Positions 1 to 64,000 of a stretch of DNA of 64,000 nt are shown one piece after another (within the stretch, counting starts at the first letter, position 1; each line of letters opens with the position of its first letter). Below the pieces are notes generated by a model. The model was not told where the DNA came from. It saw nothing but the letters and a program-made list of their open reading frames with translations, and did no database searches. The position numbers and the translations under genes are program-made. This DNA comes from Rhizobiales bacterium IMCC20636. GTDB lineage: Bacteria > Pseudomonadota > Alphaproteobacteria > Rhizobiales > GCA-2746425. Location of the stretch: the NCBI GenBank assembly GCA_016865015.1, contig CP018226.1:465001-529000 (forward strand), read 5' to 3'.

Positions 1-1134
1 GTGCTCGATCTGTCCCGTGTGCTGGCCGGTCCTTTTGCCGGGCAATTGCTGGCAGACCTTGGGGCCGATGTCATCAAGGTGGAAAGTCCGCAAGGCGATG
101 ATACACGTGGCTGGGGCCCACCCTTTATTGATCGTCAGGATGGCGGCCGCGACGCCGCTTATTTTCACTCTTGTAACCGGGGCAAGCGGTCGCTTGTCGC
201 TGACTTTCAAAATGCGGATGACCTTCGCCGCATTGCAGTTCTGGCGGCCAATGCGGATGTGATCATCGAGAATTTCAAGGTGGGTGGCTTGACCAAATTT
301 GGTCTCGATTGCGCGACCCTGTGCGCCCGCCATCCCGCCCTGATCTATTGTTCGATTACCGGATTTGGCCAAAGTGGACCGAAATGCCATCAGGCCGGTT
401 ACGATATCATGATCCAGGGCCTGTCCGGCATCATGTCCATTACCGGAGAGGCAGACGGCCCCCCGCAGAAAATGGGCATGGCCTTTGCCGATGTGTTTAC
501 CGGGCTGTATTCGGTGATTGCGATTCAGGCCGCTTTGGCGGAGCGGGCAAGAACGGGGCAGGGCCAGTCGATTGATATGGCGCTGTTCGACAGCATGACG
601 GCGGTCCTGGCCAATCAGGCGATGAATTATTTGACCTCCGGCATAGCTCCGCAACGTATGGGGAATGCGCATCCCAACATCGTACCATATCAAGCATTTG
701 AAGTTGCTGACGGCTATCTGATTGTCGCTGTGGGTAATGACGGGCAGTTCAGGCGGTTCTGTTCGGTGCTTGGACGTGACGATCTGGGCACTGATGTACG
801 CTACGCGACGAATCCGGATCGGGTTGATCACCGCGCAGATCTCGTACCCGCGCTGACAAGTGAAATGCTGACCTGGCAGCGGGACGCCCTTCTGACAGCG
901 CTGGAAGCTGCCACGGTTCCGTGTGGGCCGATTCATGATGTGGGTGAAGCGCTCACTGATCCGCAATTGCGGCATCGCGGCATGGTGCTGGAGCGGGAGG
1001 GCATTCCGGGGCTTGCAAGCCCGATCCATTTTGGTACAGACATACTGGCGTCGGAACTGGCTTCACCGATCCTTGGGAATACAAGTTTTGACGAAGCGGA
1101 AAAACTATTTGGCCGAGTTCAAAACATACTCTAG
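1..1134 (+). CDS. CaiB/BaiF-type CoA transferase, 5' end cut by window
   Basis: Type III CoA transferase, which moves CoA between carboxylic acids. The visible 377 residues begin at the family N-terminal signature (LDLSRVLAGPFAGQLLADLG), which in intact proteins follows about ten residues, so the true start lies just left of the window; the GTG at base 1 should not be taken as the start. The family Asp that forms the acyl-anhydride is the Asp in GMAFADVFTG, around residue 164 as numbered here. The Gly-rich segment near residues 120-135 and the C-terminal domain are present. The stop is 9 bases before the KDPG aldolase start, so the two are probably co-transcribed. Substrate cannot be deduced; formyl-, succinyl- or mesaconyl-CoA transfer are all seen in the family. 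Confidence 0.88.
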   Translation: MLDLSRVLAGPFAGQLLADLGADVIKVESPQGDDTRGWGPPFIDRQDGGRDAAYFHSCNRGKRSLVADFQNADDLRRIAVLAANADVIIENFKVGGLTKFGLDCATLCARHPALIYCSITGFGQSGPKCHQAGYDIMIQGLSGIMSITGEADGPPQKMGMAFADVFTGLYSVIAIQAALAERARTGQGQSIDMALFDSMTAVLANQAMNYLTSGIAPQRMGNAHPNIVPYQAFEVADGYLIVAVGNDGQFRRFCSVLGRDDLGTDVRYATNPDRVDHRADLVPALTSEMLTWQRDALLTALEAATVPCGPIHDVGEALTDPQLRHRGMVLEREGIPGLASPIHFGTDILASELASPILGNTSFDEAEKLFGRVQNIL

Positions 1135-1143
1135 AAGGACTTC

Positions 1144-1782
1144 ATGACACAAAACATTGATCTTTTGCGCCCGGTTCTGACCCGCGCACCCGTTGTTCCG
1201 GTTCTCATTATCGATGATGCGAAATCGGCTGTTTCCCTTGCGCGTGCCCTTGTTGCTGGCGGTCTGACTGCGCTGGAAGTGACGTTGCGCACACCCGCTG
1301 CGCTGGAGGCCATTCGTGCGATTGCAGATGAAGTGGAAGGCGCGGATATCGGCGCCGGTACCGTTCTGACGCCAGCCCAATTGGAGGCTTGCGTCAAAGC
1401 TGGTGCCAAGTTCCTGGTTAGTCCGGGCTGTGCGCCCAATCTGCTGGATGCCGCAGAAGACAGTCCTGCCCCCTTGTTGCCTGGCGTGGCGACAGCCAGT
1501 GAAGCCATGCAGATCATGGAACGTGGCTATAGCTACATGAAATTTTTTCCGGCAGAGCAGGCAGGTGGAGCGCCTTATCTGAAGGCATTGTCTTCGCCAC
1601 TGGCGGATTTGCGGTTTTGCCCGACCGGCGGCGTGTCGCTGAAAAATGCTGCAGACTATCTGTCTTTGCCCAATGTGATCTGTGTTGGCGGGTCCTGGGT
1701 TGCGCCAAAGCAGGCGGTGATTGACGGGGATTGGCAATCCATCGAAAATCTGGCGCGCGAAGCGGCCAAGCTCGGGCAGTAA
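1144..1782 (+). CDS. eda: 2-dehydro-3-deoxy-phosphogluconate (KDPG/KHG) aldolase
   Basis: Class I aldolase of the Entner-Doudoroff pathway, splitting 2-keto-3-deoxy-6-phosphogluconate into pyruvate and glyceraldehyde 3-phosphate; relatives also act on 4-hydroxy-2-oxoglutarate. The 212-aa length is normal. The Schiff-base lysine is Lys133 in YMKFFPAEQ and the general base is Glu45 in ALEVTLRTP, both at the same numbers as in the E. coli enzyme. AGAAGGA lies just upstream of the ATG. It sits between a CoA transferase and modABC with gaps of 9 and 19 bases, so it is probably part of one transcript, an unusual partner for a molybdate transporter. A specialised role on another 2-keto-3-deoxy sugar acid is possible because the window also carries a xylonate dehydratase. 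Confidence 0.9.
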
Positions 1783-1801
1783 GCGGTGCGGGGCAAAGCA
1801 G

Positions 1802-2593
1802 ATGTTGAAGGGGTGGCAACAAGGGTTGCATAACAGCGTGAAGGCCTTGCTGATCGCTGTTTTTGCCTGCGTCACGTCCCATTCTGCCAGTGCATTGGAA
1901 CCGCCGCTTCCCTTCACGATCTTTGCAGCCTCCAGCCTGACCAATGTGCTGGAAGAAGTCATTGCTGCCTATCATGACGAAACCCATCCCGGTCTGATCA
2001 CTCTGTCTGTTGCCGGAACCGGCACATTGGCACGACAGATCGAGGCTGGTGCACCTGTTGATGTTTTCATTTCAGCTGACCGTGAGTGGATCGACTATCT
2101 GTCGGCCAAGGGGTTGATAGAAGCTGCCTCCGCCACCCGTGTTGCCACCAACCGGCTGGTCCTGATCACACGAGCGGATCTGCGCCTGTCCGGCACGCTG
2201 GATGAGCGCTTGCTGCAATTGGGTGAATTGGGACGCATTGCAATGGGGGATCCGGAAGCTGTGCCTGCCGGGCGCTATGCCAAGGCCGCGTTGCAATCTT
2301 TGCGGATTTGGTCAAAATTGGAAGGCGCTGTGGTGCCGACCGATAATGTGCGGGTGGCACTGGCGCTGGTTATGAGGGGGGAAGTTGATGGTGCAATCGT
2401 TTATGCAACGGATGCTGCTTTGGCGCCAGATTTGACTGTGCAGGCGGTGTTCCTGCAGGGGCTGCATGAACCGATCATTTATTGGGCTGTTGCGGTGGGG
2501 GATGCACCGTGGACCGCATTTGACTTCATCGCCAGTCTGCGCAGCGAACAGGCTGCCGGAATCTGGGCTGCAAACGGGTTTTTGGCACCGTGA
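1802..2593 (+). CDS. modA: Molybdate ABC transporter, periplasmic binding protein
   Basis: Periplasmic receptor of the molybdate/tungstate uptake system. The ATG at 1802 gives a 263-aa protein with a classical signal peptide (hydrophobic ALLIAVFACV, cleavage after SASA). The mature part opens with FTIFAASSLTNVLEEV, the ModA signature whose serines contact the oxyanion, and later shows GTGTLARQIEAGAPVDVFIS and PTDNVRVALALVMRGEVDGA. A longer reading from 1721 overlaps eda and hides the signal peptide, so it was rejected. It overlaps modB by four bases. Confidence 0.92.
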   Translation: MLKGWQQGLHNSVKALLIAVFACVTSHSASALEPPLPFTIFAASSLTNVLEEVIAAYHDETHPGLITLSVAGTGTLARQIEAGAPVDVFISADREWIDYLSAKGLIEAASATRVATNRLVLITRADLRLSGTLDERLLQLGELGRIAMGDPEAVPAGRYAKAALQSLRIWSKLEGAVVPTDNVRVALALVMRGEVDGAIVYATDAALAPDLTVQAVFLQGLHEPIIYWAVAVGDAPWTAFDFIASLRSEQAAGIWAANGFLAP

Positions 2594-3294
2594 CCGCAGC
2601 AGAACTCAGCGCGCTGTTTCTGTCGCTCAAAGTGGCCACGCTGGCGCTGGTTGTGATGTTGCCGCTGGCGGTTTATGTCGCCTATGTGCTGTCGCGCAAA
2701 CGGTTTCCGGGCCACACTTTGCTGAATGCCCTGGTGTTTTTACCTCTGGTGCTGCCGCCGGTGGTGACGGGGTATTTCCTGTTGCTGACCTTTGGCCGCA
2801 ATGGCCCGATCGGGATTGTGCTGGAAGGCCTGTTCGGGACGCAACTTGCCTTCACATGGGTGGGAGCTGCGATTGCAGCGGGCGTAATGGCCTTTCCGTT
2901 GATGGTTCGGCCCATTCGACAGGCGTTTGATGCGGTGGATCCTGGTCTTGAAGTGGCAGCCCGGTCTCTCGGGGTGAAACGGTTCCGGCGCTGGCTGACC
3001 ATCACATTGCCGCTGGCCGCTCCCGGTTTGGTGGCTGGCGCTGTTCTGGGCTTTGCCAAGGCGTTGGGTGAATTTGGCGCCACGATCACATTTGCCGCCA
3101 ACATTCCGGGCGAGACGCGGACTCTGGCGCTTGCAATTTATACCGAATTGCAGCGGCCGGGCGGGGAGATGCCAGCGTTTCGTCTGACGCTGATCTCACT
3201 CGCGATTGCTGTTGTAGCGGTCATCCTGTCTGAATTGTTTGTGGCGCGGATGGCACGGCGGACACGCGCAGCTCAGGAGGATGGGCATGGGTGA
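2590..3294 (+). CDS. modB: Molybdate ABC transporter permease
   Basis: Inner-membrane channel of the molybdate importer, 234 aa with about five hydrophobic spans. It starts with GTG inside the modA stop (GTGA overlap), which implies translational coupling. The EAA-loop region VDPGLEVAARSLGVKRFRRW followed by TLPLAAPGLVAGAVLGFAKALGEFGAT is the docking site for ModC and is typical of ModB. Its stop overlaps the start of modC by eight bases. Confidence 0.92.
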   Translation: MTAAELSALFLSLKVATLALVVMLPLAVYVAYVLSRKRFPGHTLLNALVFLPLVLPPVVTGYFLLLTFGRNGPIGIVLEGLFGTQLAFTWVGAAIAAGVMAFPLMVRPIRQAFDAVDPGLEVAARSLGVKRFRRWLTITLPLAAPGLVAGAVLGFAKALGEFGATITFAANIPGETRTLALAIYTELQRPGGEMPAFRLTLISLAIAVVAVILSELFVARMARRTRAAQEDGHG

Positions 3295-5062
3295 TTCCAC
3301 AAGCGTTCCGTCTCTTGACGTGCAAATCCATGGTGTGGTGGGCACCTTCCAATTGCGGGCGAAATTTCGTTCACAGGGATTGGCAACAGCTGTGTTCGGC
3401 CATTCGGGCGCAGGCAAGACCTCTCTGATCCAGATGTTGGCGGGTCTGCGAACACCTCATGCCGGGCATATCCGCATCGGCGATACAGTGGTGTTTGACA
3501 GTGCTGCCGGGATCAACGTACCGGTGGAAGAGCGCCGCGTTGGCATGGTGTTTCAGGACAGCCGCCTGTTTCCACATATGTCGGTCGAACGCAATCTGAC
3601 CTACAGCCATTGGGCAGGCGGTCGTCTTCCAGGCCTCAGATTTGACAAGGTCGTTGACCTGTTATCGCTGGAAAACCTTTTGAAGCGAAACCCGCTAACC
3701 CTTTCTGGCGGAGAACAGCAGCGCGTCGCTATTGGCCGTGCACTGTTGTCCGATCCCCGTATTCTGTTGCTGGATGAACCGCTGGCATCGCTCGACAATG
3801 CTCGGAAGCTGAACATCCTTCCCTTCATCGAGCGTATTGCGCAGGAAAGCCGAATTCCGATCTGTTATGTCAGCCACTCGATGGATGAAGTGACGCGCAT
3901 AGCGGATGATCTTGTGGTGCTGTCCCGCGGGAAAACCATCGCCTATGGACCGCTCACCGAGATTCTCACCCGGGTGGATCTGGGCGGGGCAACAGGCCGC
4001 CATGAGGCTGGCGCGATTGTCTCGGCCAAGGTTGCCAGCCATGACGATGCATTGGGTCTGACGCGGTTGCTGCTGCAGACCGAACCTCCGATGCAGTTCG
4101 AACTGGCCCGCAGCGACTTGCCGATTGGCGCAGATGTGCGCCTGCGTATCAGGGCGCGTGATGTTTCCATTGCCACCGAGCCTGTGACCGGTCTTTCGAT
4201 TCGCAACCAGTTGCCTGCACGCATTGAAACCGTAAAGACAGATGAGCAGGGTTACGCTGAAATCGTATTGCGTCTTGGCGAGGATGGTTCGGGTGCCGGT
4301 TTGCGCGCGCGCATCACGGCCGCATCTGCGAAGGAACTGCAGCTGAGTGAGGGCGATCTGGTCTTTGCACTGGTGAAATCCATCGCCATTGAACGCCGTC
4401 TGATCCAGCCGATGCGGGAGATTGTTGTCGAGCCGGAGCCGGTGCCAGAACCAGCCCCGCCTGCCACCACGAGCCCACCTGAAACTCCGCAAATCACACA
4501 AGTCCCGGAAACTGCAGCCGTCAAAAAAGCCCGAAAGAAATCTGAAAAAGCGGCAAAAGCTGAAAAACCTGAGCCGATTGAACCGGATGTTCCAGAGGAA
4601 CCTGTGGCAGGCCGTCTGGACGTGGTTCCGCAACGCAATGATGTGGTTGACCGGCAATTGGCGGTTGGCCTGGCAGCTGAATTCATGCCCGTTGAAAATT
4701 CTCCTAAACCCGATGCTGAAGTTGTAAAACCCGGCGCTTACCCTGAGGTGCGCATTTCAGCGCCAGATCATTCTGAAACAGGTGGTTCGGTGTTCGTCGA
4801 AATTCAGCCGGATAAATATGGGCCAGTCAGACTTGTGCCAGTCAATGTTGAGCCAGAGATGGTCCAGCAGAGCGAACCCATCGTGGCTGAGACGCAGGGG
4901 TTCATCGTTCCGGAAACTCCAGTAGAGACGTCTGCCAAAACCAGTGAAGACCCGATTCCAGAGCCGGAACCTGAGCCAACGGCCGATGAGCCTGTTGATG
5001 AGCCTGCTCCAAAACCTGCACCCAATCCGTTCTTGATGGATGCACCAGCGATCAAGCGTTAA
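3287..5062 (+). CDS. modC: Molybdate ABC transporter ATPase with long Pro/Glu-rich C-terminal tail
   Basis: ATPase of the molybdate importer. Start chosen at 3287 because AGGAGG ends six bases before it. Walker A (GHSGAGKTS, about residues 38-46), ABC signature (LSGGEQQRVAIGRAL, about 139), Walker B (ILLLDEPLASLD, about 159) and a Mop/TOBE molybdate-binding domain (about 300-368) account for a normal ModC of about 370 residues. Here the protein continues to 591 residues. The extra 215 or so are low-complexity: blocks of Pro-Glu (PEPVPEPAPP, PEPEPEPT), a short Lys/Ala-rich basic patch (VKKARKKSEKAAKAEKPE), then more acidic repeats ending in NPFLMDAPAIKR. The tail reads in frame without interruption to a stop, so it is not a simple missed stop; its role is unknown. 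Confidence 0.9.
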   Translation: MGDSTSVPSLDVQIHGVVGTFQLRAKFRSQGLATAVFGHSGAGKTSLIQMLAGLRTPHAGHIRIGDTVVFDSAAGINVPVEERRVGMVFQDSRLFPHMSVERNLTYSHWAGGRLPGLRFDKVVDLLSLENLLKRNPLTLSGGEQQRVAIGRALLSDPRILLLDEPLASLDNARKLNILPFIERIAQESRIPICYVSHSMDEVTRIADDLVVLSRGKTIAYGPLTEILTRVDLGGATGRHEAGAIVSAKVASHDDALGLTRLLLQTEPPMQFELARSDLPIGADVRLRIRARDVSIATEPVTGLSIRNQLPARIETVKTDEQGYAEIVLRLGEDGSGAGLRARITAASAKELQLSEGDLVFALVKSIAIERRLIQPMREIVVEPEPVPEPAPPATTSPPETPQITQVPETAAVKKARKKSEKAAKAEKPEPIEPDVPEEPVAGRLDVVPQRNDVVDRQLAVGLAAEFMPVENSPKPDAEVVKPGAYPEVRISAPDHSETGGSVFVEIQPDKYGPVRLVPVNVEPEMVQQSEPIVAETQGFIVPETPVETSAKTSEDPIPEPEPEPTADEPVDEPAPKPAPNPFLMDAPAIKR

Positions 5063-5103
5063 GATGGTTTCGTCGCAAACGTTGTGCTTCAGCAGCGACA
5101 AGC

Positions 5104-5120
5104 GATGGCAGAACGCCATC
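5104..5120. terminator. Weak hairpin between convergent modC and amidase
   Basis: GATGGC and GCCATC form a six-base stem around a five-base loop in the 151-bp convergent gap. No T-tract follows on either strand, so a terminator role is only suggested by position. Confidence 0.25.
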
Positions 5121-5213
5121 AATAGGGGGCTTCCGGTTCAGGCAATAGGTGAACGTGGAAACTTAGTCATCAACATGCTGCCAAAATGGTGGGTCAGTAG
5201 AACAATCAAGCCA

Positions 5214-6641
5214 CTACTGTTGTGTCAATAGCGAGTGACCTTTGGCATCTCGGGGGTCAATTGGGACGTGCGATTTAGCCAGAGCCGCTTCGCACCGCGC
5301 CATTACGGCGCAGAGAATATCTTCGCGCAATAGTGGAACAACGATCTGTAATCCGACCGGGAGGCCGCACTCACTTACCCCACACGGCAATGTCGCCGCT
5401 GGCTGTCCTGAAAGATTGAAGGGATAGGTAAAATAGGACCAGACCGTTGCTGATTCGAAGCCTGGTGCGATTCCCTGATTGATATCCCATGCGACACAGG
5501 GCGTTGTCGGCGTCAGCAGGACGTCGTATTTGTCAAAAAAATCATGCATTGTTTCCCGGTGCTGCATACGGCGTTGCAGCAGGCGCGTATATTTGTCGGA
5601 AGTCATGTCCGAGCGGAATTGCCGGATCGCATCAAGCAGGGGTGGATCAACCAATTCAGGGCTTGTGTTTACGACATCACCGAGGCGCGCATTGCAGCCA
5701 CCGATAAATTCAGCGGCCAGAATTTCGGCTGGATCAGCGCAAACGGTTTGTACCTGTTCCAGTCCCGGGAAGATTTCTCGCAATCGCGCTACAGCATCGC
5801 CTACCGGTTTTGCAACGGCTTCATCTACCTGCGCATATCCCAGATCAGGAGAATAAGCGACCCGCAGACCATCAAGTCCATTGTCGTTTCGAGTGCGCGC
5901 CAAGGGTGGAAGCAGCGAAAATGCATCGCGTCGATCAGAGCCCGAAATGACCCGTAACAGGATTTCGCAATCTCTCGTATCGCGCGCTATGGGGCCGACA
6001 TGGGCAAGGGTCGGCGTTGCCGATGCTGGCCAGACGGGAACTCTTCCGAAATTTGGCTTGATGCCGGTCAAACCCGTAAAAGCGCAAGGTGAGCGGATGG
6101 ACCCTCCTCCATCAGTTCCCAGAGCAATGGGAGTAACACCGGCGGCTACACTGGCCACCGCGCCGCCCGATGAGCCACCTGGTGTCAGGCCGACATTCCA
6201 TGGATTGTGTGTATTTCCATGGATCAAGCTCTTGGTATAACCTCGGTAACCGAACTCGGAGGTGGCTGTTTTTCCAACAATGATCGCACCTGCTTCCCGC
6301 AATCGCGCAACTGCTGGTGCATCCCCTTCAGCCACATTGTCCTGAAGGGTTTTTGACCCGTAGCGGGCAGGCATGCCCTTCACATCAATCAGGTCTTTTA
6401 CTGAAACCGGAACCCCGTGCAGTGGACCCAACTGGTCACCCTTTGCGACCGCGACCTGCGCAGCCTGCGCTGCCTTGCGGGCACCGACATCATCGACATG
6501 AACGAAAGCGTTGAGATGAGGTTCTGTGACTTCAAGTCGGTCAAGACAGGCATCCATCACCTCAATCGCTGACAATTGGCCGAGGGAGATGTTGGAAGCC
6601 AACTCGCAGGCAGTCATTCTCAATATTGAATTTTCGGCCAT
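5214..6641 (-). CDS. Amidase signature family hydrolase
   Basis: Amidase of the Ser-cisSer-Lys family, 475 aa from the chosen start. The triad is Lys82 (VSVKDL), Ser157 (TPGGSSGGAV) and Ser181 (GTDGGGSIRSP). The start at 6641 has AGGAGG eight bases upstream; an ATG at 6665 overlaps the preceding gene and has no ribosome site. It is the last gene of a minus-strand unit dctP-dctQ-dctM-cyclase-amidase, suggesting that the imported compound is, or becomes, an amide or carbamoyl compound. Overall similarity in layout is to GatA-like and aryl/acyl amidases; it is not GatA, since no gatB or gatC is nearby. Confidence 0.9.
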   Translation of the reverse strand: MAENSILRMTACELASNISLGQLSAIEVMDACLDRLEVTEPHLNAFVHVDDVGARKAAQAAQVAVAKGDQLGPLHGVPVSVKDLIDVKGMPARYGSKTLQDNVAEGDAPAVARLREAGAIIVGKTATSEFGYRGYTKSLIHGNTHNPWNVGLTPGGSSGGAVASVAAGVTPIALGTDGGGSIRSPCAFTGLTGIKPNFGRVPVWPASATPTLAHVGPIARDTRDCEILLRVISGSDRRDAFSLLPPLARTRNDNGLDGLRVAYSPDLGYAQVDEAVAKPVGDAVARLREIFPGLEQVQTVCADPAEILAAEFIGGCNARLGDVVNTSPELVDPPLLDAIRQFRSDMTSDKYTRLLQRRMQHRETMHDFFDKYDVLLTPTTPCVAWDINQGIAPGFESATVWSYFTYPFNLSGQPAATLPCGVSECGLPVGLQIVVPLLREDILCAVMARCEAALAKSHVPIDPRDAKGHSLLTQQ

Positions 6642-6657
6642 GGTTTCTGCCTCCTGC

Positions 6658-7356
6658 TTACTCATCCAGTTGGGCGAACGCGCGAACCGGTGATCCTGAA
6701 CCCTTTCCGAGTTTCAGCGGCACTGCCTGAAACCAGAACTCACCTTTACCTACCAATTGTTCCAGATTCACCAACCACTCCACATGGGTAATACCACGGT
6801 CCCGGCAGGCCCTGTGACTTGGAAAGGCATTGCTGTTTGGACGGTCTGTTGATGGGCCTTCTACCCCATGCAGGCGCGAATTGTGGTCGGCCAGCCAGTG
6901 CGTGGCTTCCGTAGTGAGACCGGGATTTGACGTCATCACTGACGGTTCCGGATAATGCCGGGCATGCAAACCGGTATTCAGCAACACGATATGGCCATCA
7001 ATCTTGACCCCGGATTTCGCTTCTGCTGCTTCCATATCCGCGACATCGATATCTGTCAGATCTGGAATATGGGTCAGATCCAGACACACTGCCTTTCCCA
7101 TGAAAAAATCGATTGGCATTTCATCAACGGTGGCACCATCAGGGTTGGTATGAAAAAAAGCATCCACATGTGTTCCGACATGATTGAGCATACCCATATA
7201 CTCGATTGCCGAAGTAAACGGGTCGCCTTCGACGCCGAGTCCGAGGTCAAGGCACCCTTCATGCGTCAGATATGGCACATAAACCGGTCGGGGCATGGTC
7301 TGGTGCGACGGCATGAAGTTTTCAATCGTCAGGGATAAGTCGATGATCTTGGGCAT
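6658..7356 (-). CDS. Cyclase family protein (kynurenine formamidase-like metal hydrolase)
   Basis: Metal-dependent hydrolase of the cyclase superfamily, which includes bacterial kynurenine formamidase and isatin hydrolase. Start at 7356 (MPKIIDLSLTIENFMPSH) has AAAGG six bases upstream; a longer reading from 7401 overlaps dctM and lacks a site. The metal motif HxGTHxDxxxH is complete as HVGTHVDAFFH, residues 59-69. Length of 232 aa is normal. It follows dctM by 34 bases and precedes the amidase by 16, so the two hydrolases probably act in sequence on what the TRAP system imports. Confidence 0.85.
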   Translation of the reverse strand: MPKIIDLSLTIENFMPSHQTMPRPVYVPYLTHEGCLDLGLGVEGDPFTSAIEYMGMLNHVGTHVDAFFHTNPDGATVDEMPIDFFMGKAVCLDLTHIPDLTDIDVADMEAAEAKSGVKIDGHIVLLNTGLHARHYPEPSVMTSNPGLTTEATHWLADHNSRLHGVEGPSTDRPNSNAFPSHRACRDRGITHVEWLVNLEQLVGKGEFWFQAVPLKLGKGSGSPVRAFAQLDE

Positions 7357-7390
7357 GGCAAACCTTTTTATGTTCGGATCGGGAAACAAT

Positions 7391-8668
7391 TTATTCTCCA
7401 TAGATCAGGTCTGGCACAGTCAAAGTGAGTGCAGGAAACAGCGTGATCAGAAGGAGGACAACAACCAGTGGAATCATGAATGGGAGGCAGGCACGGATAA
7501 CGGTGGCCAGTTCGGCATCCGCGATACGGGCCATCACGAAGAGCAACAACCCAATCGGCGGTGTAATCAATCCGATCATCAGGTTGAGAATCATGATGAT
7601 GCCGAACTGAACACCATCAATACCGAACGAGCCCAGAACCGGCATGAAAACCGGCGTCAGGATAAGAATGATCGCGACTGTTTCCATGAACATTCCCGCA
7701 ATCAACAATATGATATTGAGCAGCAGCAGCGCCTGCCATGGCTCAGAAGCTAACGAAAGGATGGAAGCGGAAAATGTTGAGGCGATATTCTCGCGAACCA
7801 GGATCCACCCGAACAGAGCAGATGCACTGACCATGAGCATGACAACCGCAGTTGTCTCGAACGTCTCGAGCAGTCCGCGCAGCAGCGATTTTACATCGAG
7901 TGCGCGATACCAGAACATGCCGATAATAACAGCATAGATTACCGCAACAACGGCCGCTTCGGTGGGCGTGAAAATACCTGCCAATATGCCGCCGATGATA
8001 ATGACCGGTGTAATGAGTGCCGGGAAACTGGTCCGCAGACTGCTCAGGACTGCGCGCCAGCTTGCACGCTGATCGCGGGGATAGCCATTGCGCACTGACA
8101 TGTGCCAGACCATGACATGCAGGGCGATGGCCATCATCAAACCGGGTACGATACCGGCTGCGAAGAGCTGCCCAATCGACTCATTGGAACTGACGCCGTA
8201 GACGATCATCGCCAAGCTTGGTGGAATGATCGGTCCAATGGTGCTGGACGCAGCCGTAATGCCGATCGCGAAACCCGGTGGATAGCCCTGATCGCGCATA
8301 GCCTTGATTTCGACAGTGCCAAGACCTCCCGCATCAGCGACTGCGGTTCCGCTCATGCCCGAAAATATAACGCTTGCAGTGATGTTCACATGCCCCATTC
8401 CGCCGGGCAAATGCCCGACCACGGCGCGCGCAAAACCAAAAATTTCATCGGTGATCCTGGCGGAATTCATCAATATACCAGCCAGAATGAAGAACGGAAC
8501 AGCCAGAAGTGCAAACTGGTCAATTCCATTGAACATCTGCTGAATGACGATGAGCGGAGGAATGCCGGCCAGGTGAATATACAAAAGGCTCGAAAGACCC
8601 AGTGCAGCAAAAATTGGCACACCCAGCAACAGCAGCACAAGAAGCGTTAACAACATGGTAGCAAGCAT
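7391..8668 (-). CDS. dctM: TRAP transporter large permease (DctM family)
   Basis: The 12-TM-type ion-coupled permease of a tripartite ATP-independent periplasmic transporter, 425 aa. It begins MLATMLLTLLVLLLLGVPIF and contains the family stretches SVIFSGMSGTAVADAGGLGT and ASSTIGPIIPPSLAMIVYG. Its ATG shares one base with the dctQ stop (TAATG). Located in the inner membrane with DctQ and fed by the DctP receptor. Confidence 0.93.
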   Translation of the reverse strand: MLATMLLTLLVLLLLGVPIFAALGLSSLLYIHLAGIPPLIVIQQMFNGIDQFALLAVPFFILAGILMNSARITDEIFGFARAVVGHLPGGMGHVNITASVIFSGMSGTAVADAGGLGTVEIKAMRDQGYPPGFAIGITAASSTIGPIIPPSLAMIVYGVSSNESIGQLFAAGIVPGLMMAIALHVMVWHMSVRNGYPRDQRASWRAVLSSLRTSFPALITPVIIIGGILAGIFTPTEAAVVAVIYAVIIGMFWYRALDVKSLLRGLLETFETTAVVMLMVSASALFGWILVRENIASTFSASILSLASEPWQALLLLNIILLIAGMFMETVAIILILTPVFMPVLGSFGIDGVQFGIIMILNLMIGLITPPIGLLLFVMARIADAELATVIRACLPFMIPLVVVLLLITLFPALTLTVPDLIYGE

Positions 8669-9150
8669 TACACACCCAATTTCCGGTAAAGACGCATGAC
8701 GAGCCGAAGGGCTGACAATGTGAAACCCACGATCATTGCAGCGTAAATGAAGCTCATTGGGATCAACATCGCAGCGCTACGGGTGGCATGCAGAATTCCA
8801 CTTATCTGAACTGCAAGGACGGCCAAGTAGCAAACCAGTCCCAATGTCACCAAATCCTGGAAGATCCCCAGCCAATGGCGCAATCTGGGAGGCAGGATCT
8901 CATCGACAAACGAAACCCGTATGTGGCTTCCGCGCTTGCAGGCATAGGCAGCACCAACAAAGGTCGCATAGATGAGACCATATCTTGAAAATTCTTCTGT
9001 CCAGCTCAGGCTGTCATTGAGAACATACCGGAAAAACACGCCGAGGCTCATCGTGACAAGGATCAACGAAATACAGAAGATGCCGAAGACACCCTCTGGC
9101 CCGGCTTCCTTTATCACGTCATAGACATCCTGTTTCAAAGGCCTGTTCAT
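8668..9150 (-). CDS. dctQ: TRAP transporter small permease (DctQ family)
   Basis: Four-span small membrane subunit of the TRAP transporter, 160 aa. Typical features are LGVFFRYVLNDSLSWTEEFSRYG, the conserved Trp-Thr-Glu-Glu segment, and the AYACKRGSHIRVSF segment. It lies 58 bases after dctP and is coupled to dctM. Confidence 0.9.
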   Translation of the reverse strand: MNRPLKQDVYDVIKEAGPEGVFGIFCISLILVTMSLGVFFRYVLNDSLSWTEEFSRYGLIYATFVGAAYACKRGSHIRVSFVDEILPPRLRHWLGIFQDLVTLGLVCYLAVLAVQISGILHATRSAAMLIPMSFIYAAMIVGFTLSALRLVMRLYRKLGV

Positions 9151-9208
9151 TTTCCGCTACCTCAATGTCGCCCGGAGCGGCGTCAGTGCCGCCCCGGACG
9201 TATTTGCA

Positions 9209-10204
9209 TCATTTCAAATTCAGGATCCGGTCAACAGTATCGCGGCTCCATTTATTCTCCTTGATCCCATCTTCAACGATGAAACTGGTCATCTCGACAA
9301 AGGGAGCGGGATCGGGCTCGGTAAATTTCAACCAGCCATTGTCTGTCATGAGTTTTTGAAGGTCGTCTTCCTGCTTGACCACTTCTGCCGTGGCTTCGTC
9401 TCCGAATTTTTCTGCGGCGGTGCGCAAGCATTCCATTCCCGCATCATCTATCGAGTTGGAAACATGACCGCCGGAAACCCACATTACATATTCTACCAGG
9501 TGATTGGTCAGAGCCACATAGTCCAGCACTTCATAGAACTTCTTGGCGTAGATGGTCGGAACCGGATTGACGGTCGCTGTGACGACACCCTGCTGCAACG
9601 CCAGATATACCTCAGAGAATGCAACGGGTGTCGGGTTGGCGCCCACCGCGTCAGGGAACGCCTTGTAAAAGGGAGAATCGGGCACCCTGATTTTCAGACC
9701 CTTCATGTCTTCGGGGCCGTTAACAGGATTTTTCTGACTGCCAACCTGAAATGCGCCAAAATAGGCAGCACTCATCATCTGATGACCGGTGGTATCGCTC
9801 CAGCCTTTCATCAGATCTCCAAGGACATCACTGCTGCGGTATTGAAGCGCATGGTCGCGGTTCCGAAAGATGTAGGGAACGGCTCCAACGGCCAATGCCG
9901 GATATGCAGCGGACGAAAATATCTGTCCCGTGAGAATGATGTCTACACCGCCAAACTGGATCTGTTCGTTCAGGGCGGTTTCCTTTCCCAATTGGGAGGC
10001 AGGGAAGACAGCAATGGAATGCGCTCCACCAGTGCACTGTTTGAAATCTTCTGCTGCGGATAATGCCGCTGTGTGAATTGGGTGCTTGTCTTCATAGACG
10101 TGGCCAAGTTTCAGTTCTGCAGCCGAAGTCTGCCCCAAGTTCATTACGGACAGCGCAAGCACGGCACCTGGCACAAGAAATTTATTGGACATTTTCATTG
10201 ACAT
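9209..10204 (-). CDS. dctP: TRAP transporter substrate-binding protein (DctP family)
   Basis: Periplasmic solute receptor, 331 aa, with a signal peptide cleaved near TSAA. The conserved arginine that clamps substrate carboxylates is in GLKIRVPDSP. The segment that is usually GVVDGQENP reads GVVTATVNP here, a local departure in the binding cleft. GGAAGGA lies immediately upstream; the second or third Met (10198, 10192) has better spacing and may be the actual start. First gene of the TRAP-cyclase-amidase operon, divergent from an IclR regulator. The ligand is probably an organic acid. Confidence 0.9.
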   Translation of the reverse strand: MSMKMSNKFLVPGAVLALSVMNLGQTSAAELKLGHVYEDKHPIHTAALSAAEDFKQCTGGAHSIAVFPASQLGKETALNEQIQFGGVDIILTGQIFSSAAYPALAVGAVPYIFRNRDHALQYRSSDVLGDLMKGWSDTTGHQMMSAAYFGAFQVGSQKNPVNGPEDMKGLKIRVPDSPFYKAFPDAVGANPTPVAFSEVYLALQQGVVTATVNPVPTIYAKKFYEVLDYVALTNHLVEYVMWVSGGHVSNSIDDAGMECLRTAAEKFGDEATAEVVKQEDDLQKLMTDNGWLKFTEPDPAPFVEMTSFIVEDGIKENKWSRDTVDRILNLK

Positions 10205-10402
10205 TAATCCTTCCGTTCTCTATAAAAAACAGTGTTCTCGTTAAAGGATGCTGGAATAATTTTTGATGGAAGTCAAGGTCCGTCAAACTGCGTCATTTAT
10301 GTTTTTCGATTTCCGCCTGAGTGGCACGCAGAACCATTGGGGCGGATGTATGAAACGGGATGTATTGGGCGCTCTCGTAGTGCTGCTACCGACAGGATCG
10401 TG

Positions 10403-11173
10403 ATGACAGCTTCAGTTCCGGCAATCGTGAAAGCAATTTCCATTATCCGTCACCTTGATGCGGCGCCGGGCGGCTGTAGTACACTTCCGGAAATTTCCGG
10501 CACGCTCGGCCTGACAAAAAGCCATTGTCACAATCTACTGAAGACGCTGGTTGCAGAAGGGTGGGCAAATTTTGACAAGTCTCGCCACCAGTACATGCTG
10601 GCGCCGTCTCTGTTGACGGACCTCAAGCATCTGGTAGGACGTGATCACAGCCCGTTGCTTGTACATGATGAACTGGTACGTCTTTCGCTTGCGACAAGAA
10701 CGCCCTGCGTTCTCAGTCGCCTTGGAATTGACAACAGTTTTGTGGCCATCGACAAGGCAGAGGAAGCTGCTGAACTTCTTGTATCTGTTCCTATCGGCCA
10801 TCGTTTTCCACCAGATGCGCCAGCGCAGATGCGTGTCAGGCTTGCCTCTCAGGACGATGATACGCTGGACAAGGAACTGGACAGCTTGCAACCAATAGCC
10901 AGAACAGCGACGACAATTGTTGATCGCGCCCAATTGAAGCAAGAGATCATGGCAACCAGGCGAAGGGGCTATTCGATCAGCCGTGGCGAATTCACGCCCG
11001 GTGTCATGAGCCTTGCCGCCGGGATCCTGGACCGTTCTGGACAATTAAAATTGGTGGTTCAGTGCCCCGGATTGCAGGCGGATATGGAAGAGCGGGAAAA
11101 CGAAATAGCGGCTGAACTTCTGAGAGCAGCCCAAAAGATCGCACTTTTGAGCCCCGCCATCCGCAACGGCTGA
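10403..11173 (+). CDS. IclR family transcriptional regulator
   Basis: Start at 10403 (MTASVPAIVKAISIIRHLD) yields 256 aa, the usual IclR size, with AGGA five bases upstream. The N-terminal winged helix contains SGTLGLTKSHCHNLLKTLVAEGW; the C-terminal effector domain includes RRRGYSISRGEFTPGVMSLAAG. It is divergent from dctP with about 200 bp between, so it most likely controls the TRAP, cyclase and amidase genes in response to their substrate. Repressor or activator cannot be told. Confidence 0.88.
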   Translation: MTASVPAIVKAISIIRHLDAAPGGCSTLPEISGTLGLTKSHCHNLLKTLVAEGWANFDKSRHQYMLAPSLLTDLKHLVGRDHSPLLVHDELVRLSLATRTPCVLSRLGIDNSFVAIDKAEEAAELLVSVPIGHRFPPDAPAQMRVRLASQDDDTLDKELDSLQPIARTATTIVDRAQLKQEIMATRRRGYSISRGEFTPGVMSLAAGILDRSGQLKLVVQCPGLQADMEERENEIAAELLRAAQKIALLSPAIRNG

Positions 11174-11291
11174 AGCAGGTTTTCAATTCCCGACTGTCTG
11201 AGCGCGGTACCGGTTGCACTCAGATGACAGGGGAAAATGAGTCGCAAAGATTCAAACTGTCGCCAAGCCATGTCACTCCTGCATGAGCAGA

Positions 11292-12479
11292 TCAGGGCGC
11301 TTTTGTTTGTTCCATGAAGTCTGCCATGCGGGTGATGGCGCGCTCGATATTTTCTGCCGAATTGGCATAGGAGAGGCGGATATAACCTTCTCCGAGAATG
11401 CCGAAATCCGGCCCGCCGATTGTGGCGACACCGGCTTCTTCCAGCAGGGCGCTGGCCAGTTGCTTTGCGCGCCAGCCGGTCTGCTTGATGTTGGGAAAGG
11501 CGTAGAATGCGCCCTTGGGAACTGCACAGCTGACACCGGGTAGCTGGTTGAGCCGCTCGACAACAATATGACGGCGGTGATCAAAGGCTGTCATCATTTC
11601 TGCCACCGCATCCTGCGGCCCGGTGAGGGCGGCAATTCCGGCATATTGTGCCGGGGCATTCACGCAAGACCAGGCATTGACCGCAAGTTTGCGGACCTTG
11701 TCATACAATGCGTCGGGCCAGACGGACCAACCCATGCGCCAGCCGGTCATGGCATAGGTCTTGGACCAGCCATTCAGCACGATCAGCCGATCCCTGATTT
11801 CCGGATAGCCCAGCAAAGATACATGTTGTTCGCCATCATAGGTCATGCGGTCGTAGATTTCGTCGGACATGATGGCAATGTCGGGACGATTCACGAGACC
11901 GGCGACCAGCGCATCAATTTCAGCTTTCGGGGTGACGCCGCCGGTTGGGTTGGCCGGTGAATTGATGATGATGAGCCGTGTCTTGTCAGTGATCAGCGAC
12001 AGAGTTTCCTCGGCAGAAAAAGCAAAACTGTTCTCTTCGCGAATCGGCACAGGAATGGGGGTGGCTCCGGTGAATTCGATCATGGACCGGTAAATTGGAA
12101 AACCGGGATCAGGGTAGAGGATTTCGGCACCGGGCTGGCCGAACAGCAATATGGCTGCATACATGGTCACCTTGCCGCCGGGCATGATCATGATGTTATC
12201 GGGGGACACGGTGGCATCATAGCGTTGATGAATATCGGCGGCGACAGCTTCACGCAGTGGCAAGATGCCGGTTGCCGGGGTGTAGCCATGATGCCCGTCT
12301 CTGAGCGCCTTGATGGCTGCTTCCACAATATGATCCGGTGTTTTGAAATCCGGCTGGCCAATACCCAGATTGATGATGTCCTTGCCTTCTGCTGCCAAGG
12401 CGGTGGCGCGGGCCAGTACGGCAAAGGCATTTTCTTCGCCGATGCGGTCAAAGCCGGAAATTGTTGTCAACGCAGTCAT
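11292..12479 (-). CDS. Class I/II PLP-dependent aminotransferase
   Basis: Fold-type I aminotransferase of the aspartate/aromatic group, 395 aa from the ATG at 12479 (GGGAG upstream). The PLP lysine is Lys240 in WSKTYAMTGWRMGW, with the substrate-binding Asn-Pro-x-Gly block NSPANPTGGV earlier and the C-terminal Arg in EGYIRLSYA. Preferred amino donor cannot be read from sequence. It is divergent from the xylonate dehydratase gene. Confidence 0.9.
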   Translation of the reverse strand: MTALTTISGFDRIGEENAFAVLARATALAAEGKDIINLGIGQPDFKTPDHIVEAAIKALRDGHHGYTPATGILPLREAVAADIHQRYDATVSPDNIMIMPGGKVTMYAAILLFGQPGAEILYPDPGFPIYRSMIEFTGATPIPVPIREENSFAFSAEETLSLITDKTRLIIINSPANPTGGVTPKAEIDALVAGLVNRPDIAIMSDEIYDRMTYDGEQHVSLLGYPEIRDRLIVLNGWSKTYAMTGWRMGWSVWPDALYDKVRKLAVNAWSCVNAPAQYAGIAALTGPQDAVAEMMTAFDHRRHIVVERLNQLPGVSCAVPKGAFYAFPNIKQTGWRAKQLASALLEEAGVATIGGPDFGILGEGYIRLSYANSAENIERAITRMADFMEQTKAP

Positions 12480-12559
12480 TGTTGCGGTGTCTCCCTGTTG
12501 ATTTTGGAGCGCATTTAGGCGCATGTATGGCAGATAAGCAAATTCAAAAACACTGCCGG

Positions 12560-12567
12560 TAGCGCTA
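12560..12567. promoter_or_regulatory. TAGCGCTA palindrome, candidate LacI-type operator before xylD
   Basis: A perfect 8-bp palindrome TAGCGCTA in context CCGGTAGCGCTAGGCC, 87 bases before the dehydratase start. A central GCGCT core flanked by TA is characteristic of LacI-family operators, including xylose regulators of alphaproteobacteria. Single copy seen and no LacI gene is in the window, so this is a candidate only. Confidence 0.35.
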
Positions 12568-12654
12568 GGCCACCGGTTAACCGCGTGGGGAAGCGGATAC
12601 GAACAGTTTCACAAATCCCTCAACGCCACAAACACCTAACTGGACGGGAATTCC

Positions 12655-14457
12655 ATGAGTTCTGGTAATGAGATGAAGCCACCCAAACTGCGTTCGCAAT
12701 TGTGGTTCGATAATCCGGAAAATCCGGGCATGACAGCGCTGTATCTGGAGCGCTATCTGAATTTTGGCCTGACGCGCGAGGAATTGCAGTCGGGCAAGCC
12801 GATTATCGGCATTGCGCAGACCGGGTCCGATCTGTCGCCCTGCAACCGCCATCACATCGAACTTGCAAAGCGTGTGCGCTCCGGCATCGAAGCGTCCGGT
12901 GCCATTGCCTTTGAATTTCCGGTGCATCCCATTCAGGAAACCGGCAAGCGGCCAACGGCTACGCTGGATCGTAATCTGGCCTATCTCGGGCTTGTAGAAT
13001 TGCTGTTTGGCTATCCGCTGGATGGCGTGGTGCTGACCATTGGATGTGACAAGACGACACCAGCCTGTCTGATGGCCGCTGCCACGGTCAACATTCCAGC
13101 CATTGCCCTGTCGGTTGGCCCGATGCTGAATGGCTGGCACAAGGGTGAGCGCACCGGGTCCGGAACCGTTGTCTGGAAGGCCAGGGAGCAGCTTTCGACC
13201 GGGGACATCGACTATGAGGAATTCATGGAGATCGTGTCTTCCTCCGCGCCGTCTGTCGGTTATTGCAATACGATGGGTACGGCAACAACCATGAATTCCC
13301 TGGCAGAGGCGCTGGGCATGCAGTTGCCGGGCTCCGCTGCCATTCCCGCGCCCTATCGCGAGCGTGGACAGATTGCCTATCGGACCGGTCAGCGTATTGT
13401 CGAGATGGTTGCAGAGGATCTGAAGCCAGCCGACATCATGACACGGGAAGCTTTCGAGAATGCAATTGTGGTGAATTCGGCCATTGGTGGGTCTACCAAT
13501 GCACCGATCCATCTGAATGCGATTGCCCGGCATCTGGGCGTTCCGCTGGACAATGATGACTGGCAGACTATCGGCCACAAAGTACCGCTGCTGGTCAATC
13601 TGCAGCCGGCCGGAACCTATCTGGGTGAAGATTATCACAGGGCAGGCGGCGTGCCTGCAGTGGTTGGTGAATTGATGCGTGCCGGTGCCTTACCGCATCC
13701 GGGCGCCAAGACAGTCAATGGTTTCAGCATTGGCGAGAATTGCGCATCGGCCGAGATTGAAAATGAGGATGTGATCTACCGTTTTGCCAAGCCGATGATG
13801 GGCGAAGCCGGCTTCATCAATCTGAAAGGCAATCTGTTCAATTCAGCAATCATGAAAACCAGTGTGATCTCCGATGAGTTTCGCAAGCGCTATCTTTCCA
13901 ACCCGGATGATCCGGAAGCCTTTGAGGGGCGCGCCTTTGTGTTTGAAGGGCCAGAGGATTATCATGACCGGATTGACGATCCAGCCAATGAGATCGATGA
14001 AAACTGTCTGCTGATCATTCGCGGAACAGGTCCCATCGGTTATCCGGGGGGCGCTGAGGTGGTGAACATGCAGCCGCCAGCCTATCTGATCAAGAAAGGT
14101 ATTCATGCGCTGCCCTGTATCGGCGATGGTCGCCAGTCCGGCACGTCAGGGTCACCTTCCATTCTGAATGCCTCGCCGGAAGCGGCAGCCGGTGGCGGCC
14201 TGGCAATTGTTCAAACCGGAGATCCCATACGGATTGATCTGCGAAAGGGCGACGCCAATATTCTGATCAGTGATGAAGAGTTGAAACAACGGTTCGCTGA
14301 TCTGGAGGCTGCTGGTGGCTTCAAATATCCCGCCAGCCAGACACCGTGGCAGGAAATCCAGCGCGATCTAGTTGCACAATTCGATGAGGGTATGGTGTTG
14401 AAGCCAGCAGTCAAATATCGATCTGTGGCCCGACTTATTCCACGGGATAATCACTAG
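12655..14457 (+). CDS. xylD: D-xylonate dehydratase (IlvD/Edd family)
   Basis: Sugar-acid dehydratase of the IlvD/Edd superfamily, 600 aa, converting D-xylonate to 2-keto-3-deoxy-D-xylonate in oxidative xylose breakdown. The sequence follows the Caulobacter XylD pattern closely: [68 protein letters not shown]. The three [2Fe-2S] cysteines are Cys63, Cys131 and Cys204, displaced by three from the Caulobacter enzyme as I recall it. The C-terminal [20 protein letters not shown] carries the catalytic serine region. Related L-arabinonate or D-gluconate dehydratases are possible alternatives. No xylose dehydrogenase or xylX/xylA-type gene lies next to it. Confidence 0.88.
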
Positions 14458-14670
14458 GGTTCGTACCCTGGTGAGCGGTTTCAGGGAGACACATAAGCAT
14501 CGGATGATGCCTGCATTTCTATCTGCAGTGCGCTATCCGGTGCTTCCACTATCAATAGCGCTCCAAAACACTATGTATAAGGGATAGCAAAGACAGCTGT
14601 AACCGGATCACCAAGGTGATCGCGGTTGAACATTTGGACATGCCACCAATGCAGACGGGAAAAAAGAAAT

Positions 14671-15174
14671 ATGGGTTCTTTCAGACAGATTCGTTGGATG
14701 CTGGCAGCAGCCGGGTTGCTTTTGACCGCAATGCCTGGTGTGGCTCAGGAACGCGCTGATCTGCGGGCCGAGTGTCGGTCTCAGGCTTTGACCCGTTATG
14801 ATCCGGGTGACGTTGGAAGACCGTTGACCTGGCGGGACAAGACGACCGAGACCTATGTGTTTCGGCTGCAACCGAATGAAGAGGGAGCCTTTGTTGGCCC
14901 TGCAACCTTCATCCCGTCAAATGGCGAGGCGCGCGACTATGCTGCCAAATTCAACTGGCGTGAGGCCAGCCTGTTTCTTGATAATGAGAAGGCGGGCTTT
15001 CCGCATTTGCTGATGCGTCTGGTGAATACCGGCGCGGGGCCGGTATTCGAAGCTTTGGCCATGAAGCCGGCACGTTCGGGACCGCAGATCATTCGCTACA
15101 GTTGTTCTTTCACCTGCAACGACAGGCCGCTCCGCAATCTCCTGGAAACGTCCTGCCCGGTGGTAAAACCCTAG
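14671..15174 (+). CDS. Secreted protein of unknown function
   Basis: A 167-aa protein starting MGSFRQIRWMLAAAGLLLTA with a clear signal peptide cleaved near GVAQ. The mature domain has four cysteines (one in RAECRS, then YSCSFTC and ETSCPVV), likely disulfide bonded in the periplasm, and mixed beta-type patterning. I do not recognise the family. It stands alone, 213 bases after xylD. Its stop codon lies inside the end of the inverted-repeat element at 15171. Confidence 0.65.
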   Translation: MGSFRQIRWMLAAAGLLLTAMPGVAQERADLRAECRSQALTRYDPGDVGRPLTWRDKTTETYVFRLQPNEEGAFVGPATFIPSNGEARDYAAKFNWREASLFLDNEKAGFPHLLMRLVNTGAGPVFEALAMKPARSGPQIIRYSCSFTCNDRPLRNLLETSCPVVKP

Positions 15175-15204
15175 AGCCTTTCACGATTATACGGAAACAT
15201 TTGA
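15171..15204 (+). repeat. Left terminal inverted repeat of the MITE-like element
   Basis: Begins CTAGAGCCTTTCACG and ends in CATTTGA; pairs with 15402-15435. Confidence 0.6.
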
Positions 15205-15401
15205 CCGATTTGCGCGTTTGCTGGCAAGACACAGGCCACGCGGTGGTCTTTACGACCACAAGTGGGCTGTAACGCTGTCCAGCGCGCGCGCAAATCCGGC
15301 CTTCGGTGCCCCGGAACACCCCACCAGCGGCGTTAGCCAGCTGCCCGATGCTCAGCATCGCGCTGCGCTGACTGCCTGGCTGGATGAGCTGTTTCTGGGC
15401 A

Positions 15402-15435
15402 TCAAATGATTCCGTATAGACGAGAAAGCCTCTAG
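15402..15435 (-). repeat. Right terminal inverted repeat of the MITE-like element
   Basis: Read on the minus strand it begins CTAGAGGCTTTCTCG and continues to CATTTGA, matching the left end apart from a few positions. Confidence 0.6.
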
Positions 15436-15449
15436 TTCTGCCTTGGAAA

Positions 15450-16418
15450 CTATTTGGCTGGAAACGGTGTCTCGGCAACCGGTGTCAGGGGTTTGCCGTT
15501 TTCAAACCAGTTGGTCTGATTGTCGACGAGCAACTGACCCATGGCGTTTCGCGTGTAAACCGAGGCGGACCCCACATGGGGCAGCAACACGGCATTTGGC
15601 AGTGCCATAAGCGCTTCCGGCACATGAGGCTCGTGGTCGAAAACATCCAGACCGGCTGACCGGACCGTGCCATCGGTCAGCGCTGCAATCAGGGCATCTT
15701 CATCCACTGTCGAGCCGCGACCAATATTGATGAACGTGCCTTCCGGGCCCAGCGCTTCAAAGACGTCCTTGTTGTAGATTTTGTTGGTGGCAGCGCCGCC
15801 TGGAAGAACGCTGATGATGATGTCAACATTTTCGGCCAAGGCTTTCAGGGATTCGTAGAAAGTGTAGCCATTTTTCTGATCTGAGCGGCCATAATAGGCA
15901 ATGCTGAGGCCAAAGCTTTCAGCGCGTTTTGCGATGGATTTGCCGATACGGCCAAGCCCGGCAATGCCAAGGCGCTTTTCACGCAATGTGTTTTGTGTGA
16001 GCGGGTAGTTGCCGGAGGTCCATTTGCCCGCGCGCAGGAATTGTTCGGCCTGCGGCAGTTCCCGAACCGTGTTGATCATCAGGCCGATTGCGGTGTCAGC
16101 GACTTCTTCAGACAGCACATCCGGTGTGTTTGTGACGATGATGCCCCGCGCGCCGGCAGATTTGGCGTCGACATTGTCATAGCCAACGCCGAAATTCGTA
16201 ACGATTTCCAGATTGGGCAATTTGTCCATCAATTCAATATCAACATTGCGATGAGCACCGGCAGCCATTCCGCGAATGGACGGGCCGACCTCGGCGATCA
16301 TGGCATCCGGGTCCGCTGCTTCATACAATTTATGCGTCCGAAATCTGGCATCCAGTTGATCCTGCACATAGTCGCCCATTTTGGCGATTACCAGAATATC
16401 CACATCAATTTTTGTCAT
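15450..16418 (-). CDS. D-isomer-specific 2-hydroxyacid dehydrogenase (glyoxylate/hydroxypyruvate reductase-like)
   Basis: NAD(P)-dependent 2-hydroxyacid dehydrogenase of 322 aa. Start at 16418 has GGGAGG four bases upstream. The nucleotide fold is GIAGLGRIGKS; the catalytic set is Arg in NIGRGSTVDED, Glu in DHEPHVPE and His in LPHVGSAS. Substrate is likely glyoxylate, hydroxypyruvate or a 2-ketoacid. A perfect 22-bp palindrome lies 17 bases before the start. Confidence 0.88.
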   Translation of the reverse strand: MTKIDVDILVIAKMGDYVQDQLDARFRTHKLYEAADPDAMIAEVGPSIRGMAAGAHRNVDIELMDKLPNLEIVTNFGVGYDNVDAKSAGARGIIVTNTPDVLSEEVADTAIGLMINTVRELPQAEQFLRAGKWTSGNYPLTQNTLREKRLGIAGLGRIGKSIAKRAESFGLSIAYYGRSDQKNGYTFYESLKALAENVDIIISVLPGGAATNKIYNKDVFEALGPEGTFINIGRGSTVDEDALIAALTDGTVRSAGLDVFDHEPHVPEALMALPNAVLLPHVGSASVYTRNAMGQLLVDNQTNWFENGKPLTPVAETPFPAK

Positions 16419-16434
16419 ATTGCCTCCCAGGTCA

Positions 16435-16456
16435 CCGTCCATGATATCATGGACGG
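16435..16456. promoter_or_regulatory. 22-bp perfect palindrome upstream of the dehydrogenase
   Basis: CCGTCCATGAT followed directly by its reverse complement, with no loop. It lies between the ribosome site of the dehydrogenase and the preceding minus-strand gene. A loopless perfect dyad is more like a regulator operator than a terminator, and no T-tract follows. Confidence 0.5.
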
Positions 16457-16479
16457 CTTTATTGAATCACAGACCGTCA

Positions 16480-16495
16480 GTCCGCTTGAGCGGAC
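16480..16495 (-). terminator. GTCCGC-TTGA-GCGGAC hairpin after the small membrane protein gene
   Basis: Six-base GC-rich stem with a four-base loop, 25 bases after the stop of the 77-aa gene on the minus strand. It lacks a T-run, so it may be a weak or Rho-assisted terminator. Confidence 0.3.
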
Positions 16496-16520
16496 CTCGA
16501 TTGTGGTTATCGAAATCTGT

Positions 16521-16754
16521 CTATTTGCGTTTGCGCAACGGCTTTTTGGCTGAGCCCGTCAGCATGATTGCTGCAATCAGAATTGCAATAAAGATGCCGA
16601 CCGTTCCAAGTGCCAGAACGTGCCCTGTACCAAAATGGATATGTGGCATTTGTGCCGCCGCAACGCCGTGTGCCTGCACATCCGGATGCGCGCTTGAAAG
16701 GGTGGTGAGCCATGGCAGAAGTGCCGCAGACAGAAGTGTTTTCTTGAAAATCAT
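16521..16754 (-). CDS. Small His-containing membrane protein
   Basis: A 77-aa protein starting MIFKKTLLSAALLPW, preceded by AGGGA at eight bases. It has a signal-like segment, a short periplasmic stretch with spaced histidines (AHPDVQAHGV, PHIHFGTGH), one transmembrane helix (TVGIFIAILIAAIMLTG) and a basic tail KKPLRKRK. This layout recalls the small DUF6732-type proteins of alphaproteobacteria, an impression rather than an identification. Metal binding is conceivable. Confidence 0.55.
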   Translation of the reverse strand: MIFKKTLLSAALLPWLTTLSSAHPDVQAHGVAAAQMPHIHFGTGHVLALGTVGIFIAILIAAIMLTGSAKKPLRKRK

Positions 16755-16966
16755 ACAGTTTGTCCCTTGATTTGGTCGACACGGTGCCCGTGAATTCGGT
16801 CGCACCGGTATGAGTGATTCATACACCGCAAACGCTATAGCTTCCAGTATTCCAGTCAAGCAAGATGTGTGAAACTCTCGCGCGGCGTTTGTACTTGATA
16901 ATGCCCAATGCTGCGTCGGTTGAAAAAGCGTTGATTCCCCCCTGCGAATTGCATTATTGCGTTCCA

Positions 16967-17725
16967 ATGATCTCTACTCTCCCTGACTTGCAATCCATTT
17001 TTATCGTTGTGGTTGGCGCATTCGTTGCGGGTTTTGTCGCGGGGTTTGCCGGGTTTGGAACCGGGCTGGTTGCGGCGGGTTTCTGGTTTCACGCTCTGCC
17101 TGCGCCCTTTGTGCCGCCCCTGGTTGCGCTTTCGTCAATAGCCGCCCAGGTGACGAGTTTCAGCACTGTCCGAAAGTCATTCGACTGGGAGCGGGTCACA
17201 CCATTTCTGGCGGGCGGTGCAGTTGGTGTGCCACTGGGTGTGCTTGCACTTGCTTATGCGCCACCCTCTTTGTTGCGCTTGTCGATTGGTGTTTTTCTGA
17301 TTGCCTATTCGGGGCTTCAGCTGTTTGGATTCGCAAAAGTCAGACTTTCACCAATTGTGAACAAGCAGCATGATGCGCTGATTGGCATTGGGGGTGGATT
17401 TCTTGGTGGTTTTGCCGGTCTGTCGGGACCGCTGCCGCTGATCTGGCTGCAATTGAAGGGTGGCGCAAGTGACATGCAGCGCGCCATCTATCAGCCGTTC
17501 AATCTGGTGGTTCTTACTGCCGCCAGCGTTGTCATGATAATTGCGGGGCAGATCACACGCGATGTCTGGATGATTGCCGCGCTCTGCCTTCCAGCCACAA
17601 TCACCGGGTCGTTCATCGGATCGCGGATTTACAAGCGCGTGAGCGAGAAGCGGTTTCGGGCCGTTGTGCTGATTCTGCTTCTGGCCTCCGGCCTGACGCT
17701 GATGGTCCAATCCGTGTTTGGATGA
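16967..17725 (+). CDS. TSUP/TauE-SafE family membrane transporter
   Basis: A 252-aa protein with about eight hydrophobic segments and the duplicated glycine-rich TSUP signatures: AGFVAGFAGFGTGLVAAG near the N-terminus and GIGGGFLGGFAGLSGPLPL in the middle. The family exports sulfite, sulfoacetate or other small organic anions. ATG 16967 was chosen because the longer frame adds a soluble, atypical N-terminus. Sulfite export is an attractive guess given SuyAB elsewhere in the window, but it is 20 kb away and not linked by operon. Confidence 0.85.
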   Translation: MISTLPDLQSIFIVVVGAFVAGFVAGFAGFGTGLVAAGFWFHALPAPFVPPLVALSSIAAQVTSFSTVRKSFDWERVTPFLAGGAVGVPLGVLALAYAPPSLLRLSIGVFLIAYSGLQLFGFAKVRLSPIVNKQHDALIGIGGGFLGGFAGLSGPLPLIWLQLKGGASDMQRAIYQPFNLVVLTAASVVMIIAGQITRDVWMIAALCLPATITGSFIGSRIYKRVSEKRFRAVVLILLLASGLTLMVQSVFG

Positions 17726-17789
17726 TTTTTACAGAAAACCCGTATTAAAATTTGCGCTCGCATGCGGTTTTCATGTTCTTCTTGCGATC

Positions 17790-19211
17790 TTATTCGGAAA
17801 CAGCCACACGGTTCCGACCCTGTTCTTTTGCCTTGTAAAGCGCGTCATCGGCAGCGGAGAGGATTTCAGTCAGGCCGCTGTTCTGATCTGCAACGGCACA
17901 TCCAATTGACACCGTGATCGGACCGTAAATATCCGTCCATTCCTCAATTGGCATCGCTTCGATATTCGTTCGAATTTTCTCTGCAACCCTCTGTGCTCCG
18001 GCAGATGAGGTGTCCGGAAGCAGGACCGCGAATTCTTCGCCGCCAAGCCGCCCCGCCAGATCTATGGCCCGCAGGGAGTCGGCCAGCACTTTCGCCAGAT
18101 TGTGGAGGATATGATCTCCCATGGCGTGTCCAGCCGTATCGTTTACTTTCTTGAAGTGGTCGATGTCGATCATCAGCACTGACAGATCCGCGCCGGTGCG
18201 TTTGCGTCGCGCTATCTCGCGTTCGCCGACTTCAAAAAACTTTCGCCGGTTGGGCAGGAGAGTCAGCGGATCATTCATGGCGACAAAGAGTAGTTTCTTC
18301 TCTGCAATCCGTCGTTTGCTGTCGACCTTTTCCTGGACCACAGCACTGGCGCAGACCAGGACGATGATGAACCAGCTGATGGCCACAACATAGATGCCGA
18401 GAAAATCGCCTTCGCCTGAATTGACAAGGGTCTTGATGATCAGAAAGCCGACAATAAAGGGCACGATGATGCCCAGAAACACCTGCACTCGTGCAATGCT
18501 GCCACCGATATAAGGGCTCAGGACAGCTTTTAGCGCGCCATGATGGGCTGTCATGGACAACGTTGCGACAGACAGGGCTACGCCCGCAGTCGCAGTTACC
18601 AGTGACATTTGCCCGTAGAATTGTTCAAATCCGTAGGCGTATCCCGCCAGGGAAATCATCGGTATGCCGCCTGCCAGAAATGCCGCTGCCTGCGCGAAGT
18701 ATATCTTGTGCAGACTATTGAGCGTCAGGGCGAGTGAGGCCAACAGCAGAAAAAAGGCCGAATTGATGCCCATACCGTTGCTTTTACCCTGTGCCAGGTC
18801 TTGCAACACCCTGTCTTGAAAGAGCATGAAGGTTTTCGAAATATCGGTACCAATGCTGGCGTCGAGCAAGACGGTTGTTGTCAGGACGAGCCCGGCCCCC
18901 CCCAGAATGCGTTGTAGCCAGATGCTGTAGCGGCCGCGCCCAAGGGCGACCCCGCTTCCCAGAAAAAGGAATGTCATTGCCGTCAAGGGGTTCGTCGCCG
19001 GGCCGTCTGCTATAGGGCGATAGAGAGTCTCGATGCTGCCAAAATAGCCAGCCAGAGCAGAGAGGGCAAAAACCGCAGACACAGCGCCCAGGGGGCGGCT
19101 GATCGTGAGCGCCGCGCGAATCAGGCTCCAGCGCCTGTCCAGATCGGTGTCATCGGCCTCAAGATTCGGGGCTTCGACAGTGCGAGATTTTGATGTCTCA
19201 GGGATCACCAA
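17790..19211 (-). CDS. Membrane-anchored diguanylate cyclase (GGDEF)
   Basis: A 473-aa protein with about eight hydrophobic segments in the first 280 residues and a C-terminal GGDEF domain. The active site is RLGGEEFAVLLPD around residues 387-399, so it is predicted to make cyclic di-GMP. The product-inhibition I-site RxxD is intact as RAID, five residues before GGEEF. The metal-binding MIDIDHFKKVND and SIGCAVA motifs are present. The membrane part (ATNPLTAMTFLFLGSGVALGR) is a sensor of unknown input. It stands alone, so the controlled process is unknown. Confidence 0.9.
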   Translation of the reverse strand: MVIPETSKSRTVEAPNLEADDTDLDRRWSLIRAALTISRPLGAVSAVFALSALAGYFGSIETLYRPIADGPATNPLTAMTFLFLGSGVALGRGRYSIWLQRILGGAGLVLTTTVLLDASIGTDISKTFMLFQDRVLQDLAQGKSNGMGINSAFFLLLASLALTLNSLHKIYFAQAAAFLAGGIPMISLAGYAYGFEQFYGQMSLVTATAGVALSVATLSMTAHHGALKAVLSPYIGGSIARVQVFLGIIVPFIVGFLIIKTLVNSGEGDFLGIYVVAISWFIIVLVCASAVVQEKVDSKRRIAEKKLLFVAMNDPLTLLPNRRKFFEVGEREIARRKRTGADLSVLMIDIDHFKKVNDTAGHAMGDHILHNLAKVLADSLRAIDLAGRLGGEEFAVLLPDTSSAGAQRVAEKIRTNIEAMPIEEWTDIYGPITVSIGCAVADQNSGLTEILSAADDALYKAKEQGRNRVAVSE

Positions 19212-19644
19212 CTGGTTTCCTTCAGTTTATCAGAAATCTCGGATGGACTGCTGATCTGCTTCTTGTGGCTGACAAATCCGCCATCTCGCCTGAGCGGGTT
19301 TGCCGAAAGATCACATTTCTACACGATTTTTCCTAAGAATTCGTTTGTGCGCGGATCATGAAGAATCACGCAAATTGCGGAATGAATTGTCTGTCGCAAA
19401 AACATCGACACCAAAATCAGAACAGCAGCAATATTGCCGCGCTGTCATCAACATATGGTATTGGTGTGTTTTGTTGCAGCAGATCTGTTTCCACTGTTCT
19501 TTGCAGGTTCACAAAATTGGTGGCGTGCCCCCCTTTATGGGCCTTAAAAAATAGGCTGTGGGGGATCAAATGGCACCGGTGATTTTTGGTTGGCCAAGTC
19601 TGGTTTCCGAATAAGCTTGTGAGACCGTATAAATCAGAACGGTT
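19212..19644. other. 433-bp gap without a convincing gene
   Basis: Between the GGDEF and MarR genes, both minus strand. Short frames on the plus strand (19300-19582) lack family features. A CCCCC/GGGGG pair around an inner GCCT/AGGC stem (about 19527-19565) could fold, but I cannot assign it a role. Promoters for the GGDEF gene should lie at the left end. Confidence 0.4.
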
Positions 19645-20127
19645 CTAGATCAGGTCGTCTTCGATGTCGTCATCAATGTCATCAGGGTCCACCTTGAGAT
19701 CGGTTCGCAAATTCTGCTCAATCTGTTTGAGAAGCTTGGCAAGGCGTTTGCGGTCCTTGTCATCAATGTTCTTAAGGGAGGCGCGGTCGAGCGATTTCCA
19801 GGCCTTGTCGACCTCGCTCAAAAGCGCAATGCCAGATGCTGACAGGTGGACATGGGACTGTCTGCCATCGGTTTCAGAAGGTCGCCGTTCAACATAGCCC
19901 TGGGAGGTCAGGCGGTTGATCATCTTGGTGACTGTTGGTGGGCGCACACCCAACTCGGATGCAAGACTACCCATGGTCTGACCGTCTTCCTTGTTCAGCG
20001 CTTTCAGCACGGTTTCCTGTCCCGGGTGAAGGCCAAGTTTGCCGAGTTTCTTGGCGGAAAAAATCCGCTGTGCACGTGCAGCTTTTGTGATGCGCAATGT
20101 TATGGATTTCTTGTGATTAAAAGCCAT
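19645..20127 (-). CDS. MarR family transcriptional regulator with acidic tail
   Basis: A 160-aa winged-helix regulator: LGLHPGQETVLKAL, helix-turn-helix LASELGVRPPTVTKMINRL, wing SQGYVERRPSETDGRQSHVHL. It ends with an unusually acidic stretch (DPDDIDDDIEDDL). The next gene downstream cannot be an operon partner since it is 433 bp away; the upstream quinone reductase (20259) is on the same strand, 131 bases earlier, and may be the regulated neighbour. Confidence 0.88.
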   Translation of the reverse strand: MAFNHKKSITLRITKAARAQRIFSAKKLGKLGLHPGQETVLKALNKEDGQTMGSLASELGVRPPTVTKMINRLTSQGYVERRPSETDGRQSHVHLSASGIALLSEVDKAWKSLDRASLKNIDDKDRKRLAKLLKQIEQNLRTDLKVDPDDIDDDIEDDLI

Positions 20128-20258
20128 GACGTCTCATCCACCGTAGATGTCTGTTTCCCAACAGGCGGAATTGTTACCCGCCTTAATTATTCCCTTAGAT
20201 TAAACAGATGACAGTCAGGTGACACTGCGTAAATAAGTTTTCCAATTGAGTTCGGAGT

Positions 20259-20855
20259 CTAACTGAGTGCGAATTTGCGCATTTTTCGATCTATCCGGGA
20301 AAGGTAGGATTTCAGCGCTGTCTGGCTGGTTATATCCATCTTGTAGTGGGCCAGATAAAGCGTCTTGCAGCCCGGTGTGCACAGGGCGCGAATCCCGCGC
20401 AGAATTGTCTTCTTACCCGGCTCACCAATCAGTTTTGAAACGGTCCAGGGTGCACCACATGTGGTCACGGCAGCGAGACGTTTGATATGCTGCATATTAG
20501 GGCGGATGGGAGTCGTTTCTGTTGGCATGGTGAAGGTCACATGGGGCACCCAGACCCGGTCCAGCCAGCCTTTCAGCATGGCGGGCAGTCCATACCACCA
20601 GGTTGGATAGACAAAGACCAGCGTATCGCACCAGCGTATGGCAGCGATGTGGTCCGCCACCGGTTCTTCATTGATTCCGGCGTCGTGATATTGGCGTCGT
20701 TCCTGGTCGCACATCACAGGATCAAAGTTCTCGGCATAAAGGTCAATCAAACGCACGTCATGACCCGACTCAGTGAGCGCGGCCACAACTGTCTGCTTCA
20801 TGGCTGCGGAAAAACTGTCCGAACAGGGATGACAGTAAACCACCAGTGATTTCAT
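20259..20855 (-). CDS. Flavodoxin-fold NAD(P)H dehydrogenase (quinone)-like protein
   Basis: A 198-aa protein of the NQO/KefF flavodoxin-fold family: SLVVYCHPCSDSFSAAM for FMN phosphate binding, FVYPTWWYGLPAMLKGWLDR for the isoalloxazine loop, and AVTTCGAPW. It is a clear paralogue of the protein at 53447-54028, sharing DLYAE-FD, QER--YHD and the PVA segments. Likely reduces quinones or electrophiles with NAD(P)H in the cytosol. It is followed on the same strand by a MarR regulator, a common arrangement for electrophile stress genes. Confidence 0.85.
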   Translation of the reverse strand: MKSLVVYCHPCSDSFSAAMKQTVVAALTESGHDVRLIDLYAENFDPVMCDQERRQYHDAGINEEPVADHIAAIRWCDTLVFVYPTWWYGLPAMLKGWLDRVWVPHVTFTMPTETTPIRPNMQHIKRLAAVTTCGAPWTVSKLIGEPGKKTILRGIRALCTPGCKTLYLAHYKMDITSQTALKSYLSRIDRKMRKFALS

Positions 20856-21026
20856 TTACGGGTCCTGAGCTTTTGTGTGGATCACGCTTTACATTCTATG
20901 CTTCAGAATGGTTGACCATGCAATTGTCGTGTTCCAGACACGCAGAACTATCTTTTGAAAACCGGTTGGACAATTTGGTGACCTGACTCAGTTTCTGATG
21001 CAGAATGAAATGCATCACACGGAACA

Positions 21027-22376
21027 TTAGCCACTGGCAGATTGGGAGGTTGGTTTAGACTCATCATCTGTGGTTGCTGCCGGGGCCGGGTTTGCCTGAA
21101 CAATCAACTTCTCGGCTTTCTGAGCCAGGCTGGTGACGGTCGAGCTTTGAGCGACTGTTGCAGATTCGGCGAAAGCCTGGTGGTTGGTCTCGACGCGACC
21201 CAGTCGGTAAATGTAGTTGACCATGACGCCAAAACTCTGTCGCTCGCCCTTTTCAGATGTGTCCGCTTTGGACAAGATGGCATGAAGTGCTGCGCCGTTT
21301 CCAAGATGGAACCGGGCTACCGGATCAATTGGAAGTGCATCACTTCGTTTTGCGCGTGACAGGTAATAGGCGGCAAGTTGTTCCGTCAGTTCACTGTCTG
21401 CTTCCGGGTTAAGCAGATTTTTCCCAGGATGGTTCGGATTCTCGGCGACTTCGTTCTTCACCCATTTGGAGAAGCCCGGAGCCGGTGACAGTGTGACAAA
21501 GGTCTTCAGGTTTGGCAGGGCGACAGACAGGTCGTCCACCACCTGCTTGATGAGCGAGTTGCCGAAGGAAATGCCGCGCAGGCCTTCCTGACAGTTGGAA
21601 ATGGAATAGAAGACAGCCGTGTTGGCGTCTTCTCCCTCAAGAAACGGCCTGCTCTGTGAGAGAACGGATTGAATAGAATCCGGTATGCCTTTTGACAGTG
21701 CCACTTCCACAAAGACCAACGGTTCATCTGGCATTGAGGGGTGAAAGAATGCAAAGCAACGGCGATCTTCCGGCTCTATGCGTCCGCGCAGATCATCCCA
21801 GTCATTGATGGCATGTACAGCCTCATACTGGATGATCTTTTCCAGAATGTTGGCCGGTGTTGCCCATGAAATCTGGCGCAAGACTAGAAATCCACGATTG
21901 AACCAGGATGCCAGAAGATGGTCGAAATCGAGGTCGGTGCGGCGCAGGGCCGGGTGCTCGCGCAGCATGCCGAGCAGATCTTTCCGCATGCTGACGATGC
22001 GACTGGTGGCGTCCGATCCCTGATTAAGCCGGCGCAGCAATTCCTGCCGTTTGGGTTCTGAAACCTTCATGAGGGTTTCCAGGTTGGCCGGGCTTGGGTC
22101 GATGCCATAGGCTTCAGCAGCAGCTTTAACAGCATCTACATCCACATCCAGATTGTCGTTGAGGTGGCTGAAGAAGTCCGCCTTCTGGTCAGCTTCCAGT
22201 TTTTCATAGCGCGCCAGCAGGGCAGTTCCGATCTTGCGCGCGGAAACTTCTCCCCGATTGGACAGCAATGCATCGCACAATTCATTGATCGGACGATTGT
22301 CATTTATGGAGCGCAGAACGTTGCCCCGTTCAAAGACGGAACCAAGAAGATCCTGAAAGATACTGGAACGTCGCAT
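21027..22376 (-). CDS. matA: Malonyl-CoA decarboxylase
   Basis: Converts malonyl-CoA to acetyl-CoA and CO2. The 449-aa length and the helical N-terminal domain followed by an acetyltransferase-like catalytic domain match the family. Catalytic-region motifs FAFFHPSMPDEPLVFVEVAL, NCQEGLRGISFGNSLIKQV, TLSPAPGFSKW and ARFHLGNGA are present. It is divergent from a GntR regulator whose promoter holds a MatR-type box. In rhizobia matA is joined by matB (malonyl-CoA synthetase) and matC (transporter); neither is adjacent here. Confidence 0.92.
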   Translation of the reverse strand: MRRSSIFQDLLGSVFERGNVLRSINDNRPINELCDALLSNRGEVSARKIGTALLARYEKLEADQKADFFSHLNDNLDVDVDAVKAAAEAYGIDPSPANLETLMKVSEPKRQELLRRLNQGSDATSRIVSMRKDLLGMLREHPALRRTDLDFDHLLASWFNRGFLVLRQISWATPANILEKIIQYEAVHAINDWDDLRGRIEPEDRRCFAFFHPSMPDEPLVFVEVALSKGIPDSIQSVLSQSRPFLEGEDANTAVFYSISNCQEGLRGISFGNSLIKQVVDDLSVALPNLKTFVTLSPAPGFSKWVKNEVAENPNHPGKNLLNPEADSELTEQLAAYYLSRAKRSDALPIDPVARFHLGNGAALHAILSKADTSEKGERQSFGVMVNYIYRLGRVETNHQAFAESATVAQSSTVTSLAQKAEKLIVQANPAPAATTDDESKPTSQSASG

Positions 22377-22542
22377 GCTCTATCCTTTTTCTGTTACCTG
22401 GCCGTTGTTTGGTGGCTCAGGTCTGTTCAGGTTGCGCTGTCCGCCTCTTCCATTGCGACGGGTTGAAATGGATTGCTGCAACATTGCGCACGGCCCTTTC
22501 GATCGAGCGCAGGATATCGCCTGCGCCTTCGGTGTCAAGCTC

Positions 22543-22552
22543 TTGTATACAA
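22543..22552. promoter_or_regulatory. TTGTATACAA palindrome, MatR-type operator
   Basis: Perfect 10-bp dyad in the 219-bp region between malonyl-CoA decarboxylase and the GntR gene. It is the same sequence as the operator described for MatR of Rhizobium leguminosarum, to my recollection. With CATAAT at 22567-22572 it would overlap the -35 region of the GntR gene, which suits autoregulation. Confidence 0.7.
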
Positions 22553-22595
22553 GAATATTGTTGTTGCATAATTACGATGGTGCTAGTCTTCGCTC

Positions 22596-23276
22596 ATGAC
22601 CACGCGCGCCGCCGATCACATTCGCGAGAAACTGGAACAGGCCATTCTGACAGGTTCCTATGGCGATGGCGTGCGCCTTGATGAACTGCAACTGGCAGAA
22701 AAATTCGAGGTTTCTCGCACACCCATCCGAGAAGCATTGCAGATGCTGGCGGCATCCGATCTTGTCGAGCTTATTCCGCGCCGGGGTGCCTTTGTGCGTC
22801 ATCCGGGATTTGTTGAACTGGTGGAAATGTTTGAGGTGATGGCTGAGCTGGAGGGCTTGTGCGGGCGTCTTGCGGCCAGACGAATGACCGACAGCCTGCT
22901 TTCAGAGCTGAAAACAGCGGAACAGGGCTGCATGTCAGCGCTGGACGATGGTGATACGGATGCCTATTACCGTGCCAATGAACAATTCCACACATTGCTT
23001 TATCAAGCGAGCGGAAACAGCTTTCTGACCGCCGAGGCAAAACGGCTTCACAAGCGCTTGCAGCCATTCAGGCGTCTGCAATTGCAGGCGCGCGGGCGCA
23101 TGTGGCAATCAATGGAAGAGCACAAGGCCATCCTGTTGGCGTTGGAAACCGGAAACGCTGAAGCCAGTGCAGGCTTGCTGCGTGATCACGTGGCCATTCA
23201 AGGAGAAAAATTCCATGATCTGATGGCCGGGTATCATGCCCAGCCAGCGGGTCAGGGCGTGGAGCAGATGGTCTAA
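22596..23276 (+). CDS. matR: GntR/FadR-type regulator, MatR-like
   Basis: A 226-aa FCD-type GntR regulator: N-terminal winged helix with LDELQLAEKFEVSRTPIREALQML and a C-terminal all-helical effector domain with the metal/ligand histidines in NEQFHTLLYQASGN and LLRDHVAIQGEKFHD. Being divergent from malonyl-CoA decarboxylase and next to a TTGTATACAA box, it is best read as MatR, which senses malonate. Its stop overlaps the stop of the convergent HAD gene. Confidence 0.82.
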   Translation: MTTRAADHIREKLEQAILTGSYGDGVRLDELQLAEKFEVSRTPIREALQMLAASDLVELIPRRGAFVRHPGFVELVEMFEVMAELEGLCGRLAARRMTDSLLSELKTAEQGCMSALDDGDTDAYYRANEQFHTLLYQASGNSFLTAEAKRLHKRLQPFRRLQLQARGRMWQSMEEHKAILLALETGNAEASAGLLRDHVAIQGEKFHDLMAGYHAQPAGQGVEQMV

Positions 23277-24211
23277 ATTGACGGCACGATGAAGTCCGGA
23301 ACAATGCCGCTTTTATCGATATAGGGTTGCACATTCTGGCCTGCGAACAGGCCGTATTCTGTACACAGGACCGTGCGCCAGCCAATTGCTGCTGCTCCCA
23401 GAATATCGGTATGCAGGGTGTCGCCCATCATGGCGATGCGTGATGGCGGGACAGATTGGGGCAGGCGCTCCTGGACAATTTCGAAAACCGAGGCAAAAGG
23501 CTTGCCGCAAAATTCCGGTGCCAGATCAAGCTCGTCTGCCAGAGAGTGGGAGAAGAAGCCCGGTTCCAGAGAGAAGAACCCATCCTGGGGTGCCACAACA
23601 TCCGGATTAGCAACGATCAGTGGTCGCGGATTTTTCTTCAATGCGTTGCGTAGGCGGGCATATTGTTCAGGCTGGTAGCCGATGACACTCAGCAACAGGA
23701 TCCCGTCAACAGAGTCAAAGGCATCGGGATTCTCGTTCAACTGAACGAACGGAACCGGCAATTCGTCCTGCTCCAGGGAAAATCCGGAGATGACGCCCCA
23801 GGTTGAAATATCTGTATGGGCTTCAAGTGCGCGAAATGTTGCAAGTCGGCTTGCGACAATATCTTCCATCGCAAAGGCCATATTCATGCGGTCGAATTTT
23901 GCCTGTGACTGTTCGGGGGTAAAGCTGGCGCCGTTGGTCAGAACGAAGGTTTTCTTGCCAAGGTCCTGCAATGCTTTGACCCGCTGTGCGGCCCCCGGAA
24001 CAGCCTCTGTGCCCTTGTTGAGAACGCCATAGGCATCAAAGACAAAAACATCGAACTGGTCTGCAAGCTCGCCCAGATTGGCTGCATGGCTCGAGCGCGC
24101 GGGGAATTGGGCTTTGGGCAGGCGATCACGTGCATTTTCATAAAATGCAAAAGCGTCGCTGCCGGACAAGGAGGGAAAGGCGGTTTCGAGGTTGGGGTAT
24201 AATTGTTTCAT
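23273..24211 (-). CDS. HAD superfamily class IIA sugar-phosphatase-like hydrolase
   Basis: A 312-aa HAD-IIA phosphatase (NagD-like). Motif I is FDVFVFDAYGVL, motif II TFVLTNGAS, motif IV MGDTLHTDILGAAAIGW. The IIA cap lies between. The first Asp nucleophile of DxDG is present, the second position reads DAYG, as in the TIGR01459-type subgroup. Start at 24211 avoids a proline-rich leader. It is convergent with matR, sharing three bases at the stops, and divergent from 8-oxoguanine deaminase. Confidence 0.82.
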   Translation of the reverse strand: MKQLYPNLETAFPSLSGSDAFAFYENARDRLPKAQFPARSSHAANLGELADQFDVFVFDAYGVLNKGTEAVPGAAQRVKALQDLGKKTFVLTNGASFTPEQSQAKFDRMNMAFAMEDIVASRLATFRALEAHTDISTWGVISGFSLEQDELPVPFVQLNENPDAFDSVDGILLLSVIGYQPEQYARLRNALKKNPRPLIVANPDVVAPQDGFFSLEPGFFSHSLADELDLAPEFCGKPFASVFEIVQERLPQSVPPSRIAMMGDTLHTDILGAAAIGWRTVLCTEYGLFAGQNVQPYIDKSGIVPDFIVPSI

Positions 24212-24362
24212 AGCAGGGTGCTTTAAAGCAGGGGCATGGAATTTGATAGAGGCTGCCGGAGACAATTTTTCGGAGACGTCTTCTGAAGTTCCGTTGGGAC
24301 CTCATTGCCAACTTTCTCAGGATGCCGCATACAAAAGAGATCAGGTTTCAGGAGTAGTGACA

Positions 24363-25706
24363 ATGGCCTTATGGATCAAGAATCCACTTGCGATTTTGGC
24401 GGAGAATGCGGCGGGTGGCGTGGTTGTTGATGACGGCCGGATTACCGAGTTGGTGCCCATGGGCGGCACGCCCCAGAGTCCTGATCATAGGGTTTTCGAT
24501 GCCAGTCGCCATGTGGTCATTCCGGGCCTGATCAACACGCACCATCATTTCTTCCAAACACTGACGCGCGCCCACCCTGCTGCGATCAACAAGGAATTGT
24601 TTCCCTGGCTTCAGGCGCTTTATCCGATCTGGGCCAAGAATGTGAAACCGGATGCGTTTCGACTGGCGACCCGACTGGCTCTGACCGAGTTGATGATGTC
24701 GGGCTGCACCTGTGCGTCGGACCATCAATATCTGTATCCCGATGGTCTTGAAGAGGCCATGGATATACAGGTTGAAGAGGCGGAGAAACTGGGTATCCGC
24801 ATGACACTGACGCGGGGATCGATGAATCTGAGTGTCAAGGATGGTGGATTGCCGCCCGACAGTGTGGTGCAGGATGAGGATGCCATTCTGGCTGACTGCG
24901 AGCGGGTGATCGGACGCTATCATGATACGTCGGAAGGATCACAGTTTCGGGTTGCACTGGCACCTTGTGCACCCTTCACCGTATCCCGCAGGCTGATGAC
25001 TGAGAGTGCCGTTCTGGCGGAAAAACATGATTGCCGGTTGCATACACATCTTGCGGAAACGCTGGATGAGGATGCTTATTGTGTTGCCAATTATGGCATG
25101 CGGCCGGTTGACTATCTGGAAGATGTGGGTTGGCTCAATCATCGCACCTGGCTGGCTCACGGCATTCATTTCAATGATGAGGAAGTTCAGCGTCTTGGCC
25201 GCCACAAGGTTGGCGTTTGCCACTGTCCGACCTCCAATATGACGCTCGCCTCCGGACAGTGCCGCACCAAGGAGCTGGAAGCTGCCGGTTCGCCGGTTGG
25301 GTTGGGCGTTGACGGCTCGGCATCGAATGACAATTCCAACCTGATGGAAAGCATTCGCCACGCCTTGATGATCAATCGACTGACCTATGATGCGGCTTCA
25401 GTGACGCATCAAGACTGCTATCGCTGGGCAACAGAGGGATCTGCAAAATGCCTTGGGCGTGATGATATTGGCCGGATTGACGTGGGCATGCAGGCGGATC
25501 TGGCGCTTTATACGCTGGACGAATTGCGCTTTTCAGGCGTGGGTGACCCGCTGGCAGGCCTTGTGCTGTGTGGCGCGCATTCCGCAGACCGTGTGATGAT
25601 TGCCGGACGGTGGACGGTCGAAGATGCCCTTCCTGTGTCCATGGATATTGACCGTCTGCGTCATGAGCATGGAACTGCCGCGAAAGCGTTTCTGGAGGCG
25701 TTGTAG
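24363..25706 (+). CDS. 8-oxoguanine deaminase (amidohydrolase)
   Basis: A 447-aa amidohydrolase of the 8-oxoguanine deaminase / hydroxydechloroatrazine hydrolase group; expected to convert 8-oxoguanine (or isocytosine-type rings) to urate-level products. Zn ligands are in INTHHHFFQT, HTHLAETLDE, WLAHGIHF and DGSASNDNSNL. The opening MALWIKNPLAILAENAAGGV is typical of this subgroup. Start at 24363 has GGAG eight bases upstream; a longer frame from 24192 overlaps the divergent HAD gene. No purine transporter is adjacent. Confidence 0.85.
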   Translation: MALWIKNPLAILAENAAGGVVVDDGRITELVPMGGTPQSPDHRVFDASRHVVIPGLINTHHHFFQTLTRAHPAAINKELFPWLQALYPIWAKNVKPDAFRLATRLALTELMMSGCTCASDHQYLYPDGLEEAMDIQVEEAEKLGIRMTLTRGSMNLSVKDGGLPPDSVVQDEDAILADCERVIGRYHDTSEGSQFRVALAPCAPFTVSRRLMTESAVLAEKHDCRLHTHLAETLDEDAYCVANYGMRPVDYLEDVGWLNHRTWLAHGIHFNDEEVQRLGRHKVGVCHCPTSNMTLASGQCRTKELEAAGSPVGLGVDGSASNDNSNLMESIRHALMINRLTYDAASVTHQDCYRWATEGSAKCLGRDDIGRIDVGMQADLALYTLDELRFSGVGDPLAGLVLCGAHSADRVMIAGRWTVEDALPVSMDIDRLRHEHGTAAKAFLEAL

Positions 25707-26119
25707 GGGCAGGTACATGCTCGCTACCAGCCTTTGGGAAGCAGCAGACTGTGTTGCCGAAAGGACTATCAGTTTGACAGCTGGCAGTCCGATGCCAATG
25801 GGCGTAAATACAATTTAAGATAGGCTCTAAGGAATTCTATGTATTTCCGCGTGGGCGACGGTTGCTGAAAGATTTGTAGTGGCAGCGGGTCAGTGACAAT
25901 CAGGCGATGTTTCACAACTTCCATCGTGCCCGGACGCTGGAAGTGAGTTGTTCTGGTGCATGTATGCATTCCGCGATTGTGCGGGACGGAAAATTCTATG
26001 CACTCTACATGCATACTCATTTAATAATTGAAATGTTGTGTTTGTTGGCAGGCATATCATACAAAGCATCATCTAAAGTGTTCAGTCATAAGTGGACGAA
26101 TAAAGTGTTGCTTACAAAA
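25707..26119. other. 413-bp gap, increasingly AT-rich
   Basis: No gene with family features. A minus-strand frame at 25769-26020 faintly resembles the end of a LysR regulator but lacks the rest. Base composition shifts to AT-rich toward the small orphan gene that follows, a hint of acquired DNA. Confidence 0.4.
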
Positions 26120-26398
26120 ATGGAATCAAAATCCGACAGTCTTGGTGAACTGATTGAAGCGTTTCGAAGCTACAGAGCTTCATTGCAAATCATGCTCAAC
26201 TCAGACACGACCGAAAATAAGATGAGTGAAGCAGATCAGGCTGTTGGTATTCTGTTTGACAAGATTGTTGGATTTCAAGCCAAGAATCAGGATGATAAAA
26301 CTGCAATGATCAAATTTTCCCTCAATATGATTGATGAATTGTCTGAAGGCGACAGCATGATTAGTCTTCATACGCGCCTGATACGTCAGTATATATAA
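26120..26398 (+). CDS. Small helical hypothetical protein
   Basis: A 92-aa protein (MESKSDSLGELIEAFRSYRA) predicted to be mostly alpha-helical with no signal peptide or membrane span and no cysteine. The frame is open further upstream (to 25907), but the upstream residues look non-coding. I do not recognise it. Codon use is AT-rich compared with the neighbours, so it may be acquired. It is convergent with the cysteine-tailed MarR gene. Confidence 0.45.
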   Translation: MESKSDSLGELIEAFRSYRASLQIMLNSDTTENKMSEADQAVGILFDKIVGFQAKNQDDKTAMIKFSLNMIDELSEGDSMISLHTRLIRQYI

Positions 26399-26456
26399 GT
26401 AAGAGTTTCGGTATTGTGGGCTGCAATACGTGACCATAGCCCGACAGCAATTGGCT

Positions 26457-27065
26457 CTAGTTCATAATACCGGATTTGCACGAAGATTTCCGCTTGAAAG
26501 GCTCGGGCGGGAGTTCATAAAACTCCGGGTGTGCCAGATTAACAGGACATTTCTCCTGGGGGCATACTTCAAGGTTGCATAGCCGACAAACAAAGTGCTG
26601 GTCATCGCCGCCAACCACGATGGCGGGCATCAGTTTGCCGATGAGGCCGAGCATGGTGACCTTTTCTTCGGCATTCAGCCGCCCGACAGCTTTGTTCAGG
26701 ACCTTGCTTCGGGCATCGAGAATCTTGGTGAAACAGGTTTCGCCGGCATCTGTCAGAACGACACACACTTCCCGCCGGTCGTGGGCGGTGCCTCTGATGC
26801 GCTGAACCAGGCCCTTCTTTTCAAGGCCAGTGACAAGTCGCACCGTCGAGGAATGCTCAAGTGACAGCATTCGGCGCAGTGTTTCTATCGATGCATTCGG
26901 CTCTGAACCGATCTGGACGATGGAATAGCAGGCAGAGTTGCTCAGATTGACAGCGGCTTGAACGGCGACGTCCATCTTGTCACTGAGCGCACGCGCAAAC
27001 ACGCCGAAAACATTTTCGACAAATTTATCAGAAGATTCTGAAATAGCGCTGTGCTGTCCGACCAA
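26457..27065 (-). CDS. MarR family regulator with C-terminal cysteine cluster
   Basis: A 202-aa regulator. The winged helix covers about residues 40-120 (IETLRRMLSLEHSSTVRLV, RIRGTAHDRREVCVVLT). After the dimerisation helices it carries VCRLCNLEVCPQEKCPV, i.e. C-x2-C-x4-C-x4-C, a compact metal- or cluster-binding candidate, followed by a Pro/Lys tail. No ATG is available near the N-terminus; TTG at 27065 is the assumed start. It follows an unrecognised 344-aa gene by 131 bases on the same strand and may control it. Confidence 0.8.
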   Translation of the reverse strand: MVGQHSAISESSDKFVENVFGVFARALSDKMDVAVQAAVNLSNSACYSIVQIGSEPNASIETLRRMLSLEHSSTVRLVTGLEKKGLVQRIRGTAHDRREVCVVLTDAGETCFTKILDARSKVLNKAVGRLNAEEKVTMLGLIGKLMPAIVVGGDDQHFVCRLCNLEVCPQEKCPVNLAHPEFYELPPEPFKRKSSCKSGIMN

Positions 27066-27196
27066 AATCGTGACCCATTTACTCTAGTTTACCCGACGCG
27101 GGTAATTTGCACCCTGAGGGTGTTGGAGTAAAGCCGGATCAGAGTAAAATTGTATTCAGAATAGCCCTGACATGCGAAAATCGCAAAACATGGTTA

Positions 27197-28231
27197 TCAA
27201 ACTCTTTCGCCGTCCCGGGCCAGGCCGCTTGCCACGAACTCTGTATCACCTTCAAAGAAGCGCAGCCAGCGGTCTGTGATCCGTGTCCCATAACCTATGG
27301 GCAATTCATGGCGATGGATTTCTTTCTTTTGCTCGGCAAAGGCCGGGTCCTTGTGAAAGGCAATCCAGTATTTCTCGTCATCCGTGACGTGGACAGGGCA
27401 GATTGCCGTGTCCGTCATGGCCTCGTAGTTGCGGATCGTTGTGGTCGCCACGCGCTGCCATCGGGCAACGCATTGCGAGAACAGCTTGGCGACCCGCGTC
27501 ATGTCGGTTTCTTCGTAAACCGGTTTTCCGAGATACGTCAAGGCACTGTCGGCGACGAATTTTGAAAAGGCAAAAACGTCGGACGACATGTTTACGCTGG
27601 GAAATGGGGCATACATCAGCGGATCGTACAACATGTCTGATTTCACACCCGATTGCGGGCAAAAGGCAATGCTCTCAAAATCATCATACAAGGTGCGCTG
27701 GTTTGTGACCGGGCAGCGCAGGGCCACTGAATTTGTCAGCGCTGCACCATTTGCCAAATCACGGGCTTCGACCTGAGTGATCCCCTGCATCTGTTCGGCC
27801 AGGAAATGAAACACATCCGATGTCTGTGAACTACCTTCGTAATAACGCGGGTCATTGAACACATACAGGCAGGCAACGACGCTGCCCTGTTCCAGTTGCG
27901 TTTTGAAGTCTGAAAAAATCTCCGGAACAGACGCCCTGGTAGCCGAGCGCACCATGTAGCGACCGCGGTTGAGTTCCCGCCGTCCAGCCACACAGGGAAG
28001 CTGACGTGACATCCAGGTTTTGGTCTCTTCGATGGTCTGAGCGTCTGTTTTTCGGCCATTCAGCCCGACGACACCCCTGGGTTTTTTTCGACCCGGAATA
28101 ATCTTGTCGGGATCTACCTTGCCGTGGGGAACAGGGCATGATTTTGGCTGATCGCGGAGCCCTGGAGCGTAATTCAACTCCGAGGACTGCTGACTGTCAG
28201 GGCGGCTTACCGGCGGCGTTTCAGACGACAT
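27197..28231 (-). CDS. Unrecognised 344-aa cytosolic protein
   Basis: Starts at 28231 with AAGGA six bases upstream. It has a polar Pro-rich N-terminus (about 60 residues including SCPVPHGK and GRKKPRG), then a folded domain with LPCVAGRRELNRGRYMV, ACLYVFNDPRYYEGSS, VALRCPVTNQRTLYDDFESI, and an aromatic C-terminal part (DEKYWIAFHKDP, ITDRWLRFFEG). Six cysteines and several histidines could bind metal or haem. No signal peptide or membrane span. A PC-x-G-type stretch faintly recalls YqcI/YcgG proteins, but I would not assign it. It is divergent from an MFS gene across a very AT-rich 360-bp region. Confidence 0.7.
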   Translation of the reverse strand: MSSETPPVSRPDSQQSSELNYAPGLRDQPKSCPVPHGKVDPDKIIPGRKKPRGVVGLNGRKTDAQTIEETKTWMSRQLPCVAGRRELNRGRYMVRSATRASVPEIFSDFKTQLEQGSVVACLYVFNDPRYYEGSSQTSDVFHFLAEQMQGITQVEARDLANGAALTNSVALRCPVTNQRTLYDDFESIAFCPQSGVKSDMLYDPLMYAPFPSVNMSSDVFAFSKFVADSALTYLGKPVYEETDMTRVAKLFSQCVARWQRVATTTIRNYEAMTDTAICPVHVTDDEKYWIAFHKDPAFAEQKKEIHRHELPIGYGTRITDRWLRFFEGDTEFVASGLARDGERV

Positions 28232-28591
28232 GGTCAATCCTTACTCATTACATCTGCGCAGATAAATGTTCAATTTAAGCGCTGTTTTGACCTTTATGCA
28301 CAACTTAGAGTTGCTAAAAATTAATCGTTTTTAAATTAATTTTGTGTTAATTTTTATATAAATGCGCTGAATCGCCGGATTTTTCAACACCTTCAACGAT
28401 AATTTTATGGTTAATGCCCGTTTTGGGACGTTTATTTTAAAAATTGGTAGCTGAGGGGGAGGCGTGGGCCTAGAATTTCGACTAATAGGGATGGTGTGGT
28501 TGCGGCCGCGCTTTCATTGCGCCATCAACCAAAACTTCTCAGAAAGTCCTTTCAGCAAGCCGATGCAGCCAAGCCCATTCAGACATGCCCT
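28232..28591. other. AT-rich divergent promoter region
   Basis: 360 bp between the 344-aa orphan (minus) and the MFS gene (plus). Bases 28255-28440 are strongly AT-rich with overlapping A and T runs, a likely bent or nucleoid-protein-bound stretch and the place for both promoters. The plus-strand frame runs open from 28496, but those residues do not look like MFS protein. Confidence 0.5.
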
Positions 28592-29749
28592 ATGAAGACA
28601 ATCAGCGGACCAAAGACGCAGACAATTGCGCTGTACTCCGGCTCCCTCCTGTTTCAGATCATCCAGGTCGGAACCTTTCCAATTCTGATTTCGCAGTTTC
28701 TGTCCGAAAGTTCGCTGAGTAATTTCTCGATCGGAATTTACGTGTCCGTGGCATGGATTGTGGTTTTTCTGGCCGGTCCCTTCGTACCGGGTCTGATTTC
28801 CCAAGTTGGCCCGTATCGCGCCAATTTTTTGGCCTTCTGCTTTACAGTTGCAAGCCTGGTATTGCTGGCGCTGTCACCAACTCCCACCCTTATCGCCCTG
28901 GCATCCGTCGCGATGGGAATGGGGCTGATCATCCGCTGGATTGTGTGCGATACGCTTGTTGTCCATATCAGTGCGTCAGATGTGCGCGGACGCATGATCG
29001 GATGGCATGAAGCGCTCATGGGCCTGGGTATCGGACTTGGGCCCTTGCTGTTTGTCGGCACGTCACTAACTGCGGTGGTCTGGATATGCCTTGCCATCGC
29101 GGTGCTGGGACAAGTTGCCTTTCTCACTCTGGACAGCAGTCAGGCCCTGGAATCAAACCAGACAGAGGGAGGTGGTCAGGGCCCCAAATTCCTGATCCGA
29201 GTGATTCTCACGGCCCTGGTCGCAGCTTTTCTGGCAGGGTTCATCGAAAATTCGGCCATTGCATTGCTGCCATTATATTTCGAGCATGTCGATTTCACGC
29301 TGAAAATCAGCGCTATTCTGGTCAGTTCCTTCGGCTTTGGAGGCACCTTGCTGCAGCCGGCGTTGGGCTATATTGCCGATCGCTGGAATTACTATCTGGC
29401 TCAGATGCTCTGCATTCTCTTTATTGTCGGCAGCAGCATGGTCGTGCTGTTGTTTACAGAGCAGGTGGTTGTGTCACTTGTTGCATTGTTCTTTTTGGGG
29501 GGCGCAGCCGGGGGCCTGAATACGCTGGCTGTGATCGAAGCTGGCCGGAGCCAGAGTGCGCCACAGATACCGGCTGCAATGACCGCCATTGCAATGCTCT
29601 ACACGCTGGGCGGAATTGCCGGGCCAGTGGCATCGGGTGCCAGTCTGGATCTGTTCCAGAACCAGGGCATGATCATGCTGTTCATTGCATCAGGTCTGGT
29701 GTTGGCGATGTTCTTGCTGTTCCATCACTATCGGAGCGGGAACCAGTAG
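28592..29749 (+). CDS. Major facilitator superfamily transporter
   Basis: About 385 aa with twelve predicted membrane segments. MFS hallmarks include the loop VRGRMIGWHEALMGLGIG and internal symmetry around residue 200. The start at 28592 (MKTISGPKTQTIALYSG) is chosen because the hydrophobic helix follows directly; no clear ribosome site is seen. Substrate unknown; its orientation next to an orphan gene suggests efflux. It is convergent with the broken DUF1761 gene, seven bases apart. Confidence 0.85.
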   Translation: MKTISGPKTQTIALYSGSLLFQIIQVGTFPILISQFLSESSLSNFSIGIYVSVAWIVVFLAGPFVPGLISQVGPYRANFLAFCFTVASLVLLALSPTPTLIALASVAMGMGLIIRWIVCDTLVVHISASDVRGRMIGWHEALMGLGIGLGPLLFVGTSLTAVVWICLAIAVLGQVAFLTLDSSQALESNQTEGGGQGPKFLIRVILTALVAAFLAGFIENSAIALLPLYFEHVDFTLKISAILVSSFGFGGTLLQPALGYIADRWNYYLAQMLCILFIVGSSMVVLLFTEQVVVSLVALFFLGGAAGGLNTLAVIEAGRSQSAPQIPAAMTAIAMLYTLGGIAGPVASGASLDLFQNQGMIMLFIASGLVLAMFLLFHHYRSGNQ

Positions 29750-29756
29750 CGGTCCG

Positions 29757-30142
29757 TCAAAAGATCCCCTGGATGATGACCATCACCACGCCCATAGTCA
29801 CAATGAAGGTGCCATCGACTGCAATTGCAAAGCTGGATTTCCGGACGAACAGTCCGGTTGACATGACAAAGCCGGCAACCGTCAGGACGATGAGAATGAT
29901 GGTCGCTAGGGCATTTTGAGCGGCAGTGATGCCCACCAGCAATGCCAGTAAAAAGGTCGAGAAAAGCTGCGTTGCCATTGCGGCAATCGGCATGGAAGAC
30001 GCGTTGGCCAGTTCAACACCTGACCCTTCAGCCCACTTCTTTCCAACAAAATAGGGGAATACCACAGCCAACCGATCAGAAAGCTGATGACTGTTCCCAA
30101 GATTACGGCCAGCCAATTCACATTGGATGTCAACTCACTCAT
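29757..30142 (-). pseudogene. DUF1761 small membrane protein, frameshifted
   Basis: Two adjacent frames together encode one DUF1761-type protein. The first, from ATG 30142, reads MSELTSNVNWLAVILG and ends its useful part at GWLWYSP. The second continues with YFVGKKWAEGSGVELA and three membrane helices to the stop at 29757. Joining them needs one extra base; adding a C to the run of four C (plus-strand GGGG 30054-30057) restores WYSPYFVGKKW, the expected family motif. So this is a single-base deletion: true mutation, phase-variable tract or sequencing error. Confidence 0.75.
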
Positions 30143-30215
30143 CGTTGCAACTCCCAAGACTGTCGGGGTGGCGCGTAACGGACCAAGCCTGTGTGATAGA
30201 CAAGATTAACCGATT

Positions 30216-30608
30216 TCAGCGGTTTTCGAAATGTGCCCTCAGCGGCGACCAGTAGCGGGCCTCCCAACCTTGTGCCAGATGCTCGGTCATATCATCGGGG
30301 CAGCCGGTCTGGTCGAGCGTGATGCGTGTGCCGTCACCTTCCGCTGCCAGCATAATGCGCAGCATGGTGTATTGGCCTTCGTCCCATGGCGCGACCCGCC
30401 AGGCCTGAACGATCTTGCGTCCCGGTTCCAATTCGATGTTGCGAGCATTGATCTGACCGTCATGCATGACGGCTTCGCCACCCGGTTCAGTGCTGATGCT
30501 GGAAGCGCCGCCACTGAACGCTGAATGTTGTGTTTCATCCATGAAGGCCGAATAGATGTCGGATGGACTGGCTTTTATAAAAATATCCTGATGAATATCG
30601 CCGGACAT
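30216..30608 (-). CDS. AHSA1/SRPBCC-type protein
   Basis: A 130-aa START-like (SRPBCC) domain protein: IFIKASPSDIYSAFMDETQH at the N-terminus and the C-terminal helix ITLDQTGCPDDMTEHLAQGW ending with WSPLRAHF. GGGAG precedes the ATG at 30608; the longer frame enters the divergent ArsR gene. Such proteins bind hydrophobic ligands in a cavity; no ligand can be named. Divergent from an ArsR gene that itself is fused by overlap to a second AHSA1 protein. Confidence 0.8.
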   Translation of the reverse strand: MSGDIHQDIFIKASPSDIYSAFMDETQHSAFSGGASSISTEPGGEAVMHDGQINARNIELEPGRKIVQAWRVAPWDEGQYTMLRIMLAAEGDGTRITLDQTGCPDDMTEHLAQGWEARYWSPLRAHFENR

Positions 30609-30682
30609 GATGTGCTCCCTAACAGTTTGACCTTGAATGCAGGTCTCGTTATATTCAACCAAATGGTTTAGGGTTTGGCAAG

Positions 30683-31090
30683 ATGAAAGATAGTACAGCT
30701 GAAAAGCCGGCAAATATTGGCGCTGAATCTCGCCAGGATGCTCATCTGGATCGTGTGTTTCACGCCTTGTCTGATCCAACCCGCCGGGCAATTGTGCAAA
30801 GATTATCTCAATCCAGCGGGACTGTTTCGACATTGGCTGAGCCTTTTGACATGTCGCTGAATGCGGTGTCGAAACATCTCAAGGTTCTGGAACATGCGAA
30901 GTTGATCACGCGGGATATTGTCGGGCGCACCAGTGTTTGCTCACTGAATGTGGACCCGCTACAAAACGCCACTGAGTGGATTACGCAATATACGCAGTTC
31001 TGGACTGACGTTCTGGATTCGTTTGAATCTCATCTTGATACAGACGCGTCGGAAAACCACACATCGATAGAAAAGGACGCTTGTTCATGA
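30683..31090 (+). CDS. ArsR/SmtB-type winged-helix regulator
   Basis: A 135-aa regulator: HALSDPTRRAIVQRL, then recognition helix MSLNAVSKHLKVLEHAKLI and wing DIVGRTSVCSLN. It has no CxC metal motif, so it belongs to the non-metal subgroup usually paired with AHSA1-domain proteins. Its TGA overlaps the ATG of such a protein (ATGA at 31087), and a second one is divergent. Confidence 0.88.
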   Translation: MKDSTAEKPANIGAESRQDAHLDRVFHALSDPTRRAIVQRLSQSSGTVSTLAEPFDMSLNAVSKHLKVLEHAKLITRDIVGRTSVCSLNVDPLQNATEWITQYTQFWTDVLDSFESHLDTDASENHTSIEKDACS

Positions 31091-31578
31091 CTGATAGGCA
31101 AGATGCAATGCCGGAACCGCGCCCGTCTGCTTCTCTCTCGCTGCTCGTGCGGCGTGTTGTCAAAGGTAATGCGGAGCGGGTGTTCGGCGCCTGGACGCGG
31201 GCAGACCAGATCATGAAATGGTGGGGGCCTGCGCATATAAGCTGTCCGCAATGCGAGGTGGATTTGCGAGTGGGTGGGCGTTACCGGATTGCCAATTTGT
31301 TGCCGGATGGATCTACCATCTGGATTATCGGACAGTTTCTGCGCATCGAACAGCCACATCTGCTGGCGTATTCATGGCAGTCAGGCGCGGACCCGCAATT
31401 TGATCCCGATGCCGCCTCAAAGGTGACGGTCCGGTTTTTACCCAAAGGGCCAAATACGGAAATTGTGGTCGAACATACATCCATTCCCGATGAGCAGACC
31501 CGCACCAATCACAATTCTGGTTGGCTTGGTTGCCTCGACGAACTGGATGCGTTCATCGACAGCATGGGTAGCCCATAA
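31087..31578 (+). CDS. AHSA1/SRPBCC-type protein
   Basis: A 163-aa SRPBCC domain protein with the diagnostic VFGAWTRADQIMKWWGP, VDLRVGGRYRI and C-terminal NHNSGWLGCLDELDAFI. Translation is coupled to the ArsR gene through a four-base overlap. In this family pair the regulator typically controls its partner; the ligand is unknown. Followed within four bases by a strong terminator. Confidence 0.85.
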   Translation: MTDRQDAMPEPRPSASLSLLVRRVVKGNAERVFGAWTRADQIMKWWGPAHISCPQCEVDLRVGGRYRIANLLPDGSTIWIIGQFLRIEQPHLLAYSWQSGADPQFDPDAASKVTVRFLPKGPNTEIVVEHTSIPDEQTRTNHNSGWLGCLDELDAFIDSMGSP

Positions 31579-31581
31579 AAA

Positions 31582-31611
31582 AACCGCTGCTTCAATTAAG
31601 GAGCAGCGGTT
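31582..31611. terminator. Bidirectional intrinsic terminator
   Basis: AACCGCTGCT pairs perfectly with AGCAGCGGTT (10 bp) around a 10-base loop, preceded by an A-run and followed by T-rich bases, so it can serve both the ArsR-AHSA1 unit (plus) and the cold-shock gene (minus). Confidence 0.85.
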
Positions 31612-31651
31612 CAATTTTTATCAGAACCGATCCCGAGGGACCGAAGACTGA

Positions 31652-31861
31652 TTAAGCAGCTTCGATGGTGCTGACAGCAGTTTTGCCGTTGCGCGCATCA
31701 ATGTCTGTGTCGAAACGTACTTTCTGGCCTTCTGCGAGGCCGGCCATGCCGGAACGCTCTACAGCGGTGATGTGTACGAATACATCTTTAGAACCGTCTT
31801 CTGGCTCGATGAAGCCGAAGCCTTTTTGGTCATTAAAGAATTTTACGGTGCCGGTGATCAT
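31652..31861 (-). CDS. cspA: Cold-shock domain protein
   Basis: A 69-aa OB-fold nucleic-acid chaperone: [20 protein letters not shown] contains RNP1 (KGFGFI), and [10 protein letters not shown] contains RNP2. AAGGA lies seven bases before the ATG. A long leader without other genes upstream is usual for cold-inducible members. The longer frame upstream of the ATG is not family sequence. Confidence 0.95.
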
Positions 31862-32264
31862 AGTTATGTCCTTTTCACTAACGTTAGCACGTGGGGTCTG
31901 ACTCCAACAACTGAAGCCTATCGCCCGGTTTGTCGAATTTGAAGAAAGTCTGAAACGTGCGCTTCCGTCAGTGGCGGAGCGGGTAACCCAGTAGATCGGC
32001 AAATATCGATAAAGGAGAAATAGGTGGCAATTGTGGAAATTGCAAGGCAGAATCGCAAAAGAAGCGGATTCAATTTTCTCTGGTTTACAATGTCTTAACC
32101 ACCGCTCACCGATCTCGACTTCATTAACGTTTGGTCAATCCGCGTCAAATGACCGGGTTTCAACAGCCTCAATTATCAGATTTCCGGGTATGCATATCCA
32201 CGGTTTCAGCATACTCACGCGAAGTATAGTCTGGTAACGTCTGTCAAAACAGGAGAAACGACAT
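31862..32264. other. 403-bp divergent region: cspA leader and oxidoreductase promoter
   Basis: No gene seen. The left part is expected to hold the untranslated leader and promoter of the cold-shock gene; the right end carries AGGAGA eight bases before the oxidoreductase start. Confidence 0.5.
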
Positions 32265-33263
32265 ATGCTGCGCTGGGGAATTCTATCAACTGCAAAAATC
32301 GGACGGGAACAACTGATTCCCGCCATTTTGAACGCTGACAACAGCATCATCACTGCCATTGCAAGCCGCGATGAAAGCCGTGCCAGAGCTGTGGCGGAGC
32401 GCTTTTCGATTCCAAATACTTTCGGCAGCTACGACGCCATGCTTGCAAGTGATGTGATTGATGCGGTCTATGTGCCGCTGCCTACTTCACAGCATGTGGA
32501 ATGGGCCATCAAGGCAGCAAATGCGGGCAAACACGTGTTGTGCGAAAAACCCATTGCGCTGCATGCAGATGAGATAGATGACATCATAAAAGCGCGGGAT
32601 GCCAACAATGTTCTGGTCTCTGAAGCCTTCATGGTGACCTACCACCCGCAGTGGCACAAGGTGCGCTCGCTGATTGCAGAAGGCGCTATTGGAACATTGC
32701 GACACGTTCAGGCGGCCTTTACCTATTTCAATATGGATGCCAGCAACATGCGCAACATTGCCTCTTTGGGCGGCGGTGCATTGCCGGATATTGGTGTCTA
32801 CCCCACAGTTGGAACCCGGTTCTCGACGGGTGCAGAAGCAGTTCGCGTCTCTGCAAGGGTGGAGCGTGACCCGACTTTCGGCACAGATATCTTTACATCC
32901 TGCCGGGCGGATTTCGGCAGTTTTGAAATGACCATGTATGTCTCGACACAAATGGCATTGCGCCAGGAAATCTCGTTCCATGGCGACAAGGGCTGGGTTG
33001 AAGTGGCCGCTCCCTTCAATGCGGGCCTCTATGATGCCGACGTTGTGACCTGGCACAATGCAGATCACAGTGAACAGCGCCAATATCGCTTTGCCGGGGT
33101 GAACCAGTATCAATTGCAGGTGGAAGCCTTTGCCCGGGCTGTCGCGAGCGACGATCTGAAAGGCGATGAAGAAATTTTCACCCTGGAGAGCTCGAAGAAC
33201 AATCAGAAGCTGATCGATGCCATTTTCCGGGCTGGTGAAAGTGGCGAATGGGAAGATGTCTGA
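32265..33263 (+). CDS. Gfo/Idh/MocA family oxidoreductase
   Basis: NAD(P)-dependent sugar oxidoreductase, 332 aa. The Rossmann part starts [21 protein letters not shown]; the family Lys is in [13 protein letters not shown]; the C-terminal domain has [11 protein letters not shown]. It resembles the glucose-fructose oxidoreductase / D-xylose dehydrogenase branch, so a role upstream of xylonate dehydratase is conceivable but the genes are 18 kb apart. AGGAGA precedes the ATG. Confidence 0.88.
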
Positions 33264-33310
33264 GCCCGGTTGCGCGGCTTTGTGATGTTTCATCAGCCGA
33301 TAGCGATTGA

Positions 33311-33754
33311 GTGAGCGAACTGGTTGCCTGCCTTGGGCTGTTTCTCAGTGCCTTTGTGGCGGCGACGATTCTTCCGGCACAATCTGAAAGCGTGCTGACC
33401 GGGCTGATCCTGCTGGATCAGGTCCCGGTCGTCGTGCTGGTCGTGGTTGCGAGTATCGGAAATATCGCCGGATCTGTGGTGAATTGGGGGCTGGGGCGGG
33501 CCATCGAACGCTACAGTGAGCGGCGCTGGTTTCCGGTGAAGCCAGCCATGCTGGCGCGCGCGACCGGTTGGTATCACCGCTACGGCAAATGGTCGCTGCT
33601 GCTCAGTTGGGTTCCGATCATCGGCGATCCGTTGACCGTGGTTGCGGGGGTGTTGCAGGAAAAGTTCTGGCGCTTTCTGGTGCTGGTGAGCATCGCCAAA
33701 ACCGGACGTTATGTGTTTTTGGCCTATGTGGTTGTCAAATGGGCAGGCGCGTGA
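33311..33754 (+). CDS. YqaA/DedA-like small membrane protein
   Basis: A 147-aa membrane protein with GTG start. The family segment is LSAFVAATILPAQSESVLTG near the N-terminus, then GNIAGSVVNWGLGRAIERY and the loop WVPIIGDPLTVVAGVL, which match YqaA/DedA (SNARE-associated) proteins linked to lipid scrambling and membrane homeostasis. It follows the oxidoreductase by 47 bases. Confidence 0.85.
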   Translation: MSELVACLGLFLSAFVAATILPAQSESVLTGLILLDQVPVVVLVVVASIGNIAGSVVNWGLGRAIERYSERRWFPVKPAMLARATGWYHRYGKWSLLLSWVPIIGDPLTVVAGVLQEKFWRFLVLVSIAKTGRYVFLAYVVVKWAGA

Positions 33755-33866
33755 AAGTGGTTTGATGTGAGCGCACCTGCATGCTTATGTGCCATCTGAT
33801 TCCTCCGTTTCAAAATGTCACAAATGCATTGTATTCAAGGACAGTAACCGGGTGACTGCAGAAACC

Positions 33867-35150
33867 ATGGCTATCGATCAGAAGAACCTCGAACCTCCTT
33901 CCTTTCACACAGCCTTTCTTGTTTTCCTGAAAATAGGAGTTCTGTCCTTTGGCGGACCTGCGGCGCAGATTGCGCTGATGCACCGTTTTCTGGTGGATGA
34001 GCAACGCTGGCTGACGGAAAAACAGTTTCTCAATGCCCTGAGCTTCTGCATGTTGCTGCCCGGCCCGGAAGCCATGCAACTGGCAACCTATGCGGGTTGG
34101 CGACTGCACGGGACAAAAGGCGGGTTGATGGCGGGCTTGCTGTTTGTGCTTCCCGGGGCGGTGGTTATTTTTACACTCGCGGCGCTGTATGCGCATTTCG
34201 GCGATGTCTCTCTGGTCAGCAGCCTGTTTCTGGGCATCAAGGCGGCGGTGTTGATCATTGTGGTCGAAGCGCTGCTAAAGGTGTCGAAGCGCGCGCTTGA
34301 CGGGCCGGCGCACTGGATTATTGCCGGTCTGTCCTTTGTCGGTATTTTCTTTCTGGCCCTGCCATTTCCGCTGATCGTGTTTCTGGCAGGTCTGTTCGGG
34401 TTTCTGACAGCTTCGCCAAAGACAGATGAGAATCGTGTCGCAGTCAGCGTGTCCTGGCAAAAGACGGTTTGGCAGATAGCTGTCTGGCTTGTCATCTGGT
34501 GGGTGCCAGTGTTTGCAGTCGGCGCGTTTTCCGGTGCGCCGATCCTGACCGAAATCGGGACGTTCTTTTCCAAACTGGCTGTGGTGACCTTTGGCGGTGC
34601 CTATGCCGTTCTGGCCTATATGGCACAGGATGTTGTCAGCCAGTTTGGCTGGCTGACGGCTGGCGAGATGATGGATGGTCTGGGTCTGGCCGAAACAACA
34701 CCCGGACCGCTGATACTGGTCACGCAATTCGTCGGATTTCTGGCGTCGTTTCGGGAGGGTGGCTTCTGGCTCGGCGCGGCCGGTGCGGCTGTCACCCTAT
34801 GGGTCACTTTTGTGCCGTGTTTCCTGTGGATTTTTGCAGGGGCGCCGTATCTGGACTGGATTTCAGACCAACCAGGATTGAGCGGTGGACTATCCGCCAT
34901 CACCGCTGCAGTTGTTGGTGTGATCCTCAATCTGTCGATCTGGTTTGGTCTGCATGTGCTGTTTCAAAGCGTCACAGTGCAAACAGTCGGGCCGTTGAAA
35001 ATCTGGCAGCCGGATGTCACCTCGCTTGACTGGCGTGTGGTGATTCTGACCCTGCTGTGCGGTTTTTTGCTGCTGCGGCTGCGCTGGAATATCCTGTGGG
35101 TGCTGCTGTGTGCAGCCCTTGGTGGCTTGCTACTGGCGACCATATTCTGA
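33867..35150 (+). CDS. chrA: Chromate transporter, two-domain CHR family
   Basis: A 427-aa bidomain ChrA with about ten membrane spans. Both copies of the CHR signature are visible: GVLSFGGPAAQIALMH with LLPGPEAMQLATYAGW in the first half, and VVTFGGAYAVLAYM with TTPGPLILVTQFVGF in the second. It exports chromate; chromate and sulfate are look-alikes, so sulfate-related transport is sometimes proposed. ATG at 33867 chosen; an upstream GTG at 33852 is possible. Confidence 0.9.
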   Translation: MAIDQKNLEPPSFHTAFLVFLKIGVLSFGGPAAQIALMHRFLVDEQRWLTEKQFLNALSFCMLLPGPEAMQLATYAGWRLHGTKGGLMAGLLFVLPGAVVIFTLAALYAHFGDVSLVSSLFLGIKAAVLIIVVEALLKVSKRALDGPAHWIIAGLSFVGIFFLALPFPLIVFLAGLFGFLTASPKTDENRVAVSVSWQKTVWQIAVWLVIWWVPVFAVGAFSGAPILTEIGTFFSKLAVVTFGGAYAVLAYMAQDVVSQFGWLTAGEMMDGLGLAETTPGPLILVTQFVGFLASFREGGFWLGAAGAAVTLWVTFVPCFLWIFAGAPYLDWISDQPGLSGGLSAITAAVVGVILNLSIWFGLHVLFQSVTVQTVGPLKIWQPDVTSLDWRVVILTLLCGFLLLRLRWNILWVLLCAALGGLLLATIF

Positions 35151-35235
35151 TTGGTACGGGTCGCAATAATGACAGCTCTGCGTTATAGCTGCGCGGTAAT
35201 TCAGGCACTCCATTCATGCTGTGACAAGGAACCAT

Positions 35236-36048
35236 ATGGCCAGAAACGGATTTCCCACACCCTATTGGCAGGATATGCCGACAACGGATTTTGACCCGGC
35301 TGTAACAGGCGACTGGATTGCAGTGTTGCCGGTGGCTGCCATCGAGCAGCACGGCCCGCATTTGCCCGTCGCCACTGATACGGCGATCGGCACCGGCATG
35401 GTGGAAGCGACCCTGGCACGGCTGCCTGAAAACCTGCCGGCGACTTTCCTGCCGATGCAGCAGGTTGGAAAATCCAATGAACACATTTCCTCGCCCGGGA
35501 CGTTGACCCATTCCTGGGAAACGGTCACACGCAGCTGGATCGAGCTGGGCGAAAGCGTGCACCGGGCAGGGGTTCGCAAATTGGTGCTGATCAACTCTCA
35601 TGGCGGCAATGTGCCGATCATCGATATTGTGGCCCGCGAATTGCGGGTGCGTTTCGACATGCTGTGTGTCGCAACCGGTTGGATGCGCTTCGGCCTGCCA
35701 GAGGGCAGCTATGATCCGCAAGAGCGGATTTATGGCATCCATGGCTGCGATGTGGAAACATCCATCATGTTGCATTTGCGCCCGGATCTTGTGCGGATGG
35801 ACAAGGCAGAGGATTTCCGATCAACACAATTGGACTATCTGAAGGAGTTCAAACATCTACGCGCCCATGGGCCTGCGCAGTTTGGCTGGAAGGCACAGGA
35901 TCTCAATCTTGCTGGCACCGTTGGCAATGCAGCCACAGCGACAGCAGAAAAGGGCGAAGCCATTGTGAGCTATCAGGCGGAAAAATTTGTGGAGTTGCTG
36001 GATGATGTAAACCGCTTCGATCCCGGACGTCTGTGGACCGCTTCATGA
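35236..36048 (+). CDS. Creatininase family amidohydrolase
   Basis: A 270-aa metal-dependent amidohydrolase. Metal ligands are in LPVAAIEQHGPHLPVATDT, INSHGGN and HGCDVETSIML. AAGGA is seven bases before the ATG. The family includes creatininase, mycofactocin MftE and formamide hydrolases; nothing here identifies the substrate. Its stop overlaps the start of a secreted hydrolase (ATGA at 36045), so the pair is translationally coupled. Confidence 0.87.
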   Translation: MARNGFPTPYWQDMPTTDFDPAVTGDWIAVLPVAAIEQHGPHLPVATDTAIGTGMVEATLARLPENLPATFLPMQQVGKSNEHISSPGTLTHSWETVTRSWIELGESVHRAGVRKLVLINSHGGNVPIIDIVARELRVRFDMLCVATGWMRFGLPEGSYDPQERIYGIHGCDVETSIMLHLRPDLVRMDKAEDFRSTQLDYLKEFKHLRAHGPAQFGWKAQDLNLAGTVGNAATATAEKGEAIVSYQAEKFVELLDDVNRFDPGRLWTAS

Positions 36049-36935
36049 GGGGCTTTGTTGCCGCCTTGTTTGCCGCGGTGTGTTTTTTCGGATCATTTGC
36101 CGGACTGGCTGACGCTCAGACACTGGGTGCCTACAAGGACAAATTGTTTTCCTATCCCAAAATTCTTGAGAAAAGTCAGGATGGGTCTTTTCTGCGCATC
36201 GATTATCGCGTCGGCCGGGATATTGATGAACGTGACAAGATCCGCGGTGCCAAGGTCAAAGGGTTTTATGTGTCCATGCGCGGGCGTAAAGGACAGGAAG
36301 ATTTGTCACTGAGCTGGAATGGTGGACGCATCGAATATGCCCGGACCGGACAGGTGCGCGGTGCGCAGTGGATCATGGTCTATTTGCACGGTCGGGGCGG
36401 AGATCGCAGCCAGGGCATCAGCGACTATAATTTTGGTGGTAATTTCAATCGGCTGAAAAACCTCGCCGTGCGCAACAAGGGGCTCTATCTGGTGCCCAGC
36501 ATCACCGATTTCGGCGTGCAGGGCGCACGTGATGTGGCCGCGCTGATTGCGCGTTATGCAGCACAGGCACCGGGCGCAAAGATTGTTCTGGCCTGCGGCT
36601 CCATGGGCGGTCAGATTTGCTGGCAATATCTGAATGGTTCCATCAACGTGCCGCCGCTGTCCGGTGTCCTTATGCTGGCGACCCATGCGGATAATCAGTT
36701 TTTGGCCAGTTCACACCTGTCAGCCAATGGCAGGCCTGTGCCGATTGTGTTCGGACACGGCACGCTGGACGGTGCCTTTGCCTGGCAAAAGACCAAAGCA
36801 CTGTTTGACAGCATACAGGTTGCCAGACCGAATTACCCGGTGCGCATGCGCCTGTTCAATACGGGTAAACACGGCACGCCGATCCGCATGATCGACTGGC
36901 GTCACGAACTCAACTGGATTTTTGCGAATAGTTGA
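36045..36935 (+). CDS. Secreted alpha/beta-hydrolase-like protein
   Basis: A 296-aa protein with a signal peptide (MRGFVAALFAAVCFFGSFAG, cleavage near ADAQ). The oxyanion/strand block is WIMVYLHGRGGDRSQG; the nucleophile elbow is LACGSMGGQIC, where Cys replaces the usual first Gly of GxSxG; then VFGHGTLDGAFAWQ provides the Asp region and NTGKHGTPIRMIDW the likely catalytic His. So a periplasmic esterase- or dipeptidase-like serine hydrolase. Coupled to the creatininase-like gene by a four-base overlap, implying outside cleavage followed by inside hydrolysis. Confidence 0.75.
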   Translation: MRGFVAALFAAVCFFGSFAGLADAQTLGAYKDKLFSYPKILEKSQDGSFLRIDYRVGRDIDERDKIRGAKVKGFYVSMRGRKGQEDLSLSWNGGRIEYARTGQVRGAQWIMVYLHGRGGDRSQGISDYNFGGNFNRLKNLAVRNKGLYLVPSITDFGVQGARDVAALIARYAAQAPGAKIVLACGSMGGQICWQYLNGSINVPPLSGVLMLATHADNQFLASSHLSANGRPVPIVFGHGTLDGAFAWQKTKALFDSIQVARPNYPVRMRLFNTGKHGTPIRMIDWRHELNWIFANS

Positions 36936-36964
36936 GCCGAAGGTATCTGGCCTTTGTGGTTGAT

Positions 36965-37191
36965 GGGTCCTCGAAACAAGTCCGAGAACGACGGCCTTGG
37001 GAGGGTGTCTTAAGGGGTAGCGTGTCGTCGTTGATTTTGAAACTTTGGTGTCAGCGGGGACGTTGTTTGCGGTTGGGAATGTCGGCATCTGATGCCGTTA
37101 TCCAGTGTCTAACATCCGATGCCAATATCTGGTGCCGCCATCCAGTACCAACACCTGATGCCGTCGTTCTCGGACTTGTTCCGAGAACCCA
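36965..37191. repeat. REP-like inverted pair, locus 1
   Basis: Copy A (36965-36994, CTCGAAACAAGTCCGAGAAC) and copy B (37162-37191, the reverse complement form with a perfect TTCTCGGA/TCCGAGAA stem) flank about 170 bp. It sits between convergent genes. Same family as loci at 42905 and 45866. Confidence 0.75.
37087..37162. repeat. Degenerate short tandem units inside REP locus 1
   Basis: Phrases such as ATCTGATGCCG, ATCCGATGCC, ATCTGGTGCCG and ACCTGATGCCG alternate with ATCCAGT, making an imperfect tandem array of roughly 10-15-base units. No coding sense seen. Confidence 0.4.
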
Positions 37192-37213
37192 CATGATGCG
37201 CCGTGCAAATGCG

Positions 37214-37981
37214 TCACTTCAAATTGGAGACGTAGTGGAAATTGTCGGTCAGGCAATAGGATATGCGCCATTCAACCGGGCGGCCTGATAGTGCGTAGGC
37301 GATTCGGTCGATGCGCAGCAATGGGGTTCCGGTGGCGCAGCCGAGGCGTTTTGCGGTGCCTTCTTCCGCGGCCACTGCTTTGAGTTTTTCTTCGGCCCGG
37401 ACAATAGATTGACCGAATATCTGGTCGAACAGAGCATAGATGTTGCTGGGCAGGGGTTTGATCTTATCCAGACCGTCAAACAATAATTGCGGCAATACGA
37501 TTTTTTCAGCGATCAACGGGGCGCTTTGCAAGGTGCGGTTTCGCTCCATCCGCCAGACCTGTTCATTGGCTGCCAGATCAAGTGCCGCACGTTCCCGGTG
37601 GGTTGCCGAGCCGCTGTCGAGGCTGAGCAACTGGCTTTGTGGGAAATGATTGTCGTCTTTCTTGCCCTGATCGGGTGACAGCATGAAATACTGAAACAGC
37701 GCCCGCTCCTGGGTATGCTCGGCCACAAAGGTGCCACGCCCTTGGCGCCGCACGACGATGTTTTCATCCGTTAGTTCATCCAGGGCCTTGCGCACAGTGC
37801 CCTGACTCACACCCAGTTCGACGGCCAGATGCTGTTCGCTGGGCAACGCATCGCCGGGCATCCAGATCTTGTTGATCAGCCGTTCAAGCAACTGATGTTT
37901 CACCTGCGCATAAAGCGGGCGGAAGCCGAGCGACCGGGTGTTTTGTTCGGGCGTCTGCCGACCTATTTCAACTTTACTCAT
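37214..37981 (-). CDS. GntR/HutC family regulator (UTRA domain), probable sulfolactate regulator
   Basis: A 255-aa regulator from ATG 37981. The winged helix has LPSEQHLAVELGVSQGTVRKALDEL and VVRRQGRGTFVAEH; the C-terminal UTRA effector domain includes QVWRMERNRTL, IYALFDQIFG and TPLLRIDRIAYALSGRPVEW. It is divergent from suyA, and a 14-bp palindrome overlaps the predicted suyA -10 element, so it most likely represses suyAB-slcC-comC until sulfolactate or a relative is present. Sulfolactate clusters elsewhere use an IclR regulator (SlcR), making this a different arrangement. Confidence 0.85.
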   Translation of the reverse strand: MSKVEIGRQTPEQNTRSLGFRPLYAQVKHQLLERLINKIWMPGDALPSEQHLAVELGVSQGTVRKALDELTDENIVVRRQGRGTFVAEHTQERALFQYFMLSPDQGKKDDNHFPQSQLLSLDSGSATHRERAALDLAANEQVWRMERNRTLQSAPLIAEKIVLPQLLFDGLDKIKPLPSNIYALFDQIFGQSIVRAEEKLKAVAAEEGTAKRLGCATGTPLLRIDRIAYALSGRPVEWRISYCLTDNFHYVSNLK

Positions 37982-38033
37982 AGGTGTCTCGCGGGTCTTT
38001 TTCAAAATAACCAAATAAGGTTATCACTCACCG

Positions 38034-38062
38034 TTGACAGTGTCACTTGTCTTATGTCTTAT
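38034..38062 (+). promoter_or_regulatory. Predicted sigma-70 promoter of suyA
   Basis: TTGACA at 38034-38039 matches the -35 consensus; after 17 bases comes TCTTAT (38057-38062) as -10. Transcription would start about 75 bases before suyA. Confidence 0.55.
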
Positions 38063-38069
38063 ATAAGAC
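38056..38069. promoter_or_regulatory. 14-bp operator palindrome over the suyA -10 box
   Basis: GTCTTATATAAGAC is a perfect dyad covering the predicted -10 element, with a partial copy (GTCTTAT) just upstream. The position fits repression by the divergent GntR protein. Confidence 0.6.
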
Positions 38070-38143
38070 TGAATCGCGCTGATCATCTGCAGTGCGGGCA
38101 TTCACAATTAAACAGAGGGCGTTGGATCTCCGACGTAGTGATT

Positions 38144-38431
38144 ATGAGCATTCCGCATCTGCTGGTGCATGATAAAGAAGATAATGTTGGTGTGGTTGTC
38201 GTTGAAGGACTGACCGCTGGCACTGACATGCTTTGCGTGGTGACTGAAGACAATTCGTCTTTCAACCTTACTGCCAAGGCAGATGTTCCGATTGGTCACA
38301 AGGTTGCTCTGAAAGATCTGAGCGCTGGTGATACAGCCATCAAATATGGTCAGGACATCGGCAAGATGATCGGCAGCGCTGAAAAGGGCGGCCATGTTCA
38401 CACCCAGAATCTCAAAACAAAACGCTGGTAG
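38144..38431 (+). CDS. suyA: (2R)-sulfolactate sulfo-lyase, alpha subunit
   Basis: A 95-aa SAF-domain protein (MSIPHLLVHDKEDNVGVVVV, then NLTAKADVPIGHKVALKD and GQDIGKMI), equivalent to the N-terminal part of altronate dehydratase UxaA. With SuyB it cleaves (R)-sulfolactate to pyruvate and sulfite. On its own the domain could serve an altronate-type dehydratase, but the slcC and comC genes downstream favour SuyA. Length agrees with the small subunit known from Paracoccus. ATG 38144 lacks a strong ribosome site; GTG 38138 is an alternative. Confidence 0.82.
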   Translation: MSIPHLLVHDKEDNVGVVVVEGLTAGTDMLCVVTEDNSSFNLTAKADVPIGHKVALKDLSAGDTAIKYGQDIGKMIGSAEKGGHVHTQNLKTKRW

Positions 38432-38440
38432 GAGAGAGCC

Positions 38441-39610
38441 ATGAACACGGAAACATTTTTTGGTTACCGCCGAGAGAACGGTCGCGTTGGCATCCGCAAC
38501 CATGTGGTAATCTTGCCGGTCGACGATATCTCAAACGCTGCTGTTGAAGCTGTTGCCAACAATATCAAAGGCACGCTTGCACTGCCACACGCCTATGGCC
38601 GACTGCAATTCGGGGAAGATCTCGATCTGCATTTCCGCACCATAATCGGAACCGGTGCCAACCCCAATGTGGCCGCTGTCATCGTGATCGGTATCGAGCC
38701 AAGCTGGACACAGAAAATTGCTGACGGCATTGCTGAAACCGGCAAACCCGTTGCAGCGTTTTCGATTGAACAGAATGGTGATCTGAAAACCATCATGAAC
38801 GCATCCCACAAAGCGAAGGAATTCGTTCACTGGGCATCTGAAAAGCAACGCGAGGAATGCGATATTTCCGAGCTTTGGATTTCGACAAAATGTGGTGAGT
38901 CCGATACAACAACCGGTCTCGGCTCCTGTCCGACCGTTGGCAATATGTATGACAAATTGCTGCCAAAGGGCATTTATGGCGTGTTTGGTGAAACGTCTGA
39001 AATCACCGGTGCAGAGCATCTTTGCAAGGCACGGGCGATTGATGATGACGTGGCCGAGCGCTGGTATGCCATGTGGAAGGCCTATCAAGATGATGTGATT
39101 TTTGCGCATCAGACTGATGATCTGTCCGACAGCCAACCGACCAAAGGCAATATTCTGGGCGGCCTCACCACGATTGAGGAAAAGGCGCTGGGCAATCTTG
39201 AGAAGATCGGACGGACGTCAAAATTCATCGATATTCTGGAACCTGCTGAAGCACCGAAAAAGGGCAAGGGCCTTTATTTCATGGACAGTTCCTCAGCGGC
39301 TGCGGAATGCGTGACACTGATGGGCGCTGGCGGCTATGTTGTTCACACCTTCCCGACCGGGCAGGGCAATGTGGTCGGCAATCCGATTGTTCCGGTCGTC
39401 AAGATCACGGCAAATCCGCGCACGGTCCGGACCATGCCCGAGCATGTGGATCTTGATGTGAGCGGTATTCTGCGCCGGGAAATGACCATTGATCAGGCGG
39501 GTGACGCTTTGATCGAGATGATTGTGCGCACTTCCAATGGCCGCCTCACAGCTGCCGAAGCGTTGGGTCATCGGGAATTCGTCATGACCAAGCTGTATCG
39601 CAGCGCCTGA
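38441..39610 (+). CDS. suyB: (2R)-sulfolactate sulfo-lyase, beta subunit
   Basis: A 389-aa UxaA C-terminal-type protein: [20 protein letters not shown] at the start is the family hallmark, followed by [20 protein letters not shown] with the Fe/S or metal cysteines and [19 protein letters not shown]. The mass of about 42 kDa matches SuyB. AGGAGAG precedes the ATG, nine bases after suyA. The enzyme is cytosolic and releases sulfite, which must then be oxidised, assimilated or exported. Confidence 0.85.
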
Positions 39611-39636
39611 TCAGGGCCTGAATTGGAGGACTGCCT

Positions 39637-40563
39637 ATGGCTGACATAGTTGTCAGCGAGTTCATGGACGAGGCCGCCCTTGAGGCGGCCCGTTCCTTGT
39701 ATGACGTTTTATATGATCCCGGTCTTGTGGATGACATGGATGCCTTGCTGGCTGAAATTCCCAGCGCCAAGGCTCTGATTGTCCGGAACCGGACACAGGT
39801 GCGGGGTGCCTTGCTGGAGGCGGCGACAAATTTGCAGGTTGTCGGGCGTCTTGGTGTGGGACTGGACAATATCGACATGGATGCATGCGCGGCCAAGGGG
39901 ATTGCGGTGCACCCGGCCTCGGGTGCCAATGATTTGTCGGTTGCTGAATATGTCATCACCAACGCCATGGTTTTGCTGCGCGGGGCCTATCTGTCGACGG
40001 CTGATGTGGTCGCCGGTGAATGGCCACGCGGGCGTTTGATGGGCCGGGAAATCAGCGGGAAGATTCTGGGTCTGGTGGGGTATGGTGCCATTGCGCGGGA
40101 AACCGCATTGCGCGCCAGAGCGCTGGGCATGACCATTATCGGGTTTGATCCGTTTCTGGAAGCGGGTGATCCGAGATGGGGTGAGACGGAAAAAGTCGCT
40201 CTTGCGGATCTGCTGTCGCGCGCCGATGTGGTCAGCCTGCATGTGCCGCTGACAGACCAAACCAAAAACCTGATTGACGAAGCTGCGCTCAAATCGATGA
40301 AGTCGGACGCAATCTTGATCAATGCAGCGCGGGGCGGCGTTGTGGATGAAAAAGCTCTGGCCGACGTCCTGCGTCAGGGGCATCTTGGTGGGGCGGCACT
40401 GGATGTTTTTGAGAGCGAGCCGGTTTCTGCGCAGGACGGTGAAAAATTTGCCGGCATACCAAACCTCATTCTGACCCCGCATATTGCCGGTGTCACCGAT
40501 GAGAGTAATATCCGGGTTTCAGACGTCACCGTGGCCAATGTGCTATCGGTGCTCCAGTCATAA
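39637..40563 (+). CDS. slcC: (S)-sulfolactate dehydrogenase (NAD-dependent)
   Basis: A 308-aa D-2-hydroxyacid dehydrogenase-fold enzyme. The N-terminus (MADIVVSEFMDEAALEAARS) and RLGVGLDNIDMDACAAKGIA are characteristic of SlcC. Nucleotide motif GLVGYGAIARET; catalytic Arg in NAARGGVVDE, Glu in FESEPVSA, His in LTPHIAGVTDES. It oxidises (S)-sulfolactate to 3-sulfopyruvate. A plain phosphoglycerate dehydrogenase is the alternative, less likely beside suyAB and comC. GGAGG precedes the ATG. Confidence 0.84.
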   Translation: MADIVVSEFMDEAALEAARSLYDVLYDPGLVDDMDALLAEIPSAKALIVRNRTQVRGALLEAATNLQVVGRLGVGLDNIDMDACAAKGIAVHPASGANDLSVAEYVITNAMVLLRGAYLSTADVVAGEWPRGRLMGREISGKILGLVGYGAIARETALRARALGMTIIGFDPFLEAGDPRWGETEKVALADLLSRADVVSLHVPLTDQTKNLIDEAALKSMKSDAILINAARGGVVDEKALADVLRQGHLGGAALDVFESEPVSAQDGEKFAGIPNLILTPHIAGVTDESNIRVSDVTVANVLSVLQS

Positions 40564-40574
40564 GGCAGACGATT

Positions 40575-41570
40575 ATGGAAGACCGTCAGGTCAGTCTTGC
40601 GGACGCGCGTGATTTTGCGTGCGAAACGCTTGTAGGTTTCAATACATCACCCAAGAATGCCCGTCTGGTTGCGGAGGCTATTGTCGCCGCCGAGGCAGAT
40701 GGTCTGAAGGGCCATGGCCTGTCGCGCTTGCAGGGCTACAGTGCCCAGGCCAAAACCGGCAAGGCTGATGGTCATGCTGTGCCGGTCTTGTCGCGTCCGG
40801 CACCGGGCGTTGTGCAAGTTGACGGCAAGGGCGGCTTTGCATATCCGGCACTCAAGATCGGGCTGGAAGCGCTGGTCGATGTGACCAAAAGCCAGGGCAT
40901 TGCCATGCTGGGTATCCATCATTCCAACCATTGTGGTGTGGCCGGACATCATGTGGAAAAATTGGCGGAACAGGGCCTGGTGGCCTTGATGTTTGCCAAT
41001 GCGCCCGCATCAATTGCCCCCTGGGGAGGCCGTCGCGCGATTTATGGCACCAATCCGATTGCCTTTGCCACTCCGCAGCAGGACAGGGTACCGCTGGTGG
41101 TCGATCTGTCGGTTTCAAAAGTGGCGCGTGGCAACATCATGGCCGCCGCCCAGCGGGGGGACTCGATTCCCGAAGGCTGGGCACTGGACCCAGATGGCAA
41201 TCCGACAACCGATGCAAAAGCCGGACTGGCAGGCACCATGCTGCCGATGGGCGATGCCAAGGGCACTGCATTGGCTTTGATGGTGGAAATTCTGTGTGCG
41301 ACACTTGTGGGTGCCAATCATTCCTATGAGGCCTCCAGTTTTTTTGACGGTGAGGGCTCACCTCCCGGCACTGGCCAGCTTGTACTGGCGATCAATCCGG
41401 CGGCTTTCGGCCGGGACTATCTGGCACGTCTGACTGAATTGGTATTGTCCGTCGAAGAGCAGGATGGAACCCGGCTTCCGGGCGATCGCAGGCTGGCCAA
41501 CCGCAAGAAAGCCGAACTTGAGGGCGTGACGATAACAGCTTCCCTGATGAAGGCACTGGCCGCAATCTAG
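40575..41570 (+). CDS. comC: (R)-sulfolactate dehydrogenase (NADPH-dependent), Ldh2/ComC family
   Basis: A 331-aa member of the malate/L-lactate/sulfolactate dehydrogenase family. Catalytic His and neighbours are in GIHHSNHCGVAGHHVE; the cofactor region is RRAIYGTNPIAFATP with VVDLSVSKVARG. In sulfolactate degraders ComC reduces 3-sulfopyruvate to (R)-sulfolactate, the SuyAB substrate, so with SlcC it converts the S to the R form. Starts 11 bases after slcC, last gene of the unit. Confidence 0.85.
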   Translation: MEDRQVSLADARDFACETLVGFNTSPKNARLVAEAIVAAEADGLKGHGLSRLQGYSAQAKTGKADGHAVPVLSRPAPGVVQVDGKGGFAYPALKIGLEALVDVTKSQGIAMLGIHHSNHCGVAGHHVEKLAEQGLVALMFANAPASIAPWGGRRAIYGTNPIAFATPQQDRVPLVVDLSVSKVARGNIMAAAQRGDSIPEGWALDPDGNPTTDAKAGLAGTMLPMGDAKGTALALMVEILCATLVGANHSYEASSFFDGEGSPPGTGQLVLAINPAAFGRDYLARLTELVLSVEEQDGTRLPGDRRLANRKKAELEGVTITASLMKALAAI

Positions 41571-41672
41571 CGCGGTTTTGCGTCTCCGCTCTTTTATCGC
41601 AACTCCATTCCAGATATGCTTCGGCACATCGCGCAACTCATGCGCCGCAGAATCATTGCCCCGGAGAATAGT

Positions 41673-42839
41673 GTGTCAGATAAACCAACCTATACCGCGT
41701 TGGAGCTATTGGAAAAACTCGTCGCCTTTCCAAGTGTCTCAAGAGTAAGCAATCTGCCTGTCATAGACTTTATTGAAGACTATCTGAACGCCTACGGCGT
41801 CGCGTCAACGCGTGTCTATAATGAGGATGGCACCAAAGCCAGCCTGTATGCGACGGTTGGTCCGCAGGTGCCAGGCGGTGTGGTTCTGTCAGGGCATACA
41901 GATGTGGTGCCTGTGGATGGTCAGGACTGGACGACAGATCCCTTTACCGTCACACGCAAGGGCGACCGGCTATACGGGCGTGGCACCTGCGACATGAAGG
42001 GGTTTCTTGCGCTGGGACTGGCACAACTGCCAGCCATGGTTGCCGCTGATCTGGAACGTCCGATCCATTTTGCGTTTTCCTATGATGAGGAACTGGCCTG
42101 CCTTGGCGCATGGGATCTGGTGGCAGAAATGGCCAAACATGTCGCCATGCCCGCAGCCGTCATTGTTGGCGAGCCAACCAATATGGAAGTGGTTACCGGA
42201 CATAAGGGCTTCATGAATTTGAAGACCCATGTGCGCGGTTTTGAGGTGCATTCCAGCCTGTCGCATACCGGTGTATCCGCGGTCATGATTGCGGCCAGAC
42301 TGGTTACGTATCTGTCGGATATGAGTGAGCAGAACAGACAGGCCGCGGACCCGCTAAATCCGTTTGTGCCGAACTGGTCAACAGTGCATTGCGGCCAGAT
42401 AGAAGGTGGAACAGCGCACAATATCGTGGCCAAGGATTGCTGGTTTGTGACCGATATCCGGGCCATTGCCGGCGAAACACCACGCCAGTATTTCGAACGA
42501 TATGTGGCACATATAAGAGATGAGGTGGAGCCAGCGATGCAGGCTATCCACCCGGATACCGGAATTGATATTGAAATTCTCTCGGAAGTTCCCGGTCTGG
42601 CTCCCGAGAATAATGGCATTGCCGAAGAACTGGCCCGATCCCTGACAGGAGACAATGGCTCTCATGTTGTCTCTTACGGCACTGAGGCAGGGCAGTTTCA
42701 GGGTGTCGGCTTTTCGGTTGTGGTTTGCGGGCCGGGCTCGATCAAACAGGCCCATCAGCCAAATGAATATCTGGACATATCCGAACTTGAAACAGGAAGC
42801 CATTTCGTTCGGGATCTCATAAAGCGGCAATCGAAATAA
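41673..42839 (+). CDS. argE: M20 family deacylase, acetylornithine deacetylase (ArgE)-like
   Basis: Zinc amidohydrolase of 388 aa from GTG 41673 (GGAG six bases upstream); ATG 41640 would add 11 residues. Metal-site motifs: SGHTDVVPVDGQDW (His, Asp), GTCDMKG (Asp), YDEELACLGA (Glu pair), VGEPTNM (Glu) and QAHQPNEY (His). SLSHTGVSAV is the dimerisation-domain entry. ArgE removes acetyl from N-acetylornithine, but the subgroup also covers succinyl-diaminopimelate and other N-acyl amino acids. It is 102 bases after comC, so joint transcription is uncertain. Confidence 0.85.
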   Translation: MSDKPTYTALELLEKLVAFPSVSRVSNLPVIDFIEDYLNAYGVASTRVYNEDGTKASLYATVGPQVPGGVVLSGHTDVVPVDGQDWTTDPFTVTRKGDRLYGRGTCDMKGFLALGLAQLPAMVAADLERPIHFAFSYDEELACLGAWDLVAEMAKHVAMPAAVIVGEPTNMEVVTGHKGFMNLKTHVRGFEVHSSLSHTGVSAVMIAARLVTYLSDMSEQNRQAADPLNPFVPNWSTVHCGQIEGGTAHNIVAKDCWFVTDIRAIAGETPRQYFERYVAHIRDEVEPAMQAIHPDTGIDIEILSEVPGLAPENNGIAEELARSLTGDNGSHVVSYGTEAGQFQGVGFSVVVCGPGSIKQAHQPNEYLDISELETGSHFVRDLIKRQSK

Positions 42840-43313
42840 GCTGTATCAGCTGCTCGCTACCCAGCAGGGATGCCACTGTCGCACCGCGCGGCTGACAGGT
42901 TGCTGTGGATCCTCGGAACAAGTCCGTGGATGACGCGCTCATAGGTTCGTTCTGATCGATCATTGGTTGCGGGATTTCCTCCTCTCCACCGTCATTCTCG
43001 GACTTGTTCCGCGAATCCACGGGATCTGGGGATGACAGCAAAGCCGCACATATGGTCATCAGGTGACTTCGAGTGCGTCTCTGGATCGAAAAACTTCACG
43101 GGACGCGACACTTGTTACAAAATGCGACATAACAATCGATCACATCTTCGTTTTTTCCTTGAATGAACGGCTCTAAAGACCAATGTCCCCACAACACGGA
43201 AAACGATAGTCTTTCGGGGACAGTGTACTTTAAGTTTTCGCAGGGACTCAAAGTGCAACTGACACTCTGACAGATGTGCCCGATATATTTTTGAACATTT
43301 GGTAGAGACCAGT
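42840..43313. other. 474-bp gap with REP-like pair and LysR promoter
   Basis: Contains REP locus 2 in its left half and, to the right, about 290 bp leading to the LysR gene in which I see no gene. Short frames here are out of keeping with coding sequence. Confidence 0.5.
42905..43020. repeat. REP-like inverted pair, locus 2
   Basis: Copy A (42905-42935, GTGGATCCTCGGAACAAGTC) and copy B (42990-43020, inverted) flank about 54 bp. The spacer shares TAGGTTCGTT with locus 3, so the unit moved or was copied as a composite. It lies 3' of the ArgE-like gene. Confidence 0.8.
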
Positions 43314-44207
43314 ATGGACACTTTGACGCGCATGCGAACATTTATTGCGGTCGTGGACGAGGACGGGTTTTCTGCTGCTGGGCGGGCACTTGGCCGTTCC
43401 AAGGCTCTGGTGTCCAAATATATCAGCGAACTGGAAGATGAGTTGGGCGTGCGTCTGTTGAACAGGACCACGCGAAAATTGTCGCTCACCGAAATCGGCC
43501 ATGCCTATTTCCACGAGGCGCAGACGATCATTCACCAGGTCGATATGCTGCAGGAAAGTGTTCAGGATAAAAGTGGCAAGCCCAAAGGCTTGTTACGGAT
43601 TTCTGCGCCGCGCTCGCTGGCCGATTCTCCCCTTGTGCGAACCATCATGGACTTTGCCAAGGAGGAACCGGATGTGGCGCTGGAACTGGTTCTGGAAGAC
43701 CGTTTCGTTGATCTCATTCAGGAGGCTTTTGACGTTGCCATTCGCATCACAGCGCTGGAAGATTCCAGCCTGATTGCCCGGCGCCTCGGCTCGTTCCGGA
43801 TGGTCACCTGCGCATCCCCCGAATTTATTGAAGCAAATGGCGCGGTTTCCGTCCCCGCTGACCTGCATGACAAGCCCTGCATCATCGACAGCAATCTGAA
43901 ATCACGTCAGAACTGGACATATCATGATCAGGGCAGACGGGTGACTGTGCCGGTCAAGGGCCGCGTGGAAATCAATTCGCTGCAGGCGATTCGCTTTGGG
44001 GCTTTGGCTGGCCTTGGCTATGCGCGGACATTGCACATGCTGGTGGCTGAAGATCTGAAGCAAGGACGGCTTGTTCAGGTTCTGGAAGATTATGAAGCCA
44101 ATGATGTGGGCATTTTTGTCGTTTATGCCAATCGCCGCCATCTTTCTTCCAAAATTCGCGCCTTTGTGGATTATATGAGCAAGAATTATCAAAAAACCGA
44201 GGACTGA
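43314..44207 (+). CDS. LysR family transcriptional regulator
   Basis: A 297-aa LysR regulator: MDTLTRMRTFIAVVDEDGFS, helix-turn-helix ALGRSKALVSKYISELEDEL, LLNRTTRKLSLTEIG, then a periplasmic-binding-like effector domain. Six bases before the DUF1007 gene, so probably co-transcribed with the metal transport genes, unlike the usual divergent LysR layout. Confidence 0.9.
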   Translation: MDTLTRMRTFIAVVDEDGFSAAGRALGRSKALVSKYISELEDELGVRLLNRTTRKLSLTEIGHAYFHEAQTIIHQVDMLQESVQDKSGKPKGLLRISAPRSLADSPLVRTIMDFAKEEPDVALELVLEDRFVDLIQEAFDVAIRITALEDSSLIARRLGSFRMVTCASPEFIEANGAVSVPADLHDKPCIIDSNLKSRQNWTYHDQGRRVTVPVKGRVEINSLQAIRFGALAGLGYARTLHMLVAEDLKQGRLVQVLEDYEANDVGIFVVYANRRHLSSKIRAFVDYMSKNYQKTED

Positions 44208-44213
44208 TTCGTT

Positions 44214-44888
44214 GTGACCCGTTACGGAGTGTCCTGTCTTGTTTTCAGCGCTGCTTTCCTGACTGCGCTGGCATCCGTTCAATTTGCCGAGGCGCATCCC
44301 CATGTGTGGGTGGATACGCGTGCCGAAGTGGTTTTTGATGAACAGGACCGTGTGTCCGCTGTACGTCATGCCTGGACCTTTGACGATGCTTTTTCCGTCT
44401 ATGTCATTCAGGGGCTCGATGAAAACGAGGACGGCATTTACACGCGTGAAGAATTGTCGTCGCTGGCTCAGGTCAATGTGGAAAGCCTCGCGGAATTCGA
44501 ATTCTTTACCTTTATGGGTGTGGAAGAGGCTGAGGTGGATTTCGATGGTCCCATCGATTATTGGCTCGACTATGATGCCGATCGCACTCGCCTGACACTG
44601 AATTTCACGCTGCCGCTCAAGCAACCTGCCCTTGTCATTGGTGATCTCATTCTGGAAATCTATGATCCGGAAGCCTTTGTGGCTTTTTCGGTGACTGAAG
44701 CGGATTCCATCAAGCTGGCAGCCGGTGCGCCCGGAAATTGCAGTGTCGAAGTCAAGCCTGCGGAAGAAATGGATGATGCCTTTGCCGCAGCTCTGGCCGA
44801 ATTGCCGGTGGATCAGCGTCAGGTTCCGGACGAGTTTTTCTCCGTCACGTCCAAACTCTCCAATTCTGCGGTTATTCGGTGTCGGTAA
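44214..44888 (+). CDS. DUF1007 periplasmic protein, partner of metal exporter
   Basis: A 224-aa protein with signal peptide (cleavage after AEA) followed at once by HPHVWVDTRAEVVFDE, the DUF1007 signature whose histidines can bind metal at the new N-terminus. An EF-hand-like loop DENEDGIYTREEL is present, and an alternating beta pattern follows. GTG start at 44214. Members are encoded with NicO/RcnA-type nickel and cobalt transporters, as here, and probably hand metal to or from the permease. Confidence 0.85.
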   Translation: MTRYGVSCLVFSAAFLTALASVQFAEAHPHVWVDTRAEVVFDEQDRVSAVRHAWTFDDAFSVYVIQGLDENEDGIYTREELSSLAQVNVESLAEFEFFTFMGVEEAEVDFDGPIDYWLDYDADRTRLTLNFTLPLKQPALVIGDLILEIYDPEAFVAFSVTEADSIKLAAGAPGNCSVEVKPAEEMDDAFAAALAELPVDQRQVPDEFFSVTSKLSNSAVIRCR

Positions 44889-45853
44889 AGCCTGTACTTG
44901 TCGGACTGATTTTTCTATGCCTTGGCACCACCCTTGCCGTTGCCCAAAGCGGCCCGTTCGGTGTTGGTGCGCCAGAGGCCGCTCCGATTCCGGCAGATGG
45001 TGTTTTTTCAGATTTCTTTCGCTGGGTTGCCGCGGAACAAAGTGCCTTTTACCGGCAATTGACCGGGTCCCTGCGTGACATGAAAGACAATGGCAGCGCC
45101 TTCTGGACGCTGATCAGCCTCAGCTTTCTATATGGTGTGTTTCACGCTGCTGGCCCGGGCCATGGTAAAGTAGTGATGTCATCCTACGTGCTGGCCAACC
45201 GGGAAACAGCGAAAACAGGGGCGGTTCTGTGCCTGCTGTCTTCATTGCTGCAGGCCCTTGTCGCGATAGCCGTGATTTCCGTTCTGGCAGTGGTGTTCAA
45301 TGCCACAAGCCTGGTGATCAGCGATGCCAGCCGTATGCTGGAGCTAGGGTCCTATGTGATGGTGGTGGTGCTCGGGGCCTATCTGTTTTTCAAGGCGGTG
45401 CGTGGCCTTGTGGGCGCGCGGCCGGTTTCACATGGGCATCACCACACGCACAGCCACGACCATGATCATCATGATGAAAATTGTGGCTGCGGACACGCTC
45501 ATGTGCCCAGCCCGGAACTGGCAGATCAGGCGCGGGGTGGAATAAAGGCCGCCGCTGCTGCGATTTTCTCAGTTGGGCTTCGCCCCTGCACAGGTGCTTT
45601 GATTGTGCTTGTGTTTGCTTTGGCACAAGGCTTGTTCTGGGCCGGGGTGCTGTCCGCACTGGCCATGGGACTTGGCACGGCGATAACGGTCACGACCCTG
45701 ATGTTCATGGCCGTTGGCACACGCAGGGCGACGCTTCTGTTCACTGGCACGAACACTCGCAGCGCAGCCTATGTGCTGAATGGCATTCAATTGCTCGGTG
45801 CCGTAGCTGTGTTCCTGCTGGGTGCTATCTTGCTGACAGCAGCCTTGCTTTAG
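44879..45853 (+). CDS. NicO/RcnA-type nickel/cobalt transporter
   Basis: A 324-aa membrane protein with about seven helices. Family motifs: YGVFHAAGPGHGKVVMSSYV (HxxxxxxHG metal site) and SVGLRPCTGALIVLVFALA. Between helices is a histidine/aspartate-rich cytosolic loop around residues 182-207 (GHHHTHSHDHDHHDENCGCG). GTG start overlaps DUF1007 by ten bases. Export of Ni or Co is the usual role of the RcnA branch; uptake is known for others. Confidence 0.88.
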   Translation: MSVKPVLVGLIFLCLGTTLAVAQSGPFGVGAPEAAPIPADGVFSDFFRWVAAEQSAFYRQLTGSLRDMKDNGSAFWTLISLSFLYGVFHAAGPGHGKVVMSSYVLANRETAKTGAVLCLLSSLLQALVAIAVISVLAVVFNATSLVISDASRMLELGSYVMVVVLGAYLFFKAVRGLVGARPVSHGHHHTHSHDHDHHDENCGCGHAHVPSPELADQARGGIKAAAAAIFSVGLRPCTGALIVLVFALAQGLFWAGVLSALAMGLGTAITVTTLMFMAVGTRRATLLFTGTNTRSAAYVLNGIQLLGAVAVFLLGAILLTAALL

Positions 45854-45865
45854 GCTCTGGATGGT

Positions 45866-45987
45866 GTGGATCCTCGGAACAAGTCCGAGGACGACGAACC
45901 TGTAGGTTCGTTTTACCGGTTTTCGTTTCCTGGTATCCCCAAACATCCACCCACTGCCGTCGTCCTCGGACTTGTTCCGAGGATCCA
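45866..45987. repeat. REP-like inverted pair, locus 3
   Basis: Copy A (45866-45896) and copy B (45958-45987) are near-perfect inverted copies, each folding as TCCTCGGA-ACAAG-TCCGAGGA. The spacer carries CGAACCTGTAGGTTCG, itself a hairpin. Between convergent genes, so it may also act in termination. Confidence 0.85.
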
Positions 45988-45995
45988 AAGACGCT

Positions 45996-46727
45996 TCAAT
46001 CCCGTATCACAGACCCAAAAAACTCGAAAATCTGTTTCGACACCGGATCACTCGCGGCCCAGTATTCGGGGTGCCATTGCACGCCCAAGGCGAAGGCTTT
46101 GGCGTTGTCTACCGAGACCGCTTCAATGGTGCCGTCATCGGCTGTGGCTTCTATGGACAGTCCATCTGCTAACCGGTCGATGGCCTGCCGGTGTAGGGAG
46201 TTGATTGCGATGGGTGTGGTGCCGAGGATGCGTGCCAGCAGTCCATCCTTTACCGGTGTGATGGTGTGGGCGATCTTGTAGCGCACATCTTGATCCGGAT
46301 GCACGACCGCACGGTGATCCATGATGCCTGTATTTTCCTGAATCTCTGTATGCAGTGTCCCGCCAAGGGCCACGTTCAGTTCCTGATGGCCGCGACAAAT
46401 GGCCAGCAGCGGGGTGCCGCGTGCGATGGCGCTGCGGATCAGCGGCAGAGTGGTGGCGTCACGGTCATGATCATAGGGTTCATGGCTTTGGGTTGGTTCC
46501 TGACCATAGACTTTTGGAAAAACATTGCTTTTTGAGCCTGTTACGACAACGCCGTCGACCCGGCTCAGCACGCTTTCAAAGTCGGTTTCGGTGGCCAGAT
46601 CTGGTAGAATGAGGGGCTGCGCCCCAGAAATGTTCGAGACGGCTTTCAGGTAGGTATCAATGGCGCCATGCCAATTATAACCGCCTGTCTGCACAACATC
46701 TGCGGTAACCAGAACCAGAGGTTTCAT
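45996..46727 (-). CDS. Class I glutamine amidotransferase-like hydrolase (peptidase C26, PuuD-like)
   Basis: A 243-aa gamma-glutamyl hydrolase-type protein. The nucleophile Cys is in LLAICRGHQELNVALGG and the His-Glu pair in VQWHPEYWA. PuuD cleaves gamma-glutamyl-GABA in putrescine breakdown, the likeliest role, though no other puu genes are adjacent. ATG 46727 preferred to a TTG four codons earlier. Confidence 0.85.
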   Translation of the reverse strand: MKPLVLVTADVVQTGGYNWHGAIDTYLKAVSNISGAQPLILPDLATETDFESVLSRVDGVVVTGSKSNVFPKVYGQEPTQSHEPYDHDRDATTLPLIRSAIARGTPLLAICRGHQELNVALGGTLHTEIQENTGIMDHRAVVHPDQDVRYKIAHTITPVKDGLLARILGTTPIAINSLHRQAIDRLADGLSIEATADDGTIEAVSVDNAKAFALGVQWHPEYWAASDPVSKQIFEFFGSVIRD

Positions 46728-46882
46728 GAGTGTATCCAAAGAAAATCAACAGAATTCAGATTGCACCATATCCTATCCTACTTCCACCACAATTCGGCAC
46801 CAAATGCTCCTGCGTAAGTCGAACCGAAGCTGCCAAGCGTGTCGCGAAACGCCGCAGCTTATGAAACCACAAAAAAGAGACC

Positions 46883-47191
46883 ATGTTACCAAATCAATCG
46901 ATCGAGCCACAGGAAATTGAGGCAATAACCGACGGCTGCGTAAATGCGCGGCGTGACTATATTCTGGGCCTTTGGGCCGGGAGCCAGATGGGCCTTTGCG
47001 GAGACGATCTGCAGCTTTATGTCCGTGATGTGATTTACACCGACCGGATCACTCCTGGAGCGGGTCCAATGATCAAAAAAGTCGCTCGTGATTTTTCAAA
47101 GTGTGGTGTTGCTCTGGCGAATAACCAGATCAGTGCTGCCTTTCAGAATGCCGAACGCACAGCGCGCATCGAGATGCTCGTTACCGACTGA
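46883..47191 (+). CDS. Divergent paralogue of F1-ATPase inhibitor zeta subunit (DUF1476)
   Basis: A 102-aa protein. The pattern RRDYILGLWAGSQMGLCGDD, YVRDVIYTDRITPGAG, then KKVARDFSKCGVALANNQI follows the four-helix DUF1476/zeta family in order. The family's inhibitory N-terminal segment (normally REKAFENKFAHDEELRF-like) is absent; here there are only about 20 residues of different sequence (MLPNQSIEPQEIEAITDGCV). AAGAGA precedes the ATG. So probably a zeta-fold protein that does not inhibit the ATPase in the standard way. It is convergent with ridA. Confidence 0.7.
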   Translation: MLPNQSIEPQEIEAITDGCVNARRDYILGLWAGSQMGLCGDDLQLYVRDVIYTDRITPGAGPMIKKVARDFSKCGVALANNQISAAFQNAERTARIEMLVTD

Positions 47192-47250
47192 TTTCCAGTT
47201 CGTGCTGGTCAGCCCCATTTGGCTGGCCAGCTTTCTTTCCGGTCGCAGTT

Positions 47251-47649
47251 CTAAACACCGCGCGCGGCAAGCACTTCGATCTCAACCACAAATTCTTTGA
47301 GCGCAAAGCCAGATACAACCATCAAGGTTGATGCGGGTGGCGGCTCCGACACGTACCGGTCTCGCGCGCGCATGTAACCAGCCAGATGATCCCGATGGCT
47401 GACATAGGCATTGACCCGCACAATGTGCGACAAATCCATCTTTGCACTTGCCAGAATTTCCGCGATGTTCTGAAATATCAGATCGGTCTGCGCCTCTGCG
47501 CCTTCGGGAATATGATCATCGGGCGTTATGCCCAATTGCCCGGAACAGACAAGAAGTCTGGAGCCCGGCGGCACTTCCACGCCGTGGCTGTAATTTGCAA
47601 AAGGTGCTCTGATTGTGCCCGGCGTGTGGCGCGGAAACTGATCTGCCAT
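47251..47649 (-). CDS. RidA/YjgF/RutC family protein
   Basis: A 132-aa RidA-family protein: YSHGVEVPPGSRLLVCSGQLG, ILASAKMDLSHIVRVNAYVS, and the end ASTLMVVSGFALKEFVVEIE. True RidA deaminates enamine/imine intermediates and needs an Arg in the position of VVSGFA (normally xxR), which is not obvious here, so it is of another subgroup such as RutC-like. It is divergent from the ABC transporter and cytosine-deaminase operon, which would suit an imine- or aminoacrylate-type intermediate. Confidence 0.88.
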   Translation of the reverse strand: MADQFPRHTPGTIRAPFANYSHGVEVPPGSRLLVCSGQLGITPDDHIPEGAEAQTDLIFQNIAEILASAKMDLSHIVRVNAYVSHRDHLAGYMRARDRYVSEPPPASTLMVVSGFALKEFVVEIEVLAARGV

Positions 47650-47735
47650 TTGGGTTCGTCCTGCTGTTGACTGTCAAATTTGTTTTACAACATATCTCGT
47701 ATATACGGCATTATCTGACCAGTCCCGGTCTGAAT

Positions 47736-47756
47736 CCTGGCGAAAAAGGTGCCAGG
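47736..47756 (+). promoter_or_regulatory. Hairpin in the leader of the ABC/deaminase operon
   Basis: CCTGGC pairs with GCCAGG around a nine-base loop; a smaller GACC/GGTC hairpin lies just upstream. The leader before the binding-protein start is more than 120 bases. It could be a structured control element; it does not match a riboswitch class that I recognise. Confidence 0.3.
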
Positions 47757-47864
47757 GTGGATATTGCGTCACCTTGGCGCTTGATTTTTGGGTGCGCTGC
47801 ATCACACACTGTTGGGGACCCTCCCAAAGCGGTCTCAATTTTCGCAAGCAAAAGGAATCTTGCA

Positions 47865-48890
47865 ATGGTGTTCAACCACACGAAAACCCTCGCGGCTTTT
47901 GGCGCGCTCGCTCTGAGTGCCACTTTCGCAACCCAATCCAGTGCTCTTGAAGACGTTACCTTTGGAACCAACTGGCTGGCACAGGCCGAACATGGCGGCT
48001 TTTATCAATCGGTGGTTGATGGCACATATGAGGCCTGTGGCCTCAATGTCAGTATCGCACCAGGCGGGCCACAGGTGAACAACCGCGCCTTGTTGCTGGC
48101 AGGCAAGATTGAATTTCATATGGGCGGCAACATGCTGCAGCCCTTCTCCGCCGCCGAGCAGAACATTCCAGTTGTGGTTGTGGCCTCCATGTTCCAGAAA
48201 GAACCTCAGGTTCTGATCAGCCATCCCGATCAGGGTTTTGACACATGGGAAAGCCTCAAGGACGCAACCCTTCTGCTCGGGGAAACCGGCTTTCAGAGTT
48301 ATTATCAATGGATGATGGCCGAGTATGGTTTTACCGTCGAACAACGTGAGCCATATACGTTCAACGCAGCACCCTTCCTGGCGAACAAGAAATCCGCGCA
48401 GCAGGGCTACATCACATCTGAGCCATTTGCGATTGAACGTGAAGGTGGCTTCAAGCCCAATCTGTTCCTGTTGGCGGATTATGGTTTTGACACTTACTCC
48501 ACCACAATTGAAGCGATGCAGGCGACGATTGATGCGAAGCCTGAAGTCGTACAGTGCTTCGTGGATGGCTCGGCATTGGGTTGGGTGAATTATCTTTATG
48601 GTGACAATGCTGCTGCCAATGAGATGATCAAGAAAGACAATCCTGACATCACTGACGAGCAGATTGCCTTCTCCGTCGAAACGATGAAGGAGTATGGCAT
48701 TGTGGATAGTGGCGATTCTGAAACCATGGGCATTGGTGCCATGACGGATGAGCGGCAGAAAAGCTTCTATGACAAGATGGTGGCTGCCGGTGTCACACCC
48801 GCAGACCTCGACATTTCAAAGATCTACACGCTGGACTTCATCAACAAGGGCGTTGGTGTCGAGTTGAAGAAAAAACTCACCGGCATGTAA
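47865..48890 (+). CDS. NMT1/THI5-like ABC transporter substrate-binding protein
   Basis: A 341-aa periplasmic receptor with signal peptide (AFGALALSATFATQSSA). The mature start DVTFGTNWLAQAEHGGFYQS is the hallmark of the thiamine-pyrimidine-precursor-like group, followed by APGGPQVNNRALLLAGKIEF. AAGGA precedes ATG 47865. Members bind pyrimidine-type rings, so the ligand is probably a pyrimidine or related N-heterocycle, in line with the deaminase downstream. Confidence 0.86.
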   Translation: MVFNHTKTLAAFGALALSATFATQSSALEDVTFGTNWLAQAEHGGFYQSVVDGTYEACGLNVSIAPGGPQVNNRALLLAGKIEFHMGGNMLQPFSAAEQNIPVVVVASMFQKEPQVLISHPDQGFDTWESLKDATLLLGETGFQSYYQWMMAEYGFTVEQREPYTFNAAPFLANKKSAQQGYITSEPFAIEREGGFKPNLFLLADYGFDTYSTTIEAMQATIDAKPEVVQCFVDGSALGWVNYLYGDNAAANEMIKKDNPDITDEQIAFSVETMKEYGIVDSGDSETMGIGAMTDERQKSFYDKMVAAGVTPADLDISKIYTLDFINKGVGVELKKKLTGM

Positions 48891-48957
48891 TCGATCCCGT
48901 TTCCCGGTCGCGGCGGAAAACCACCGCGATCGGACTATCTTCCAAGGCAGTTTTCTC

Positions 48958-49752
48958 GTGAACCAATCGCCTCTGATTTCCCTTAATGGCATTACAAAAT
49001 CCTTTTCCAACGGCACGGTCGCCTTGCGCGATATGGCGATGGATGTTCAGCAGGGGGAGTTTGTCAGTCTGCTTGGCCCCTCCGGCTGCGGTAAATCCAC
49101 CGCATTGCGGATTATTGCCGGTCTTGCGCCTGCAACAACTGGAACCGTGTCTTGGGGCGATACGTCTGACAGTTCTGTCGCAGACTCGTCTCATGATGTG
49201 AGCTTCGTATTTCAGGAACCAACACTGATGCCCTGGGCCACGGTGTTCGGGAACGTTTTCCTGCCACTGAAACTCAAAGGGCAGAGCAAGGCTGCTGCCA
49301 GAGAGGCCGTGATGGAGGCTCTGGCGCTGGTCGGTCTTGAACAATTTGAAAATTCCTATCCGCGTGAATTGTCCGGTGGCATGAAAATGCGGGTGTCAAT
49401 TGCGCGCGCTCTGGTGACCAGGCCCCGGCTGTTGCTGATGGATGAGCCGTTTGCCGCGCTCGATGAAATTACGCGTTTCAAGCTCAACAATGATCTTCTG
49501 GAACTGTGGCAACGCTTCAACTGGACTGTCATCTTCGTTACTCATTCCGTGTTTGAATCGGTTTATCTTTCCAACCGGATTGTGGTGATGGCCGCCCGAC
49601 CGGGCCGGGTTGTGGATGACATGGCAGTTGACGCGCCTTACCCGCGCGATGAATCCTTCCGCACCAGTGATATCTACAGCCAGCACTGCCGTGAAGTCTC
49701 CGCTGCCCTGCACAAGGCTATGGATTCCTATCAACCGGGGACAGCGGCATGA
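48958..49752 (+). CDS. ABC transporter ATPase (SsuB/TauB/ThiZ type)
   Basis: A 264-aa ATPase. Walker A GPSGCGKSTALRI, signature LSGGMKMRVSIARAL, Walker B LLLMDEPFAALDE and switch His in IFVTHSVFE. It energises the importer formed with the genes on either side. GTG start at 48958; its TGA overlaps the permease start (ATGA at 49749). Confidence 0.9.
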   Translation: MNQSPLISLNGITKSFSNGTVALRDMAMDVQQGEFVSLLGPSGCGKSTALRIIAGLAPATTGTVSWGDTSDSSVADSSHDVSFVFQEPTLMPWATVFGNVFLPLKLKGQSKAAAREAVMEALALVGLEQFENSYPRELSGGMKMRVSIARALVTRPRLLLMDEPFAALDEITRFKLNNDLLELWQRFNWTVIFVTHSVFESVYLSNRIVVMAARPGRVVDDMAVDAPYPRDESFRTSDIYSQHCREVSAALHKAMDSYQPGTAA

Positions 49753-50624
49753 GCCAGATCAATACCCAAAGCGGTGCTGCAATTGCCAATGATGCGGTGT
49801 TGATTGACCCCGTTGAAGTGGCCCGTGCCCGCGCCAAACGGCGTGACCGGGTCCTGCAATGGCTGCTTCCTCTGATCATTTTTGCAATTGCCATTTTTCT
49901 TTGGGACCAATTGTGTGTCTGGAATGAAATTCCGTCGTATATTCTGCCGCGACCGGGGCTTGTCTGGAATACGCTGGTGACGGATTGGGGGCTGCTGTCA
50001 TTCTCGTTGCTCAATACACTCAAGATTACATTTCTGAGCCTGGCGCTGGCGATTGGCGGTGGCGTGGGGCTGGCGGTGCTGTTCACGGTGTCGCGCCGTG
50101 TGGAAATGTCATTGTTTCCTTTTGCTATCATTTTGCAGGTGACACCGATTGTCGCGGTGTTTCCGCTGATCAACATCTATGTGGATGACCAGACTGCAAA
50201 GCTGCTGCTGTGCGCATGGATCGTCGCGTTCTTTCCGATCCTGTCCAATACGACGCTTGGCCTTAACTCGGTGGATCATAATCTGCGTGATCTGTATCGG
50301 CTTTATGGAGCGTCCCGCTGGCAGACCCTGTGGCATCTGCAACTGCCTGCTGCGATGCCATTCTTTCTTGGTGGTTTGAAAATTGCCGGTGGGCTGGCGC
50401 TGATTGGCGCTGTCGTGGCGGAGTTTGTGGCGGGTGCTGCGGGCCAGAGTTCCGGCCTGGCATCGCGCATCATCGAGGCAGGCTACAGGCTGAATGCACC
50501 GCGGCTGTTTGCGGCGCTGCTGTTGATATCGGTCACCGGAATTCTGATCTTTTTTGCCACTTCCCTGATTTCCCATCTGATTTTGCGTAAATGGCATGAA
50601 AGTGCTCTAAAAAGAGAAATTTGA
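49749..50624 (+). CDS. ABC transporter permease (SsuC/ThiX type)
   Basis: A 291-aa permease with about six spans after a 40-residue cytosolic N-terminus. The EAA loop is LYRLYGASRWQTLWHLQLPA with MPFFLGGLKIAGGLALIGAV. Coupled to the ATPase gene by four bases and 17 bases before the deaminase start. Confidence 0.9.
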   Translation: MSQINTQSGAAIANDAVLIDPVEVARARAKRRDRVLQWLLPLIIFAIAIFLWDQLCVWNEIPSYILPRPGLVWNTLVTDWGLLSFSLLNTLKITFLSLALAIGGGVGLAVLFTVSRRVEMSLFPFAIILQVTPIVAVFPLINIYVDDQTAKLLLCAWIVAFFPILSNTTLGLNSVDHNLRDLYRLYGASRWQTLWHLQLPAAMPFFLGGLKIAGGLALIGAVVAEFVAGAAGQSSGLASRIIEAGYRLNAPRLFAALLLISVTGILIFFATSLISHLILRKWHESALKREI

Positions 50625-50641
50625 AGCATGAGGTTAAAAGC

Positions 50642-52000
50642 ATGACGTCATTGCCAGGGTTTCTGACTGTCCCCAAGTTTGAGCGCTATGTGCTGTCCCG
50701 CGGCCGGGTTCCGGCAGCGCTGATCGCACATCTGGATGACATGCCGTTTCCAAAGGTCGGATTTCCACCGGATCAGGATCTGGTCTGTGCTGATTTTCTG
50801 ATTGAGAACGGCCAGTTGAAAGCTATCGCTGCGCCCGGTTCCTTTGATGGCGAACTTGCAGTTCTGGATCTGGACCAGTCGATGGTGCTGCCCGCCTTTA
50901 CCGAATTGCACACGCATCTGGACAAGGGGCACATACAACCCCGACAGCAAAACCCTGATGGCTCTTTTGATGGAGCGCTGCAAAGCGTGACAGCTGACAG
51001 ACTTGCCAATTGGAGTGCAGAAGACGTTCGCAGCCGGATGGAATTCAGTCTGCGCTGTGCCTATGCGCATGGAACGCAGTCGATCCGGACCCATCTGGAT
51101 TCAGCGGAAGGGCAGCACAGCATTTCCTGGCCTGTCTTTGCCGAGATGCGCACCGACTGGGCGGACCGCATATCTCTGCAGGCCGCGTCGCTTGTTGGCA
51201 TTGAAGCGTTGGCAGATGATGCCCAGCGGTTGGCCGTTCTGCAAAGTGTTCTGGCTGTGGGGGGAATAGCTGGCGCAGTTACCTACATGGTGCCGGAACT
51301 GGACGCGACGCTGGATCACATGTTTCGCGATGCGATGGATGCCGGCATTGATCTGGATTTTCATGTTGATGAAACGCTTGATCCGGACGCACATTCCCTT
51401 GCGGTGATTGCCGAAAAAGCCATTGCGCTGAATTATCAGGGTCGCATTACCTGCGGCCATTGCTGTTCCCTGTCGCGTCAGACAGATGACGCCGTGGACC
51501 GGACACTTGATCTGGTGGCGCAGGCCAACATCACTGTGGTCAGCCTGCCGATGTGCAATCTCTATCTGCAGGACCGGGGCACAGTCGGTGCTGGTCCGGA
51601 TGCTCCGCGCCGAACGCCTCGATACAGAGGTGTCACCTTGCTGCATGAAATGAAAGCACGCGGCATTCCTGTGGCTGTTTCATCGGATAATACGCGCGAT
51701 CCGTTTTATGCCTATGGCGATCTGGATGCGCTGGAAGTTTACCGGGAGGCGACCCGCATCGCGCATCTGGATCATCCCGTCGGAGACTGGATCCTGATCA
51801 TTACCGAGACACCCGGAATGACCATGGGACTGGAAGGTGGTTTCGCCGTTGACGGGCCAGCTGATCTGGTTTTGGTAAAAGCCCGCAGTTTCAATGAATT
51901 GCTGTCGCGTCCGCAGATGGATCGTGTCGTTCTGCGGCATGGGCAGGCTATTGAGCGGGTGCTGCCGGATTATCGCGAACTGGACGATCTGCTGTCCTGA
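50642..52000 (+). CDS. Cytosine deaminase-like amidohydrolase
   Basis: A 452-aa amidohydrolase. Metal motifs: ELHTHLDKGHIQPRQQ (HxH and the LDKGH typical of CodA-like deaminases), DFHVDETLDPDAHS, TCGHCCSLS and AVSSDNTRDPFYAYG. The start at 50642 has GAGG eight bases upstream. Expected to remove ammonia from, or open, an imported pyrimidine- or triazine-like ring; E. coli CodA acts on cytosine. Its neighbours (oxidase and flavin reductase) are not part of the simple cytosine salvage route, so the substrate is probably different. Confidence 0.83.
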   Translation: MTSLPGFLTVPKFERYVLSRGRVPAALIAHLDDMPFPKVGFPPDQDLVCADFLIENGQLKAIAAPGSFDGELAVLDLDQSMVLPAFTELHTHLDKGHIQPRQQNPDGSFDGALQSVTADRLANWSAEDVRSRMEFSLRCAYAHGTQSIRTHLDSAEGQHSISWPVFAEMRTDWADRISLQAASLVGIEALADDAQRLAVLQSVLAVGGIAGAVTYMVPELDATLDHMFRDAMDAGIDLDFHVDETLDPDAHSLAVIAEKAIALNYQGRITCGHCCSLSRQTDDAVDRTLDLVAQANITVVSLPMCNLYLQDRGTVGAGPDAPRRTPRYRGVTLLHEMKARGIPVAVSSDNTRDPFYAYGDLDALEVYREATRIAHLDHPVGDWILIITETPGMTMGLEGGFAVDGPADLVLVKARSFNELLSRPQMDRVVLRHGQAIERVLPDYRELDDLLS

Positions 52001-52027
52001 AATCATATGTTCCAAGGAGTATCGCAC

Positions 52028-53446
52028 ATGGATGTTGCCAGGCTGAAAGCTGATCTGGCCCCGGTCAAATGCGAAGACAATGCGGCCATCGTCAAACAGA
52101 AAAGCCGGGATTTCTTTTGGTATTCACCGGTGCTGAAACGTCAACTGGACGGGGTCACGGCTGATCTGATTGCTTCGCCGGTCAGCGAAGCTGAGGTCAT
52201 CCATGTGCTGAAGACCTGTTTTGCCCATGATGTGCCGGTCACGCCGCGCGGAACGGGGACGGGCAATTACGGCCAGGCGATGCCCTTGTCGGGCGGTGTG
52301 CTGCTTGATTTGTCCAAATTCAACAAGGTAAAGCAGATTTCCACTGGGCGGTTTATCGCAGAACCGGGTGCCGTGATTGCTGCCATTGATAAGCAGGCGC
52401 GGCAAAGCGGGCAGGAAGTGCGGATGCATCCATCGACCTATGCGACCGCTTCAATCGGTGGCTTTATTGCCGGTGGTTCTGGTGGCGTGGGTTCGATCAA
52501 TTTTGGTGGGTTGCGTGATCTGGGAAATGTCATCCGGCTGCGGGTGGTGACCATGGAAGCAGAGCCGCGTGTTCTGGAACTGGGCGGCGAAGATCTGCAG
52601 AAGGTGAGCCATGCTTATGGCACCAATGGCATTATCACTGAAGTGGAAATGCCGCTTGGCCCGGCCTATGACTGGGTGGATGTGCTGGTCGGGTTTGACC
52701 CTGCCGGGGGCGATGCGTTTGATGGGTGGATGGAAGCCGTTCGGTTTGGAGATCATCTTGGCTTGCAGGATGGTATTCTGACCAAGAATATTGCACCCAT
52801 TCAGGCACCGATTCCCGAGCATTATTTCCTGCGCCACCGCAAATTCATCAAGAGCGGTCAGTCGGTGTGCGTTTGCATGGTTGCACCTTTCGCAATGGAT
52901 GCCTTTGCCACCTTTGTGGCGCGTGGCCCGGGGCAGATTCTATATCGCTCGGACACCGCTACTGATGAAGAAAAGAAAGGCTTGCCTCCGGCCTTTGAAC
53001 TGGCCTGGAACCATACCACCTTGCGCGGTCTCCGGGTTGACCCCGAGATCACCTACCTTCAGGTGCTCTATCCCTTTCCGGACCAGATTGCGCGTGTGGA
53101 AGCTGTCTCGAAGCTCTTTCCGGACGAAGTCATGGGCCATCTGGAATATGTCCGCTTTGACGGGCATGTCACGTGTTTTGGCTTGCCAATCGTGAAGTTC
53201 ACCACAGAGGAGCGCCTCGACGAGATCATTCGCATCCACGAAGAAGAAGGTTGCCCGATCTTCAACCCGCATCGTTATACGCTGGAGGAAGGCGGTATGA
53301 AGCAGACGGATGCTGTGCAACTGGATTTCAAGCGTGAGGCTGACCCCAAAGGATTGCTGAATCCAGGGAAAATGGTGGCTTGGGATAATCCGGATTTCGA
53401 CTTTTCCAACCAGACCTATCTGTTTCCGGGGCTGGAGCGACGATAA
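52028..53446 (+). CDS. FAD-linked oxidase (GlcD/VAO-type)
   Basis: A 472-aa flavoprotein of the PCMH/VAO superfamily. FAD-binding part: VTPRGTGTGNYGQAMPLSGG, FIAEPGAVIAAIDKQ, GGFIAGGSGGVGSINFGGLRD. The C-terminal half resembles the substrate domain of FAD-linked oxidases. AAGGAG precedes ATG 52028. Not secreted, so the acceptor may be oxygen, a quinone or the adjacent flavodoxin-fold protein. Lies 27 bases after the deaminase and ends directly before the reductase. Confidence 0.85.
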   Translation: MDVARLKADLAPVKCEDNAAIVKQKSRDFFWYSPVLKRQLDGVTADLIASPVSEAEVIHVLKTCFAHDVPVTPRGTGTGNYGQAMPLSGGVLLDLSKFNKVKQISTGRFIAEPGAVIAAIDKQARQSGQEVRMHPSTYATASIGGFIAGGSGGVGSINFGGLRDLGNVIRLRVVTMEAEPRVLELGGEDLQKVSHAYGTNGIITEVEMPLGPAYDWVDVLVGFDPAGGDAFDGWMEAVRFGDHLGLQDGILTKNIAPIQAPIPEHYFLRHRKFIKSGQSVCVCMVAPFAMDAFATFVARGPGQILYRSDTATDEEKKGLPPAFELAWNHTTLRGLRVDPEITYLQVLYPFPDQIARVEAVSKLFPDEVMGHLEYVRFDGHVTCFGLPIVKFTTEERLDEIIRIHEEEGCPIFNPHRYTLEEGGMKQTDAVQLDFKREADPKGLLNPGKMVAWDNPDFDFSNQTYLFPGLERR

Positions 53447-54028
53447 ATGCGGGTTCATGTCATTTTTGCGCATCCGGTGGAAACCAGTTTCAACGCGTCC
53501 ATGCACAGGATGGTGGTGGAAACGCTGACAGAGGCCGGGCATGAGGTTGATGATTGCGATCTGTATGCAGAAGGCTTCGATGCTGTTCTATCGCGGCAAG
53601 AACGCCTGAATTACCACGATACGGATATCAACCGCCAACCGGTTGCTGCCTATGTGGACAGGCTGCTGAATGCAGAGGCGCTGGTGTTTGTGCATCCGAT
53701 CTGGAATTTCGGGCTTCCCGCCATTTTGAAGGGCTATATGGACCGGGTTCTGTTGCCCGGTGTGTCGTTTCATATTTCAGATGGGAAGCTGACGCCTGGT
53801 CTGCTGCATCTGCGCAAGCTGGCCTGTGTGGTCACCTATGGCGCGCAAAGATGGCGGGCCATGGTTCTGGGTGATCCACCGCGCAAGATAGCAACGCGGA
53901 TGATGCGCGCCACGATGAAACCCGGCACGCCCGTCTGGTATCTTGCCCAATATGACATGAACAATGTCACTGACGCGCAGCTTCAACAACATTTGGAGCG
54001 TACGCGTCAGAAATTATTGAAATTCTGA
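53447..54028 (+). CDS. Flavodoxin-fold NAD(P)H dehydrogenase (quinone)-like protein
   Basis: A 193-aa NQO-family protein: HVIFAHPVETSFNASMHRMV, FVHPIWNFGLPAILKGYMDR, ACVVTYGAQRW. It begins with no gap after the oxidase stop (TAAATG), so the two are made together. Paralogue of 20259-20855. It may reoxidise or reduce the product of the upstream enzymes, for instance a quinone-like or imine ring. Confidence 0.85.
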   Translation: MRVHVIFAHPVETSFNASMHRMVVETLTEAGHEVDDCDLYAEGFDAVLSRQERLNYHDTDINRQPVAAYVDRLLNAEALVFVHPIWNFGLPAILKGYMDRVLLPGVSFHISDGKLTPGLLHLRKLACVVTYGAQRWRAMVLGDPPRKIATRMMRATMKPGTPVWYLAQYDMNNVTDAQLQQHLERTRQKLLKF

Positions 54029-54041
54029 TTTAGTTGTTCAA

Positions 54042-54857
54042 CTAAACCAGTTCTTCACCAACGAAAGCCTTCTCGACCACAAACTGGCCGGGGCGGCTGT
54101 TGGAGCCTTCTTCCAGACCAGCAGCGGAACAGATGTCTTTTACATCCTGGTTCAGCGCCATCGATCCGCATATCATGACGCGGTCATCACTGTTGAGCTC
54201 GCTGATGCCGAGATCAGAATAGAAGGTGCCATCGCGCATCAAATCTGTGATGCGGCCTTGATGGGACGATGTTTCGCGGGTGGTGGTGGCGTAGTGCTTC
54301 AGCTTGTCTGCGGCATCCTCACCGACCAGCGGATCAGCCAGCGTGCGTTTTATCAGTTCATGGCCATAATCTAATTCCGCATTGGTGCGGCAGGTATGAG
54401 CCAGAACAACTTCATCATAGGCGGCATAAGTGTCGGGATCGCGAATGATGGAGGCGAAGGGGGCAATGCCGGTGCCGGTCGCGATGAGGAACAGGCGTTT
54501 GCCAGGCAGCAGGGCATCCAGCACCAGCGTTCCGGTTGGCTTTGGCCGAACAATGACCTGATCGCCAATCTGAATGTTCTGCAGACGAGACGTCAATGGC
54601 CCGTGCGGCACCTTGATGGAGTAAAACTCCAGTTCTTCATCCCATATCGGCGCGGCAATGGAATAGGCGCGCAGGATTGGTTTGCCATTGTCACCGGGCA
54701 GACCGATCATGACAAATTCACCGGAGCGGAAGCGCAGGCTCTTGGGCCGGGTCACCCGGAAGGAGAACAATTGATCCGTCCAGTGCTTGACGGAAGTAAC
54801 GGTTTCACCAAAGGGCAGGGTTTCAGCGGCTTTTTCGGGAGAGAAAACTTCAGACAT
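54042..54857 (-). CDS. fpr: Ferredoxin-NADP+ reductase
   Basis: A 271-aa FAD-containing reductase (FNR subfamily of bacteria). FAD motif RAYSIAAPIWDE (RxYS), NADP motif FLIATGTGIAPFASIIRD and the tail QFVVEKAFVGEELV. It presumably supplies reduced ferredoxin to the sulfite reductase in this operon. ATG 54857 was chosen over 54875. Last gene of the cysG-DUF2849-cysI-cysH-DUF934-fpr unit, 55 bases after DUF934. Confidence 0.92.
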   Translation of the reverse strand: MSEVFSPEKAAETLPFGETVTSVKHWTDQLFSFRVTRPKSLRFRSGEFVMIGLPGDNGKPILRAYSIAAPIWDEELEFYSIKVPHGPLTSRLQNIQIGDQVIVRPKPTGTLVLDALLPGKRLFLIATGTGIAPFASIIRDPDTYAAYDEVVLAHTCRTNAELDYGHELIKRTLADPLVGEDAADKLKHYATTTRETSSHQGRITDLMRDGTFYSDLGISELNSDDRVMICGSMALNQDVKDICSAAGLEEGSNSRPGQFVVEKAFVGEELV

Positions 54858-54912
54858 AGTGTTTCTTTCGGTCAATTCTTTCAGATTTGTCCATGCAAGA
54901 CGGTGATTTGGG

Positions 54913-55359
54913 TCAGCCGGTCAGGCCGAGACGGGATCGATAGGTTTCGCGTTTTGGCAAAGTGGCAAGCCAATGATCTTCCGGTTGGCGATCTGCCATT
55001 TTCTGGCTGATTTCCAACTCGTCAAAACCGGTTCTGATGGCCATCGGATACTGGTCAGATATCAGATCACCATGCGCACGCAAAGTGCCTTTGAAGCCTA
55101 ATCGACGCAGGCGCTGTCCAAGGCTGAAGCCACGGCCATCAGCGCTCGATGGAAATGCGATGCGGATCAGGTCAATCGCGCCGAAGAATGGCACCAGAAC
55201 TTCCGGGTCTTCGTCGTTCTTGAGGTCGACAAACAGGCCGCCGAGGGCGGCGATGGACTGCAGTTCCTCAACACCCAGAAACCGACAGGGCTCGAAAGGA
55301 GAGGGTGAGAATTTTCCCTGACGTACCAGAACAGTGCGGGTGGTTTGTGTATCACTCAT
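54913..55359 (-). CDS. DUF934 family protein
   Basis: A 148-aa soluble protein: IRIAFPSSADGRGFSLGQRL and GTLRAHGDLISDQYPMAIRTGFDE are the DUF934 blocks. It is encoded beside sulfite reductase in many proteobacteria and is thought to help sulfite reduction, although its exact role is unknown. Its ATG overlaps the cysH stop by four bases. Confidence 0.88.
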   Translation of the reverse strand: MSDTQTTRTVLVRQGKFSPSPFEPCRFLGVEELQSIAALGGLFVDLKNDEDPEVLVPFFGAIDLIRIAFPSSADGRGFSLGQRLRRLGFKGTLRAHGDLISDQYPMAIRTGFDELEISQKMADRQPEDHWLATLPKRETYRSRLGLTG

Positions 55360-56108
55360 CGTGTTGCCTCATTCGCCGTATTTTTCTTCACCAGCTTTCC
55401 ATCAACCAGATGGATGCCGCATTCGGTTTTTTCCTGTCCCTGCCAGCGTCCGCTGCGGGCATCTTCTCCATCGCCCACAGCAACAGTGCAGGGAGAACAG
55501 CCGATCGAGCGAAAACCACGGTAGAAGAGAGGGTTGCGTGGCAATTCGTGGCGCTCGAAATAGGCCTTGATGTCACCCGCCTGCCAATCGGCAAGCGGAT
55601 TGAATTTATGTCTTCCCTGCTCATCCACTTCCTGCACGGCCAATAGCGCCCGGTCTTCGCCATGAAAGCGTTTGCGACCACTGACCCAAGCATTGTACTG
55701 GCACAGATTTTCTTCCAACGGTTTGATCTTGCGCAAATCGCAACAGGAATCCGGATCGCTCAAATGCAGTCGACCATAGGGGTCCGCGTCCCGGGCCTTG
55801 TGCAGATCGGGCAGAATGCGGATCACATTGGACAGCCCCAATGTCTGGGCGAGTTCCAGCTGGTAATGAAGGGTCTCTTCAAACAGCATCAACGTGTCGA
55901 TGAACAAAACCGGGATATCCGGGTCAACGCGAGACGCCAGATGCAGCAATACGGCAGATTCGGATCCGAAGGAGGATACCAGCGCAGCCTTGCCATGAAT
56001 CTTGTCGGCAAAAATCAACCGCAACAGCTCCAGCGCTTCCTGCTCGAGTTGATCGAAATTGGAAGACGGTCGGAGTTGGTCGGTTTTTCGGTCAGGCAGC
56101 ACGTGCAT
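55356..56108 (-). CDS. cysH: Adenylyl-sulfate reductase (thioredoxin), CysH
   Basis: A 250-aa PP-loop reductase that turns APS or PAPS to sulfite. P-loop SSFGSESAVLLHLASRV; cysteines DSCCDLRK and GCSPCT are the four ligands of a [4Fe-4S] cluster, and the catalytic cysteine is in ECGIH. This CC-CxxC set shows it is the APS-type (plant/alphaproteobacterial) rather than the PAPS-type of E. coli. GAGGAG is seven bases before ATG 56108, which overlaps the end of cysI by 17 bases. A longer frame from 56189 was rejected. Confidence 0.93.
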   Translation of the reverse strand: MHVLPDRKTDQLRPSSNFDQLEQEALELLRLIFADKIHGKAALVSSFGSESAVLLHLASRVDPDIPVLFIDTLMLFEETLHYQLELAQTLGLSNVIRILPDLHKARDADPYGRLHLSDPDSCCDLRKIKPLEENLCQYNAWVSGRKRFHGEDRALLAVQEVDEQGRHKFNPLADWQAGDIKAYFERHELPRNPLFYRGFRSIGCSPCTVAVGDGEDARSGRWQGQEKTECGIHLVDGKLVKKNTANEATR

Positions 56109-57765
56109 CGTCGGTCTCCTCTGGATACAGAGCTGCCAGGAATGGCGCTGCTCCAAGGCGTTTATAGGTATCGATGAACGCTTCCTCATCCCCGTCGCGA
56201 ATGGTCAGGTAAGCGTCAATCAGACGGTCCAGGGCGTCCATCAGCGCATCGGCTGAAAAGCCTGGTCCGGCGCGTTCGCCAACAACCATGTTTTCACGCC
56301 CGTCACCGCCAAGAGTGATCTGATAGAGTTCCTGGCCTTTTCGTTCCAGACCGAGAATGCCGATGTGGCCCACATGGTGATGGCCACAGGCATTGATGCA
56401 GCCGGATATCTTGATCTTCATATGGCCGATTTCACGTTCGAGGCCTCGGGCCTCGAAATGCGTGGCAATCTCTTGTGCAATAGGGATCGAGCGGGCTGTT
56501 GCCAATGCGCAATAATCCATGCCCGGACAGGCGATGATATCGGAGATCATGCCAATATTGGCGGTGGCAAGGCCAGCTTCCAGCAAGCGTTGATAGACCA
56601 GCGGAATGTCGCTTTGCCGGACATGTGGCAGGATCAGGTTTTGCTCATGGCTGACTCGGATTTCGTCATGGCCATAGAGTTCTGCCAGTTCTGCCACCAG
56701 ACGCATTTGTTCCGCCGTTGCATCGCCCGGCGCGCCGCCAACCGGTTTCAGGGAAATTGTGACAATGCCGTAGGCGGGGTTCTTATGTTCAGCCACATTG
56801 GTTTCAACAAAGGCACGGAAAGCCGGATTGGCAGTCTGGGCATCTTCAAAGCCAAGCGATCTTGTGTTGTTGAATTCCGGTGGCGCAAATGCGGCTTCCA
56901 GATCGGCAATCAACTCAGCCTTGGGGTGCACAAAGGTCTTGCGGATGGATTCGAAGGCGGCTTCGATATCGGCCTTCAGTGGGTCGAGACCGGTTTCATG
57001 AACCAGAATCTTGATCCGTGCCTTGTATTTGTTGTCGCGGCGACCATGCAGATTATAGACCTGCAGAATGGCTTCCAGATAGGGCAGAAGATCAGCTTTG
57101 GGCAGGAAGTCACGGACAGTCTTGGCCACCATCGGTGTGCGGCCAAGACCACCACCGACCATGACTTCATAACCCGGCTCACCAGCATCATTGCGAACCA
57201 TGCGCAGTCCGATGTCATGGGACCGGGTGACTGCCCGGTCATTTGGAGAGCCTGTAATGGCAATCTTGAATTTCCGGGGCAGATACTGGAATTCTGGATG
57301 GTCAGTCGACCATTGACGCAGCAATTCAGCTGTCGGACGCGGGTCTTCAATTTCGTCAGCAGCAGCGCCGGCAAAATGATCAGATGTGACGTTGCGAATG
57401 CAATTGCCGGATGTCTGGATGGCGTGCATTTCCACGTCCGCCAACGCATCCAGTATATCGGGAATGTCACCGAGTTTGGGCCAGTTATACTGGATATTCT
57501 GGCGCGTGGTGAAATGGCCGTAACCCTTGTCCCAGCGCTCGGCAATATAGGCCAGTTGGCGCATCTGGACGCTGTTCAGCGTGCCATAGGGCACTGCGAC
57601 GCGCAGCATGTAGGCGTGAAGCTGCAGATACAGCCCGTTGCGCAGACGCAAGGGCTTGAACTCATCTTCGGTCAGTGCGCCGTCAATACGTCGGGCCACC
57701 TGGCTGCGAAATTCAGCGGTGCGCGTTTTGACGAATTCGTGGTCAAAATCATTGTAATGATACAT
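56092..57765 (-). CDS. cysI: Assimilatory sulfite reductase, hemoprotein subunit
   Basis: A 557-aa siroheme-[4Fe-4S] enzyme reducing sulfite to sulfide. The cluster/siroheme cysteines are CPGMDYC and SGCINACGHHH; siroheme-binding segments QLHAYMLRVAVPYG, HFTTRQNIQYNW and TSGNCIRNVTSDHFAG are present. It lacks a flavoprotein partner, and fpr in the same operon suggests ferredoxin as donor. Starts three bases after the DUF2849 stop. Confidence 0.93.
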   Translation of the reverse strand: MYHYNDFDHEFVKTRTAEFRSQVARRIDGALTEDEFKPLRLRNGLYLQLHAYMLRVAVPYGTLNSVQMRQLAYIAERWDKGYGHFTTRQNIQYNWPKLGDIPDILDALADVEMHAIQTSGNCIRNVTSDHFAGAAADEIEDPRPTAELLRQWSTDHPEFQYLPRKFKIAITGSPNDRAVTRSHDIGLRMVRNDAGEPGYEVMVGGGLGRTPMVAKTVRDFLPKADLLPYLEAILQVYNLHGRRDNKYKARIKILVHETGLDPLKADIEAAFESIRKTFVHPKAELIADLEAAFAPPEFNNTRSLGFEDAQTANPAFRAFVETNVAEHKNPAYGIVTISLKPVGGAPGDATAEQMRLVAELAELYGHDEIRVSHEQNLILPHVRQSDIPLVYQRLLEAGLATANIGMISDIIACPGMDYCALATARSIPIAQEIATHFEARGLEREIGHMKIKISGCINACGHHHVGHIGILGLERKGQELYQITLGGDGRENMVVGERAGPGFSADALMDALDRLIDAYLTIRDGDEEAFIDTYKRLGAAPFLAALYPEETDDARAA

Positions 57766-57768
57766 GGA

Positions 57769-58116
57769 TCATGCGCCTTCCGAGAGCGTGTGTTGCGTCT
57801 GTGCGTCCACGACGCTTCGCTTTTGTGGTGCCAGATAATCGATGCTGGGGCCGTTGAGACGATATTTTTCACGAAAGTGCGTTGGGGATGGCGTGCCATC
57901 ATTTCCGATGGCGACATCCAGCAGATAAGCGCCGACAATCAAATCCTGACGCTCTTCACCAATCGACAGAAGCGTGGCGGCAGCGGTTTCATCAAGGGCA
58001 ATTGCCGCTTCGGTGATCTGCCGCGACCATGTGTTTTGGGTTGTCAGATAAACCACATCGCCGTCCATCAGATCATTGGCCGAGACAATTTTGGGGATAA
58101 ATGCTTTGGCCATCAT
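57769..58116 (-). CDS. DUF2849 family protein
   Basis: A 115-aa soluble protein (FIPKIVSANDLMDGDVVYLT and ALDETAAATLLSIGEERQD) of a family almost always found between cysG and cysI in alphaproteobacteria. Function unknown; probably assists sulfite reductase. Its ATG overlaps the cysG stop (ATGA); a second Met one codon later has better spacing to GGAG. Confidence 0.85.
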   Translation of the reverse strand: MMAKAFIPKIVSANDLMDGDVVYLTTQNTWSRQITEAAIALDETAAATLLSIGEERQDLIVGAYLLDVAIGNDGTPSPTHFREKYRLNGPSIDYLAPQKRSVVDAQTQHTLSEGA

Positions 58117-59525
58117 GCAACTCCGACTTTGTTGTTTTGAGAGATATTTGAAAGGCTCGACCTGGCCGCTTTTGGTGCGAGGCCGAACAGGATGACGGCT
58201 GGGCCAGACTGATTTGCGTTGGTCAAAGCGTCGGGCAATGACCGAAGGTCTGTCGTGATCAACATTTCATTCTGACGCGATACGTTGAAGGCCACGGTGA
58301 CCGGGGTTGCTGCATGTGCGCCATGCATCATCAACCGTCCGGTGACGAAGCGTGCCGAGCGTTTTGCCATATAGAAAGCAGCAGTTGCGCCGGGCCGCGC
58401 CAACGATTGCCAATCCTGCTCGGCAAATCCCTTGACGTCATGTCCGGTCAGAATACGCAGTTCCGAATTGCGGCCCCGGCGGGTCAGTGAGGCGCCCATT
58501 CTGGCCGCGGCTGCCGATGCGGATGTAATGCCGGGAACAATGTCCCAGGCAATGCCAGCCGCATCCAGCGCATCGGTTTCTTCATCCAACCGTCCAAACA
58601 CGGCAGGATCGCCGGATTTGAGACGCACCACATGGTGACCCTGCTGCGCATGCTCGATGATCAGAGCGTTGATCTCATCCTGGCTCATACCCGCGCCAAA
58701 GCCGGTTTTCCCGGTTTCCAGCAACACCGCTTCACGGCGGGCCAGTTCCAGAATGTCGTGAGAGACGAGGCGGTCATACAACACCACATCAGCTTCATGG
58801 AGGACGCGCCGGGCTTTGAGTGTCAGAAGTTCCGGATCGCCTGGTCCTGCGCCGACCAGACTGACATGCCCTTCCTTCGGCGCTTCAGCTTGTGCCAGAG
58901 TTTCAGAAAACAGGCTTTCCAACTGCTCGGCGACGGCTTGTTTTCCGCCTTCATTCAGGGCCGCTTCACCTGCGCCGCCATAGAATTTGGCCCAGAAGGC
59001 CCGGCGGGCACGGCCAGCGGGCAGCAATTCAGCGCGTGGCCGGAATGCCTGTGCGATGCGTGCCAGAATGCCGAGTTTTGCGGGCAGCATGGCTTCGATT
59101 TCTGCCTTGATCTTGCGTGCCAGAACAGGGGCAGCTCCTTCGGTGCCAATGGCGATTGTGACCGGGTCCCGATCCACCAGTGCCGGCGTGATGAACGCAC
59201 TGGCTTCCAGATTGTCGACCACATTGACAAGAGCGCCTTCAGCGCGTGCAATTTCGGCAACCCGGTGATCTTCATGGGGTTCATCATTGGCTGCATAGAA
59301 TAAAGCTGCATCGGCCACGTCGCCGGTTTGCAACGGGCGTGGTTCCAAAACAATCCGGCCCTCGCTGGACAGCGCGCAGACAGCTGGGTCCGGCGTTGCC
59401 CCGAAGACCTCAATCAAGGCTTCGGTCTTGATCAACAGCCGCAGCTTTGCCAGTGCAGTTTCGCCAGCTCCGGATACGACAATGCGGCGGCTTCGCAAAT
59501 CGAGAAAAACAGGGTAATGGCGCAT
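58113..59525 (-). CDS. cysG: Siroheme synthase, fused CysG
   Basis: A 470-aa bifunctional enzyme making siroheme for CysI. N-terminal precorrin-2 dehydrogenase/ferrochelatase (FLDLRSRRIVVSGAGETALA; about 1-210) and C-terminal uroporphyrinogen III methyltransferase (HVSLVGAGPGDPELLTLKAR, LYDRLVSHDIL, VVRLKSGDPAVFGRLDEE, GITSASAAAARMGASLTRRG; about 220-460). First gene of the assimilatory sulfate reduction operon. Confidence 0.93.
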   Translation of the reverse strand: MRHYPVFLDLRSRRIVVSGAGETALAKLRLLIKTEALIEVFGATPDPAVCALSSEGRIVLEPRPLQTGDVADAALFYAANDEPHEDHRVAEIARAEGALVNVVDNLEASAFITPALVDRDPVTIAIGTEGAAPVLARKIKAEIEAMLPAKLGILARIAQAFRPRAELLPAGRARRAFWAKFYGGAGEAALNEGGKQAVAEQLESLFSETLAQAEAPKEGHVSLVGAGPGDPELLTLKARRVLHEADVVLYDRLVSHDILELARREAVLLETGKTGFGAGMSQDEINALIIEHAQQGHHVVRLKSGDPAVFGRLDEETDALDAAGIAWDIVPGITSASAAAARMGASLTRRGRNSELRILTGHDVKGFAEQDWQSLARPGATAAFYMAKRSARFVTGRLMMHGAHAATPVTVAFNVSRQNEMLITTDLRSLPDALTNANQSGPAVILFGLAPKAARSSLSNISQNNKVGVA

Positions 59526-59534
59526 GATCGTCCT

Positions 59535-59590
59535 CTAGGAGAATTATTTCCTAAATTTGGCGGTTTTGTTCTTGTTTTCCTAGGAATTCA
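59535..59590 (-). promoter_or_regulatory. Repeated AGGAATT half-sites upstream of cysG
   Basis: TTCCTAGGAA (59577-59586) is a perfect 10-bp dyad, and a second related copy, CTAGGAGAATTATTTCCTAA (59535-59554), lies near the start. Both contain the AGGA/TCCT arms 20-40 bases apart, as for an operator pair of a sulfur or Rrf2-type regulator. Confidence 0.4.
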
Positions 59591-59814
59591 TTTCTGTTTT
59601 ATCGATTGGGAGAAACATAATCCTCTGATTATCGGCGAAAAGATAAAATGATGCTGCGACTCCATCTGATGAGCCCGTTTCCAACAAAGGAAGAGGCCAT
59701 GCGCGACTGCTTGATAGCAACGCAATTCGCAGCGCTTGCTTGCTGGGCAATGTGCTCTAAGATTCAGCCGATCAGGCAATGATTCCCTGTTGCGTGCCGG
59801 ATCAGGAGCCGACC

Positions 59815-60762
59815 ATGAAAATTGTGCTTTTGCTGTTGCTGGGACTGGGTTGGGCAGCGCGCATTGCGGTGTTCAAGATAGCTTCTGAGCGTGGTGTGCC
59901 TGCAGCTATCGTCATCCAGTTTGCGATCATTGGTATTCTGATGTCATTGACTTTGATCAGCCTGTTGCGCTGGCGTATGCCATCGCGCTCTCCGGTCGCT
60001 GTGCGATTTTATGTGGTGAGCGGGTGCCTGGGGTTTCTTTTGCCTTTCGCGCTTGAAAGCATCGTGGCCGGTAAAATTCCGGCCTTCGTTTTCATCGTCA
60101 TCATATCCACCATGCCAGTCTGGACCTTGTTGCTGAGTTTTGCGCTGCGCGTCGAGCATGCCAACTGGACCAAGACAATTGCAATTCTGATCGGCTTTGT
60201 ATCTGCCTTGCTGATCGCCTGGGACACGACTGCGATCGGGACCGAAACAGTCTCGCTGACATGGATATTACTGGGGTTTCTGGTCCCGCTGCTTTACACG
60301 CTCAATACAGTGTTTGTTGCATCCCGCTGGCCATCGGGCGTGGATGCCATCGATGTGGCGACAGGACAGGCGGCTGTCGTTGGAGTTGCAGCTCTGGTGG
60401 CCATGCCGTTTTCGGGCCTGTTCGTCGAGGGCTGGGTGATGCAGCGGGCGCTTGGTCCAGTTGCTGCGATTGTTTTTCTGGAGACAGTTTTGCTGCTGAT
60501 CTATTTGCGAATTGTCAGGGTCTATGGAGCGATTTTTGTATCACTGGCGAATTACGTCGCCATGTTTTTTGGCGCGCTGATCGGGTTCTTCGTGTTCTTT
60601 GAGCAGCCTGGTTGGGTCACTTTGATTGCGACGCTCTTGCTGGTCTATTCACTGCATCTGATCCGTAAGGATGGCCGCACAAAAGCGGCCATCGATGGGT
60701 CGGATAGGGCAGGAGACGATGATGATGATCAGGCTTTGACAAAGGGCTCGATGTCACGATAG
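59815..60762 (+). CDS. EamA/DMT family transporter
   Basis: A 315-aa membrane protein with ten predicted helices and the EamA repeat architecture. It starts MKIVLLLLLGLGWAARIAVF with AGGAG six bases upstream. Substrate unknown; members export amino acids or metabolites. Its last 34 bases overlap the convergent JmjC-like gene. Confidence 0.86.
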   Translation: MKIVLLLLLGLGWAARIAVFKIASERGVPAAIVIQFAIIGILMSLTLISLLRWRMPSRSPVAVRFYVVSGCLGFLLPFALESIVAGKIPAFVFIVIISTMPVWTLLLSFALRVEHANWTKTIAILIGFVSALLIAWDTTAIGTETVSLTWILLGFLVPLLYTLNTVFVASRWPSGVDAIDVATGQAAVVGVAALVAMPFSGLFVEGWVMQRALGPVAAIVFLETVLLLIYLRIVRVYGAIFVSLANYVAMFFGALIGFFVFFEQPGWVTLIATLLLVYSLHLIRKDGRTKAAIDGSDRAGDDDDDQALTKGSMSR

Positions 60763-61694
60763 CCAAGCGGCTGCGACTTGTCCGGCACGAAGTCGATCAT
60801 GCGCACCACTTCACGCTTGCGATTGAGTTTCAGCTTCTTCCAGACCAATGTCAGCGCCGCTTTGGCATAGGGTGACAGGCCGCCTGTGGTGTTGGTCGCA
60901 GGTGTGTAGCCCAGTCGTCGGCGCAACACGCCGTTGGCATAGTTCACCGCATAGGATTTGCGAATCTCACTGGTGTAATGCTCGGTTGTCACCGAGATGT
61001 TCAGGCAGTCCTCATTTACCACGCGATGTGGGCCATTGAGTCCCCAGAGCACCATTTCGCCAGGCCCAAGATCATGAATCTCCGCATAATCATCAAACCA
61101 GCTTTCATAAGGCACTTCTTCCTCGGTTTCGCCCAGGATAAGACCTTCCAGGCTTTCCTGTTGCAGGAACGGCGCCGTGTTTGGGTAAACATAGAGCCGT
61201 TTGCGCCCTTCGATCTGCCAAAGGCCCTGTCCCGGCACATCCGAATGATACAGCACGATCATTTTGGGCGATGAAATCAGGATGCCCATATTCTGTTTGA
61301 ACGTTTTCAGGCCAGGAACCTTGTTTTCAAAATCGGCAAAAATGCCTTTCAGCAGCTTGTCATAGCGTTTGTCGACCTGCATCACATTGCGCAGATTGAG
61401 CCATAAATGGCCGGTCTTGATGGCTTCAATAGCCTCTTGGCCGGATACGCCATCGAGATGCCCGTCGCGCCAGTTCTTCTTTCTGGCATCGGTTCCAAGG
61501 GTGTTGAGATTGTACAATGCCCTTGGATACTGATCGATCAGGTCACTGAGCACGGCTTCGGTAAACAGGCCGCTTTCAGTGAGCCGATGATTCAGCTTCA
61601 TGGTGTGTTGACCGAACAAGGTGTGGTGGTGGGGTTGCCAGCCTTCCAGCAGGCCTTCATTCGTTGATGGAATGTGAATGACACCGGTATCCAT
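60729..61694 (-). CDS. JmjC/cupin-like Fe(II)/2-oxoglutarate oxygenase-like protein
   Basis: A 321-aa soluble protein that I do not place in a named family. It has a double-stranded beta-helix look with an HxD...H facial triad candidate: VLYHSDVPGQGLWQIEGRKR (His-Ser-Asp) and MVLWGLNGPHRVVNED (His), spaced as in JmjC/cupin-8 proteins, with aromatic GLWQIEG and YVYPNT typical of the jelly-roll. N-terminal 80 residues are helical with several His. AAAGGA lies before the ATG. It is 66 bases after a CelD-type acetyltransferase on the same strand, and their joint role might be side-chain modification of a cell-surface or polymer component. Confidence 0.65.
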   Translation of the reverse strand: MDTGVIHIPSTNEGLLEGWQPHHHTLFGQHTMKLNHRLTESGLFTEAVLSDLIDQYPRALYNLNTLGTDARKKNWRDGHLDGVSGQEAIEAIKTGHLWLNLRNVMQVDKRYDKLLKGIFADFENKVPGLKTFKQNMGILISSPKMIVLYHSDVPGQGLWQIEGRKRLYVYPNTAPFLQQESLEGLILGETEEEVPYESWFDDYAEIHDLGPGEMVLWGLNGPHRVVNEDCLNISVTTEHYTSEIRKSYAVNYANGVLRRRLGYTPATNTTGGLSPYAKAALTLVWKKLKLNRKREVVRMIDFVPDKSQPLGYRDIEPFVKA

Positions 61695-61760
61695 GAGTTT
61701 ACAGTCCTTTACTTGTATTTTGGATTGCCCCAGCTGTTTTGCCGCCGGGTCAAATTTGTT

Positions 61761-62990
61761 CTATTCGCTCGACAGTCCGGCAATCAGCCGCTTTCTCAGA
61801 GCAGGTGGCAGTCGTCTGAATGCTGATTTAATGGCTGGTTTCAGGCCCTGTTCCCAAAAGCGGGCATAGATTTTGCCCTTCGCACTTTTGGCGGCGCTAT
61901 AGCTGTAGATGTCCATGCTGGTATTGGACCAGTCACCTTGATAGGCCTCGTAATTTCCCAGATAATCGATGCAGGAAATCTGATTTTCGATGGCCCATTT
62001 CAAGCTTTGTTCCATCTGGACCTTGCCCGCGGAATAAGGTCGTGCAGACCAGTCGAAAGAGCCGAGAAAACAGTAGTAACGCCTGTTTTTCAAGAAACCC
62101 AATTCAATTGCGATAGGCTTCCCGCCTGCCGTCATGACATAGACCAATGCGCCTTCCCGAGCAGCGCTATCGCCTTCGAGACTGGTGAGAAAATCCGAGG
62201 CATGCTGACCGGAAAATGAGGAGGTGTTGCGGCCGCTTTCCTTTAGCCAGACACGTTTGAACTCCAGCGCCATTTCAATGGCTTCACAATAAGCATCCGT
62301 ACCACCAAAATGGACTTCCAGATTTATTTCGCCAATTTCGTCTTCAATTTTCTTGTAACGTCTGCGCCTTCCCCGGCGGACACTTTTCTTGAAGCTGGCC
62401 TGAAAGGTTTCCCAATTCTCGATCTGTTCCAGATCCATGATCAGGGAGCAGTCTTCAGTTTCTTGTATGAGGTTCGCTTCATCCAGAACTTTTGCCATCT
62501 GGCTGTCTTTGGAAAGACGGTCAAATATGATGGCGTCAGCGGTGACCTGTTTGCTGAAGGTCTGCCAGCAGTCCCTCATTTTCGGCATCGACAAGACATC
62601 TGTGTCCAGCAGCAGATTGCTGTACTGGGACATGGGGTTGCCGATGGATTGAAGGATAGTCAGACCTCCGGTCCGCTTGGTCTCAACAAGAGGCAGGATG
62701 CAGGCCAATTGTTTGCCAACGCGAAATGTCACGATCTGCAAGCGCTGTCTGTCGTCCTTGGCTGAACCTTCCAGATAGTACTGACACCAGTTCTGGCACC
62801 AGTCGAAGGTCTGGAAGTACCCGAAACCATCATCCACCTTGGCATCGAGCGCGCGCCATTCCGGCTCCAATGATGCAAGGGCTTGCAAGGTGTCGTGCAC
62901 TTCGATCAGGACAGGCTGCGTCCCCGCCACATCGCTCGACTCGGGTGCTGTTGGTTGCCAGATTGAATCGAGAGTTGTCGTAATGGTCAT
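61761..62990 (-). CDS. CelD/BcsL-type GNAT acetyltransferase
   Basis: A 409-aa two-GNAT-domain protein of the CelD family linked to exopolysaccharide or cell-wall modification. Typical segments: PEWRALDAKVDDGFGYFQTF, LACILPLVETKRTGGLTILQ, FKKSVRRGRRRRYKKIEDEI, and the acceptor loop ALVYVMTAGGKPIAIELGFL with YSAGKVQMEQSLKWAIE. A strongly basic stretch (RRGRRRRYKK) is conspicuous. Upstream and probably co-transcribed with the JmjC-like gene. Confidence 0.82.
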   Translation of the reverse strand: MTITTTLDSIWQPTAPESSDVAGTQPVLIEVHDTLQALASLEPEWRALDAKVDDGFGYFQTFDWCQNWCQYYLEGSAKDDRQRLQIVTFRVGKQLACILPLVETKRTGGLTILQSIGNPMSQYSNLLLDTDVLSMPKMRDCWQTFSKQVTADAIIFDRLSKDSQMAKVLDEANLIQETEDCSLIMDLEQIENWETFQASFKKSVRRGRRRRYKKIEDEIGEINLEVHFGGTDAYCEAIEMALEFKRVWLKESGRNTSSFSGQHASDFLTSLEGDSAAREGALVYVMTAGGKPIAIELGFLKNRRYYCFLGSFDWSARPYSAGKVQMEQSLKWAIENQISCIDYLGNYEAYQGDWSNTSMDIYSYSAAKSAKGKIYARFWEQGLKPAIKSAFRRLPPALRKRLIAGLSSE

Positions 62991-63206
62991 AAGCCTGCCA
63001 GTTCACATGTCAAAATCCACCTCACTTGCTTCAGCACAGTGATGCGGTTGTCAGTGACAGAAACTATAAGGCTTGGGTTACCCTGTGGTTAAACGAGTCT
63101 TTGGACTCTGTTCACCATAGGCGTTGCGATCCATGTTTATCATATTGAAATATAACAAAAATTCCAATCCTGATTCATAAATCGGTTACCAAGAATCATG
63201 GCTTGT
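62991..63206. other. 216-bp gap, nothing recognised
   Basis: Between CelD-type and PfkB genes, both minus strand. Expected to hold the promoter of the CelD/JmjC unit. AT-rich around 63130-63190. No hairpin with T-run seen. Confidence 0.4.
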
Positions 63207-64000
63207 CTACAGGATCGCCTGCGCGCCCATTTCCACGGGCGTATTTGTATCACGATACATCATTGGCGACAGACCAGCCGCCCCGCCGACCCGACTGACA
63301 GCGATGGAACCGGCGTGGTTTCCTGCAGCCAGACAGTCCTCAGGACCTTTGTCTTGCAGCCAGGCTGTCAGAAACCCGGCGTTGAAAGCATCGCCAGCGC
63401 CGGTTGTATCAATCACCTGAACCTCGGAATGTGCCGGTTCGAAATAGCGTTGCCCAGCGATATGGAGTTCCGCACCTTCTGCGCCGCGCTTGATAACGGT
63501 CTGGGCGGCACAGGTCAGCGACACAGAATTTTGTGAAAGACGTTCAGCTTCTGCAGAATTGGGCATGAAGACATCCACTGCCGAAATCAGATCTGCCAGA
63601 TCGGGATGGCAGAACGCAGCTTCATCCCAACCGCAATCAAGCGATATTGTCAGATTGGCGGCGCGTGCTTTTTCAATCAGGTCGGGATGTTCAATGAGTG
63701 TGGTCAATTCACCGATGTGAAGATGGCGCAAACCGGGAAGCGCAAAGCTTGGACCGGTATTGGCTGGCAGTGCTGCGCTGGCGCGTCTTGTCAGAAATGC
63801 GCGCTCATTATTGCCTATCATGGCCACGGTAATTTGCGGGTCCTGACCCATTGGTGCCGGTTCACAATAACGGTCATCCAGATCCATCTGACGGATTTCG
63901 TCCAGTACGGTTTCGCGGAATGGGTCAGCGGGCAACATCGCTGTTATGGCAACCTTGTTGCCAAGAGCGGACAGATAGGCAGCGGTGATATAACAACCAC
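63207..64000 (-). CDS. PfkB family sugar kinase, N-terminus outside window
   Basis: The frame stays open from the stop at 63207 through the right edge, where it reads YITAAYLSALGNKVAITAML, an N-terminal PfkB feature (LARLG-type). So the gene continues beyond base 64000. The C-terminal signature with the catalytic Asp is VIDTTGAGDAFNAGFLTAWL, followed by GSIAVSRVGGAAGLSP. Ribokinase/fructokinase-like; the substrate is unknown. Internal ATG at 63938 is not the start. Confidence 0.88.
   Translation of the reverse strand, partial: GCYITAAYLSALGNKVAITAMLPADPFRETVLDEIRQMDLDDRYCEPAPMGQDPQITVAMIGNNERAFLTRRASAALPANTGPSFALPGLRHLHIGELTTLIEHPDLIEKARAANLTISLDCGWDEAAFCHPDLADLISAVDVFMPNSAEAERLSQNSVSLTCAAQTVIKRGAEGAELHIAGQRYFEPAHSEVQVIDTTGAGDAFNAGFLTAWLQDKGPEDCLAAGNHAGSIAVSRVGGAAGLSPMMYRDTNTPVEMGAQAIL

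Follow-up and report, generated by a model that had tools for sequence, protein, structure and literature searches.

The 64,000-nucleotide stretch of DNA analysed here (the window) carries a real and widely conserved operon predicted to import and break down a compound with a nitrogen-containing ring, and we judge with moderate confidence that this compound is folate or another pteridine. The initial annotation had proposed a catabolic operon for an N-heterocycle with an imine or enamine intermediate; the first part stands, narrowed to a likely folate or pteridine by the label of PDB entry 6v42, and the imine drawn from RidA is not supported.

The locus consists of seven genes, whose order, spacing and families, first read from the letters, agree with open reading frame positions and Pfam matches. 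A divergent gene for a RidA-like Rid-family protein (47251–47649, minus strand; PF01042, Ribonuc_L-PSP) precedes six plus-strand genes that encode an NMT1/THI5-type substrate-binding protein (47865–48890; PF09084, NMT1), an ABC transporter ATPase (48958–49752; PF00005, ABC_tran; GTG start), an ABC transporter permease (49749–50624; PF00528, BPD_transp_1), a CodA-like amidohydrolase of the PRK07583 family (50642–52000; Pfam Amidohydro_3; NF005759, 598.7 bits, cut-off 403), a VAO-fold flavoprotein homologous to 6v42 (52028–53446; Pfam FAD_binding_4; phmmer E 9.7e-208) and an NQO/KefF-type flavodoxin-fold oxidoreductase, NQO1 (53447–54028; PF02525, Flavodoxin_2). For the binding protein we chose the ATG at 47865 as the start, within a reading frame that opens at 47613; 67 bases separate the end of this gene from the ATPase gene. 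ATPase and permease genes overlap by 4 bases, and the following gaps are 17 (permease to amidohydrolase), 27 (amidohydrolase to flavoprotein) and 0 bases (flavoprotein to NQO1). The Flavodoxin_2 domain of NQO1 scored 110.1 bits in Pfam (cut-off 27), and in the NCBIfam profile search the protein fell below every equivalog cut-off.

The operon is conserved among relatives. Using tblastn, from which all locus counts were taken, we found the six plus-strand genes in the same order in 69 of 80 named loci. Five of the 11 remaining loci are cut by contig ends, three titled Bosea lack the transporter, L066 has no detectable binding protein, L114 is rearranged and L100 fails solely on a distance limit that we set. 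Among 101 order-level genomes, 35 gave an amidohydrolase match with an E value no higher than 1e-80. As the amidohydrolase-positive set we took the 32 whose match reached 1e-110 or below, which excludes G038, G040 and G087 (41–44% identity). In 31 of these 32 genomes the amidohydrolase was accompanied by a flavoprotein match of E 1e-160 or below, which we counted as strong, and hand-transcribed coordinates place the two 8–163 bases apart in every case (31/31). The one genome without it, G030, is 67% complete, and the amidohydrolase gene of G025 holds one in-frame TAG. Outside the positive set, G038 and G087 had no strong flavoprotein match, the weak amidohydrolase of G040 adjoins a flavoprotein fragment, and three genomes (G016, G063 and G099) have the flavoprotein without the amidohydrolase. 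Because so many loci keep all six genes and nearly every positive genome has the flavoprotein gene adjacent, the linkage goes beyond chance. The oxidase and reductase, which the initial annotation had joined functionally to the transporter and deaminase, are thus kept with them in relatives.

The flavoprotein provides the main pointer to a substrate. Its closest solved relative is 6v42, titled "flavin oxygenase ... involved in folate catabolism" in the PDB, to which it is 64% identical over 473 columns at full length; its structural model superimposes on 6v42 with Z 43.0 and rmsd 2.3 over 437 aligned residues. Full-length homology and a VAO/PCMH-type fold are thus shared with 6v42/6v43, and an oxygenase role is predicted here. 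We did not locate the gene encoding 6v42 itself; the nearest relatives reached were proteins at 74–75% identity in five genomes of one genus. In four of four flanked stretches with these proteins, genes for a creatininase-family protein, binding protein, ATPase, permease, CodA-like enzyme, flavoprotein, NQO and second NQO (NQO2) stand in the same order, and neither the Rid gene nor the 8-oxoguanine-deaminase homologue described below was found there. Also in keeping with a folate or pteridine substrate, PaoABC-type molybdenum oxidoreductase genes lie nearby in all three Rhizobium/Agrobacterium plasmid stretches read, and a chemoreceptor gene in two of the three. Against it, the folate link depends mainly on one PDB title, a protein at 64% identity may use a different ring, and the two genes not found in the four stretches nearest to 6v42 weigh on the same side. 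A conserved carboxypeptidase G or p-aminobenzoate gene was not noticed, and a literature search that covered largely open-access papers found no folate pathway using this flavoprotein.

The receptor likewise suggests a compound with a pyrimidine-type ring. The binding protein scored 70.1 bits against NMT1 (Pfam cut-off 20.5), and its AlphaFold model (pLDDT 91.8) is nearest to thiamin-bound 4nmy (Z 29.3) and to 3ix1 (Z 27.7); the top structural matches carry thiamin, a formylaminopyrimidine or PLP as ligand or in their names. Fold and NMT1 family are therefore common to the operon receptor and the ThiY/THI5 and thiamin-binding proteins, but identity to them is just 17–18%. These matches, like the absence from the amidohydrolase of the CodA glutamine for the 2-oxo group (below), as expected with a 2-methyl ring, would also fit a pathway that degrades the pyrimidine of thiamin (HMP or its formylamino form), in which the flavoprotein would oxidise the hydroxymethyl substituent while the CodA-like enzyme would take off the 4-amino group. 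We nevertheless hold this decidedly unlikely, given the low receptor identity; moreover, no Rfam family reached its gathering threshold in the window and hence no TPP riboswitch, and both the 8-oxoguanine-deaminase homologue and the 6v42 label would be left unexplained.

The amidohydrolase is a predicted heterocycle deaminase or hydrolase. In 81 of 81 sequences it keeps H90, H92, H241, D349, E244 and H273, whose CodA counterparts are metal ligands His61, His63, His214 and Asp313 and catalytic Glu217 and His246. In E. coli CodA the glutamine that stabilises the substrate is Gln156, which reads the 2-oxo group. At the corresponding position (187) all 81 sequences have Ile, Leu, Val, Phe or Met, and Asp314 is replaced by Asn350, again in 81/81; Trp319 is also substituted. 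A conserved Gln180 (79/81) aligns with CodA Gln150. In published accounts of CodA, a Gln stabilises the substrate (PMC12828455) and an Asp, numbered 315 there, reads it (PMC6186785). As neither Gln156 nor Asp314 is kept, cytosine is probably not the substrate. Ordinary cytosine salvage with the redox genes as bystanders, which the NCBI name 'cytosine deaminase' would favour, is accordingly rejected as extremely improbable, on these residues and on the adjacency of the flavoprotein gene. The earlier proposal of an N-heterocycle other than cytosine is supported by the same linkage and residues, with the specificity of the deaminase judged from residues alone. We also considered whether the enzyme is the known pterin deaminase Arad3529. 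It is only 23–26% identical to PRK05985-type enzymes, a point against the folate or pteridine reading, and the identification proved impossible with several PRK05985-type genes in two R. rhizogenes genomes; in both, one such gene (a 443-codon open frame) lies ~8.4 kb from the operon amidohydrolase. Genes that precede a paralogue in L127 hinted at a ureido/diaminopropionate branch, which we rejected because a small gene pair intervenes in L127 and the L124 stretch lacks these genes.

Four further genes join the operon in many relatives: they encode a creatininase-family hydrolase, a homologue of 8-oxoguanine deaminase, another NQO and a MarR protein. Homologues of all four of these common partners, unremarked in the initial annotation, lie in the window 11–28 kb upstream of the operon. 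The creatininase-family gene (35221–36048, plus strand; PF02633, 236.4 bits, cut-off 31.3) has homologues near the operon in 54/80 loci (tblastn), and the family is present in 31/32 amidohydrolase-positive genomes versus 24/69 others. Such a frequent partner could indicate breakdown of another N-heterocycle (creatinine-like, hydantoin, triazine or plant-specific), as could a CodA-like homologue (34% identical) that adjoins atzD, atzE and atzG, genes for cyanuric acid, on a plasmid from Pseudomonas. However, the protein scored 79.1 bits against the TIGR04448 creatininase equivalog, below the cut-off of 235, so a true creatininase is not supported, and we observed no tie between the flavoprotein and creatinine-like, hydantoin, triazine or plant compounds; such a substrate seems very unlikely.

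The product of 24363–25706 (plus strand) is predicted to be an 8-oxoguanine-deaminase-family amidohydrolase from its match to NF006055 (PRK08203; 656.6 bits, cut-off 532). Homologues, counted at 65% or more identity to a Roseibium protein, occur in 31/80 loci (tblastn), in many relatives near the Rid gene, and the type is found in 18/32 amidohydrolase-positive genomes versus 11/69 others. Its passing of the 8-oxoguanine deaminase model admits a pathway for an oxidised or modified purine (such as 8-oxoguanine or N2-alkylguanine), in which both amidohydrolases would deaminate, the flavoprotein would oxidise and ring opening would fall to the creatininase-type enzyme. Enzymes belonging to the same cluster are reported to hydrolyse N2,N2-dimethylguanine (PMC13054789) or isocytosine (PMC6186785). 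The homologue lies outside the constant core, however, and many loci that have the core operon lack it, which also counts against folate, while the folate label of the nearest solved flavoprotein and the thiamin-type receptor model speak against a purine. We regard a purine substrate as unlikely.

NQO2 (20259–20855, minus strand; PF02525) is 52–53% identical to the second tandem NQO of L172–L175 and 41% to NQO1, and in some relatives its homologue follows NQO1 in tandem. The MarR-family regulator gene (19645–20127, minus strand), assigned by homology to MarR proteins of relatives, has homologues in 32/80 loci (tblastn), after the NQO genes; the window protein is 38–50% identical to those of five loci. 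Nor do two peptidase genes in the window point to a conserved carboxypeptidase G: among the 80 loci, the M20 gene (41616–42839) has a homologue in L039 only and the C26 gene (45996–46739) in L039 and L092 only, in the latter 8.5 kb past the flavoprotein gene.

For folate or another pteridine, we infer substrate, step order and enzyme roles as follows. The THI5/ThiY-type binding protein and ABC transporter would import a compound with a substituted pyrimidine ring, from which the metal-dependent CodA-like amidohydrolase, and the 8-oxoguanine-deaminase homologue encoded elsewhere in the window, would strip ring amino groups. The VAO-fold flavin oxygenase would oxidise the ring, the NQO-type flavoproteins may supply or remove electrons, for example by keeping a quinonoid intermediate reduced, and the creatininase-family hydrolase would open a cyclic amide. 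That the partners are ring-amide hydrolases favours this reading. More tentatively, operon and partners together might form a complete pathway dismantling the pteridine ring of folate by flavin-oxygenase attack, two deaminating amidohydrolases and creatininase-family ring opening; this pathway would belong to alphaproteobacteria of the sea and the rhizosphere, and Comamonadaceae and Klebsiella would have related sets.

The Rid gene gives no pointer to an imine because, in alignment with solved Rid proteins, the residue equivalent to catalytic Arg105 is Ser107 in 60/60 sequences (59 loci and this one). Mutating the catalytic Arg of RidA is reported nearly to abolish imine hydrolysis, and ~10% of RidA proteins have Ser there (PMC4433059). 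The protein is probably not an imine deaminase, judging by this residue, and the imine or enamine intermediate earlier deduced from it is not supported; an imine could still form at the flavoprotein.

Genes for folate and pteridine breakdown remain poorly known; vitamin breakdown was described in November 2025 as well characterised only for vitamin B6, NAD+ and riboflavin (PMC12746152). The riboflavin/lumichrome cluster of that report resembles the present operon in that clustered amidases and oxidases dismantle a B-vitamin ring, but it uses P450, Rieske and catechol dioxygenases in other bacteria. A precedent for folic acid degradation is known from Variovorax sp. F1, whose pterin deaminase is a cyclic-amidine hydrolase acting on the pterin ring. 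Downstream of the gene for this deaminase lies one named 'endoribonuclease' (PMC9513972), which we read as a Rid gene under its old name. The Variovorax system differs in having carboxypeptidase G, and the available text of that paper names no flavin oxygenase and lacks the words 'creatininase' and 'ABC transporter'. If our reading is correct, folate turnover in soil and sea becomes directly testable, and the automatic names 'cytosine deaminase' and RidA would be corrected as misleading. The gene set is also present in the region RL_RS34440 to RL_RS34485 on pRL12 of R. johnstonii 3841.

The operon lies in a window spanning bases 465001-529000 of a single-contig genome of 4.79 Mb. A Rid-family gene (47251-47649, minus strand) is divergent from six plus-strand genes encoding an NMT1-type binding protein, an ATPase, a permease, a CodA-like amidohydrolase, an FAD_binding_4 flavoprotein and a Flavodoxin_2 oxidoreductase (NQO), and the intergenic spacings reported in the initial annotation were correct on remeasuring. 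Named bacterial genomes were searched with the flavoprotein, and the best 80 of 259 loci, alphaproteobacterial as judged from record titles, were kept as the closest relatives. Order and orientation of the six genes were retained in 69 of these 80 loci (tblastn), bearing out the conserved neighbourhood of transporter, deaminase, oxidase and reductase genes on which the annotated catabolic operon depended. The 11 exceptions comprised five loci truncated by contig ends, one failing the distance limit only (L100), one with no binding protein detectable by tblastn (L066), one with rearranged gene order (L114) and three titled Bosea (L107, L113, L117) with only amidohydrolase, flavoprotein and NQO among the six. 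A Rid gene was present anywhere in 69 of the best 80 loci (tblastn); among the 69 full-operon loci, 66 had it on the minus strand and 47 had it upstream, the position seen in the window.

When 101 whole genomes from the same order were searched, an amidohydrolase match at E 1e-80 or lower was obtained in 35, including 32 at E 1e-110 or lower that we defined as amidohydrolase-positive. A strong flavoprotein match was found in 31 of these 32, the sole exception being 67% complete, and the two genes lay 8-163 bases apart in all 31 genomes carrying both; three further genomes carried the flavoprotein without the amidohydrolase. Adjacency is a stronger argument than co-occurrence Fisher values, which are inflated by genome relatedness.

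The flavoprotein matched Protein Data Bank (PDB) entry 6v42 by sequence (phmmer E 9.7e-208; 64% BLASTP identity over 473 columns) and by structure, using a model built on a 31-sequence alignment (mean pLDDT 76.7; Z 43.0, rmsd 2.3, 437 aligned; next entry Z 27.1). The PDB title of 6v42 is ‘Crystal structure of the flavin oxygenase with cofactor bound involved in folate catabolism’; our literature search found no paper using entry code 6v42 or 6v43 and none on a folate pathway with such a flavin oxygenase. The closest 6v42 relatives reached (74-75% identity) came from five genomes of one genus, and the same operon surrounded them in four of four stretches, preceded by a creatininase gene and followed by two NQO genes; no Rid or 8-oxoguanine-deaminase homologue was found in these stretches.

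We think that the operon imports folate or another pteridine and dismantles it, which would proceed by deamination, flavin-dependent oxidation and ring opening, in an order that we infer. The folate assignment is mainly limited by its label coming from one PDB title. Work on Variovorax shows pterin deamination to be a real step of folic acid degradation, in an account that presented later steps as still open in 2022 (PMC9513972). The amidohydrolase passes the NCBI ‘cytosine deaminase’ model PRK07583 and retains the CodA catalytic set, but none of 81 sequences has Gln at the position aligned with CodA Gln156, and all 81 have Asn for CodA Asp314. A stabilising Gln is described for CodA-type enzymes (PMC12828455), and control of specificity is ascribed to the Asp (PMC6186785). 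The binding-protein model (mean pLDDT 91.8) was nearest to thiamin-bound 4nmy (Z 29.3), then formylaminopyrimidine-binding 3ix1 (27.7) and Thi5 (about 25), with lower scores against PQQ, sulfonate and nitrate receptors (Z about 20-22); breakdown of the thiamin pyrimidine by the operon is an unlikely reading. The catalytic Arg of the Rid protein, described as essential for imine hydrolysis (PMC4433059), is replaced by Ser in 60 of 60 sequences. Because Ser replaces this residue, as it does in about 10% of RidA proteins (PMC4433059), the Rid protein likely has a role other than imine hydrolysis.

The gene set is larger in relatives than the operon core. Searches of the best 80 of 259 loci with relatives’ proteins identified a creatininase-family gene in 54, an 8-oxoguanine-deaminase homologue in 31 (65% identity or more, leaving out two matches at 24% and 28%), a MarR gene in 32 (44% or more, leaving out one 28% match) and the LysR gene of rhizobial loci in 20 (73% or more, leaving out five matches at 25-43%). 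The deaminase homologue occurred in two tandem copies in L077, L086, L106, L111 and L118. Creatininase and deaminase queries each had one close match in the genome under study, both within the window (35221-36048 and 24363-25706, respectively); the deaminase query gave two additional matches at 22-24% identity. MarR and second NQO genes lie side by side at 19645-20855, and this NQO shares 52-53% identity with the second member of the tandem NQO pair in four relatives; searched at E 1e-5, the window gave no match to the rhizobial LysR. The four partners present in the window are thus 11-28 kb from the Rid gene, on its upstream side. The dispersed arrangement is common to same-genus genomes, since G001, G002 and G003 carry creatininase and deaminase genes on the operon contig (~10-24 kb from the Rid gene in G001 and G003); G004 has its creatininase, deaminase and operon genes distributed over different contigs.

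At E 1e-50 or lower, 31 of 32 amidohydrolase-positive genomes had a creatininase-family match, versus 24 of 69 others; for the 8-oxoguanine-deaminase type, at E 1e-120 or lower, the counts were 18 of 32 versus 11 of 69. Purine breakdown by the operon is an unlikely alternative to pteridine breakdown, even with this deaminase among the partners. The creatininase-family protein scores far below the creatininase equivalog cut-off and is therefore taken as a predicted ring-amide or amide hydrolase. Creatininase-family and 8-oxoguanine-deaminase-type genes adjoin at G061:C1:4271757-4273905 and G031:C11:393376-395510; because the G061 pair is far from the core operon and G031 has no strong core match, the pair may be an independent functional unit.

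Among plasmids, 138 of 72,556 records matched the flavoprotein at E 1e-60 or lower, Rhizobium accounting for 109. In pRL12 of R. johnstonii 3841 and R. leguminosarum A1, the operon is accompanied by creatininase, LysR, Rid, PaoABC-type and chemoreceptor genes; on an A. tumefaciens plasmid, the operon has these neighbours apart from the chemoreceptor, which is absent from the stretch seen. In rhizobia only, as a further guess, a PaoABC aldehyde step would follow oxidative side-chain loss. More distant sets of flavoprotein, creatininase and Rid genes in Comamonadaceae, Ruegeria, Sulfitobacter, Alloyangia and Klebsiella, with amidohydrolases 29-47% identical to that of the operon, hint at a wider set of related ring-breaking pathways; an Agrobacterium F2 stretch had no related amidohydrolase.

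Variant clusters L124 and L127 combine two flavoprotein paralogues (43-48% identical) with ABC transporter, NQO and creatininase genes, L124 additionally having a methyl-accepting chemotaxis gene. The CodA-like amidohydrolase also has a homologue on a Pseudomonas IncP plasmid (L177, 9001-10233), with an ABC transporter and the cyanuric-acid genes atzD, atzE and atzG next to it. A Peptidase C26 (gamma-glutamyl hydrolase-type) gene (45996-46739, minus strand) adjoins the Rid gene in the window, with homologues in only two of the best 80 of 259 loci (L039 and L092). A malonyl-CoA decarboxylase gene (21027-22376, minus strand) lies beside a GntR-family regulator gene (22596-23276, plus strand) in the window, and such a pair lies ~8 kb before the binding-protein gene on A1 pRL12 and is absent from the R. 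johnstonii 3841 stretch; its occurrence in both the window and A1 pRL12 is possibly due to chance.
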